Assembly: GCA_009837725.1 (NCBI GenBank) | Contig: VXSY01000079.1 | Coordinates: forward strand, 1 to 39,244 | Direction: 5' to 3' | Length of the DNA: 39,244 bases | DNA from: Gammaproteobacteria bacterium | Lineage (GTDB): Bacteria; Pseudomonadota; Gammaproteobacteria; Pseudomonadales; Azotimanducaceae | Notes under the pieces: model-generated | The model's input: only the letters and a program-made list of their open reading frames with translations | Databases searched by the model: none | What the model was told of the DNA's origin: nothing | Shown: positions 1 to 39,244 of the stretch, one piece after another | How the letters are laid out: the number at the start of each line of letters is the position of its first letter | Position numbering within the stretch: position 1 is the stretch's first letter | Made by a program: the position numbers and the translations under genes

Positions 1-973
<973 letters not shown>

Positions 974-1232
974 GGGGCTCTCAAGTCCGTGCTAAACGCG
1001 AAGCGCGCAAATATATACGCGGATGGCCTGCCTGTGCGTAACCCGCCGGTGCGGACCGGGCCGCCGCACGTAGCTTGCGCCTCAGCAAGGTTGGGTCGAT
1101 CTGGCTCGAGGCTTTGCGTGGCCGAAGATTGGCGCGTTGCGCGGCGGCGTCAAGCTCGTATAGTCCGTCCTTAAGCAGCGCAGTCATGGAGCGACGGGTG
1201 GCTGGGTCAAGGTTGCGTGGCTCAGGCCGCTG

Positions 1233-1469
1233 ATGCCCACGGTGCTTCGACAGGGACCGTACCGGCTCTTCTTCTACTCCAACGAAGCTGGCGAGCCTGT
1301 GCATGTCCATGTGGAGCGGGACCGTGATGTCGCCAAGTTCTGGCTCGACCCGGTGCGGTTGCAGCGGAGCGGTGGTTTTCGGGCAGCGGAGATCAGCCGG
1401 ATAGCGGGGTTGGTCGAGGAACACAGTGAGGAGATCATCGAGGCTTGGCATGGACACTTCGGCGATTGA
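1233..1469 (+). CDS. DUF4160 domain protein
   Basis: A 78-residue cytoplasmic protein. The pattern GPYRLFFYSNE..EPVHVHVERD....AKFWLDPV (8-41) followed by a Glu/Ile-rich helical end is what I know as DUF4160. The biochemical role of the family is not established. The following DUF2442 frame starts inside the last codons, so the two are translationally coupled, and these families are commonly found side by side. The compact pair recalls a toxin-antitoxin module, but that is inference. The next locus rightwards is a decayed toxin-antitoxin locus, so this is an accessory patch. No strong Shine-Dalgarno is seen before ATG 1233. Confidence 0.8.
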   Translation: MPTVLRQGPYRLFFYSNEAGEPVHVHVERDRDVAKFWLDPVRLQRSGGFRAAEISRIAGLVEEHSEEIIEAWHGHFGD

Positions 1470-1746
1470 GATGCGGACGCCTGTGGTGCTGGATGTGGAC
1501 GTGTCTGACGATACGTTCAGCGTGACGTTGAGCGACGGAAGGGCCCTTAGCGTTCCTTGCAGTTGGTATCCGAGGCTCGTCCACGCAACGGCGACGGAAA
1601 GAGATGGCTGGACGATCATCGACGGCGGAACCGGGATTCACTGGGAAGACATCGATGAGGACGTCAGTCTCGCCGGGCTTTTGGCCGGTACCCCGTCGCT
1701 CGAGAGCCAAGAGTCGTTGAGGCGTTGGTTGGCGCAAAGGGCGTAA
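1450..1746 (+). CDS. DUF2442 domain protein
   Basis: A 98-residue protein if started at ATG 1450, which gives the typical family opening MDTSAIEMRTP. A later ATG at 1471 is possible. The body shows VDVSDDTFSVTLSDGRALSVP, SWYPRL, and GGTGIHWEDIDEDVSLAGLL, all recognised as DUF2442. DUF2442 proteins are small, presumed DNA- or partner-binding proteins of unknown activity, and are often encoded directly after DUF4160 as here (overlap of 20 nt). The pair probably forms a functional unit. Whether it is a toxin-antitoxin pair cannot be told from sequence alone. Confidence 0.82.
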   Translation: MDTSAIEMRTPVVLDVDVSDDTFSVTLSDGRALSVPCSWYPRLVHATATERDGWTIIDGGTGIHWEDIDEDVSLAGLLAGTPSLESQESLRRWLAQRA

Positions 1747-1811
1747 GGCCCAGACGGCATAGCCCACAACCTCCCTCGGGATTGTCTGTGGGCAGAACCT
1801 CGCGGACGCAG

Positions 1812-2053
1812 TCAGCCAGCGTTTCGGAGTTCCTCCCGCACCACGCGCCGCAGGGTCGTCTCCAGTCCCTCGCTGGCTAGATACTCGCGCAGTGCGCGAT
1901 TGATCGCGGTTTGGTAGCCGCGTCCGGTGTCGCTGGCGCCGCGCGGAACGCGGCGACGACGTCGTCATCCAGCATGATGGTGATACGCGTCTTGCCGGGC
2001 TTGTCGACCGCCCGCCCCCGGGTAGCGTCGCCGAGGTCGTATTCCTTGCGCAT
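1812..2053 (-). pseudogene. BrnA-like antitoxin, broken by a one-base deletion
   Basis: Reading minus from ATG 2053 gives MRKEYDLGDATRG..., KPGKTRITIMLDDDVVAAFRA, then the frame is lost near 1943. Shifting by one base recovers ASDTGRGYQTAINRALREY and a C-terminal tail ending at TGA 1814-1812. The whole span is 242 nt, one short of 81 codons. The composite is a BrnA/COG3514-type ribbon-helix-helix antitoxin of about 80 residues: a basic strand KTRITIxLDDDV and the GYQTxINxALREYL helix. The break falls in a GC-only run (GCGCGGCGCC), so a sequencing error is possible, but the gene sits among other broken genes. The frame just upstream carries a BrnT-like tail. Confidence 0.7.
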
Positions 2054-2126
2054 AGATGGCTGTCTCCTTGCGAGTGGCGCGACGAGCCGAAATCAGTCTG
2101 ACTGGGTCGCCGCTGTGGCAGGCCGC
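2052..2126 (-). pseudogene. C-terminal remnant of a BrnT-like toxin
   Basis: Immediately upstream of the BrnA-like gene one minus-strand frame reads SGDPVRLISARRATRKETAIYAQ. This matches the hallmark C-terminal strand-helix of BrnT RNase toxins (R[IL]ISARxATRxE). The N-terminal two thirds of a BrnT are absent: upstream sequence in this frame is unrelated and instead merges, in another frame, into the PD-(D/E)XK fragment. The frame also runs on past the expected stop. It is therefore a deletion remnant. The assignment rests on one short motif plus position next to a BrnA-like antitoxin. Confidence 0.5.
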
Positions 2127-2133
2127 ATGAAAG

Positions 2134-2376
2134 CTTGTCTTGCTGATAAAGGCAGACTTCCATCCGCTCCGGGACGCTTGCGACATCGTGCTGGTGGAGC
2201 AATGCGGCGACAAAGTCCCGTCCGCAACGGTGCAACTGATCGTCCACGCCCGCGTACTTCGCGTCGGCCCACTGGATCAGCCAACAGATCATCGCATCCT
2301 GCGAAAGCTCCTTGGTGGCATATGTGAACAGGTTTGGTCCCTTTGGTCGTTGGTCTGACATGCGAGCCCTTTTCAT
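2134..2376 (-). pseudogene. PD-(D/E)XK nuclease family protein, N-terminal fragment
   Basis: From ATG 2376 (or 2361) the minus strand encodes about 80 residues with the family opening PNLFTYATKELSQDAMICWL..WAD, ...LHRCGRDFVAALL, ...PERMEVCLYQQDK. This NLF..AT.ELSQDA...WLL signature begins a class of PD-(D/E)XK nuclease-superfamily proteins, usually several hundred residues long. The catalytic D and ExK, which come after the 'VEV' strand, are gone. From about 2133 the sequence switches to the BrnT-like tail. The gene starts 28 nt after the WYL regulator stop on the same strand, so it may once have been the third gene of that operon. Confidence 0.6.
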
Positions 2377-2403
2377 GATGAATGTGCAGCTATGTGGGGG
2401 AGA

Positions 2404-3423
2404 CTATCGGTCGGGCAGCTTCCCATACATCGCGGCACTTTGTTCGGCCATAGCGGCGAACTCCTTGCGGAGCGATGTTGGACCCATCACTTCCACGCCC
2501 GGGCCGAAGCCGAGCAGCCACCAGCGCAGGTCGGCTGTGTCCGCGACGGTGGCTTCGATGAGGACGCGGCCGTCGTCTTGCACGGTCGCGCGGTGGTCTG
2601 CCGACAGTCGGCTTTCGATCAAGTGGATGGCTGCGTCCGCCTGGAACAGAGCCTTGAGTTCGAGCCTCTCCGTGCCGACCGGATAGGAGAACCTCTGGCC
2701 CTCCTGCACGTGCTTGGCAAGGCGGAATCCTTTGGGCACCTTGGCGGCTTGCTCCATGACGGTGGCCGCCCGCATCCGGTGCAAGGCAAAGTGGCGCACG
2801 TCCGTGAAGCCCGACGCGGTGGCAACCAAATAGACAACGCCCTCGCGTAGCACGATGCCGAGGGGGTTGAGGACCAGTCCTCTTGCACGCCTGTCCGTCC
2901 GGTTGCGATAGTCCACTTCGAGCTGCCTGCCATCGAGCAGGGCGTCGTAGACGGCGCTTTGGATGCGGCTGGGGATCGACGGCGGCTTCAGGACTGGTCC
3001 GCGCTGGATGATCTTCGCCCGGTCACGCCAGCGCCCAAGCGGCAAGTCGCCAAGAACCCGGTCAGCGTGCTTGAAATAGGCGTCGAGTTGGCGCAGCGCC
3101 CCCGGCGGGAGGGCGGCGGTCAGGTGGTCCCGCGCCATGCACAGGACGAGTGCGGTTGGTGGGCTCATGGCCGGGAGTTGGGTCAATGCCGTCTTGTCAA
3201 CCCAATACCAGTGGTTGGCCGGGCCGTGCGTCTCGGCGGCGATAGGGAAGGTCGCCGACAACCTCTCCAGATTGCGCTGTATGGAGCGCACGGTGACATC
3301 GAAGTCGAGGTCACGGGCGCGCAGTTCTTCCCAAATCTGCCGGGTGCTCTTGCTGCGCGGATGCTGGGGTATCGCCTGAAGCATTGCCAGCGTCCGCAGC
3401 GCCGTGTCGGTCACATTGCGCAC
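2404..3423 (-). CDS. WYL domain transcriptional regulator
   Basis: A 339-residue regulator. Residues 1-75 form a winged-helix region (STRQIWEEL....DVTVRSIQRNLERLSATFPI). Residues about 153-222 form the WYL domain (QLEVDYRNR..., NPLGIVLREGVVYLVATASG, HFALHRMRAATV). A C-terminal extension of the WCX type ends in ...GPGVEVMGPTSLRKEFAAMAEQ. WYL proteins sense ligands, often nucleic acid or nucleotide, and regulate defence or DNA-damage genes. It follows the double-AAA+ ATPase by 43 nt on the same strand, so it is co-transcribed and likely controls that operon. Start at ATG 3423 matches the usual length. Confidence 0.9.
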   Translation of the reverse strand: MRNVTDTALRTLAMLQAIPQHPRSKSTRQIWEELRARDLDFDVTVRSIQRNLERLSATFPIAAETHGPANHWYWVDKTALTQLPAMSPPTALVLCMARDHLTAALPPGALRQLDAYFKHADRVLGDLPLGRWRDRAKIIQRGPVLKPPSIPSRIQSAVYDALLDGRQLEVDYRNRTDRRARGLVLNPLGIVLREGVVYLVATASGFTDVRHFALHRMRAATVMEQAAKVPKGFRLAKHVQEGQRFSYPVGTERLELKALFQADAAIHLIESRLSADHRATVQDDGRVLIEATVADTADLRWWLLGFGPGVEVMGPTSLRKEFAAMAEQSAAMYGKLPDR

Positions 3424-3466
3424 GGACGTACTCTCCGTTGGTGAAATGGTTCACGGTCCTCACCGT

Positions 3467-5542
3467 TCACGCGCCGAACCCCACCGCGCCCGCCTGATCC
3501 GGTTTGGCGTCGCACTCGGTGCGCAGCATCGCCACCAGTGCTTCCGCGTCTCTCGTCTGCCCCAGAACGGTCGCCTTGCGCCGCACCACCTCGAAGTCGC
3601 CCGGGGTGAGCACGCGCATGGCGCCGACTTCCGGCGGCGCATCCTTGCCGAAGAACACGCGAAACGCCTCGGCCGCGGCCCGCGGCTTCAGGTAGCCGAG
3701 CGTCGCCTTGAACACAAACCGACGCAGCGCCGCGCTGTCGAGCGCCTCGCCGAAGTTGGTGGTGCAGGCGAATGGCAGTGGATGGCTTTCCATCCAGGTG
3801 AGCATCTCGTTGACTTGGCTCACTTCCCAGTGCCGGTGGGCGCCGCGGCGGTCCGCCAAGAGCGAATCCGCTTCGTCAAAGACGAGGAACGCTTGTTCGT
3901 CCCGGGCTTCGGCGAAGGCGGCGGCGATGTTGCGCTCCGATTGGCCCACCCACATGCTGATGAGATCGGACGTGCGCTTCTGCATCACTTCGAGGCCCAG
4001 GCGATCGGCCAAGTAGCGCACATAAGCGCTTTTGCCGGTGCCAGGTGGTCCCTGCAGGCAAAGCGAGAACCGTCGCTGGCGGCTGCTTTCGAGCCTTTCG
4101 GCCAGCACGTCGACATCGAGGTTGGTCTCGATCAGCGCCGTCGCGAAGCGTACTTGGGGCGTCGCCTGAGGCCGTTCACAGCCGAGCAATCGCGACAGGC
4201 TCCGAACACCGCGCCGTACCGTGTCGAAGTCCCCTGCGCCAAGACGCGCGGCCGCCGTCGCACCGGCCGCGACGCCTGGCGTCGCGTCGAACTCCCGCGC
4301 CAGCGCAGCCGCGTCGTCGTCGGACGCCTCGATGCCGTGACGCGCCAGTTGTCGGGACCAAATGCGCGAGCGGATGCGCGGTGGCGGCTGGCGCATCTCC
4401 AAGGCGAACATCATGCGGCGCAGAAACGCAGGGTTGATGCTGCCGGCGACGTTGGTAGTCCAAATCGTCGGCGTGCGAGTTTGTTCCAGCAGGCGGTTCA
4501 TGAACACCTTCGAGTTCGCCCCGGGCTTCGCACGCGACGCGCGGAAGCCAAGCTCAAGAACGTCCACATTAACGCCCGAGAGGAGATCGTCCATTTCGTC
4601 GAACAGAAGCAGCGCCCGCGGGTCGTTGCCGAGCAGGCTCTGGGCTAGCCGAAGTTCGTTCAGTCGTCCTCTGCGACTCGGTTCGTCGCCGTCCCCGTCA
4701 TCCTCGCCGACGCTGAACAGAGCCACACCAAGGCGCTCCGCAAGCACGCGGCAGAACTCCGTCTTGCCGGTCCCCGGCGGACCGTACAGGAGGACGTTGA
4801 CGCCCCGCGCTTCCTCGCGCAGTGCGCCACGCAGCAATCGCTCGACGTCATCCCGGCCTTGTCCGAGGTGCTCGAAGTCAGACCACTCGAGCTCACTCTC
4901 CTGCACTCCGCCGAGCAGCAGTTCTCGCACGTCGCTGCGCCGGTCCATCTCTGACGCCAGCCGGTACAGCCGTTGCACACACTCGATGTCCTGATCGTCT
5001 TCGACATACACCAAGCCCGAGCGAATGAGTGGCGCATCGGAGGCAAACTGCCGGGCGACTGCGCCGGCCGGCATGTCAAGCAGCGCCGACAAGGTTGGCC
5101 GGCTGAGGTTCATCGCCTTCGAGTGATGTCGCCTCGGCCCGGAAAACACCGAGTCAACGAAGTCCTCGACGAACGGCTCCATCCGATATCGCAAGAGCAA
5201 CTCGAGGACGGCAACCCCATTGTCGTCGATGCCGACGATTGCCCGGAGTGCGTCGAGGCGACGGGCCGTGTGATCCCGAGCCGTCGCCGGAAGGCCCTGA
5301 CTCGCCGCATCGACGGCCTGCTGCAGGCGCTCGCGGGTGCTGGCCGGCACATAGCCAAGCGAGCCGTGCCCATCCCCCGGCAGATGCAGCTGATGCTTGA
5401 TCGCGTCGATCCCAAGGAGGTCGGCGTGTTCCGCGTCGAGCCATTCCATCACATCCTTGGCGTATGACTTCCATCGGCCCGGCCGACCGACGATATTGCC
5501 AAGGTAGGTGAGGATCAGGCGGCGGACGTGGGTTGGGAGCAT
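3467..5542 (-). CDS. Double-AAA+ domain ATPase
   Basis: A 691-residue cytoplasmic ATPase. The N-terminal 240 residues are helical with no motif I recognise. AAA+ domain 1 has Walker A GPPGTGK (254-260) and Walker B LLLFDE (311-316). AAA+ domain 2 has Walker A GPPGTGKS (498-505) and Walker B FLVFDE (552-557), then a sensor-1 stretch FACTTN. Both domains keep the acidic Walker B pair, so both may hydrolyse ATP, as in CDC48-like hexameric unfoldases. The gene leads a minus-strand operon with the WYL regulator. The combination and the neighbouring nuclease fragment suggest a stress or defence role, which is inference. The left edge abuts the crotonase operon (96 nt). Confidence 0.88.
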   Translation of the reverse strand: MLPTHVRRLILTYLGNIVGRPGRWKSYAKDVMEWLDAEHADLLGIDAIKHQLHLPGDGHGSLGYVPASTRERLQQAVDAASQGLPATARDHTARRLDALRAIVGIDDNGVAVLELLLRYRMEPFVEDFVDSVFSGPRRHHSKAMNLSRPTLSALLDMPAGAVARQFASDAPLIRSGLVYVEDDQDIECVQRLYRLASEMDRRSDVRELLLGGVQESELEWSDFEHLGQGRDDVERLLRGALREEARGVNVLLYGPPGTGKTEFCRVLAERLGVALFSVGEDDGDGDEPSRRGRLNELRLAQSLLGNDPRALLLFDEMDDLLSGVNVDVLELGFRASRAKPGANSKVFMNRLLEQTRTPTIWTTNVAGSINPAFLRRMMFALEMRQPPPRIRSRIWSRQLARHGIEASDDDAAALAREFDATPGVAAGATAAARLGAGDFDTVRRGVRSLSRLLGCERPQATPQVRFATALIETNLDVDVLAERLESSRQRRFSLCLQGPPGTGKSAYVRYLADRLGLEVMQKRTSDLISMWVGQSERNIAAAFAEARDEQAFLVFDEADSLLADRRGAHRHWEVSQVNEMLTWMESHPLPFACTTNFGEALDSAALRRFVFKATLGYLKPRAAAEAFRVFFGKDAPPEVGAMRVLTPGDFEVVRRKATVLGQTRDAEALVAMLRTECDAKPDQAGAVGFGA

Positions 5543-5638
5543 CGGGTCACCTCGGGTTTCATGTCACCGAGGCATTATGGGTTTCCTTTGCGACAACAAG
5601 CGTCGCAAGCGCGTACCAAATGCTCCGCTTACGTCGTC

Positions 5639-6469
5639 TCACCCAGGGTAATCGAACACCGGCTCGCGCTTCTCCATGAAGGCGCGCACGGCTTCGCGGT
5701 GGTCGGCTTGGGCCGAGGCTCGCACCATGCGGTCGGCTTCTGCGGCCAGGCAAGTGCGGAAATCCGTGGTGAGCGCGCGGTTGAGGTTCTCCTTCATGTA
5801 GCGCAGCGCCGTGCGGGGGCCATTGGCGATCTGCCGGGCAATCTCTTGCGCCTCTTCGCGCGCGGTCTCGTAAGGGGCGAGGCGGTTGACGATGCCGAGC
5901 GCAAGGCATTCGGTGGCGGGGACGCGGCGCCCGGTGAGGTATAGGTCCTTGGCGATGGCTGGTCCGACGAGCTGGGTGAGCAGCCAACTGCCGCCGTAGT
6001 CGCCGGAGAGGCCAATATTGCGGAAGGCCGTGGTGATGAACGTGTCTTCGGCCATGACGCGCATGTCCGCCGCCAAGGCGATGGACAGGCCCGCGCCGGC
6101 GGCCGGGCCGGGTAGTGCGGCGACAATGGGCTTGGCGAGTTCGTGCATCCGCAGTGTGAGGGTTTCCTGCTTGCGGATGAGTGTGCGCACGGCGTCGTCG
6201 GGGCCGGGTTTCGGTGCGTCCGAGGGCGGCTTGCTCGATCCGCCCATGCCGGACACGTCGCCGCCGGCGCAGAAGGCGCGTCCGGCGCCGGTGAGGACAA
6301 TGGCGCCGCAGCGCGGGTCGCCTTCGAGCGTGAGCAGGATCTCGCGCAACGCCGGAGTCAGGATGTCACCGAGCGCGTTGCGTTTGTGCGGCTTGTTCAA
6401 AGTGACGGTGGCGACGCCATCGTCGAGATCGCAGAGGAGTTCCGTAGTTCCGGTGTCAATGGCGGTCAC
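5639..6469 (-). CDS. Enoyl-CoA hydratase/isomerase family protein (A)
   Basis: Crotonase-fold protein, 276 residues from GTG 6469, chosen because AAGGA lies seven bases upstream and family homology (TTELLCDLDDGVATVTLNKP) begins just inside. The upstream ATG 6592 would add 41 non-homologous residues and overlap gene B. Oxyanion-hole segments are GAGRAFCAGGD (61-71) and GPAAGAGLSIALAAD (121-135). The first catalytic Glu of true hydratases is missing. The second position region reads LSGDYGG with Asp157, as in PaaG-type isomerases. It is therefore more likely an isomerase or other acyl-CoA enzyme than a hydratase. The substrate is unknown. It is second in a two-crotonase operon. Confidence 0.88.
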   Translation of the reverse strand: MTAIDTGTTELLCDLDDGVATVTLNKPHKRNALGDILTPALREILLTLEGDPRCGAIVLTGAGRAFCAGGDVSGMGGSSKPPSDAPKPGPDDAVRTLIRKQETLTLRMHELAKPIVAALPGPAAGAGLSIALAADMRVMAEDTFITTAFRNIGLSGDYGGSWLLTQLVGPAIAKDLYLTGRRVPATECLALGIVNRLAPYETAREEAQEIARQIANGPRTALRYMKENLNRALTTDFRTCLAAEADRMVRASAQADHREAVRAFMEKREPVFDYPG

Positions 6470-6492
6470 TTGCTGGTCCTTTTGGTCGTTGT

Positions 6493-6528
6493 GCGCCCTT
6501 GCGGGCGCTTCGGCAGTTGCTTCGCAAC
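6493..6528. repeat. REP-like double hairpin between the two crotonase genes
   Basis: Two adjacent palindromes fill the 79-nt spacer: GCGCCC-TTGC-GGGCGC (6493-6508) and GTTGC-TTC-GCAAC (6516-6528). The same two-hairpin architecture recurs at 18320-18361, and single arms recur at 11440-11454 and 24887-24905. I read these as members of one dispersed intergenic repeat family. Confidence 0.6.
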
Positions 6529-6548
6529 GGCTGGCTGAGCGGAGGCGT

Positions 6549-7349
6549 TCAGTTGCCCTTGAACGAGGGCTCCGCCTTGGCGAGATAGGCACGGATGGCT
6601 TCGGCGCGGTCTTCCGTGGTGGCGGAGAGGATGTTCTGGTCCACGTCCATGTGCATTACGGCGCGGTCCATGCTGCCGGCAAGGGCGTCCACGCTCTGCT
6701 TGATCATCTGCGCTGCAATGGGCGACTTGGCGGCGTATCGCGTCGCCCATTCCCGCGCCGTGTCCATCAGCTCCGCACGCGGCACGAGGTCGTCGATGAC
6801 GCCCCATTCGAGCAGCGTGTTGGCGTAAGCGCGCTCGCCTCCGGCCACAAGGCGCTTGGTGCGGGCCGGTCCGACGAGATGCAGCAACAGCGGCAGCCCC
6901 TTCCACATGAGGTTCACGCCAATGTCGATCTCCGGATACTGCATGAAGCAGTCGTCCGCGCCGATGCGGAAATCCATCGCCGTAGCGAGCACCGCCCCAC
7001 CTCCCATCGCGGCCCCGTTCCAGGCCGCAATGGTGATCTGATCCATTTCGTGCACCGCCAGCGTCGCGCGTTCCCCAATCCGCGCCGACCGACGCCGCAT
7101 CACCAACCGAGGATCGGCGGGGCCACCGCCGCCATCGGTGAGATCCGCACCCGAGGAGAAGTGCTTTCCGGCACCGGTGAAGATGACCGCCCGCGTATCG
7201 CCGTCATCGCGAAACGAAAGCGCCACTGCCTCAATCTCGGCCAGGTGCGCGTGGTGCAGCGCATTCGCCTTGTGCGGTCGATTGAAGGTGACGGTGGCCA
7301 CCGCCCCATCGCGCGCAACCTGAAGATGCTCGTACTCAGCCAATCCCAA
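6549..7349 (-). CDS. Enoyl-CoA hydratase/isomerase family protein (B)
   Basis: Crotonase-fold protein of 266 residues from ATG 7349. Oxyanion-hole motifs are GAGKHFSSGADL (59-70) and AAWNGAAMGGGAVLATAMDFR (108-128). The strand following reads FMQYPEIDIG, with Glu140 at the position of the second catalytic Glu of enoyl-CoA hydratases, while the first Glu is replaced (GGGAV). It acts on a CoA thioester in fatty acid or aromatic acid degradation. The exact substrate cannot be read. It is first gene of the minus-strand pair with crotonase A, 79 nt apart. Confidence 0.9.
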   Translation of the reverse strand: MGLAEYEHLQVARDGAVATVTFNRPHKANALHHAHLAEIEAVALSFRDDGDTRAVIFTGAGKHFSSGADLTDGGGGPADPRLVMRRRSARIGERATLAVHEMDQITIAAWNGAAMGGGAVLATAMDFRIGADDCFMQYPEIDIGVNLMWKGLPLLLHLVGPARTKRLVAGGERAYANTLLEWGVIDDLVPRAELMDTAREWATRYAAKSPIAAQMIKQSVDALAGSMDRAVMHMDVDQNILSATTEDRAEAIRAYLAKAEPSFKGN

Positions 7350-7471
7350 GTCCTACCTGAAAGTGGCTCGTGATGTTACCGAATCCGGACAACTGTGAGC
7401 TTGAGGACGTGCTTTCGGCGGATCCAGCCGAACGAGCCATTGCCAGAGGAGGAAAGTGGGAGGAGTTAGGT

Positions 7472-7511
7472 GTAGGCTGGTGGGACCGGGGGTGATCCCA
7501 ACGCAGCCTAC
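7472..7511. repeat. Palindromic intergenic repeat
   Basis: GTAGGCTG (7472-7479) pairs with CAGCCTAC (7504-7511), and inside it TGGGA (7481-7485) pairs with TCCCA (7496-7500), giving a long two-part hairpin. The GTAGG...CCTAC ends resemble those of other palindromic elements in the window (13.7 kb, 24.9 kb). Confidence 0.6.
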
Positions 7512-7641
7512 GAGGGGAGGGGTTCCTTCGCCGGTTGCCGCTCGCCCCCCGCTGGAGGGTGGTTGGCACCGCTTCCTGCCGTGCTTGTTGGGTTGCCTAG
7601 GCTCTCCAATGGGCAGCGGCATTCACTGCTTGGCTGCGTAT

Positions 7642-7656
7642 GTTACTTTCGGTAAC
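7642..7656. promoter_or_regulatory. Operator-like palindrome GTTAC-N5-GTAAC
   Basis: A perfect 5-bp inverted repeat with a 5-bp centre lies 257 nt upstream of the ABC operon and 293 nt upstream of the crotonases. This geometry is typical of TetR-family operators. No TetR gene is in the window, so the binding protein is unknown. Confidence 0.35.
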
Positions 7657-7674
7657 GCCGTGGTCAAGAGTAAC

Positions 7675-7698
7675 AACGCAACACGTCGTTGCGTTTTT
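7675..7698 (+). terminator. Rho-independent terminator-like hairpin
   Basis: AACGCAAC (7675-7682), loop ACGTC, GTTGCGTT (7688-7695) followed by TTT, giving an eight-pair stem and a five-T run. It points plus, yet no plus-strand gene precedes it for thousands of bases. It may end a short transcript starting within 7350-7670, or act as a leader attenuator of the ABC operon. Confidence 0.45.
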
Positions 7699-7912
7699 GC
7701 TGCATCGAGATGCTCTCTGCCACCTCACGAATCAACACGACAGGCCGGCGGACTTGCGCCGGTTCCGATGCCTGTGGTCCGCCCGACGGATTTCTGCGCG
7801 CGCCGCGTAAGACCGGGCATCAGGAAGCCGTTTCGAGTTCTCATGTGCGTGATGGACCGACGGATCACGAGTGCGACCGCGTACAACGGTGCTTGTTGAG
7901 AGGGTTCCCTTC

Positions 7913-8638
7913 ATGGCCGAAAGTGCCGCCACATCCGACGCGCAGCCCGTCATCCAGGTGAAGGGACTGCACAAGCACTACCGCATGGGTGCCGAGACGA
8001 TCCGCGCATTGAACGGCGTCGATTGCACGATTCGCGAGAACGAATACGTGGCCGTGATGGGCCCGTCGGGCTCCGGCAAGTCCACGCTCATGAACATCAT
8101 CGGCTGTCTCGACCAACCTTCCGCCGGCGAATACTGGTTGTCAGGCGAGAACGTCTCAACGCTTGGCGACGGGGCGTTGGCGCGCGTGCGCAACCGGCGC
8201 ATCGGCTTCGTCTTCCAGACCTTCAACCTATTGCCACGCGCCAACGCGCTGCACAACGTCGAGGTGCCGTTGCTGTACGGCGGCATCGGTCGCCGGGGTC
8301 GACGCATTCGGGCGCGCGAAGCCTTGGAGCGGGTCGGATTGGGCGATCGCATGGATCACAGGCCGAACGAACTCTCCGGCGGCCAGCGGCAACGTGTCGC
8401 AGTGGCTCGAGCCCTCGTGAACGAGCCCAGCATCCTGCTCGCAGACGAGCCGACCGGCAATCTCGACAGCCGCACGGGGCAAGACATCATGGATCTGTTC
8501 GGCACCCTGCATCAGGCCGGCCAGACGATCATCCTGGTCACGCACGAGCCGGAGGTCGCGCGCCGCGCAGGACGTCATGTCCACCTGATGGATGGCGTTG
8601 TGACGGAGGATTACCTGACCCAAGAGCCTGACGCATGA
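7913..8638 (+). CDS. MacB-type ABC transporter ATP-binding protein
   Basis: A 241-residue nucleotide-binding subunit of a LolD/MacB-type exporter. Walker A GPSGSGKS (50-57), Q-loop FQTFNLLP (101-108), signature LSGGQ (154-158), Walker B ILLADE (174-179), and switch histidine in [13 protein letters not shown] 7913 is chosen over the upstream in-frame start at 7871 because homology begins soon after it. The adaptor frame overlaps the stop by four bases (ATGA at 8635) but probably starts at 8695. It works with the adaptor and permease that follow, powering export or extraction of a lipophilic substrate, peptide or lipoprotein at the inner membrane. Confidence 0.93.
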
Positions 8639-8694
8639 CGCCGACGACGACGAAACGAGTCGGCAACCTCTCGCCAAATGGGGGAGCCCCTTCC

Positions 8695-10167
8695 ATGACA
8701 AGCAGACACGCGGCGCTCGTCGTCGTTATGACCGCTCTTGCCGCATGTGACCAGATCGACGAGTTCCTCGTCGACGATCCAGTCGAGGAGGAGCAGGTCG
8801 CTCTATACCAGTCGGCACCTGTCCAACGCCGGAACATCACGGTCGCGGTGGAAGCCGCCGGCGTCATCGAGCCAGTCAAGACGGTCGAGGTGAAGTCCAA
8901 GGCGTCTGGCGAGATCCTCGAGTTGCCGGTGGACACCGGCGACTTTGTCGAAGCCGGGACGCTGCTTGCGCGCATCGACCGTCGCGTGCTGAACAACTCG
9001 CTCGAGCAGGCCAAGGCCAGCCTCGAAGTCGCCAAGGCGCGCCAAGCCAATACCCAATCGCAACTCGACCGGATCGTGAGGTTGTACGAGCAGGAATCCC
9101 TGTCCAAGGTCGACTACGAGCAATCTCTGCTCGAGCATGCGACGGCCCGTTCGGAGGTGGTGCGCGGGGAAATCCAAGTGGAGAACGCGACCATCCAGCT
9201 CGAGGACGCGGACGTCAACTCGCCGATCGCCGGCACTGTAATCGAACGCCTCGTTGAGCAGGGGCAGGTGATCTCATCGCCGCTCGGCGACGTGGGTGGC
9301 GGCACCCTACTCATGCAGATGGCCGACCTTTCCCGCGTCCAGGTGCGCATGCTTGTCGACGAAATCGACATCGGCAAGGTGCAACCGGGCACGATTGCAG
9401 AGGTCAACGTGGCGGCGTATCCCAATCGGCCGTTCGAAGGCGAGATCGTCAAGGTCGAACCGCAAGCCGTGGCGGAGCAGAACGTCACCATGTTCCCGGT
9501 GCTGATCGAGCTTGAGAACCGGGAGGGTCTGTTGAAGCCCGGCATGAACGCGGAAGTCGAGGTGGTCATGGCGAGGCGCGAGAGCGTGATGGCCATTCCC
9601 ACGGCCGCGCTTCGCACGCCCAAGGACATCCACGTCGCCGGAAGCGTCCTCGGCCTCGACGCTGAAGCAGTCGACGGGATGCTCGATGCGTCGCCCGTCC
9701 TCGCAGGTGACCGTGCGCCGGGGGCCGCGCCCGAAGTGCCAGCGCTCGACCGCGAACGCGTGCGGGCGGCCTTCTTGAAGCGCCGCAACGGCGAGGAACT
9801 CACCGAGGACGAGGAGACACTGCTGGCCCAAGCGCGCCAGCAGATGGGTGGTCGCCGCGGTGCGCGCGCAACGGGACGCCCAGGCAATGAAGGGCCAAGC
9901 CGCCGCAGTTCGGTTGCGGCCGCCCAGCTCGGCGGCAACTACATGGTGTTCGCACTCCGCGGCGGCGAACCCGCTGCCCTGCGCATCCGTACGGGCATCA
10001 CCGACCTCGACCACGCCGAGGTCGTCGCCGGACTCGACGACGACGACAACGTGCTGATCCTGCCGAGCGCGTCTCTCGTCCGGGCGCAGGAGAGTTTCCA
10101 GCGGCGCGTCAGTGGTCGGGTGGGGATTCCCGGCCTTAGTCAGCAGGGCGGACGGGGCAACGACTGA
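8695..10167 (+). CDS. MacA-like periplasmic adaptor (HlyD/RND family) lipoprotein
   Basis: A 490-residue membrane fusion protein. The start at 8695 follows a GGGGGAG stretch and yields a short lipoprotein signal, MTSRHAALVVVMTALAAC, with lipobox LAAC. An earlier in-frame ATG (8635) would put 20 polar residues ahead of it. The lipoyl-like half motif VEVKSKASGEILELPVDTGDFVEAGTLL is followed by a coiled-coil hairpin (NSLEQAKASLEVAKAR...) and a second lipoyl half (NSPIAGTVIERLVEQGQVI), then beta-barrel. Unusually, about 100 residues between the barrel and the last strands are charged and probably flexible (LTEDEETLLAQARQQ, then Arg/Gly-rich). It should bridge the inner-membrane ABC permease to an outer-membrane TolC-like channel, which is not in this window. 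Confidence 0.92.
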   Translation: MTSRHAALVVVMTALAACDQIDEFLVDDPVEEEQVALYQSAPVQRRNITVAVEAAGVIEPVKTVEVKSKASGEILELPVDTGDFVEAGTLLARIDRRVLNNSLEQAKASLEVAKARQANTQSQLDRIVRLYEQESLSKVDYEQSLLEHATARSEVVRGEIQVENATIQLEDADVNSPIAGTVIERLVEQGQVISSPLGDVGGGTLLMQMADLSRVQVRMLVDEIDIGKVQPGTIAEVNVAAYPNRPFEGEIVKVEPQAVAEQNVTMFPVLIELENREGLLKPGMNAEVEVVMARRESVMAIPTAALRTPKDIHVAGSVLGLDAEAVDGMLDASPVLAGDRAPGAAPEVPALDRERVRAAFLKRRNGEELTEDEETLLAQARQQMGGRRGARATGRPGNEGPSRRSSVAAAQLGGNYMVFALRGGEPAALRIRTGITDLDHAEVVAGLDDDDNVLILPSASLVRAQESFQRRVSGRVGIPGLSQQGGRGND

Positions 10168-11378
10168 TGTCGATCGTCGAGACAGTCCGGGTTGCGCTCG
10201 CTTCGATCCTCGCCAATCTGCTGCGTTCGAGCCTGACCATGCTCGGCATCATCATCGGCGTGGCAGCGGTGATCACCATGGTGGCGCTCGGCACGGGCGC
10301 GCAGCGGGCCGTGGACGCGCAGATCGCGCAGCTCGGCACGCGGGTGCTTTCCGTCATGGCAGGCCAGTCGTTCCGGCGCGGTGTGGCATCCGCCAACCGC
10401 GTCTCGCTCACGGTCGACGACTACGAGGCTTTGGTTCGCGACGCGCCGTTGCTCACGGAAGTCGTACCCGAACTCTCCGGTGGCCGCCAGATCAAGTTCG
10501 GCAACAAGAACCTGTTCCACGACGTGGTCGGCACCACGCCGAACTTCCCGGGCGTACACGCCGTCGATGTCCGCGCCGGAACCATGTTCACGGCAGGCGA
10601 CCTCGCCACGCGTCGGCGTGTCGTTGTGCTCGGCAGCGAGATACCCCAAAACCTCGAAATGGCACCCGAAAGCCTGATCGGCCGCACCGTGGCCATCAAC
10701 CGGGTTCCGTTCGAGATCATCGGCGTCTTCGAGGAGGTCGGCGAGCGCTTTGGCCCAGAACCGGACGACCGTCTGTTCATTCCGCTGACCACTGCCGAGT
10801 TGCGTGTCTTCGGTCAGGACCGGTTGCGCGGTCTGTCGGCACAGGTGGTGGATGGCGTGTCGCTGGAGATGGGCATGGTCGACATCGAACGTGTGCTGCG
10901 CCGGGAGCACAAGATCCGCCCCGGCGAGGACAACGACTTCATGATCCTGAACCGGCGTCAATTCATGGAAATGGCGCAGGCATCAACCGAGATCTTCGCG
11001 TACCTGCTCGCCTCCATCGCCGGTGTCAGCCTGCTTGTCGGCGGCATCGGGATCATGAACATCATGCTGGTGTCCGTCACCGAGCGAACGCGCGAGATCG
11101 GCGTGCGCAAGGCGCTCGGCGCCACACGGTTCAACATCCTCATGCAGTTCGTGGTCGAAGCGCTGACCATCGGCGTGCTTGGCGGTGTGCTCGGCATCGC
11201 GCTCGGCGGCGGCGCCGCTTGGGCATTGACGGAACTCGTCAACTGGAACGTGTTCATCTCCGTCGACGCGATACTCCTCGCGGTGCTGTTCAGCGTCGGC
11301 GTCGGGCTCTTCTTCGGCATCTGGCCCGCCCGCCGCGCGGCGCAACTCGATCCGATCGAAGCACTGCGTCACGACTGA
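10167..11378 (+). CDS. MacB-like ABC transporter permease
   Basis: A 403-residue permease. An N-terminal membrane helix (LTMLGIIIGVAAVITMVALGTGA, about 23-45) is followed by a roughly 230-residue periplasmic MacB_PCD domain. Three C-terminal helices carry the family signatures VGGIGIMNIMLVSVTERTREIG and RKALGA, and the protein ends with WPARRAAQLDPIEALRHD. The gene overlaps the adaptor stop (TGATG), so the three genes form one coupled operon. Unlike E. coli MacB the ATPase is a separate polypeptide. The substrate is unknown. Confidence 0.94.
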   Translation: MSIVETVRVALASILANLLRSSLTMLGIIIGVAAVITMVALGTGAQRAVDAQIAQLGTRVLSVMAGQSFRRGVASANRVSLTVDDYEALVRDAPLLTEVVPELSGGRQIKFGNKNLFHDVVGTTPNFPGVHAVDVRAGTMFTAGDLATRRRVVVLGSEIPQNLEMAPESLIGRTVAINRVPFEIIGVFEEVGERFGPEPDDRLFIPLTTAELRVFGQDRLRGLSAQVVDGVSLEMGMVDIERVLRREHKIRPGEDNDFMILNRRQFMEMAQASTEIFAYLLASIAGVSLLVGGIGIMNIMLVSVTERTREIGVRKALGATRFNILMQFVVEALTIGVLGGVLGIALGGGAAWALTELVNWNVFISVDAILLAVLFSVGVGLFFGIWPARRAAQLDPIEALRHD

Positions 11379-11397
11379 GGGTGGATCACGCGTCGAT

Positions 11398-11454
11398 CTC
11401 GCCGTAGCTGCGAGCGAAATGCGAGCACGAAGGGCAACCGTTCGCGCAGCGAAC
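11398..11454. repeat. Dispersed repeat, copy 1 (inverted relative to 28101-28134)
   Basis: Bases 11398-11432 are the reverse complement of 28101-28134 except for one extra base. They are directly followed by the hairpin GTTCGC-GCA-GCGAAC (11440-11454), an arm shared with the repeat at 18342-18360. Both 35-nt copies lie just after the stop of a plus-strand gene (macB-like here, fur there). The remainder of the 263-nt spacer to 11641 shows nothing I can identify. Confidence 0.65.
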
Positions 11455-11641
11455 TGCCGACGCGCACATGCGGGGCGCCTGGGATGATCGGTGGCCGCTG
11501 TAGGCGACGGGGTGCCCCATAGACGACCGCGCGGCGTGACTGCGAAGACGCCATGAGAACCGGGTGCCTTGCGACGCTAGTTGTCGCATGGGTCCGTCAT
11601 AGTCTCGAACTAGGCCGCCAACTACGAAGCAACGGATCGCT

Positions 11642-11978
11642 ATGACCTACACCATGTTCATCGACGACCTGCGCGACCCTCCAACGCCGGAAGATTGGGA
11701 CGTCGTCGCCCCGCAGCTACGACGCCGTGTTCGAGTGCATCGCCCGGTGCGGCTGTCCGAAGGTTGTCTCGTTCGACCACGATCTTGGTGCGGAGGCGCC
11801 GAGTGGCTACGACATCGTGAAGCGCCTCGTGGAGATGGATCTGGACGGCGACTTGCAGCTACCGGATGGCTTCGAGTTCCACGTTCACTCGATGAATCCT
11901 GTTGGCGCCGAGAACATCCGCACGTTGCTAAGCAACTACATGGATTCGAAGCGAGCGCAGTCATCGTCGGGTGAGTAA
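11642..11978 (+). pseudogene. cREC-type receiver-like protein, interrupted by a one-base insertion
   Basis: ATG 11642 starts MTYTMFIDDLRDPP, then the frame breaks. One base further the frame continues SYDAVFECI....PKVVSFDHDLGAEAPSGYDIVKRLVEMDL and ends at TAA 11978. Together this matches the small receiver-like domain called cREC (cyclic-phosphate-processing receiver), with its FIDDLR and SFDHDLG acidic clusters and HVHSMNPVGAENI tail. The span is 337 nt, one base over 112 codons. The extra base is most simply placed in the CCCC run at 11709-11712, where three Cs would give VVARSYD. Homopolymer sequencing error is a real alternative to genuine decay. cREC domains are linked to RNA-end or ADP-ribose-type chemistry in conflict and repair systems. 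Confidence 0.7.
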
Positions 11979-12160
11979 CATGAGGCCGGTTGGTGCGGCG
12001 CAGGCATTGGTGGTGCCCGCTTACCCATCTCTTCTCCGCCGCGAGGCACAGTGACGAAACCTAGGTGTGATGCGCCCGAAAGTCGTCGTTGATCGTCCGT
12101 CCCCATTAGCGAGTGGGACATCTCTCGCCGCAGTAACTGAAACGATAGGAGTGACCGACC

Positions 12161-12742
12161 ATGAGATACGACCTGCATTGGAAATGCCTGCCGATGGACG
12201 CAATCCAGAGCCACGACGACTGGTACGAGCCATTCTTGGGATCGGGCCTCTACATGCTTGTCGCAGCCACGACGCGTGGCGGCTACGTCGGGTACTACGT
12301 CGGCAAGTCGGACGACATCGGCCGGCGTTGGCGACAGCACCTAAAGAGCTGGTTTTTGGAGCCCCACGAAGGCTACTGGATCCCCGAGAGCGCGGAGGAG
12401 TTCCTTGAGGATCCCGTAGCCGCATTCAACTGCGAGCGACTTAAGCAGGGCCTGAAGTGTCGGCAAGATATTCAGGCCCACATTCTCAAGTCAACGTGGT
12501 TTTGCTTCGCGGAGGTCGATGCCTTGCGGCCTTGGCACACGTTGGAGAACGTCGAGTACGTCCTTCAAGAGGGACTCAAGAAACATGCAGAGATCTGCAA
12601 AAAGGGCTACATCGGGGACACCGGTCGTGGCCGACCGGGGGGCGAACTCGTGATCGACAATCACTTCGGGCGGGCGTTCTTGGGCGGTACGTTGCCGGGG
12701 ACGATTCGGTTCAGCGGCGCGACATCCGTCGAGGTCGGCTAG
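12161..12742 (+). CDS. GIY-YIG nuclease-like protein
   Basis: A 193-residue protein, started at ATG 12161 with TAGGAG twelve bases upstream. The core SGLYMLVAATTRGGYVGYYVGKSDDIGRRWRQHL (28-61) carries the family pattern: GLY for GIY, YVG for YIG, then Arg and His of the GRRWRQH helix. A Glu further on (ENVEYVLQE) could serve as metal ligand. The family hydrolyses phosphodiesters in repair, restriction or homing enzymes. The C-terminal 100 residues are not recognised. The gene stands alone between a broken cREC gene and a LysR gene, suggesting an acquired islet. Function is uncertain and the protein may simply be a structure-specific housekeeping nuclease relative. Confidence 0.7.
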   Translation: MRYDLHWKCLPMDAIQSHDDWYEPFLGSGLYMLVAATTRGGYVGYYVGKSDDIGRRWRQHLKSWFLEPHEGYWIPESAEEFLEDPVAAFNCERLKQGLKCRQDIQAHILKSTWFCFAEVDALRPWHTLENVEYVLQEGLKKHAEICKKGYIGDTGRGRPGGELVIDNHFGRAFLGGTLPGTIRFSGATSVEVG

Positions 12743-12791
12743 GCCGCACCAGGAACGTGCGTTGGGATCGCACAAGCGCATACTCCTACCC

Positions 12792-13688
12792 ATGGACGAA
12801 CTCGATTGGGACGACCTTCGCCTCTTTGCCGTGCTAGCCCGGGCCGGGTCGGTGCGGCGGGCGGGGGAGCAGCTTGGGATCCATGCTTCCACGGTCACGC
12901 GGCGGCTCGAGCACCTTGAGCAGCGCCTCGATGCGCGACTTTTTAATCGCACGCCTGGGGGCTTGCGCATCGCGGAAGCGGGCGCCGACATGCTCGAGCG
13001 CGTGGAGCAGGTGGGGCGGGACATCGACGACATCGAGCGGCTGGTGCGGGGGCGTGACCGGCGTCTCGCGGGGCGGCTCTTGGTGTCGATTCCGGAACCC
13101 ATAGGGCACACGTTTCTGATGCCCGAAATCGCGGGCTTCAGTGAGCGCTTCCGCGACATTGAGATTGAGTTCGCGCCGGCCACGGAACGGTTGGACCCGG
13201 GACGTCGTGAAGTGGACGTAGCCATCGAGATCACGGAGCGTCCCGCCGAGCATCTGGTTGGCAGGCCGCTCGGCCGCTGCGCTCTTGCGGTGTATGCCGG
13301 ACGGGAGTATTTGACCCGGCACGATCCGTTCTGCGCCCCGCACGACTGCGGCTGGATTGAGTGGGAGACTCGCCACAGTACGAGCGGTCATGTCCGGCCG
13401 ACGTTCTTTCCGAACGTGCCCGTGCGTGCGCGTTGCCGCACGGCCATCCTGCAACTGGCGGCGGTTCGCGCCGGGCTTGGCTTGGCCGTCCTGCCGTGCG
13501 TGCTCGGCGATCCGGATGACCATCTGTTGCGAGTGCCGGGTCTCGATCCCATCCCGGGGCCGCAAATCTGGGCGCTCACCCACCGCGACATGCGTGCCGT
13601 CTCCCGCGTTCACGAGTTCATGAGTTTCCTCGCCGAGACGTTCCTCGCCAATGCAGACCGCCTTCGAGGCGAGACGGAACCGCGTTAG
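12792..13688 (+). CDS. LysR family transcriptional regulator
   Basis: A 298-residue regulator from ATG 12792, preferred over ATG 12762 because LysR proteins open with the DWDDLRLF motif. The helix-turn-helix spans about 5-63 (AGSVRRAGEQLGIHASTVTRRLEHLEQRL). The effector domain starts near 90 (LAGRLLVSIPEPIGHTFL) and holds the usual substrate-binding fold, e.g. VDVAIEITERP and LAAVRAGLGLAVLPCVLGD. The target is unclear: it is followed by a 420-nt spacer and the CoA-transferase operon on the same strand, and no divergent partner exists. It ends at 13688 without an obvious terminator. Confidence 0.92.
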   Translation: MDELDWDDLRLFAVLARAGSVRRAGEQLGIHASTVTRRLEHLEQRLDARLFNRTPGGLRIAEAGADMLERVEQVGRDIDDIERLVRGRDRRLAGRLLVSIPEPIGHTFLMPEIAGFSERFRDIEIEFAPATERLDPGRREVDVAIEITERPAEHLVGRPLGRCALAVYAGREYLTRHDPFCAPHDCGWIEWETRHSTSGHVRPTFFPNVPVRARCRTAILQLAAVRAGLGLAVLPCVLGDPDDHLLRVPGLDPIPGPQIWALTHRDMRAVSRVHEFMSFLAETFLANADRLRGETEPR

Positions 13689-13713
13689 CGCCTGAGACTG
13701 GCCAACCGAGAAG

Positions 13714-13786
13714 GGCGACGCATGCGTCGCCTCTACGGCCCGCGGCTTGACCGACACCTTTCTGTAGGGGCGACGTATGCGTCGCC
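13714..13786. repeat. Pair of inverted palindromic repeats (BIME-like)
   Basis: GGCGACGCATGCGTCGCC (13714-13731) is a perfect 18-bp palindrome. A near-identical palindrome with one change (GCA to GTA) lies at 13769-13786. Their flanks mirror each other: the left copy ends CTCTAC and the right begins GTAGGG, so the two are inverted copies of GTAGRGGCGACGYATGCGTCGCC separated by 37 nt. Confidence 0.75.
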
Positions 13787-14111
13787 CTGTCCGGCAGACC
13801 GGTGGGCCGCCGCCAAGTCCGACAGAATGCTGGCGCATGAGGAAGGGCGCGCTAACAGCCGCAGAAAACCGGGCTGGAGCTCGGCTGGAATCAAGTCGGC
13901 GAAAACAGCGTGCCTCCCGGGAAGGGGTGCAAGGGTGCCCGCAGGCATAGGCCTCACAACGTCGCTTCGAACCTCTGCCAGAAACGTCTTTTCGCCGCCA
14001 AACCCTGCTTCCTTCCCACGACGACTTGGCTAGGGCTCCCTTGTCGACCCCTTGCACACCGCAAACCACCTCGCCAAACTGCCCGCCCTTCGCAGCCGTT
14101 CTCCGTTGCAC
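13787..14111. other. Gene-free spacer before the CoA-transferase operon
   Basis: About 325 nt with no frame that looks like a protein and no clear -35/-10 pair. It probably carries the promoter of the CaiB-Hsp70-SnoaL operon. I see nothing else in it. Confidence 0.4.
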
Positions 14112-15287
14112 ATGGCCCGTCCGCTGGAAGGAATCCGCGTACTCGATCTGTCGCGCGTATTGGCGGGGCCCTTTGCCGGCCGGATGCTCTGCGATCTTGG
14201 CGCAGACGTGGTGAAGGTGGAGCCGCCCGATGGCGACATGACGCGGCTTTGGGGGGCGGTCATCGGCGGCGTTCCCGGCTACTTCCATCAACAGAACGCT
14301 GGCAAGCGAGGCATGTGCATCGATCTTGGCCGCGCCGAGGGCGTTGCCATCGCCCGCGACCTCGCGCAGGTGGCGGACGTGGTGATCGAAAACTTCCGTC
14401 CCGGCGTGCTGGCGCGCCTTGGGCTTGGCTACGAGACGCTCAAGGGGTTGAAGGAAGACGTCATCCTGCTTTCCATATCTGGCTTTGGCCAGGACGGCCC
14501 GGAGTCGGGTCGGGCGGCGTACGCCGCAGCGATTCATGCCGAGACAGGCCTGGTGCATCGGCAGGGGCGGGACGGCCGCGAGCCGGCGGATATCAAGATG
14601 TCGGTGGCGGACACCAACGCCTCTCTGCACGGATTGGTGGCGGTGCTGTCGGCGCTGCTCATGCGGGCGCGCACAGGGCTCGGCCAGCACATCGACATCG
14701 CCATGGTGGACGCGATGCTGGCCACAGACGACCAGCTTCAGTATTACCTCGAAGACTCTCACGACACCGGGCCGTCCGTTTCGGACATCTGGCGCACGGA
14801 CGTTGGTTCGATCCTGACCGCTGGCGATTTCCGGCACATCTGGCGGCAACTGAACCGGCGCATGGGCGTAGCCGATCCGACGCCGGCTGGCGCCGCGCTC
14901 GCGGACAAGATTCGACTGCGACGGCAGGCGGCAACGAAGTTCTTTGCCTCGCTCGCCAGCATGGAGGCAGTGCACGACGCAATGCGTCGCATGAATCTTG
15001 CTTGGGGTCTGGTTCGCGACGCCAAGGACGCACGCGAGTCACCCACCGTGCGTCACCGTGGCGCGATCATCGACGCCGACGACCGCGCCGGAGGAACCCG
15101 GCCTCTCACCCAGTCTCCCTACCGCTTTTCTGCTGCCGAGTCCGGCGTGCGCGGCGTCGCCCCGCACCGCGGCGAGCACAACGCCGAGGTGCTGCGCGAT
15201 TGGTTGAAGCTAGACGATGTGGCCGTGTCGAAGGCGCTGGCGAGCGGCGCGCTGCTCACCGAGACTGCCGCGTCAGACGCGAGCTAA
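14112..15287 (+). CDS. CaiB/BaiF family CoA-transferase (family III)
   Basis: A 391-residue enzyme that moves CoA between carboxylic acids through a covalent aspartyl-CoA. ATG 14112 (MARPLEGIRVLDLSRVLAGP) is the canonical family start. An earlier frame start at 14052 adds 20 atypical residues. Visible motifs are the N-terminal Rossmann-like half with GADVVKVEPP (30-38), NAGKRG (62-67), VIENFRPGVLARLGLGY, and SISGFGQDGP. The catalytic Asp is probably Asp167 in MSVADTNASLHG. The C-terminal YRFSAAESGVR...GEHNAEVL is also typical. It heads a plus-strand operon with the Hsp70-like and SnoaL-like genes (4-nt gap, then overlap). The acyl substrate is unknown. Confidence 0.93.
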   Translation: MARPLEGIRVLDLSRVLAGPFAGRMLCDLGADVVKVEPPDGDMTRLWGAVIGGVPGYFHQQNAGKRGMCIDLGRAEGVAIARDLAQVADVVIENFRPGVLARLGLGYETLKGLKEDVILLSISGFGQDGPESGRAAYAAAIHAETGLVHRQGRDGREPADIKMSVADTNASLHGLVAVLSALLMRARTGLGQHIDIAMVDAMLATDDQLQYYLEDSHDTGPSVSDIWRTDVGSILTAGDFRHIWRQLNRRMGVADPTPAGAALADKIRLRRQAATKFFASLASMEAVHDAMRRMNLAWGLVRDAKDARESPTVRHRGAIIDADDRAGGTRPLTQSPYRFSAAESGVRGVAPHRGEHNAEVLRDWLKLDDVAVSKALASGALLTETAASDAS

Positions 15288-15291
15288 GTCA

Positions 15292-16740
15292 ATGGCCATC
15301 GCAGTTCAGCCCATCGGCGTCGGCATCGACTTCGGCACGACCAACTCGGTGGCTGCCACCTTCGACGGTGAGCGCGTTCACCTCGCGAGCCTTGAAACGC
15401 TTGCTGGGCCGGACCCCATCATGCCGTCGGCCACCTACATCGATCGCGACCTGCACACGCTCACAGGGCGCGAGGCCATCGACCGCTACATCGCCGACAA
15501 CACCGGGCGCAAGGTGGAGCTGACTGCGGAGGTGATCGGTAAGGCGACGCTTGCCGTCGGTTACGGCGGCGAGGAGTCCCGCGATCCTGGCGCGACGCTG
15601 ACGCAAAACGTGTATGGCGATGCGACCACCGACGTGGGTCTCGAAGGTCGCCTGTTCCGAGGCGTGAAGCGGTTGCTTGGGCGCAAGGATGTGCGTCGCC
15701 TCGTGGTGTTCGACCACCCGTTCAGCCCCGTCGCACTCGTGACACCGATCCTGCTGCACATTCGCAAGACCTTGGTGGCGGCGGGGGTGCCCGGTGCAGG
15801 CAACAAGCTGGCCGCAGCGACCATCGGCCACCCGGTGAACTTCGAGGGGCGCGATCGCTTCCGCAACCAACTCGGCCTGGCTCGTCTTGGCGAGGCCTAC
15901 CGGTACGCTGGCGTGGGCAAGGCGCACTTCTGTCCGGAACCCATCGGCGCAGCGATGAGCTATCTGCATGCGAACCCCGGTGCTTCGGGCGAGCGACTGC
16001 TCACCGTGGACTTCGGCGGCGGCACGCTCGACTTCTGCGTGCTGCAACGGGGGGCGGCGCATCGCTTCGACGTGATCGCGACGCACGGCGTCGGCTTGGG
16101 CGGCGACCACATCGACCAGCGTCTGTTTCGCGAACTGCTCTTCCCGCTCCTCGGCAAGGGCGAGCGCTGGCGGCGGCGGGGGCAGGCCGGGGAGATCGAC
16201 ACGCTGTTCCCGTTCGACAGCTACGAAGAGCTGCTGGTGAACTGGCCGGTTACATATCTGCTGAACCAGAACCGCTACACCACAGCGGTGCAGGACTGCA
16301 TCGAGCGAGGTGGCCCGGCCCGGTTCAAGTTCCGGCGCCTGCGCGAGCTCATCCAGCAAAACTACGGCTACCTCGTATTCCAGGCCATCAAGGACTTCAA
16401 GGCGGAGCTCTCGAGCCGAGACGAAGCGGTGCTCGACATCGGCGAAATCGACGTCGAGGTGCGGCTGTCGCGGCGTGAGTTCGAGGGTCTGATCGGCGAC
16501 TTGCTGCGCCAGGTGGAAGAGGCCGTGGACGAGACGTTGCGGCGCGCGGCGTTGCCGTTCGATGCCATCGACGTCGTGCTGCGTACCGGTGGTTCGTCGC
16601 TGATCCCCGCCGTACATCGCATCCTGGACGAGCGCTTCCCAGGCCGGGTGGTGAACCACGATCCGTTCACGAGCGTTGCAGCGGGGCTGGCGGTGGCAGA
16701 ATTCCACGACATGCGAGACGGGGTAGGACATGACGACTAG
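15292..16740 (+). CDS. yegD: Hsp70-family protein, YegD type
   Basis: A 482-residue actin/Hsp70-fold ATPase. The phosphate-1 loop is IGVGIDFGTTNS (8-19). The phosphate-2 loop is LLTVDFGGGTLDF (236-248). The adenosine motif LRTGGSSLIPAV lies near residue 440. It lacks the peptide-binding C-terminal domain of DnaK, and is close in length to E. coli YegD (about 450). A long charged insertion (FPLLGKGERWRRRGQAGEIDTLFPF) precedes the second lobe. The substrate is unknown, and YegD-type proteins are presumed chaperone-like. It begins 4 nt after the CoA-transferase stop and overlaps the SnoaL-like start by 11 nt, so it is translated in the operon. Confidence 0.85.
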   Translation: MAIAVQPIGVGIDFGTTNSVAATFDGERVHLASLETLAGPDPIMPSATYIDRDLHTLTGREAIDRYIADNTGRKVELTAEVIGKATLAVGYGGEESRDPGATLTQNVYGDATTDVGLEGRLFRGVKRLLGRKDVRRLVVFDHPFSPVALVTPILLHIRKTLVAAGVPGAGNKLAAATIGHPVNFEGRDRFRNQLGLARLGEAYRYAGVGKAHFCPEPIGAAMSYLHANPGASGERLLTVDFGGGTLDFCVLQRGAAHRFDVIATHGVGLGGDHIDQRLFRELLFPLLGKGERWRRRGQAGEIDTLFPFDSYEELLVNWPVTYLLNQNRYTTAVQDCIERGGPARFKFRRLRELIQQNYGYLVFQAIKDFKAELSSRDEAVLDIGEIDVEVRLSRREFEGLIGDLLRQVEEAVDETLRRAALPFDAIDVVLRTGGSSLIPAVHRILDERFPGRVVNHDPFTSVAAGLAVAEFHDMRDGVGHDD

Positions 16741-17194
16741 CGAGCGCTTCGCGAGGGTGCTGGACCGGTTCACCGAGGCGGTAGAGGGGGGAGACGGCAC
16801 TGCGCTCGCGAGCCTGTTCACCGAGGATGGCGTGTACGAAGATGGCTTCTATGGCGCGTCATCCGGCAGGGCGGAGATTGCGGCCATGCTGGAGACGAAG
16901 TTCTGGGGCCACGCCGAAGGCTTCCGCTGGCGCATGTTGGAGCCGGTTAGCGATGGCCGGCACGGCTACGCACGGTATGTCTTCAGCTATCGCTCGAAGC
17001 TGCCCGGCGTCGCCGGCGAGGCGGTGGTGTTCGAAGGCATGAGCCAGTTCACCTTCGAAGGCGACATGATCCGCCGCTATCGCGAAGTGTTCGAGACCGG
17101 GGTGGCAATGGCCCAACTCCGCTTCCCCGCCGGACGGATCGCCAAAAGCCTCGAACGCCGCGCTGCCGCATTGCGGGAGCGGCAGGGCGTTTGA
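16730..17194 (+). CDS. SnoaL/NTF2-like domain protein
   Basis: A 154-residue protein of the cone-shaped alpha+beta NTF2-like fold. It opens with a helix (SERFARVLDRFTEAVEGGDGTALASLFTEDGVYEDGFYG) and continues with strands RWRMLEPVSDGRHGYARYVFSYRS and FEGMSQFTFEGDMIRRYREVFETG. Members are isomerases, hydratases or binding proteins for small molecules, or have no enzyme activity. No catalytic residues can be assigned. The start overlaps the upstream Hsp70-like gene by 11 nt. The C-terminal Arg-rich helix (AKSLERRAAALRERQ) is unlike the core. Confidence 0.82.
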   Translation: MTTSERFARVLDRFTEAVEGGDGTALASLFTEDGVYEDGFYGASSGRAEIAAMLETKFWGHAEGFRWRMLEPVSDGRHGYARYVFSYRSKLPGVAGEAVVFEGMSQFTFEGDMIRRYREVFETGVAMAQLRFPAGRIAKSLERRAAALRERQGV

Positions 17195-17251
17195 GGGATG
17201 CCCCTACCCCTCTGAGAAAGGGCCGCAGACGCCCGCTGGCGGGGCGCTACG

Positions 17252-17860
17252 TCACTCCGGCACCGGCTGGTAGTCGCTGTCGATGGTGGCGAAGAAGGTC
17301 TGCACCATGCGGTAGGTCATGCCCCAGACGAAGTGGCCGCCGGCGAGTCGGAAACCGTTGAAGCCCATCGCGCCCGTGGAAACGGGCCGACGTTCGATGG
17401 TGTGGTTGTCGCCGCGATGCATGGGCGCGAGGGGCGTCCACACCGCCTCCGCCACTTCGTAGTTCAGGGAGAACGAGGGGGCGCCCTCGATGGCGAACAC
17501 GAAAGGCGCCACCACCATGTCGCGTCGCACCGCCTGGGGTCGCTGCGGATTGAGTTGCCCGAGCACCGGTGCGTTGCTGATGTCGAGGCCGATCTCCTCT
17601 TGCGTCTCCCGCACCGCTGCGGCGCAGAGGTCGGCATCGGTTGGGTCCAGGTGGCCGCCGGGAAAGGCCATGTGACCAGACCACGGGTCGCCCGGGCGCT
17701 TGGCGCGCTGGATGAAGAGCACTTCGGCATCTGCCTTGCTGCCATCGAGTGGCTCTCGCAGCACCACCGCGACTGCCGCTTGTCGGGTGTGTTCGGTGGT
17801 GGTGAAGGCAGCAGGACGGGTTTCGTCCAGGCGGCGTCGAATCGAGGCCAAATCAAGCAT
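17252..17860 (-). CDS. Nudix hydrolase, CoA pyrophosphatase-like
   Basis: A 202-residue hydrolase from ATG 17860. The upstream frame to 17926 lacks homology and would reach the divergent gene. The stretch LFIQRAKRPGDPWSGHMAFPGGHLDP (48-73) followed by DADLCAAAVRETQEEIGLDI is a Nudix box. The REtxEEiG metal-binding core is intact, while the upstream acidic position is Asp. The preceding R...GHMAFPGG segment is that of the CoA diphosphatase (NudL/UPF0035) group, which cleaves CoA to 4'-phosphopantetheine and 3',5'-ADP. It is divergent from the thioesterase gene with 65 nt between starts. Confidence 0.9.
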   Translation of the reverse strand: MLDLASIRRRLDETRPAAFTTTEHTRQAAVAVVLREPLDGSKADAEVLFIQRAKRPGDPWSGHMAFPGGHLDPTDADLCAAAVRETQEEIGLDISNAPVLGQLNPQRPQAVRRDMVVAPFVFAIEGAPSFSLNYEVAEAVWTPLAPMHRGDNHTIERRPVSTGAMGFNGFRLAGGHFVWGMTYRMVQTFFATIDSDYQPVPE

Positions 17861-17925
17861 TGGCGCATGATAACTTGCGCGATGCGGACAGCCTCCACCC
17901 ACCCCAGTAACGGGACGCAAAGCCA

Positions 17926-18330
17926 TTGAGCCTCGAATCCACCGCCAATCAGTGCTTTGTCTGTGGGCAGAGCAATCCCATCGGCCTCAAGGTGCGGTTT
18001 CGCCTCGACAACGAGGTGTGCCGCGCTGAGTTCACGCCGGGCGACGAGCATGTGGGATACGACGGCGTCACGCACGGCGGCATTCTCTTCAGCCTGCTTG
18101 ACGACGTGATGGCGAACTGGGTGTTCCTGCGCGGTGAGCGCTGTTACACGGCTCGTGCGGAGGTGCGCTATCGCAAGCCGCTGCCAATCGGCACCCCGGT
18201 GCGGCTCGAGGGGCGGCAGCAAAGGCGACGGGGTCGGCTTGCGACGCTGTCCGGCAAGATCATCCGCCAGGATGACGACTCGGTGGTCGCGGAGGCTTCG
18301 GCTCGGTTCATGGTGGAGGCGCGCCCTTGA
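17926..18330 (+). CDS. PaaI-type hotdog thioesterase with TTG start
   Basis: A 134-residue hotdog-fold thioesterase. The N-terminus [18 protein letters not shown] (8-25) is the recognised C-F-x-C-G-x-x-N-P-x-G-L opening of this subfamily. The catalytic-helix region is [17 protein letters not shown], with the HGG loop and Asp. No ATG or GTG precedes this homology in frame, so TTG at 17926 is the only sensible start, and it has no strong ribosome site. It would hydrolyse an acyl-CoA or aryl-CoA. The stop codon lies inside a REP-like hairpin (18320-18338). Confidence 0.88.
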
Positions 18331-18361
18331 CGGGCGCGTTGCAGTTCGCTGCGCGAACTGC
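18320..18361. repeat. REP-like double hairpin after the thioesterase gene
   Basis: CGCGCCC (18320-18326) pairs with GGGCGCG (18332-18338) around TTGAC. CAGTTCGC (18342-18349) pairs with GCGAACTG (18353-18360) around TGC. The first hairpin contains the thioesterase stop codon. The architecture matches 6493-6528, and the second arm matches 11440-11454. It could also serve as a weak transcription end, though no T-run follows. Confidence 0.65.
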
Positions 18362-18405
18362 TGGCGCGCTGACGCTGCTGGCGCACCGACGCTAATAGGC
18401 AAAGG

Positions 18406-18434
18406 TTCCTTAACCGCCCCCGCGCGAGTACAAT
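18406..18434 (+). promoter_or_regulatory. Probable sigma-70 promoter of rpsU
   Basis: TACAAT at 18429-18434 fits a -10 box, 17 nt downstream of TTCCTT (18406-18411), a weak -35. It is 26 nt ahead of the rpsU start and follows a spacer free of genes, so it is the natural promoter of the rpsU-yqeY-dnaG-rpoD block. Confidence 0.5.
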
Positions 18435-18460
18435 CCGCGCCCCTTTTCGGCGAGATGTCC

Positions 18461-18676
18461 ATGCCCAGCGTCAAGGTCCGGGAGAACGAACCGTTCGATG
18501 TCGCCTTGCGGCGATTCAAGCGTTCCTGTGAGAAAGCGGGAATCCTTGCGGAGGTTCGCAAGCGCGAGTACTACGAAAAGCCCACCGCCGTGCGCAAGCG
18601 CAAGGCTGCGGCGGCCGTGAAGCGCAACCTCAAGAAGCTTCAGCGCGAAGCCCGGCGATTCGAGCGCACCCACTAG
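18461..18676 (+). CDS. rpsU: 30S ribosomal protein bS21
   Basis: A 71-residue basic ribosomal protein near the anti-Shine-Dalgarno end of 16S rRNA, needed for initiation on structured mRNAs. The sequence [19 protein letters not shown] begins exactly as bS21 does and continues through [22 protein letters not shown]. The ATG at 18461 gives the normal length. An ATG two codons earlier (18455) is also in frame. It leads the macromolecular synthesis block, followed after 41 nt by yqeY, with a hairpin between them. Confidence 0.98.
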
Positions 18677-18684
18677 GGAAGCGC

Positions 18685-18706
18685 CGCGGGCCTTGATGAG
18701 CCCGCG
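18685..18706 (+). other. Intercistronic hairpin between rpsU and yqeY
   Basis: CGCGGGC (18685-18691) pairs with GCCCGCG (18700-18706) around an eight-base loop. There is no T-run, so it is more likely a partial attenuator or an mRNA-stability element that lets rpsU exceed the downstream genes. In E. coli a terminator is known after rpsU in the same operon. Confidence 0.4.
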
Positions 18707-18717
18707 CAGGTTCGACC

Positions 18718-19167
18718 ATGTCCGAACTCAAGAACACCATCGGTGCTGCCACCACCGCCGCCATGCGGGCACGGGACCGCCGGCGGGTCGGCGCACTGCG
18801 GCTCGTCAATGCCGAGATCAAGCGCGTCGAGGTGGACGAGCGTCGCGAGCTTGCGGATGCAGACGTGCTGCAAGTGCTCACCAAGATGCTGAAGCAGAGG
18901 CGCGACTCGCTGCGCCAGTATCGCGATGCCGGACGCGACGACCTCGCCGATCAGGAGCAGTTCGAGATCGACCTGATCGACGAGTTCATGCCCCAAGCTG
19001 CAACGGATGCAGCCATTGCCCAAGCCATCGACGCGGCCGTGGCGAGCGTCGGCGCCACGTCCATGCGCGACATGCGCAAGGTGATGGGGGCGTTGCGGGG
19101 TTCGCTGCAGGGCCGTGCCGACATGGGCCGCGTCAGCGCTCTGGTGAAGGAGCGACTCGCCAACTGA
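18718..19167 (+). CDS. yqeY: GatB/YqeY domain protein
   Basis: A 149-residue protein homologous to the C-terminal tRNA-binding tail domain of the GatB amidotransferase subunit. It shows LKNTIGAATTAAMRARDRRRVGALRLV, the alternating helical stretch VLTKMLKQRRDSLRQYRDAGRDDLADQEQFEIDLIDEFMPQ, and MRDMRKVMGALRGSLQGRADMGRVSALVKERL. Its position between rpsU and dnaG is widely conserved in proteobacteria. Its cellular task is not well defined, though tRNA or RNA binding is presumed. GatB itself is absent here. Confidence 0.95.
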   Translation: MSELKNTIGAATTAAMRARDRRRVGALRLVNAEIKRVEVDERRELADADVLQVLTKMLKQRRDSLRQYRDAGRDDLADQEQFEIDLIDEFMPQAATDAAIAQAIDAAVASVGATSMRDMRKVMGALRGSLQGRADMGRVSALVKERLAN

Positions 19168-19253
19168 GTCCGCGCGGCAGACTGCCTCAGAGGGAAGGCA
19201 GGAAGCCTCAGTCTAAGAGGTCGCCGGCTTGCCATCTTGAGTAGAATCTCTTC

Positions 19254-21023
19254 ATGGCTGGCCGCATTCCTCAGGAGTTCATCAATTCCCTGATCGAGCG
19301 GGCGGACATCGTGTCGGTGATCGGCACGAGGGTGGAGCTCAAGCGCGCCGGCAAGAGCCTGAAGGGCCTGTGCCCCTTCCATGACGAGAAAACCCCTTCG
19401 TTCAACGTCAACCCGGACAAGCAGCTCTACTACTGCTTCGGCTGCGGCGCTGGCGGCACGGCACTCACGTTTCTGCGCGAGTACGAGCGGCTTGACTTCG
19501 TCGAGGCGGTGGAAACGCTCGCCGGCATCATCGGCGTGGAAGTGCCTCGGGAGCGCGGACGAGAGCCGCCTCGGGACACAGCGCTCTACGACATCCTCGC
19601 CGACGCAGACCGCACCTACCGAGGATGGCTGCGTCGCCACCCCACGGCGCACCGCGCCACGGACTATCTGAAGCAGCGGGGCCTCCGCGGTGCCGTGGCG
19701 CGGGACTTCGGCATCGGCTTCGCGCCTGAGGGGTGGGACGGCATCAAGACGGCCCTGTCGAACATCGGCGTGGAACGCCTCATCGACGCGGGTCTCGTCG
19801 TCCGCAACGAAAACGGTCGCACCTACGACCGCTTCCGCGACCGGATCATGTTCCCCATCCACGACACTCGAGGTCGCGTTGTGGGATTTGGGGGCCGCGT
19901 GCTCGGCGACGAACAGCCGAAATACCTCAACTCCCCGGAGACCGATGTCTTCCACAAGGGGCAAGAGCTTTATGGTCTGTTCGAAGCGCGGCAAGCGAGC
20001 CGCAATCTCGATTCCGCCATCGTCGTCGAGGGCTACATGGACGTGGTGGGGCTGGCGCAGCATGGCGTTGGCGGTGCCGTAGCCACGCTCGGCACCGCCA
20101 TCGGCGAGACGCACTTCCGCAAGCTCTTTCGGCACACCCAGGATGTGGTGTGCTGCTTCGATGGCGACACAGCCGGTCGCCAGGCCGCCTGGAAGGCGGT
20201 GCTGGCGGCGTTCCCGGCACTCGCCGAAGGCCGCCAGTTGCGCTTCATCCTGCTGCCCGACGGCGAGGATCCCGACAGCATCGTCGCGCGCGAGGGGTCC
20301 GAGCGCTTCGATAAGCGCGTGCGCGAAGCCGTGCCCGTCGCCGAGTATTACTTCGGCGAACTCGAACGTGGCCTGAACCTCGCGCGAATCGGCGACCGCG
20401 CTCGGCTCTGCGACCTCGCCCTCCCAGACCTCGCCACCCTGCCGGACGGCATGTTCCGTCGCATGATGGTCGAGCGGCTGGCACAGACTGCACAAGTCGA
20501 GGCGACGCAACTCGAGGCGCGGCTAGGGCAAACGGGACGGCCTCGAGCCGCGGCGCGGCGAACCGCAGCCGAGTCACTGGCGGAAGGTGCCGCCATGTCG
20601 CAGTTGATGCGCAAGCTCCTGCACATGCTGGTGCGGCAACCTGCCTGCACGCACGAGCTCGACGACCATCTGCGACCGGCCCTGGTGGTGGCGGCGCAAG
20701 GCACGCTGTTGCAGCGGCTGCTCGAATACCTGACGCGCGAGCCCGACTCCGATACGGCAACCGTGCTGGCGCGTTTCTTAAGCGATCCTGGCTACGAAGA
20801 GCTGGCAACGCTGGCGGCACAGCCGCTGGCGGTGCCGGACGAAGGGATCGTGGCGGAGTTCCGGGACGGCGTGGCACGGCTCCTCCAGGAGCGACGGCGG
20901 GCAGAGCGAGGCAGTCGGGGTGGCGACAGCGAATCCACCGAAAGCCTGCTCGAGCGAGCTGCTGCGCTCGGCGCTAGGTCGAGAGGGCCTTCGCCACGCG
21001 ATGTGGCCAAGGCGGCGTCTTGA
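19254..21023 (+). CDS. dnaG: DNA primase
   Basis: A 589-residue primase that makes RNA primers for lagging-strand replication. The N-terminal zinc domain keeps Cys40, His43, Cys61 and Cys64 (CPFH and YYCFGCG). The catalytic core follows, with the TOPRIM motif VVEGYMDV (257-264; Glu259) and DGDTAG (303-308) for metal binding. The C-terminal part, which would bind DnaB helicase, is short and diverged, with Arg/Ala-rich linkers. It lies 86 nt after yqeY and 252 nt before rpoD. A TAGAAT appears just before the start but is too close to be its promoter. Confidence 0.97.
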   Translation: MAGRIPQEFINSLIERADIVSVIGTRVELKRAGKSLKGLCPFHDEKTPSFNVNPDKQLYYCFGCGAGGTALTFLREYERLDFVEAVETLAGIIGVEVPRERGREPPRDTALYDILADADRTYRGWLRRHPTAHRATDYLKQRGLRGAVARDFGIGFAPEGWDGIKTALSNIGVERLIDAGLVVRNENGRTYDRFRDRIMFPIHDTRGRVVGFGGRVLGDEQPKYLNSPETDVFHKGQELYGLFEARQASRNLDSAIVVEGYMDVVGLAQHGVGGAVATLGTAIGETHFRKLFRHTQDVVCCFDGDTAGRQAAWKAVLAAFPALAEGRQLRFILLPDGEDPDSIVAREGSERFDKRVREAVPVAEYYFGELERGLNLARIGDRARLCDLALPDLATLPDGMFRRMMVERLAQTAQVEATQLEARLGQTGRPRAAARRTAAESLAEGAAMSQLMRKLLHMLVRQPACTHELDDHLRPALVVAAQGTLLQRLLEYLTREPDSDTATVLARFLSDPGYEELATLAAQPLAVPDEGIVAEFRDGVARLLQERRRAERGSRGGDSESTESLLERAAALGARSRGPSPRDVAKAAS

Positions 21024-21125
21024 TTCGCGTCGCCTCGCCGCCATATCTGCTCCATGGCGCGCCCTGAAGCGCGGGTTGGCAGGTTGCTACGCGAACTGCA
21101 GGGGGCGAACCTAGGACGACAGACG

Positions 21126-21134
21126 TGCTATGAT
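21126..21134 (+). promoter_or_regulatory. Possible extended -10 promoter for rpoD
   Basis: TGCTATGAT matches the TGnTATAAT extended -10 pattern, 141 nt upstream of the rpoD start, inside a 252-nt spacer. No good -35 is visible, which is allowed for extended -10 promoters. Internal promoters ahead of rpoD are known in this operon. Confidence 0.4.
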
Positions 21135-21275
21135 GGCCTGTTTTTTCGGCGCGCAATAGGCGCGGACGCATGAGACGTCGCGCAAAAGCTCCATAGCGCC
21201 GAGCGGCAAGCAAGCGGCAGCGAAGACTATCCCTGCGGGCGGAGCGGCTCGTGGGCACAACCAAAAAGGGGCGAA

Positions 21276-23141
21276 ATGGCGACCAACACCGGCAAGCAAT
21301 CCCGACTCAAGGACCTGATCGCGAAAGGCAAGGAGCAAGGGTTCCTGACCTACGCGGAGGTCAACGATCACGTTCCGGACGACATCAGCGATCCGGACCA
21401 GATCGAAGACATCATCCGCATGATCAACGACATGGGCATCACCGTGTACGAGACGGCGCCCGATTCGGACGATCTGCTGAATGCCAGCGACAACACCGCC
21501 GACGAACTCGCCGCGGAGGAAGCCGCGGCGGCACTGGCGGCGGTGGAGACGGAAGCCGGCCGCACCACTGATCCGGTGCGCATGTACATGCGCGAGATGG
21601 GCACGGTGGAGCTCTTGACGCGCGAAGGCGAGATCGCCATCGCCAAGCGCATTGAGGAAGGCATCCGCGACGTTCTCTCTGCCGTCGCGTGGTATCCCGG
21701 CACGGTGGAGTACATCCTCGACACCTACACGGCGGTGAAGGATGAGCGCCTCACCGACCTCCTCATCGGCTATCTGAATCCGGCCGAGCACGTTCCTCCG
21801 GCGGCGCAGATCGATGCCCAGCAGCGCCGCGAGGAAGCGCAGGCACGGCAGGAGGCGCAGGCGCGCGGCGAGGAAGTGGAGGAAACCGAACAGCCCAAAG
21901 GGCCGGACCCCGTCGAGGCGAAGCGCCGTTTCGTCGCCTTGCGGCGCGCCTACAACAAGTCCCTTCGCACCCTCGAGGACGAATCCCGCTCCGGCAAGGC
22001 TGCCCGGGAAGAACTCGCCAAGGTCGGCAACAAATTCTGCTACTTCAAGCTCGTGCCCAAGCACTACGACCACATCGTCGCCATGCCGCGGCAGATGCTG
22101 ATGGAAGTGCGCCGTGCGGAACGCGAGATCATGCGCCTGTGCATCGAGCAGGCCGGCATGCCGAGGCGCGAGTTTCTCGCCGCGTTCCCGGGCAAGGAAA
22201 CCTCGGTCGCGTGGCTCAACCGGCACATCAAGGCCGGCAAGTCCTACAGCCGCGGGCTCGAAAACGCTCGCGAGGACATCGCCCGGGCGCAGAAGAGGCT
22301 GAAGGCGCTGAAGAAGGAGACGGGCCTCACCGTCGCCGAGCTCAAGGACATCAATCGGCGCATGTCCCTTGGCGAGGCGAAGATGCGCCGCGCCAAGAAG
22401 GACATGGTGGAGGCCAACCTCCGCCTCGTCATCTCCATTGCCAAGAAGTACACCAACCGGGGCCTGCAGTTCCTGGATTTGATCCAGGAGGGCAACATTG
22501 GCCTCATGAAAGCGGTGGACAAGTTCGAGTATCGGCGCGGCTACAAGTTCTCCACCTACGCCACCTGGTGGATTCGCCAGGCCATCACCCGCTCCATCGC
22601 GGACCAGGCGCGCACGATCCGCATCCCGGTGCACATGATCGAGACCATCAACAAGCTGAACCGCATCTCGCGCCAGATGTTGCAGGAGAAAGGGCGCGAG
22701 CCGACGCCGGAAGAGCTTGGCGAGCGCATGGAGATGCCGGAGGAGAAGGTGCGGCGGGTGCTGAAGATCGGTCGCGACCCCATCTCCATGGAGACGCCCA
22801 TCGGCGACGACGAGGACTCGCACCTCGGCGACTTCATTGAGGACATCACCATCGGCTCGCCGGTGGAACTCGCCACCGGCGAGGGCCTCAAGGAAGCCAC
22901 CCACAACGTGCTCGGCGGCCTGACGGCGCGGGAAGCGAAGGTGCTGCGAATGCGCTTCGGCATCGGCATGAACACCGACCACACGCTCGAGGAGGTCGGC
23001 AAGCAGTTCGACGTCACCCGCGAGCGCATTCGCCAGATCGAGGCCAAGGCCCTGCGCAAACTGCGCCACCCCAGCCGGAGCGAGTATCTGCGCAGCTTCC
23101 TCGATGAGTGGACCGAACAGGGCGGCGGGCGGCACGGGTAG
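21276..23141 (+). CDS. rpoD: RNA polymerase primary sigma factor (sigma-70)
   Basis: A 621-residue housekeeping sigma factor. Region 1.1 occupies roughly the first 80 residues. A non-conserved acidic region follows, with a Glu/Gln-rich tract ([19 protein letters not shown]). Region 2 is [57 protein letters not shown] (-10 recognition and melting). Region 4 ends with [32 protein letters not shown] (-35 recognition helix-turn-helix). Length and motifs are those of gammaproteobacterial RpoD. It is the last protein gene of the block, facing the tRNA gene tail to tail. Confidence 0.98.
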
Positions 23142-23242
23142 ATCGCAAGGGCCTTCGGCCCACCGAGAATCCCGGCGGTCGCGTCCGCTAGGGCGCGTCG
23201 CCAAGTAGCCCCCTTGAGGGGTGATCGAAAAGCTGTTTCGGT

Positions 23243-23266
23243 GGGGCGTCGGCACGCCGTCGCCCC
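23243..23266. terminator. Strong hairpin between rpoD and the tRNA gene
   Basis: GGGGCG (23243-23248) pairs with CGCCCC (23261-23266), and internally CGGC pairs with GCCG around a two-base loop. It lies between convergent rpoD and tRNA-Ile and could stop both. There is no adjacent T-run on either strand, so termination is a guess. A smaller hairpin GGGCC-TTC-GGCCC (23149-23161) lies right after rpoD. Confidence 0.35.
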
Positions 23267-23339
23267 GATCCGACGGGGTCCTCATCCCGAAGGGGAAGTT
23301 GGTGGGCCCACCAGGACTCGAACCTGGGACCAATGGATT

Positions 23340-23734
23340 CGCTTTGCCCGGCATTTCTGCCGGGAGCGGACTATCTCATCACCCTCGCTCGCGCGCCTTG
23401 CCAAGCAGGGCGCATGGGCGGTGGGGTGCGGGACGCTCTAGCCTGTTATCAAGGACGCTTTGGATGGCTCCTCTTTGCGAGGGAAACCCCTCGCGCTCCC
23501 CCAAGCTGAAGGCTCCTCTAGCGAGGGGAGGCCCCTCGCGCTGAAGGCTCCCACCCAGTCCTCAGGTAGTCTCTGCACCTTCCGGCGGTGTACCGCCGGC
23601 TTGGCTCAGGGTTGCCGGGTCGCGCCAAGCGCGCTGACGGGTTCCCTGAATTCATCCCGTTCATCTTCCGCCTTCCAACGGAAGCGCACCTTTGTTGGCC
23701 ACGGTCAGGCGCTGCCCGCCGCGGTCGAAGCCAG
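23340..23734 (-). ncRNA. Group I self-splicing intron, 395 nt, in the tRNA-Ile anticodon loop
   Basis: The intron starts after CAU (U at the 5' site) and ends in G (23340), the universal last base. Core elements on the minus strand are as follows. A GTG guide can pair with exon CAU. A hairpin CTTCCG...CGGAAG fits P2. P3 pairs GGATG (23657-23653) with CATCC (23466-23462). P4 pairs TCAGGG (23649-23644) with CCCTGA (23611-23606). P6 is CCGGCGG-TACA-CCGCCGG (23599-23582). P7 pairs GACTA (23571-23567, within GTGCAGAGACTA) with TAGTC (23373-23369). P9 is CCCGGCA-GAAA-TGCCGGG (23364-23347). The P4-P7 sequence and GAAA-capped P9 resemble the Azoarcus tRNA-Ile intron as I remember it. About 100 extra nucleotides lie between P7 and the 3' half of P3. 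No endonuclease gene is present. Confidence 0.88.
23466..23550 (-). repeat. Two tandem palindromic elements inside the intron
   Basis: Unit 1 (23550-23511) and unit 2 (about 23510-23466) share TTCAGC, a GCGAGGGG hairpin and the ending AGAGGAGCC. Hairpin 1 is GCGAGGGG-CCT-CCCCTCGC (23539-23521). Hairpin 2 is GCGAGGGG-TTT-CCCTCGC (23494-23477). They sit in the loop between P7 and P3, where group IA introns carry P7.1/P7.2. Their design recalls REP units rather than intron helices. Confidence 0.65.
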
Positions 23735-23879
23735 ATGAGTCCACTGCTCTAACCAACTGAGCTATAGGCCCACGAACGGTGAGTGTAATGCACGCAGCCG
23801 ACGCTTGCGGCCCTCCGAGTCCAACCCCGCCGAGGGCACTGAGTCGCTGACGTGAGCAACAGGCTTGAAGGGCCTCGGA

Positions 23880-23900
23880 GGGAAGGCATCCTGCCTTCCC
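23880..23900. repeat. Perfect 9-bp hairpin between the tRNA and SMP-30 genes
   Basis: GGGAAGGCA (23880-23888) pairs with TGCCTTCCC (23892-23900) around TCC. No T-run follows on either strand. The surrounding 218-nt spacer holds the tRNA promoter region but no box I can defend. Confidence 0.5.
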
Positions 23901-23989
23901 TGAGCGCCGATAGGCGCGTAGGGGACGCGGCCTAGGATCGTTCGGGTTGCGCAATCTGTTCCATGCAAGGGAAGGCTTGAACAGAGGTC

Positions 23990-24838
23990 TCAGCCGACCG
24001 GCACGCGGGCAACAGGAACCGGCAAGCCGGGGACGGAGGCTTGGACGCGATACACCGCCCCTTCGCGGTGCCCGGCGCCGCCGGGGGAGCCGGTGACGAT
24101 GTAGAGGTCATCGAGTCCATCGCCACCGAAGCAGACGCTGGTACACATCGGTTGGGGAATCCCGATGTGCTCGCGCAGGCTGCCGTCCGGTTCGTAGACG
24201 TTGACGCCGCTGCCGCCTGCCATCGCCACCCACACCGCGCCATCCTCGGAAACTGCAAGGCCGTCCGGTGCACCGCTGTCGGAACGGGCAAACAGCCGCT
24301 TCTCGCCGAGTTCGCCACCCTTGGCGACGCCGTAGCAATACACCGCCTGCCGGCGGGAGTCGGAGTGGTACAGCGTGCTGGCGTCGGGCGAAAAGCCGAG
24401 GCCGTTGGTGAGCAGGATGTCCCGTCCGACGATGCGGCTCGTGCCGTCCAAGTCGATGAGATATAGGTTGCCCGGTTGCTGCTCGCCCTCTTCGAACACT
24501 GGGCTGCCGAGCGAGCCGGCGTAGATGCGCCCTGCCTCGTCCGTCGTCAGGTCGTTGTAGCCGACGTTGCCATGCTCCGGGTCGCGGTCCAGCAACGTCA
24601 CTGTGTCGCCGCCGGCAAAGGGCTTGTAGCCGATGTTGCGTCCACCCACCACCATGCCGTCGGCTTCGTGCAACGCCATGCCGCCGATGCCGCGGCGGTG
24701 TTCGAACACGGTGCTCACCTCGCCGTCGGTGCCGAGGCAGAAGACACCGCCGTGGTGAACGTCGCTGAACAGCAGCCCACGCCCCGGCACCCAAACCGGG
24801 CCCTCGATCAATCCATAGCCCTTCGCCAGCGGTTCCAT
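23990..24838 (-). CDS. SMP-30/gluconolactonase/LRE family protein
   Basis: A 282-residue six-bladed beta-propeller lactonase. ATG 24838 is chosen because AGGAGG lies just upstream and the family opening GLIEGPVWVPGRGLLFSDV (14-32) follows, with Glu16 as the usual metal ligand. Further ligands appear in GYNDLTTDEAGRIYAGS (Asn, Asp) and SDSGAPDGLAVSEDGAVWVA (Asp). Members open sugar or other lactones. A longer frame to 24925 runs into the inverted repeat at 24858-24938 and is not used. The gene may share a minus-strand transcript with the ABC protein 134 nt upstream. Confidence 0.92.
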   Translation of the reverse strand: MEPLAKGYGLIEGPVWVPGRGLLFSDVHHGGVFCLGTDGEVSTVFEHRRGIGGMALHEADGMVVGGRNIGYKPFAGGDTVTLLDRDPEHGNVGYNDLTTDEAGRIYAGSLGSPVFEEGEQQPGNLYLIDLDGTSRIVGRDILLTNGLGFSPDASTLYHSDSRRQAVYCYGVAKGGELGEKRLFARSDSGAPDGLAVSEDGAVWVAMAGGSGVNVYEPDGSLREHIGIPQPMCTSVCFGGDGLDDLYIVTGSPGGAGHREGAVYRVQASVPGLPVPVARVPVG

Positions 24839-24857
24839 GCACTTCCTCCTGCCTTCG

Positions 24858-24938
24858 TAGGGGACGGGCTTGTCCCGTCCCGTGTTGGCGTGCCCTTGCG
24901 GGCGCGCCGGTACGCGCCGGGACAAGCCCGTCCTCTAC
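24858..24938. repeat. 81-bp inverted repeat element (MITE/REP-like)
   Basis: The 21-bp ends 24858-24878 and 24918-24938 are inverted copies with one mismatch (GTAGGGGACGGGCTTGTCCCG against GTAGAGG...). Each end is itself partly palindromic (GACGGGCTTGTCCCGTC). The interior contains GTGCCCTTGCGGGCGCG, resembling the hairpin arm at 6493-6508. It lies between the SMP-30 and ABC genes. Confidence 0.75.
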
Positions 24939-24972
24939 GGCCCCTCCACTGAGGCGCGAAGGCGGAAGAGCG

Positions 24973-26589
24973 CTACTGCTGCAAAACCTGCTCGTCCGCT
25001 TCGAGATCGAGCGCCGCCGCGAACAACGCCTTGGCGTAGTCGGTCTGTGGATTCAGGAACACGTCCCGTGCCGGTCCCTGTTCGACGATCACGCCGTCGC
25101 GCATGACGATCAGCCAGTTCGCCAAAGCCCGCACCACCTTCAGGTCATGGCTGACGAAGAGATAGCCGAGGTCGTGGTTCGCCTGCAAGTCGCGTAGCAA
25201 GTCGACGATCTGCGCCTGCACCGACATGTCGAGCGCTGAGGTGGGTTCGTCGAGCACCACGAAGCGGGGCCGCAGCACCATGGCCCGGGCGATGGAAATT
25301 CGCTGGCGCTGGCCGCCGGAGAATTCGTGCGGGTAGCGGTCCATGTGTTCCGGTTCGAGCCCGACTTCCTCGAGCACTTCGGCGACACGCTGGCGGCGTT
25401 CCTCCTTGGACACCTGCGGATAGTGGATGCGCAGCCCCTCTTCGATGATCTGCAACACCGAAAGGCGGGGCGAAAGGCTGCCGAACGGGTCTTGGAAAAC
25501 CACCTGCATGTCCCGCCTGAGCGGAATGAGTGCCTTGCGCTTGAGATCCTGGATGTCGTTGTCGTCGAAGCGCACGCCACCTTCGCTGGTCAAGAGCCGC
25601 AGCATGGCGAGGCCCAGCGTGGTCTTGCCGGAGCCGGACTCGCCCACCACGCCCACCGTCTGCCCCGCGCGCACCACCACATCGACGGTGTCGACCGCGG
25701 TGAAGTACGACTTGCCGCCGAACCAGCCCTTGCCCACCGGGTACTTCACGGTCAGGGACTCGGCCGACGCCACCACCGGTGCCCGCGCGTTGGTGGGCTG
25801 CGGGTCGCCCTTCGGCTCCGCCGCGAGCAGGTGTTGGGTGTAGCGATGCTTGGGCGTGGTGAAGATGGTGCGGGTTGGGCCGCGCTCGACGATCTCGCCG
25901 TTCGTCATGACGCACACGCGGTCTGCCATGTTGCGTACGATGCCGAGGTCGTGCGTGATGAGCAGCATCGCCATGCCGAGTTCCGCTTGCAGATCCTTCA
26001 AGAGCTTCAGGATCTGCGCCTGAATCGTCACGTCGAGTGCGGTGGTGGGCTCGTCGGCGATGAGCAGCTTCGGCTCGTTCGCGAGCGCCATCGCGATCAT
26101 CACCCGCTGCCGCTGGCCCCCGGAAAGCTCGTGCGGATAGGCGCCCAGGCGGCTTTCGGCTTCCTGCAAGCCCACATGCCGGAGCAGTTCCAGTGTGCGT
26201 TCCCGCGCCATCTTGTTCGACAGCTTCTTGTGCACCACCAGCGCCTCGCCCACCTGACGGGCGATGCTGTGCAGGGGATTGAGCGAGGTCATGGGCTCCT
26301 GGAAGACCATGCTGATGGTGCCGCCGCGAACGTCGAGCAGACGCTCTTGCTCCGCCCGCATCATTTCCTCGCCGTTCACCAGCACGCTGCCGTCCGGATG
26401 GTTGGCGAGCGGATAGGGCAGGAGCTGCAATACCGAGAGCGCCGTGACCGACTTGCCGGAACCCGACTCCCCGACCAGGGCAACCGTTTCGCCGGCGTCG
26501 ATGTGAAACGACACGCCGCGCACGGCCGGCGTGTCGCCAAAGTTGACGTGCAGGTCGCGCACTTCGAGCAGGTGTTCCGCCAACGGCAT
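24973..26589 (-). CDS. Fused dual ATP-binding ABC protein (YejF/oligopeptide type)
   Basis: A 538-residue protein with two complete nucleotide-binding domains in one chain. Domain 1 has GESGSGKS (40-47), LSGGQ (155-159) and LLIADEPTTALD (175-186). Domain 2 has GESGSGKT (316-323), FSGGQ (423-427) and VVLDEPTSALD (444-454). Each is of the Dpp/Opp type, and such fusions (YejF) energise peptide or microcin-like uptake systems. No permease or binding-protein gene is adjacent in this window, so the transporter is either split or uses subunits elsewhere. The start is ATG 26589. Confidence 0.92.
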   Translation of the reverse strand: MPLAEHLLEVRDLHVNFGDTPAVRGVSFHIDAGETVALVGESGSGKSVTALSVLQLLPYPLANHPDGSVLVNGEEMMRAEQERLLDVRGGTISMVFQEPMTSLNPLHSIARQVGEALVVHKKLSNKMARERTLELLRHVGLQEAESRLGAYPHELSGGQRQRVMIAMALANEPKLLIADEPTTALDVTIQAQILKLLKDLQAELGMAMLLITHDLGIVRNMADRVCVMTNGEIVERGPTRTIFTTPKHRYTQHLLAAEPKGDPQPTNARAPVVASAESLTVKYPVGKGWFGGKSYFTAVDTVDVVVRAGQTVGVVGESGSGKTTLGLAMLRLLTSEGGVRFDDNDIQDLKRKALIPLRRDMQVVFQDPFGSLSPRLSVLQIIEEGLRIHYPQVSKEERRQRVAEVLEEVGLEPEHMDRYPHEFSGGQRQRISIARAMVLRPRFVVLDEPTSALDMSVQAQIVDLLRDLQANHDLGYLFVSHDLKVVRALANWLIVMRDGVIVEQGPARDVFLNPQTDYAKALFAAALDLEADEQVLQQ

Positions 26590-26702
26590 GTCCCCTCAGT
26601 TCCTTGACGCACGCCGCCACATGGGCGTGCCTTCAACCCCACCCAAGCTTAACCCGGTCTTGGCAGGGGGTTGGCCCTATCGCCCGCCCTCCTTAGGCCG
26701 GT

Positions 26703-27437
26703 TCAGGCCACGTCCAGTTGGCGCCGGAACATGGCGAACAGCCGTTCCCAGTGCCGTTCTGCCGCATCCTTGACGTAAATGCCCTCCCGCTGAGGAAAGA
26801 CGAAGCCGTGCGCCGTGCCGGGATACCACTCGATGCGGTAGTCGATGTCCGTGGTGGCGAGGTGCGCGTCCAGGCGCTCGATCAGTTCCGGCGGCGCCCA
26901 GTTGTCGGTTTCCGCACAGCCAAAGTAGATTTCGCCTTGGATGCGGTCTGCCGTCAGGTGCGGCGAGTCCGGTGCGTCGGTGTGCAGGCGCACGCCGTGC
27001 AGTGAAGCGCTGGCGCGGATGCGGTGCGCGAACTCTGCCGCAGCGGCGAACACGAACGGGCCGCTCATGCAATAGCCAATGGCCCCCACCGGGCCGCTGC
27101 CGGCGGCCTCCTCGCCGGCGAGGAAGTCGAACATCGCCCGGGTGTCCTCACAGACCATGGCGTTGGTCAGATGCCCCATCAGTTCCTGCATCCGCCCGCG
27201 GGTTGCGCCGGGCATGGTGAGGTTGAACTCGCGCACGTCGCGGTAGTAGAGGTTTGGCAGCAGCACGTAGTAGCCGACGCTGGCGATGCGACGCGCCATG
27301 TCGTGGAGTTCCTCGCGCTTGCCGGGTGCATCCATGTAGAACAGCACCACCGGGTGCGGGCCGCCCTCTTCGGGATGCACCACGAAGGAGTTCATCTCGC
27401 CGTCTGTAGTCTGGATGTCGATGTGCCGTTCGATCAT
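26703..27437 (-). CDS. Dienelactone hydrolase family protein
   Basis: A 244-residue alpha/beta hydrolase. The Cys-type nucleophile elbow GYCMSG holds Cys123. Asp178 (CAETDNWAP) and His210 (GTAHGF) complete the triad seen in dienelactone hydrolases. Such enzymes open dienelactones in aromatic catabolism, but family members act on many esters and lactones. The substrate cannot be read. It is transcribed away from fur; 204 nt separate the two starts. Confidence 0.92.
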   Translation of the reverse strand: MIERHIDIQTTDGEMNSFVVHPEEGGPHPVVLFYMDAPGKREELHDMARRIASVGYYVLLPNLYYRDVREFNLTMPGATRGRMQELMGHLTNAMVCEDTRAMFDFLAGEEAAGSGPVGAIGYCMSGPFVFAAAAEFAHRIRASASLHGVRLHTDAPDSPHLTADRIQGEIYFGCAETDNWAPPELIERLDAHLATTDIDYRIEWYPGTAHGFVFPQREGIYVKDAAERHWERLFAMFRRQLDVA

Positions 27438-27641
27438 GTCCGCTGTCCTGAATGCCGTTGTCCGCAGAAGGCTACCCGTGCCGCCCGTTCGGCGGCAACT
27501 CCCAACGGAAACTGCACCGGGGCACAGTTTTTGCCGCCAAGCGCGACATGCCGCGCAGCACGACCAACGCGGAGCACAACCCTTGCAAAACCAAGCCGCC
27601 CACGGCTAATGTCGAAGTTCTTGACTCGCGGGTGCGGCAAC

Positions 27642-28067
27642 ATGGCACAGCAGCACGATGGACCAGAGCCACAGAAGACGCTCCGCCGAGCGTCGCTCAA
27701 GGTAACCCTGCCGCGTCTCAAGGTGCTTGAGGTGCTCGAGGCGGCGGACCCGCACCATCTCTCCGCCGAGGACGTGTATCGCAAGCTCTTGGACGAGGAT
27801 GATTCGGTGGGGATCACCACCATCTACCGGGTGCTCACGCAGTTCGAAGGCGCCGGCATCGTCGAGCGGCACAACTTCAACGAGGGCCATGCGGTTTATG
27901 AGCTGAAGAGCGATGTTCACCATGACCACATGGTGGACGTGCAGACCGGCGCCGTCATGGAGTTCGTCGACGACGAAATCGAGGAGTTGCAGCGCGCCAT
28001 CGTCAAGAAACGCGGCTACGAACTGGTGGACCACGAACTGGTGCTCTACGTCCGCAAGCCCGCCTGA
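27642..28067 (+). CDS. fur: Ferric uptake regulator Fur
   Basis: A 141-residue iron-sensing repressor. The DNA-binding domain shows ASLKVTLPRLKVLEVLE (17-33) and ITTIYRVLTQFEGAGIVERH (58-77). The metal and dimer region has VHHDHMVDVQTGAVMEFVDDEIE. The structural CxxC of E. coli Fur is absent, as in Pseudomonas-type Fur. ATG 27642 gives the usual N-terminus; an upstream in-frame ATG (27609) is less typical. A candidate Fur box lies ahead of bfr in this window. The gene ends in a spacer with a dispersed repeat and a hairpin. Confidence 0.95.
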   Translation: MAQQHDGPEPQKTLRRASLKVTLPRLKVLEVLEAADPHHLSAEDVYRKLLDEDDSVGITTIYRVLTQFEGAGIVERHNFNEGHAVYELKSDVHHDHMVDVQTGAVMEFVDDEIEELQRAIVKKRGYELVDHELVLYVRKPA

Positions 28068-28100
28068 AGGACCACCCCGGCTAGCGCGCTCTACGCGCGC

Positions 28101-28134
28101 CTTCGTGCTCGCTTTCGCTCGCAGCTACGGCGAG
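28101..28134. repeat. Dispersed repeat, copy 2
   Basis: These 34 bases match the reverse complement of 11398-11432 except for one missing base. Like the first copy they start 20-35 nt past the stop of a plus-strand gene, here fur. Confidence 0.65.
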
Positions 28135-28142
28135 GAGGTAAA

Positions 28143-28159
28143 CGCCGTTTTCTACGGCG
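28143..28159. terminator. Possible bidirectional terminator between fur and the ankyrin gene
   Basis: CGCCGT (28143-28148) pairs with ACGGCG (28154-28159) around TTTCT. On the minus strand the stem is followed by TTTACC, a short T-run. It sits between convergent genes. The stem is short, so confidence is modest. Confidence 0.4.
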
Positions 28160-28166
28160 CTTGCCT

Positions 28167-29258
28167 CTAGCCCAGCACTGGCAGAAGCTTCGCGCGCTTC
28201 TTCTCCACCGCTAGATCGAGCGGCGTTTTTCCGTCCGCGTCCCGTGCCTTGCGGTCCGCGCCGGCCGTGAGCAGCGCTTCGACGTAGTCTGCCCGCACGC
28301 CTTGCCAGGCGGCGTAGTGGAGCGCCGTGCGACCATCCGGGGCCTTTGCGTTCACGTCGACGCCTCGGCGTATGAGCCAGGCGGCCCCGGCCGGGCGGCG
28401 GAAGTGCATCAGGTCCATGAGCGGTGTGCGACCGTGGAAGCGCTGTTCCCAGTTCGCGCCATAGCGGTCAAGAAGGTCGCAAACGGCTTCGCTGCCGTCG
28501 AAGGTGGCGGTGAACACGGCGGGGTTGGGGTCAGCGCCGCGTTGGAGCAGGAACTCGGCCAGCGCCGTGTTGCGCTGCCAGCTCAGCGTGCGCCACAGCG
28601 CCGTGGCATGGAACACATCGTCGCCCTCGGCCATCTCCTCCGCCGAATTCACGTCCGCGCCACCCGAAAGAAGCAACTCAGCGCATTCGATGGCAGCCTT
28701 GGGACGCTCCTGCCAAAGGCCGGAGAGTGCCACGTACTGCAGCGGCGACCGTCCGCGTCCATCCACTTCGTTGGGGCTTGCCTCCTCGTCGAGAAAGCCC
28801 CGCAGCCGGCCCGTGTCGAGCAGGATGGCCGCAACGTGTATGTCGATGGCCGTGCCAGCGTCCACAAGCGCCGCCATCTGCTCTTGGTCCGCCGCCATCG
28901 CCGAATACGCGAGCGGCACGAAGGCATGCGGCCCCGCCGCCAGATTGGGGTCGGCACCGCGCTCTAGCAGCAGCCGCATGGCCTCGATGTGGCCGGCGTG
29001 CTTCGGAATCGTGCTGTGGTGCTGGGCGATTCGGGTCAGCGGTGTGTGCCGGGCGCTGACGCCAGAGACGACGTTGGCATCTGCGCCGGCGTCGAGCAGG
29101 GCGGCGAGCAGGTCCGGCCGGCCAACGAACGCCGCGTCCACCACGGGCTTCCAGTGGCGCACGCCCTCGGGGTCTTCAGCCACACGCTCCTTAAGCTGGT
29201 CGAGGTCACCCCGACCAATCGACTCGCAAAGCCGCTTGTAGCCCCTGTTTGCTGGCAT
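28167..29258 (-). CDS. Ankyrin repeat protein
   Basis: A 363-residue protein built of about ten ankyrin repeats, several with the canonical end LLxxGADxN: LLDAGADANVV, LLERGADPNLA, LLSGGADVNSA, LLQRGADPNPA, and C-terminal GRTALHYAAWQG..VEALLTAGADRKARDADGKTPLDLAVEK. No signal peptide or membrane helix is seen, so it is likely a cytoplasmic protein-protein scaffold. Host-associated bacteria use such proteins as effectors, but free-living ones have them too. It lies between fur (convergent) and bfr (same strand, 51 nt upstream), and may be co-transcribed with bfr. Confidence 0.93.
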   Translation of the reverse strand: MPANRGYKRLCESIGRGDLDQLKERVAEDPEGVRHWKPVVDAAFVGRPDLLAALLDAGADANVVSGVSARHTPLTRIAQHHSTIPKHAGHIEAMRLLLERGADPNLAAGPHAFVPLAYSAMAADQEQMAALVDAGTAIDIHVAAILLDTGRLRGFLDEEASPNEVDGRGRSPLQYVALSGLWQERPKAAIECAELLLSGGADVNSAEEMAEGDDVFHATALWRTLSWQRNTALAEFLLQRGADPNPAVFTATFDGSEAVCDLLDRYGANWEQRFHGRTPLMDLMHFRRPAGAAWLIRRGVDVNAKAPDGRTALHYAAWQGVRADYVEALLTAGADRKARDADGKTPLDLAVEKKRAKLLPVLG

Positions 29259-29309
29259 GGCCGCATCTCAAAGCCCGGCAGGGGATGGATGTTGCAGCGA
29301 AACGGGGTC

Positions 29310-29780
29310 TCAATCCATCCCGGATTGGACGAAGTTCTGGATGCCCATCTTCTCGATCAGCTCAAGTTGCGTCTCGAGCCAATCGACGTGCTCTTCCTCA
29401 GACTCCAGGATCGCCTCGAACAGCTCGCGGCTCACGTAGTCGCCGATCGACTCGGCGAACGCAACCGACTCCCGGAGCGGCGGCATGGCGTCCATCTCCA
29501 AGGCGAGGTCGCAGCGCAGGATCTCTTCCACGTTCTCGCCGATGCGAAGACGCCCGAGGTCCTGCAGGTTCGGCAGGCCATCCAGGAACAGCGTGCGCTC
29601 GATCAGCCGGTCGGCGTGCTTCATCTCGTCGACGGATTCGCCGTACTCGTACTCGCCAAGCTCCTTGAGCCCCCAGTCCTTCAACATCCGCGAATGCAGG
29701 AAATACTGGTTGATGGCCGTCAGCTCGTTCTTCAGTACTCGGTTGAGGTGCTCGATGATGGCGGGGTCTTGTGGCTTCAT
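29310..29780 (-). CDS. bfr: Bacterioferritin
   Basis: A 156-residue heme-type ferritin forming 24-subunit iron-storage shells. Ferroxidase ligands align with the E. coli set shifted by one: Glu19, Glu52, His55, Glu95, Glu128 and His131. The heme-ligating Met is Met53 (DEMKHADR). Start ATG 29780 opens [20 protein letters not shown], typical for the family. An upstream in-frame start (29867) would add 29 unrelated residues overlapping the promoter region. A Fur-box-like site lies about 90 nt upstream. Confidence 0.96.
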
Positions 29781-30133
29781 CGCCGTCTCCAGTTGACTCC
29801 GTGCGAGATTGTCCGTCACTGAACTCCGAGAGTCAACGTAAATTGTTGATATAACTATTGAATCCAAGAATGAAAACGATAATCAGAATGCTCCTTCCAG
29901 CGTCTTTTGAAGTGGTTGCGAGCACGGCGCTCCGCATCGGCAATGACGCTGCCGCCAATGGTCCGGCCATGTGCGTGGGCTGTGGGCAAAACCAAAACCC
30001 GGCCGCTTGCGACAAACTTCAGGCATTCGGCGCGCCAATGAACTGACCGTTTCCGCAGCGCCGGCGAAGCGGGACGAGACTGGAGGTTTTCGGCGAGCGC
30101 GACCCTTGTTGGGGGCGCGCTGGCCCCAAACGG
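29781..30133. other. Gene-free divergent spacer between bfr and the ECF sigma gene
   Basis: 353 nt holding the bfr promoter region (an AT-rich stretch around 29837-29885, unusual for this GC-rich window, with TATATC as a possible -10 on the minus strand) and the candidate Fur box. The part nearer the sigma gene shows no clear ECF-type autoregulatory promoter. Confidence 0.45.
29872..29890 (-). promoter_or_regulatory. Candidate Fur box upstream of bfr
   Basis: GAAAACGATAATCAGAATG matches the 19-bp Fur consensus GATAATGATAATCATTATC at 14 positions, including the central GATAATCA. It is 92 nt upstream of the bfr start within AT-rich sequence, near where a -35 would fall. Direct Fur control of bfr is plausible since fur is 1.8 kb away. 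Confidence 0.5.
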
Positions 30134-30682
30134 ATGCTGAGGGACGTTTCCGACGAGACGCTGGTCAAGCGTGCCTTGGCAGGATCGGACCGCGCATGGA
30201 CGGCGTTGGTGCGCCGCTACGACCGGAGGGTTTACAACTATGCGTTCAGGATGTCGGGCAACGCAGAGGATGCCCGCGACCTCGCTCAGGAAGTGTTCCT
30301 CGGGGTCTTCCGCAATCTCGGCGGCTTCCGCGGCGACGGCGTGTTTGCCGCGTGGCTGTTTCGCATTGCTGCCTTTCGCTGCACGGACTATCTGCGTCGC
30401 CGTCGCCCGATGGGCGAGTTCATTGAGGCCAGCGCGCCTCCCACGGATGACCCCGGACCGCAGGAGGTGGCGGCCATGAGCCGCACCAACCGGCGGATTC
30501 TCGCCGCACTCGAGGCGCTGCCGGCCGCACAGCGCCATGTTGTCGAGCTGAAGTTCTTCCAGCAGTTCACGTTCGAGGATATCGGGATGCAGCTTGGCAT
30601 CTCACCCAACACGGCCAAGACGCGCCTCTACGGCGCACTCAAGAAACTGAAGCACCACGAGGAGCTGCAAGGTGAATTGTGA
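30134..30682 (+). CDS. ECF RNA polymerase sigma factor (RpoE-like)
   Basis: A 182-residue group 4 sigma factor. Region 2 reads FRMSGNAEDARDLAQEVFLGVFRNLGGFRGDGVFAAWLFRIAAFRCTDYLRRRR (38-91). Region 4 is LEALPAAQRHVVELKFFQQFTFEDIGMQLGISPNTAKTRLYGALKKLK. It overlaps the anti-sigma gene by 11 nt, so the regulator pair is made together. The signal it answers is probably envelope-related, since the anti-sigma spans the membrane. That is inference. Confidence 0.95.
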   Translation: MLRDVSDETLVKRALAGSDRAWTALVRRYDRRVYNYAFRMSGNAEDARDLAQEVFLGVFRNLGGFRGDGVFAAWLFRIAAFRCTDYLRRRRPMGEFIEASAPPTDDPGPQEVAAMSRTNRRILAALEALPAAQRHVVELKFFQQFTFEDIGMQLGISPNTAKTRLYGALKKLKHHEELQGEL

Positions 30683-31382
30683 TGAGGCTGGCCCCCTGCT
30701 GGCGGAGCTCGCGGACGGCAAGCTCGACGCGGCAGGCACCCGACGTGTGCAGGCGCACATCGAGGGTTGCGACGACTGTTTCTCCCTCGCCACCACGCTC
30801 GGCGCTTGGCAACGACAGGCCGAGGAGTGGGAAGACCTGCCCGCACCCATGATCCTATTGCCGCACGTGCCGTCCCAGCGGCGGGGTTGGCGCCTGCCGT
30901 CGTGGCCTCGAGATCTGCGCTGGTGGCAACTCCTCCCGACCGCGGCGAGCCTGGGCGCCTTGGCGCTGGCCTTGGTTGCCGTCGTCCGCGCCGGTCCGCC
31001 TGACACCGAAGCTCCGCCGATGGTGGCGGCAACGCCCGTGCCGGCGAACGCCCAGGTGTTGAATGCCACGTTCGACGAATGGCAGCAGGATTTCCAGCAC
31101 CGGCTTGAAGTGGACCAATCGCTCATCGTCCAGGCCGTCATGGTGGCGAACGAGGACCGGCGGCAACGCGAACTCGATGCGCTCGCGCGCCTGCTCAAGG
31201 CCGAGATGGACCGCCAGGCGCTGGAGACCGACCAGAGCCTGCGCTATGTGGTGGCGCATCAACTAAAGGAACAGGAGCGCGTGGACCAGCTTGCAATGCA
31301 GTTGCAGCAGATCGGCTGGGAACCGCCGCCGGGGGTGTCGCCTAGCCCCGAGGGCACGACACCTGAAGGAGCGTCGCCATGA
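30672..31382 (+). CDS. Zinc-finger anti-sigma factor, membrane-bound
   Basis: A 236-residue protein started at GTG 30672 within the sigma gene end. An N-terminal zf-HC2/ZAS motif His29-x3-Cys33-x2-Cys36 (HIEGCDDC) plus Cys3 binds zinc and the sigma factor. One membrane helix (about 86-106, LLPTAASLGALALALVAVVRA) follows. The periplasmic part is a long Gln/Glu-rich helix (FDEWQQDFQHRLEVDQSLIV...RRQRELDALARLLKAEMDRQ), likely coiled coil. It ends with a Pro/Gly-rich tail. It overlaps the next gene (ATGA). Confidence 0.88.
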   Translation: MNCDEAGPLLAELADGKLDAAGTRRVQAHIEGCDDCFSLATTLGAWQRQAEEWEDLPAPMILLPHVPSQRRGWRLPSWPRDLRWWQLLPTAASLGALALALVAVVRAGPPDTEAPPMVAATPVPANAQVLNATFDEWQQDFQHRLEVDQSLIVQAVMVANEDRRQRELDALARLLKAEMDRQALETDQSLRYVVAHQLKEQERVDQLAMQLQQIGWEPPPGVSPSPEGTTPEGASP

Positions 31383-32185
31383 AGTTGCTCGCTGTGGCCG
31401 GCACGATGTCGTTGACGCTGACGGTTGCCGCCGCGTCGAACCAGCCGCCAGGGTTGGAGGCGCTGCGGCATGAGATGAACGTCGCGCGGGAGGTGATTCC
31501 CACCGCGCTCGCGAACACTGCCCAGCGCGTTCGCGTCGTGGACGCGGAGGCGATCTATCTGGCGGGGCAGGGGGTGTTGCTCGACATGGACATGGCACGC
31601 CGGCCAGCAAGCCGCGTTAACGACTTCGAGGTCACGGCCATCGACCAGATTCCCCACGTGGTGCAGGAAATCGTCGCCAACGTGCAACTCGCCATCGCGC
31701 CCTACGAGCCGGAGGACCTCGCGGAACTCAGGGAACTGCGCGAGGAGCAGCGAGAGGTGCGCAATCAGCAGCGCGAACTGCGCCGGGCACTGCGGCGCTT
31801 GCGGGCGGAACACGCACGCAACCCGGACCATGTCGCCGAGACCATCCGCGAACGCGAGGCGGAGCTCCGGGCCCTTGATGGCGAGTACCAAGTGCTAGAA
31901 CGCGACATCGACCAGCAGTACGAGCAACTGCGCGCGCTGCGCCAAAGCGATGTCCCCGCCCAAGAGCCAGCCACCCACGACCTCACCGACGCCATCGGCA
32001 CCGTGGCCTGCGACTACGGCGGCACCCTCAAGTCCCTGCCGGACGACGAACACCTCACATTCCGCCTGCGCCGAGGCCGCGAAAGTGCCTTCTACGTCTT
32101 CCGCAAGGAAGACCTGGTGGCCTGCCGCCGCGAATCCATCGCCGCCCCGGAGCTTCTCAGCCGAGCCTCCATCTACCACCACTGA
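31379..32185 (+). CDS. Exported coiled-coil protein, unknown function
   Basis: A 268-residue protein I do not recognise. A signal peptide (MKLLAVAGTMSLTLTVAAAS, cleavage near 19-20) points to the periplasm. Residues about 115-190 are an uninterrupted charged coiled coil (LAELRELREEQREVRNQQREL and LRALDGEYQVLERDIDQQYEQL). The C-terminus carries two cysteines (VACDYGG and LVACRRES). It overlaps the anti-sigma gene by 4 nt. As third gene of an ECF operon it may be the sensor partner or an effector that contacts the helical periplasmic part of the anti-sigma factor. This is inference from position and from the shared coiled-coil character. Confidence 0.75.
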   Translation: MKLLAVAGTMSLTLTVAAASNQPPGLEALRHEMNVAREVIPTALANTAQRVRVVDAEAIYLAGQGVLLDMDMARRPASRVNDFEVTAIDQIPHVVQEIVANVQLAIAPYEPEDLAELRELREEQREVRNQQRELRRALRRLRAEHARNPDHVAETIREREAELRALDGEYQVLERDIDQQYEQLRALRQSDVPAQEPATHDLTDAIGTVACDYGGTLKSLPDDEHLTFRLRRGRESAFYVFRKEDLVACRRESIAAPELLSRASIYHH

Positions 32186-32233
32186 CCGAGCAGGTAAGTT
32201 TCCTGTGCGTATGGGGCCCGGCTCGGCGGTGCC

Positions 32234-33319
32234 CTAATGGACGCGTCCCCTAGCATCCGCGTGAAACACCGCACACACCCGACCATCCCGGACACCCAAG
32301 AAGCGCTCCCAGCGGTTCATGGTCATGTCCTGCTGGTGGGTGCGGAGGAAGAACGGGTCGCTTAAGGCCAGCGGCATCTCACCGTCGCTCTCGAGGGTCA
32401 CGCCATGATGGTCGAGGGCGGTCACCGCAACGCCGGGAAGGTCGGCTAGGGACGGCAGGCCCCGAGGGGCTGCGATGGCGTCGATGGGTATGTCGCCGAT
32501 GGCCGTATGTGCATCGGGCCGCTCCACAACACGCCCCATGATCCTCACCGCCTGCCGAAACTCCGCCATGTAGCCGTACGCCATCTCCATCACCACATAC
32601 GTACCGCCCTCGATTTCGGTCACTTCGGGATAGGTGGCAGCCACGTCGTATGTCCACGACTCGCCGGTGGAAACCACCTCCACGGCGATGCCCTCCGCCT
32701 CAATGGCGCGCTTGACCGCGAGCACCTTGTCGATGGCGCGTCCGCCCTCCACAAAGCGCTCGTCCCGCGTCGGCTCCGCCGCGCTTGGCGTCTGGTGGCT
32801 CATCACGCCGCGGAACGCAAGGTGCGACGCATCGCCCACCCTTCGGGCCAATCGCACCGCCTGATCGATGCTGCGCACGCCCCCACGCCCCATGGTGGTG
32901 TCGATCTCGATCACGACGCCAATCGTCGCGCCCTCCGCCCGCGCGCCTGCTTCGAGCAGCTCGATCTGGGCTTCGTGGTCAATCGCCACCATCACGTCGG
33001 CAGCATGGGCGAGCGCCGCCAGCCGCCGAATCTTGCGCGGCGCAACCACCTGATTTGCCACCAGCACATTGCGCGCCGCGCCGGCGTGGACGAATGCCTC
33101 CGCTTCCGAAACCTTGGCCGCGCAAACGCCGCCCACCGTGCCGCCGGCCTCGATTTGCATCGCTAGGATGCGCGGGCACTTGTGATTCTTGGCATGCGGG
33201 CGCAGGCGAATGGTGCGCCCCTCGTAGTGCGCGGCGATGACGCCGATGTTGTGCTCAAGCGCCGCCATGTCGAGCAGCAGCGCCGGAGTGTCGAGTTCCG
33301 CAAGCGGCGTGCCGATCAT
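32234..33319 (-). CDS. D-threonine aldolase/D-serine dehydratase-like PLP enzyme
   Basis: A 361-residue fold-type III (alanine racemase N-terminal) enzyme. PLP Lys44 is in RPHAKNHK. The barrel continues with VGGVCAAKVSEAEAF, VVIEIDTTMGRGGV and VSTGESWTYD. The C-terminal domain reads DPFFLRTHQQDMTMNRWERFLGVRDGRV, a variant of the metal-binding tail of this family. The usual reaction is PLP-dependent cleavage or dehydration of D-beta-hydroxy amino acids. It starts inside the last codons of the degenerate paralogue upstream (4-nt overlap), so the two are co-translated. Confidence 0.9.
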   Translation of the reverse strand: MIGTPLAELDTPALLLDMAALEHNIGVIAAHYEGRTIRLRPHAKNHKCPRILAMQIEAGGTVGGVCAAKVSEAEAFVHAGAARNVLVANQVVAPRKIRRLAALAHAADVMVAIDHEAQIELLEAGARAEGATIGVVIEIDTTMGRGGVRSIDQAVRLARRVGDASHLAFRGVMSHQTPSAAEPTRDERFVEGGRAIDKVLAVKRAIEAEGIAVEVVSTGESWTYDVAATYPEVTEIEGGTYVVMEMAYGYMAEFRQAVRIMGRVVERPDAHTAIGDIPIDAIAAPRGLPSLADLPGVAVTALDHHGVTLESDGEMPLALSDPFFLRTHQQDMTMNRWERFLGVRDGRVCAVFHADARGRVH

Positions 33320-34008
33320 TGCCACGCCCCCCGTGCGCTCACCGGCCACACGGCTTCCAGCCGTCCGCCACGCACGCCGTAGGCAAAGTCGTGCAGCGCA
33401 AACGCGGTAGCGACGTCGCCGGGAACAAGCTCCAGCCAATCGCCGATCGAGAATGGCTGCGCGCCGGATCGAACCGCAACGATGCCATGCTCGGCGCTGC
33501 CGGCGTTGGCGATCAGTTCCTCGCGCCCCTTGACCCTCGGCGATGCGGTGTCGCGCCCGACCGCTTTCTGGCCACAGTCGTGAATGGCGCGGTCCGGCTC
33601 GGGCGTGCTGGCGACCGTTGCCGACACCGTAACTGCCCCGGCCAATGCATCTTCCTCCCACAGCGCCAAGCCGTCGTCGTCCGTGACGACCCGCGCCGAA
33701 CCAGCCAGCGCTTGTGCTCGGCGGCGCGTGGATGCAGTCACCAACGGGCGAAGGATGCGGATGTCGCCACACCCCGCCGCCGCAAACACCTCCGCCTCGG
33801 CCACACCTCGCACGGCGATGCCTTCCACATGCCGGTCTCGAAGCTGCAAATGCGCGATCGCCGGCGTGCAATGCACCCATGCCGCCGCCCGCACCGGCGA
33901 TTGCAGCGCACGAAGATTGGCCTCGAGGCGATCGAGGTTGACCAGCAGCGCCGGCGTGTCGATTTCGTCGACCGCCGAGCCGATGGCCACGGCAATGGGC
34001 TCCTGCAT
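33316..34008 (-). CDS. Degenerate paralogue of the D-threonine aldolase-like enzyme
   Basis: A 230-residue relative of the gene downstream, about 130 residues shorter. The N-terminus (IDTPALLVNLDRLEANLRAL) and the EAEVFAAAG segment align. The PLP-lysine block RPHAKNHK is replaced by AWVHCTPAIAH, with Thr48 where Lys should be. The middle of the barrel is missing after about residue 120. The C-terminal IGDWLELVPGDVATAFALHD matches the family tail GDxxxxxPGHxCTTxNLHD but has Asp198 for the zinc-binding His and Ala200 for the Cys. It therefore lacks both cofactor and metal ligands yet keeps an open frame and tight coupling to the intact gene. It could be a pseudoenzyme partner or a decaying duplicate. 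Confidence 0.75.
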   Translation of the reverse strand: MQEPIAVAIGSAVDEIDTPALLVNLDRLEANLRALQSPVRAAAWVHCTPAIAHLQLRDRHVEGIAVRGVAEAEVFAAAGCGDIRILRPLVTASTRRRAQALAGSARVVTDDDGLALWEEDALAGAVTVSATVASTPEPDRAIHDCGQKAVGRDTASPRVKGREELIANAGSAEHGIVAVRSGAQPFSIGDWLELVPGDVATAFALHDFAYGVRGGRLEAVWPVSARGAWQ

Positions 34009-34132
34009 CGGTGTTCGACCCCCTCCCTTTGGAACCCGCGCAGACTACCCTACGGAGGCCTGCTTGCATTCGAGGTAGCAGCCGCGGCGGGGGACGCCGG
34101 GCCGTATACGCAATCTGCTCCATGCGAGAGTG

Positions 34133-34157
34133 CCGCAGAAGGCGTACGCTTCTGCGG
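34133..34157. repeat. 25-bp imperfect palindrome upstream of the PhyH gene
   Basis: CCGCAGAA (34133-34140) and TTCTGCGG (34150-34157) flank GGCGTACGC, itself a palindrome with one extra base. It could be an operator for PhyH (start 27 nt on) or another repeat. The ATCTGCTCCATG stretch just before it also occurs at 21045-21056 and, with one change, at 23954-23965. Confidence 0.45.
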
Positions 34158-34183
34158 TTGGACACGCAGCGGCAACCAAACGC

Positions 34184-35107
34184 ATGGATACGCAACCGCT
34201 CATCGAGCACATGACCCACTTGCGCCGGCTGGCGCTCGCCAAATACGAGGCGGACCCGCTACCCACCGGCGAAGCGGCGAGGCAGGCGCTCGATGGCGAG
34301 ATCGAAGCGCAGGGCCTCAAGGCGGCCGTCGCGGATCTAGAAACCAAGGGCTATGCGGTGCTGCCCCCGGGCAAGGCCAAACCGCTCGCGTTCTTCGACG
34401 AGTTGCGGGAGACGCTGCTGCGTCTCGCCGAAGACGACACCTCGCGCAATCTCGGCGCCGAGTCCGGCCTCGGCAATACGCTCTTCCACCTGCTGCCGCG
34501 GGCCCGGGTCATCGAGGAGGCCCTGCTGGCGCCGGCGCCGCTCGCACTCGTCACCTACCTGCTCGGCTACCGCGCCAAGCTGTCGCAATCCACGGGGCTC
34601 ATCAAGGAAGCAAGCGCGAAGCCGCTGGCGCTGCACGCCGATCACAGCGGCAAGATTCCCGCGCCGTGGCCCTCGGTGGCGCAATACTGCAACGTCACTT
34701 GGGTGACCACCGACTACACCCGCGAGAACGGCGCCGTCTGCGTTTGGCCGGGCAGCCATCGGTTCTGTCGTCCGGTGCCGGCCGATCTCGCAATGGCGCA
34801 CGATCGCGAGGAGGTGGATGTCCTCGAAGTGCCGAAGGGTTCGGTGATCGTCTGGCACGGCAGCCTGTGGCACGGCGCGGTTCCGCGCACGACCGGCGGC
34901 CAGCGCGTGACGCTGGTGCTGCCGCATGTGCGCGACCACGTGCAGGCGCAGGAACTGTATTGGGCCACCACGACGCCGGAGATGGTGGAGCGCAACCCGA
35001 CGCGGTTCTGCGCGCTGATGGGGCTCTATTCCGCCTACCCGTGGCTGCAGGACGGGCCGCCGCCAACGCTGGCCTTGAGCGCGCGTTCGGGGAGCCAGTT
35101 CGAGTGA
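34184..35107 (+). CDS. Phytanoyl-CoA dioxygenase (PhyH) family protein
   Basis: A 307-residue Fe(II)/2-oxoglutarate dioxygenase. Iron ligands are His151 and Asp153 (LHADHSG) and distal His230 (WHGAVPRT), with Arg241 a plausible 2-oxoglutarate anchor. ATG 34184 is used; an earlier frame start (34130) would run through the palindrome. It hydroxylates an unactivated C-H bond of an unknown substrate. Its stop overlaps the GTG of the glutaredoxin-DinB gene (GTGA), so the two are translationally coupled. Confidence 0.92.
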   Translation: MDTQPLIEHMTHLRRLALAKYEADPLPTGEAARQALDGEIEAQGLKAAVADLETKGYAVLPPGKAKPLAFFDELRETLLRLAEDDTSRNLGAESGLGNTLFHLLPRARVIEEALLAPAPLALVTYLLGYRAKLSQSTGLIKEASAKPLALHADHSGKIPAPWPSVAQYCNVTWVTTDYTRENGAVCVWPGSHRFCRPVPADLAMAHDREEVDVLEVPKGSVIVWHGSLWHGAVPRTTGGQRVTLVLPHVRDHVQAQELYWATTTPEMVERNPTRFCALMGLYSAYPWLQDGPPPTLALSARSGSQFE

Positions 35108-35880
35108 CCGACGTGGGTGCAACGGTGCGCCGCGGCGTGCAGGTGTATTGGCAGCCGGGGTGAACCAGTTGCCTTCGCGTGAAGGAGTTTCTCTCCGTGC
35201 GGGGAGTTGCGTTTGAGTCTTGCGACGTTGCTAACGACGTCGACGCCGCTGTCAGGCTACGGGCGTTGGGGGTGCGTTCGGTGCCGGTGGTGGCGGTGGG
35301 GAATGCGGCCACGGGGGCCAAGAGATTCGCCTTTGGCGTGGACCTTCGCGCCGTCGCGGAGCTGGTTGGAGTTCCGTTTCAGGCGAGTCCGGCGCTGCCG
35401 GTAGCGGAACTGAAGCACCGGCTCGGGGCCGCCGTGAAAACGGCGATGCGACTCGTGAGCGAATTCCCGCCGGATCGGCTGCAAGACAAGCTACCGCGAC
35501 GAAATCGCACGTGCCTTGCGCTCGCGAACCACGTCGTCGAGATCGCCGCCGTGTTCCTGCGCGTTTGCGACGGTGCGCCGTTCGACGTGGAGGCGTCGGC
35601 GGCCATTGTGCCGACGGAACTCGGGGTCGCCGAGCTTCGCGTGCGCTCGAAGGCTGTGGCCTTGCGTCTCGACGAGGCGCCGGTGCGGGGCTCGCGGATG
35701 GTGGAGACCTTCTTCGGTCCGCAGCCGCTACACCTTGTGCTGGAACGATGCGCTTGGCACACGATCCAGCACGCCCGGCAGTTGGAGATGATGCTCGCCC
35801 GCACAGGCGTCGCACCAAGCCAGCCGATTCCGCCCCACCTACTCGCCGATTTGCCCCTGCCGCAGGCCGTTTGGGATTGA
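35104..35880 (+). CDS. Glutaredoxin-like/DinB-like fusion with in-frame UGA (candidate selenoprotein)
   Basis: From GTG 35104 (overlapping the PhyH stop) to TGA 35880 the frame codes 258 residues with one internal TGA at 35161-35163. Upstream reads GVQVYWQPG. Downstream reads TSCLRVKEFLSVRGVAFESC, then LGVRSVPVVAVG, a thioredoxin-fold N-terminus in which WQPGCxSC is normal. TGA thus stands for the first redox cysteine (residue 20), giving UxxC with Cys23. The C-terminal part (about 95-258) is a DinB-like four-helix domain ending HTIQHARQLEMML and LADLPLPQAVWD. No frameshift or other stop follows, so the gene looks maintained. A SECIS-like hairpin is at 35191-35206. Alternatives are a simple nonsense mutation, or a sequencing error. 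If UGA is not read, translation from a later start would lose the redox motif. Confidence 0.75.
35191..35206 (+). promoter_or_regulatory. Candidate bacterial SECIS hairpin
   Basis: CTCTCC (35191-35196) pairs with GGGGAG (35201-35206) around the loop GTGC, giving six pairs with one G-U. The loop begins with G and contains GU, and lies 33 nt after the UGA, within the 16-37 nt window described for bacterial SECIS elements. A second hairpin, CCTTC-GCGT-GAAGG (35172-35185), is only 13 nt from the UGA and is less suitable. Confidence 0.45.
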
Positions 35881-35977
35881 CCATCGCACCCTAGGGCAGC
35901 TTCTCTGTAGGGGCCCTTGAGGCAACCTCGCCCTTGGTGGAGAGGGCGGGATGGCCTCTCCCAAAGGCCTCTGGCTG

Positions 35978-36754
35978 TCAGCGCCCCTTGAACACGGGAT
36001 CCCGCTTCTCTACGAACGCATGGAACGCTTCCCGAGAGTCTTCGCTGCCGCCGGTGCGGGTGTGGCGCTCCGTCTCGAGCTCGATGTAGTCGCGCAGTGG
36101 CATGTTCTCGGCGTTGATGAAGTTCTTCTTCATCTCGCCGATGGCGAGCGGCGCAGAGCGTGAGAGTCGTTCGGCAATCGCTTGTACCTCCTCGCGGAAG
36201 GTCTCGTCAGGAAAGGTGTTTAGCACGAGGCCAATGCGTTCGGCCTCGTCGGCACCGAACTTCTGCGAACTGAAGAACAGCTCGCGCGCCTTGGTGGCGC
36301 CGACGATGCGCGGCAACAGCCAAGGCCCCGCCATGTCGCCAGAGATCGCGACACCGAGGAACGCGGAGTTGAACACGGCCCGCGAGCTCGCATAGCGCAG
36401 GTCACACGCGCACGCCCAACCGAATCCCGCCCCGGCGCAGGCACCGTTGACGGCGGCGATCGTCACCTTCGGCATCTCGTGCAACAGCGACGTGATGTGG
36501 AAATACTCTTTCCGATTCGGCTCTTGCTTCTCGCCGCTGGTGGACGCCTTGAGGTCCACACCCGGACAGAATCCGCGTCCGGCGCCGGTGAACAGCAGCA
36601 CCCGAATGCGATCGTCCCCCGACGCCTCGCCCAGGCACTCGTAAAGCTCCCGCATCATCGTATTGGTGATGCCGTTCAGGCTCTCGGGTCGATTCAACGT
36701 AACGGTAGCGAGGTTGTCTTCGATCTCGTAGGTGATGGTCTCGTAATCGGCCAT
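35978..36754 (-). CDS. Enoyl-CoA hydratase/isomerase family protein (C)
   Basis: A 258-residue crotonase. Oxyanion-hole segments are GAGRGFCPGVDLKA (57-70) and AAVNGACAGAGFGWACACDLR (100-120). The catalytic strand reads FLGVAISGDMAGPWLLPR with Asp140, as in isomerase- or PaaG-like members, not the two-Glu hydratase pattern. It is similar in layout to crotonase A (GDxxGxWLL). It stands alone on the minus strand, back to back with the OsmC gene (123 nt). Confidence 0.92.
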   Translation of the reverse strand: MADYETITYEIEDNLATVTLNRPESLNGITNTMMRELYECLGEASGDDRIRVLLFTGAGRGFCPGVDLKASTSGEKQEPNRKEYFHITSLLHEMPKVTIAAVNGACAGAGFGWACACDLRYASSRAVFNSAFLGVAISGDMAGPWLLPRIVGATKARELFFSSQKFGADEAERIGLVLNTFPDETFREEVQAIAERLSRSAPLAIGEMKKNFINAENMPLRDYIELETERHTRTGGSEDSREAFHAFVEKRDPVFKGR

Positions 36755-36877
36755 GGTTCACTTACTCCCCTTCCTGGATTGTTCGAACCGGTGCCAAGAG
36801 CCTATCAGCGATTTCGGAGCTGCGAGCGAGGCCCCTGGGCCACAGCCGCTTGGAACGGAGGGGCTTCATCCGCGACA

Positions 36878-37384
36878 ATGCCGGCCATGCGCGCGACGAT
36901 TCATTGGAACGGCAAGGTTCGGTTCACCGGGGTGGCCGGCAGTGGCCATGCGGTGGCCATCGACGGGCCGCCCGAGATGGGCGGCGAGAATGCCGGCGTG
37001 CGGCCGATGGCGTTGATGTTGCTTGGGCTTGGCGGCTGCACCGCGTTCGACGTTGTGGAAATCCTGCGCAAGGGGCGGCAGCGGGTGTTGGATTGTCGGG
37101 CGGAGATTTCGGCGGAGCGGGCGGAGGACGAGCCCAAGGTGTTCACACGCATCCATGTGCATTTCGTGGTGGTGGGCGAGGGCGTGGACGAGCGCAGAGT
37201 GCAGCGGGCGATCGACCTGACCGCGCGGAAGTACTGTTCCGCTTCCATCATGCTGGAGCGGGGCGGGGTGGCCATCAGCCACGACTTCGAGGTGCAGGAG
37301 TGCCCGAGCGCCACCGAGCCTGGACGGAACGTCGGCCGGCGTTCGCAAGCGCTCACGCCAGCGGACGTTCCACCAAAGGCATGA
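36878..37384 (+). CDS. OsmC family protein
   Basis: A 168-residue OsmC/Ohr-fold protein, predicted cytoplasmic thiol peroxidase. Cys54 (LGLGGCTAFDVV) and Cys120 (ARKYCSAS) are the paired redox cysteines, with the VGEGVDERRVQRAIDLT helix between. The ATG 36878 has GGAGGGG about 15 nt ahead, and an ATG three codons later is also possible. The C-terminal 30 residues past the core are an extra, Arg/Pro-rich tail. It overlaps the VOC gene (ATGA), forming an operon. Confidence 0.9.
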   Translation: MPAMRATIHWNGKVRFTGVAGSGHAVAIDGPPEMGGENAGVRPMALMLLGLGGCTAFDVVEILRKGRQRVLDCRAEISAERAEDEPKVFTRIHVHFVVVGEGVDERRVQRAIDLTARKYCSASIMLERGGVAISHDFEVQECPSATEPGRNVGRRSQALTPADVPPKA

Positions 37385-37818
37385 GCACGGCCCCCGGCGA
37401 AGGCGACCGTCCGCCGCTGGCGGGGCTGCGCCACGTGGCTCTGTTCGCACGCCGGTTTGAGGACACAGTCACGTTTTACGTGGACGTGATGGGGATGAAG
37501 GTGGAGTGGCGCCCGGATGCGGACAATGCCTACCTCACCAGCGGCGTGGACAATCTGGCGATTCACCGGGCGACGGTGGATGCGGCGGAGGAAGGGCAGC
37601 GGCTCGATCACATGGGCTTTGTGCTCGACCGGCCAGAGGACGTGGACCGGTGGCACGAGTTCCTGCTCGGACACGGCGTGCCGATCTTGGCGGCGCCAAA
37701 GACGCATCGGGATGGGGCACGGAGCTTGTACTGCTCGGACCCGGAGGGGACGACGGTGCAGATGATCTTCCATCCGCCGCTGGCCAAAGGAGATGGGCCG
37801 GAGCCTGCCGCCTCATGA
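37381..37818 (+). CDS. VOC family (glyoxalase/extradiol dioxygenase-like) protein
   Basis: A 145-residue vicinal-oxygen-chelate protein with two beta-alpha-beta-beta-beta units: LRHVALFARRFEDTVTFYVDVMGMKVEW (16-43) and RLDHMGFVLDRPEDVDRWHEFLLGHGVPI. Candidate metal ligands are His18, His near DHMGF and the Glu of SDPEGTTVQMIF. The function may be aldehyde detoxification, ring cleavage or antibiotic binding. It is coupled to the OsmC gene by a 4-nt overlap. Confidence 0.9.
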   Translation: MSTAPGEGDRPPLAGLRHVALFARRFEDTVTFYVDVMGMKVEWRPDADNAYLTSGVDNLAIHRATVDAAEEGQRLDHMGFVLDRPEDVDRWHEFLLGHGVPILAAPKTHRDGARSLYCSDPEGTTVQMIFHPPLAKGDGPEPAAS

Positions 37819-37990
37819 CTTGACGAGCGGGCGGTCTAGCCGTGCAGATTGCGCGCCGTAGGGCGCCCCAAGCTTGGCGCAGCAGGCCGTATGTAGCACC
37901 GCCTGCCGAGCGGCGTCCAGCGGGCATTTGCCAACGGGCTTCGGGGGCGAAACAATGGCTTCCTCTTCCCTTGGCCTCGGAGGCTAGCCG

Positions 37991-38857
37991 ATGAATCCGT
38001 TTCTTGAGCGCCGCGAAATCGGTCGCACCGGCATGACGACGAGTCGGCTGGGCATCGGTTCCACCTTCAATGCGCCGGCCGAGGTGATCGAGTCGGCCTT
38101 TGAACGCGGCATCAACTATCTGTACTGGGGCACGGTGCGGCAGCCCGGCTTTGCCGAGGCAATGGTGAATCTGGCGCGGCGCCACCGGGACGAACTGGTG
38201 CTGACGATTCAGTCGTATTCGGACCATCCCGGCACCATCGAGGCGGAGGTGGAGGAATGCCTGCGCACGGCGGGGCTGGAGACCTTTGACTTCCTGCTGC
38301 TCGGCAACCGCAACGAACGCCCCGGCGATGGCTATCGGGAGGTGTTCGAACGGCTTCGGGAGCGGGGCAAGGTGCGGTTCATGTCGCTTAGCAGCCACAA
38401 TCGGCCGCTGTTGCCGGAACTCATCGCCGACTACGAGCGCGGGGAGAGCCCGTTTGACCTTTTCATGCTGCGCTACAACGGCGTGCATCGGGGGGCGGAG
38501 AAGGATGTGTTCCCGCACGTTCCGGCCGAGGGCGGCCCCACCATCTGCACCTACACGGCCACGCGCTGGGGGCACCTCTTGGATCCCGCCAAGATGCCGC
38601 CGGGTGAAGCCCCCGTGAGTGCCCGGGACTGCTATCGCTACTCGCTTTCGCACGATGCGGTGGACATGGTGCTGTGCGGGCCGGCAAACGCCGAGCAGAT
38701 GGACGAGGCCATCGCGGCACTTGAGCGGGGGCCGCTCGAAGCGGAGGAACGGGAGCGCATCGAGACGATTGGCGCATACCTCTACGGGCAATATGCGCCG
38801 GCGTACCCGGATGCGGGGGACGCTCAGGACGTCTCGGCGGGAAGGGCGGCGCAGTAG
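37991..38857 (+). CDS. Aldo/keto reductase-fold protein with altered active site
   Basis: A 288-residue protein that follows the AKR pattern: REIGRTGMTTSRLGIGS at the N-terminus, the FERGINYLYWGT strand, EVEECLRTAGLETFDFLLLGNR, and the C-terminal LCGPANAEQMDEAIAAL. The usual tetrad Asp-Tyr-Lys-His seems lost: the DTA..Y region reads LYWGT, the TK strand reads VLTIQSY, and the LLH strand reads LLLGN. The NADPH-binding tail is also reduced. It may bind a ligand without reducing it, or use different residues. The 172-nt spacer ahead shows nothing clear. Confidence 0.8.
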   Translation: MNPFLERREIGRTGMTTSRLGIGSTFNAPAEVIESAFERGINYLYWGTVRQPGFAEAMVNLARRHRDELVLTIQSYSDHPGTIEAEVEECLRTAGLETFDFLLLGNRNERPGDGYREVFERLRERGKVRFMSLSSHNRPLLPELIADYERGESPFDLFMLRYNGVHRGAEKDVFPHVPAEGGPTICTYTATRWGHLLDPAKMPPGEAPVSARDCYRYSLSHDAVDMVLCGPANAEQMDEAIAALERGPLEAEERERIETIGAYLYGQYAPAYPDAGDAQDVSAGRAAQ

Positions 38858-38860
38858 GGG

Positions 38861-39244
38861 TCAGCGTTCGGTCTTGACCGCTTCCAGGCGCTCGAGCGCC
38901 TGACCGTGCAGGAGGGTCTCAAAGGCGTTGCCTGGCGGGACGGCCACGGCGGCTTCGAGGAGCTCCAGCGCGCGCACCCGGTGCTTGTCTGCATCGAGGA
39001 CCAGCAAGGCGGTTCCCGTCTCCAGCAGCACGGCCTTGTCGTTGGGGGCGAGCGCCAGCGCCCGTTCCAGGTGCTCCATTGCCTTCTTGCGGGTTGCGCC
39101 GAAGGTCATCCGCCCCACCAGCGCGCCGGTGCGATCGACGACGTTGGCGTGCCAACTCCCGAGCGCCAGTTGGGCGATGGCGTTGTCGGGGTCTAGGGAA
39201 GCTCTGAACAAAGTCTGCCTCGTGGGATAATGGGATGGTGCCAT
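38861..39244 (-). CDS. Tetratricopeptide repeat protein, C-terminal part (cut by the right edge)
   Basis: At least 127 residues on the minus strand, with TPR-like helices (DPDNAIAQLALGSWHANVV, RKKAMEHLERALALAPNDKAVLLETGTALLVL, RVRALELLEAAVAVPPGNAFETLLHGQAL). An ATG happens to fall at the window edge, but a first TPR appears incomplete there, so the gene probably extends further. Its role is presumably protein interaction; any signal peptide lies outside. It faces the aldo/keto reductase gene tail to tail with 3 nt between. Confidence 0.75.
   Translation of the reverse strand: MAPSHYPTRQTLFRASLDPDNAIAQLALGSWHANVVDRTGALVGRMTFGATRKKAMEHLERALALAPNDKAVLLETGTALLVLDADKHRVRALELLEAAVAVPPGNAFETLLHGQALERLEAVKTER

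Follow-up and report, generated by a model that had tools for sequence, protein, structure and literature searches.

Introduction

A review of 2026 counted 119 families of selenoproteins (PMC13188914); its Table 1 lists the selenocysteine (Sec)-containing glutaredoxin (PF00462, UxxC) as experimentally verified, and glutaredoxins are described there as small oxidoreductases. In the parts of the GOS survey drawn on here (PMC2398784), 42 'Grx-like' UxxC sequences are reported, and members of the DinB superfamily are described as low-molecular-weight-thiol transferases in the portions consulted of a review of that superfamily (PMC10950700).

The gene described in this report appears to join the two folds in one chain. 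It lies in a stretch of 39,244 nucleotides of gammaproteobacterial DNA (contig VXSY01000079.1), referred to below as the window, and its frame is interrupted by one TGA codon at the first position of the glutaredoxin motif. A sequence-only reading of the window had put the gene forward as a candidate selenoprotein, and this is supported by the pairing of TGA and Cys codons in one alignment column, by the Sec machinery of the genome and by a UGA-specific hairpin, all of these comparative. Judged from this evidence, it is almost certain that UGA codon 20 would be translated as Sec; the estimate applies to the recoding and not to the function of the product.

Results

The gene and its reading frame

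The frame contains exactly two stop codons, both TGA, of which one is codon 20 and the other ends the gene at 35878-35880; it is thus open on both sides of a single internal TGA, with the flanks VYWQPG-[TGA]-TSCLRVKEF as earlier described. The sequence-only reading had also stated that 239 codons following the UGA show no decay; the frame and the domains are indeed intact, while the count to the terminal stop is 238. The long open frame after the TGA is in itself not above chance, because, of the 832 TGA triplets that the window has on its two strands, 35 are likewise followed by at least 238 open codons, and it is the conservation of the TGA in homologues that raises it above chance. The start overlap noted before is also present, the GTG at 35104 overlapping the stop codon of the PhyH-family gene (TGA, 35105-35107), and translational coupling of the two genes is possible.

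Table 1. Features of the candidate selenoprotein gene and its upstream neighbour; coordinates are those of the window.
Feature	Coordinates	Strand	Remarks
PhyH-family gene immediately 5' of the Grx-DinB gene	34130..35107	+	Start uncertain; stop overlaps the GTG start
GGGGAG, likely ribosome-binding site, 9 nt 5' of GTG	35089..35094	+	Letters read directly; role inferred
Grx-DinB candidate selenoprotein gene	35104..35880	+	GTG to terminal TGA, 258 residues including Sec20; start codon inferred
Glutaredoxin domain, residues 12-66	35137..35301	+	Pfam PF00462; Foldseek 3zit, TMt 0.89
In-frame UGA, read as Sec20, UxxC position 1	35161..35163	+	TGA/Cys column
Cys23 (TGC), UxxC position 2	35170..35172	+	Invariant in alignments A1 (12 rows) and A2 (30 rows)
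SECIS-like hairpin CUCUCC-GUGC-GGGGAG, 6 bp, loop GUGC, 33 nt 3' of UGA	35191..35206	+	-8.0 kcal/mol folded alone
DinB-like four-helix-bundle domain, residues 114-227	35443..35784	+	DinB_2 below cut-off; Foldseek 6iz2, TMt 0.79
His143, putative metal ligand	35530..35532	+	Invariant in 30/30 rows of A2; role inferred
His219, putative metal ligand (HxxxH)	35758..35760	+	Invariant in 30/30 rows of A2; role inferred
His223, putative metal ligand (HxxxH)	35770..35772	+	Invariant in 30/30 rows of A2; role inferred

Conservation of the UGA codon

Within the genus a match was found in 12 of 16 genomes, the own genome included, and all 12 full-length matches have exactly one stop codon, a TGA; those other than the gene itself are 44-87% identical to the query. 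The sequence-only reading had named further disabling mutations in close relatives as an objection to its proposal; none of these genes has a second stop. A weak partial match in G014 (locus L023, E 8e-4), with a TAG, was dropped as not being a full-length homologue. In the family, 30 of 206 genomes, belonging to 8 of 37 genera, gave a match at E 1e-10, each with exactly one TGA, and the codon is TGA in all 40 locus records of genus and family, which come from 30 genomes and include some genes fetched twice. At E 1e-15 the gene was found in 5 of 390 genomes of the order (the own genome and four of the same family) and in 2 of 398 genomes of the phylum (the own genome and one other), again with one TGA in each case. 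The gene is rare in these order- and phylum-wide samples.

Among the named loci, taken as the best 80 of 195 confirmed relatives, the codon in the same column is TGA in 60 and TGC or TGT in 20; the DNA patterns used for these loci require KEFLS[AV]R.. or the Cys form, and the proportion is therefore not a census. The earlier suggestions that the TGA occupies the first position of the glutaredoxin CxxC, and that homologues be inspected for UGA or Cys there, were borne out, with Cys codons at exactly that column. UGA and Cys rows can be aligned end to end, and the frame is preserved at 36-88% identity. A tree was made from 91 distinct rows with the Sec and hairpin columns removed, and the tool flagged several of its long branches as unsure. 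The UGA/Cys label requires 3 changes on this tree, against 18.4 in shuffles. By record title the UGA carriers include Reyranella, Enhydrobacter aerosaccus ATCC 27094, Acetobacteraceae metagenome-assembled genomes (MAGs) and Beta- and Gammaproteobacteria, although MAG names may be wrong. One contig of MAG RBC080 has a Cys form, L141, and another has a UGA form, L162.

These data bear on two explanations of the TGA other than Sec. If the gene were a pseudogene, or the TGA a misread TGC or TGT, the codon would be a disabling mutation or a sequencing error. Nothing beyond the TGA itself speaks for this, and the same TGA is found in all 30 family matches and in 60 of the 80 named loci, which stem from many projects, in genes whose frame is maintained across the identities given above. 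Misreading is not a plausible cause, as the codon recurs in independent MAGs and in records of isolates, E. aerosaccus ATCC 27094 being among the carriers. The conserved TGA/Cys pairing refutes this explanation in practice; we give it a negligible probability and take it as effectively excluded. Were UGA reassigned to another amino acid throughout the genomes of these lineages, the apparent read-through in this gene would be explained, but the terminators of the 71 UGA rows, window included, are TGA in 38, TAG in 19 and TAA in 14, which indicates that TGA still terminates. In addition, the homologous codon is Cys in 20 of 20 rows without TGA, and a tRNA-Sec is present. With TGA terminators in the very same genes, reassignment is refuted in practice and likewise effectively excluded, its probability being vanishingly small. 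Translation of the UGA as Sec is the reading that we retain.

The selenocysteine machinery

A check of the own genome (4.66 Mb, 303 contigs) for the Sec machinery, which had been recommended with the original proposal, found all four components: SelA (467 bits), SelB (380 bits), SelD (245 bits) and a tRNA-Sec (67 bits, anticodon tca). SelB adjoins SelA, the tRNA-Sec is on the same contig (C70) and SelD is on another (C108). In the genus, SelA is present in 16 of 16 genomes, tRNA-Sec over cut-off in 14 and SelB over cut-off in 15. One genome with a UGA gene (G005, loci L021/L026) gave neither a tRNA-Sec at E 1e-7 nor a SelB over cut-off; its SelA is in two pieces and the genome is 92% complete, and the gap in its Sec system is possibly an assembly gap or a recent loss.

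Four genomes of the genus (G002, G004, G010 and G015) have no Grx-DinB match and nevertheless keep SelA, with tRNA-Sec over cut-off in all but G004; other selenoproteins therefore presumably maintain the Sec system there. Partial matches to the SelA family (PF03841, 34-43 bits) were also seen in larger open frames, at G000:C76:13101-13316 and similarly in G007, G009, G012 and G013, and are perhaps other PLP-dependent enzymes.

A wider comparison was made on 42 of the 80 named loci. A tRNA-Sec of at least 59 bits was found in 21 of 22 genomes with the UGA form and in 6 of 20 with the Cys form (Fisher p 1e-5). The 59-bit threshold was chosen post hoc from a gap in the scores, and the genome of L102 (56 bits), which is ambiguous, was placed with those lacking a tRNA-Sec; with the family cut-off (47 bits) the contrast is smaller (21/22 against 12/20). 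Matches of about 42-54 bits were taken as other long-armed tRNAs, since such scores are also given by second matches where a genome already has a tRNA-Sec of 70 bits. The exception among the UGA forms, the genome of L106, has no tRNA-Sec at E 1e-6, and one of the six Cys loci with a tRNA-Sec is L141 of MAG RBC080, which also has the UGA form.

A hairpin specific to the UGA forms

The bacterial SECIS model in section 5 of PMC13188914 has a loop of 3-9 nt with a G in its first two positions, a stem of 4-16 bp, a spacing of 16-37 nt and a minimum free energy (MFE) of at most -7.5 kcal/mol. The hairpin of the window, when folded alone, agrees with this model in all respects (Table 1), and is absent from the predicted minimum-energy structure when 63 nt are folded together. 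A search of Rfam with 1001 bases gave no SECIS family, the one match being unrelated and below threshold.

With the T of the codon counted as zero, all 65 distinct UGA rows and 1 of the 20 Cys rows have a GTG within nt 33-44; the GUG-loop hairpin of the UGA forms lies 33-37 nt after the UGA. Covariation was evaluated in an alignment (A3) of 45 of the 65 distinct UGA 60-mers, from which 20 near-duplicates, mostly of Reyranella type, had been dropped by eye. A 7-bp hairpin around the GTG is 92.7% paired in these rows, with a covariation score of 0.364 against 0.207 in shuffles (0 of 500 as high) and 39 hairpin cells changed on both sides against 15.0. Two other covariation measures did not exceed the shuffles, namely pairs with a double change (4 against 2.7; 93/500) and further pair types (11 against 10.2; 197/500). 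Sliding the partners by 1-3 columns lowers the pairing in the UGA rows to 14-47%, and the same columns in the 20 Cys rows are 37.1% paired, no more than shuffles. RNAalifold, unprompted, predicted the hairpin in the UGA set and not in the Cys set. When the 57 nt that follow the codon were folded and their energy was set against synonymous shuffles, UGA and Cys rows were not distinguished (mean z -0.52 against -0.17, p 0.18), so that the case for a SECIS element rests on the local hairpin and its covariation.

In the window clade, which has three rows, the hairpin stands 4 nt away from the consensus pairs; it is made up of other codons that specify a similar peptide, and a GUG loop is kept. Identity within the clade is 97-98% over the 60 nt that follow the UGA and 80-88% in the remaining gene, and for conserved residues 18-19 of 20 codons are identical just after the UGA, compared with 115/170, 115/165 and 149/184 elsewhere. 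The peptide encoded at the hairpin is Ser-x-Arg in all 65 distinct UGA rows, and the hairpin appears to dictate the peptide, a clear case of protein sequence under constraint from RNA structure.

Unusual tRNAs with a UCA anticodon, which decode UGA as another residue such as Cys, have been described in other systems, and one of these could in principle read codon 20 in place of Sec. We consider this very improbable, since a hairpin that is UGA-specific, SECIS-like and covarying argues against it, as does the occurrence of tRNA-Sec together with SelA, SelB and SelD in the genome. For Sec insertion, the hairpin in the mRNA just 3' of the UGA would hold SelB, which would deliver Sec-tRNA-Sec to codon 20, and translation would go on past this codon to the terminal TGA.

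Domains and predicted structure

The N-terminal part of the protein matches the Pfam glutaredoxin family PF00462 over its cut-off (E 6e-10, 39.6 bits against a gathering cut-off of 22.9), and the C-terminal part does not reach the Pfam cut-offs for DinB (DinB_2 PF12867, E 4e-4, 21.2 bits against 24.8; DinB, 12.5 against 23). The AlphaFold model of the fusion has a mean pLDDT of 92.3 and a pTM of 0.86. Foldseek placed the N-terminal domain with redoxins, 3zij and 3zit first (TMt 0.85-0.89), and the C-terminal domain with the DinB/YfiT four-helix bundle (6iz2, probability 1.00); among the 50 matches listed, no single one extends well over the two domains, and E is above 0.001 throughout. The predicted structure thus supports a glutaredoxin and a DinB domain. 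A profile search of PDB sequences found glutaredoxins (best 7c10, E 1.3e-14; 3zij/3zit, E 4e-12) and, weakly, the DinB-like 3di5 (E 0.024). W16, P18, the Sec/Cys column, C23 and the three His residues are invariant in all 30 aligned UGA and Cys rows.

Discussion

From the sequence, the product is probably a UxxC glutaredoxin fused to a DinB-type domain, in which the three invariant His likely bind a metal. The sequence-only reading knew of no described selenoprotein of this fusion, and the sources consulted agree. Table 1 of PMC13188914 has no glutaredoxin-DinB fusion among the 119 families, and the word 'DinB' does not occur in the portion of that review's text covered, nor in the covered portions of the main texts of the deep-Sep paper (PMC12013277), the 2016 survey (PMC5029168) and the GOS paper (PMC2398784). 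No model of NCBIfam release 20.0 was over cut-off for the five members tested, and the literature searched, with bioRxiv, many journals and supplementary tables outside its scope, listed none. The Grx-DinB selenoprotein family therefore looks undescribed, within a well-known kind, although fragments of it could be hidden among the 'Grx-like' UxxC sequences of the GOS survey as far as that source was covered. It would add one family to the catalogue of bacterial selenoproteins, and its genes would probably be split or cut short at the UGA by standard annotation. The gene is also one possible reason why environmental Proteobacteria, such as the relatives of Reyranella, retain selenium machinery, and with a Sec form and a Cys form of the enzyme, found together in MAG RBC080, the benefit of selenium could be compared directly.

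As to function, we tentatively favour an enzyme of glutathione-linked transfer or de-adduction that carries a selenium redox module; this is the most likely possibility in our view, although we would put it somewhat short of an even chance. The DinB domain would bind a divalent metal and glutathione and would transfer or remove glutathione on an electrophilic or thiol-adduct substrate, the UxxC module would carry out the redox step, and Sec may make this step faster or harder to inactivate. A glutathione-linked function is favoured because of the glutaredoxin and DinB folds, the invariant His, a glutathione synthetase domain that is present in the own genome, and the thiol transferases described in the portions of PMC10950700 mentioned above. 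A more specific version is held with a little more reserve, in which the protein would be a Sec-dependent low-molecular-weight-thiol transferase of the DinB class, found in Alpha-, Beta- and Gammaproteobacteria by record title, whose UxxC would resolve glutathione or thiol adducts at the metal site. We know of no earlier Sec-dependent member of the DinB transferase superfamily, and if this version is true the protein would be the first one known to us.

Alternatively, the UGA may encode Sec in a UxxC whose main task is to bind or reduce metals or metalloids, the DinB domain having another role. According to the part of PMC13188914 covered, metal binding is a possible role of Sec in SaoB, SaoC and the UXX-star selenoproteins, and the protein has a sub-threshold match to the Uxx_star model NF041212 (31.2 bits against a cut-off of 66). 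We nevertheless regard this alternative as unlikely, as no mercury or arsenic family is among the 25 most frequent of 91 neighbour families, and the invariance of the three His suggests an active DinB site. The neighbours comprised 105 mechanically called ORFs in the 3-kb flanks of 19 UGA loci; no shared partner emerged among those 25 families, the commonest of which accounts for 4 of the 105 ORFs. The PhyH gene is directly 5' of the Grx-DinB gene in the window and in L086. In one carrier, L159, the ORF directly upstream (L159:1271-2950) has a peptide methionine sulfoxide reductase domain (PF01625), so that a gene for a predicted thiol-redox enzyme adjoins the carrier gene there.

The candidate protein can be compared with several known systems. 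With the DinB/S-transferase-like superfamily, to which bacillithiol transferase BstA and mycothiol S-transferase belong, it shares the predicted four-helix bundle and three conserved His, here putative metal ligands; it differs in its Pfam DinB scores, which are below cut-off, and in that the words selenocysteine and fusion are absent from the part of the review PMC10950700 covered. The UXX-star families (NF041114, NF041211, NF041212 and NF047338) and the HUGP/GUXX-star fusion NF045501 are glutaredoxin-like (seleno)proteins as well, one of them a fusion, but have UxxT (family 1) and GxGU (family 2) according to Table 1 of PMC13188914, where the present protein has UxxC. It does not reach the NCBIfam cut-off of any UXX-star model, those other than NF041212 scoring lower still, and none of these models or NF045501 matched the DinB part; its best NCBIfam matches are to the YruB, NrdH and mycoredoxin models, all below cut-off. 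The solved redoxins 7c10, a glutaredoxin and the best sequence match of the N-terminal domain, and 3zij/3zit (BC3987) are chains of 78-84 residues without a DinB domain, unlike the fusion. Another such system is the Sec-containing glutaredoxin, with which the candidate protein has in common the glutaredoxin fold, Sec at UxxC position 1 and UGA recoding, and from which it differs in that its glutaredoxin domain is fused to a DinB-like domain.
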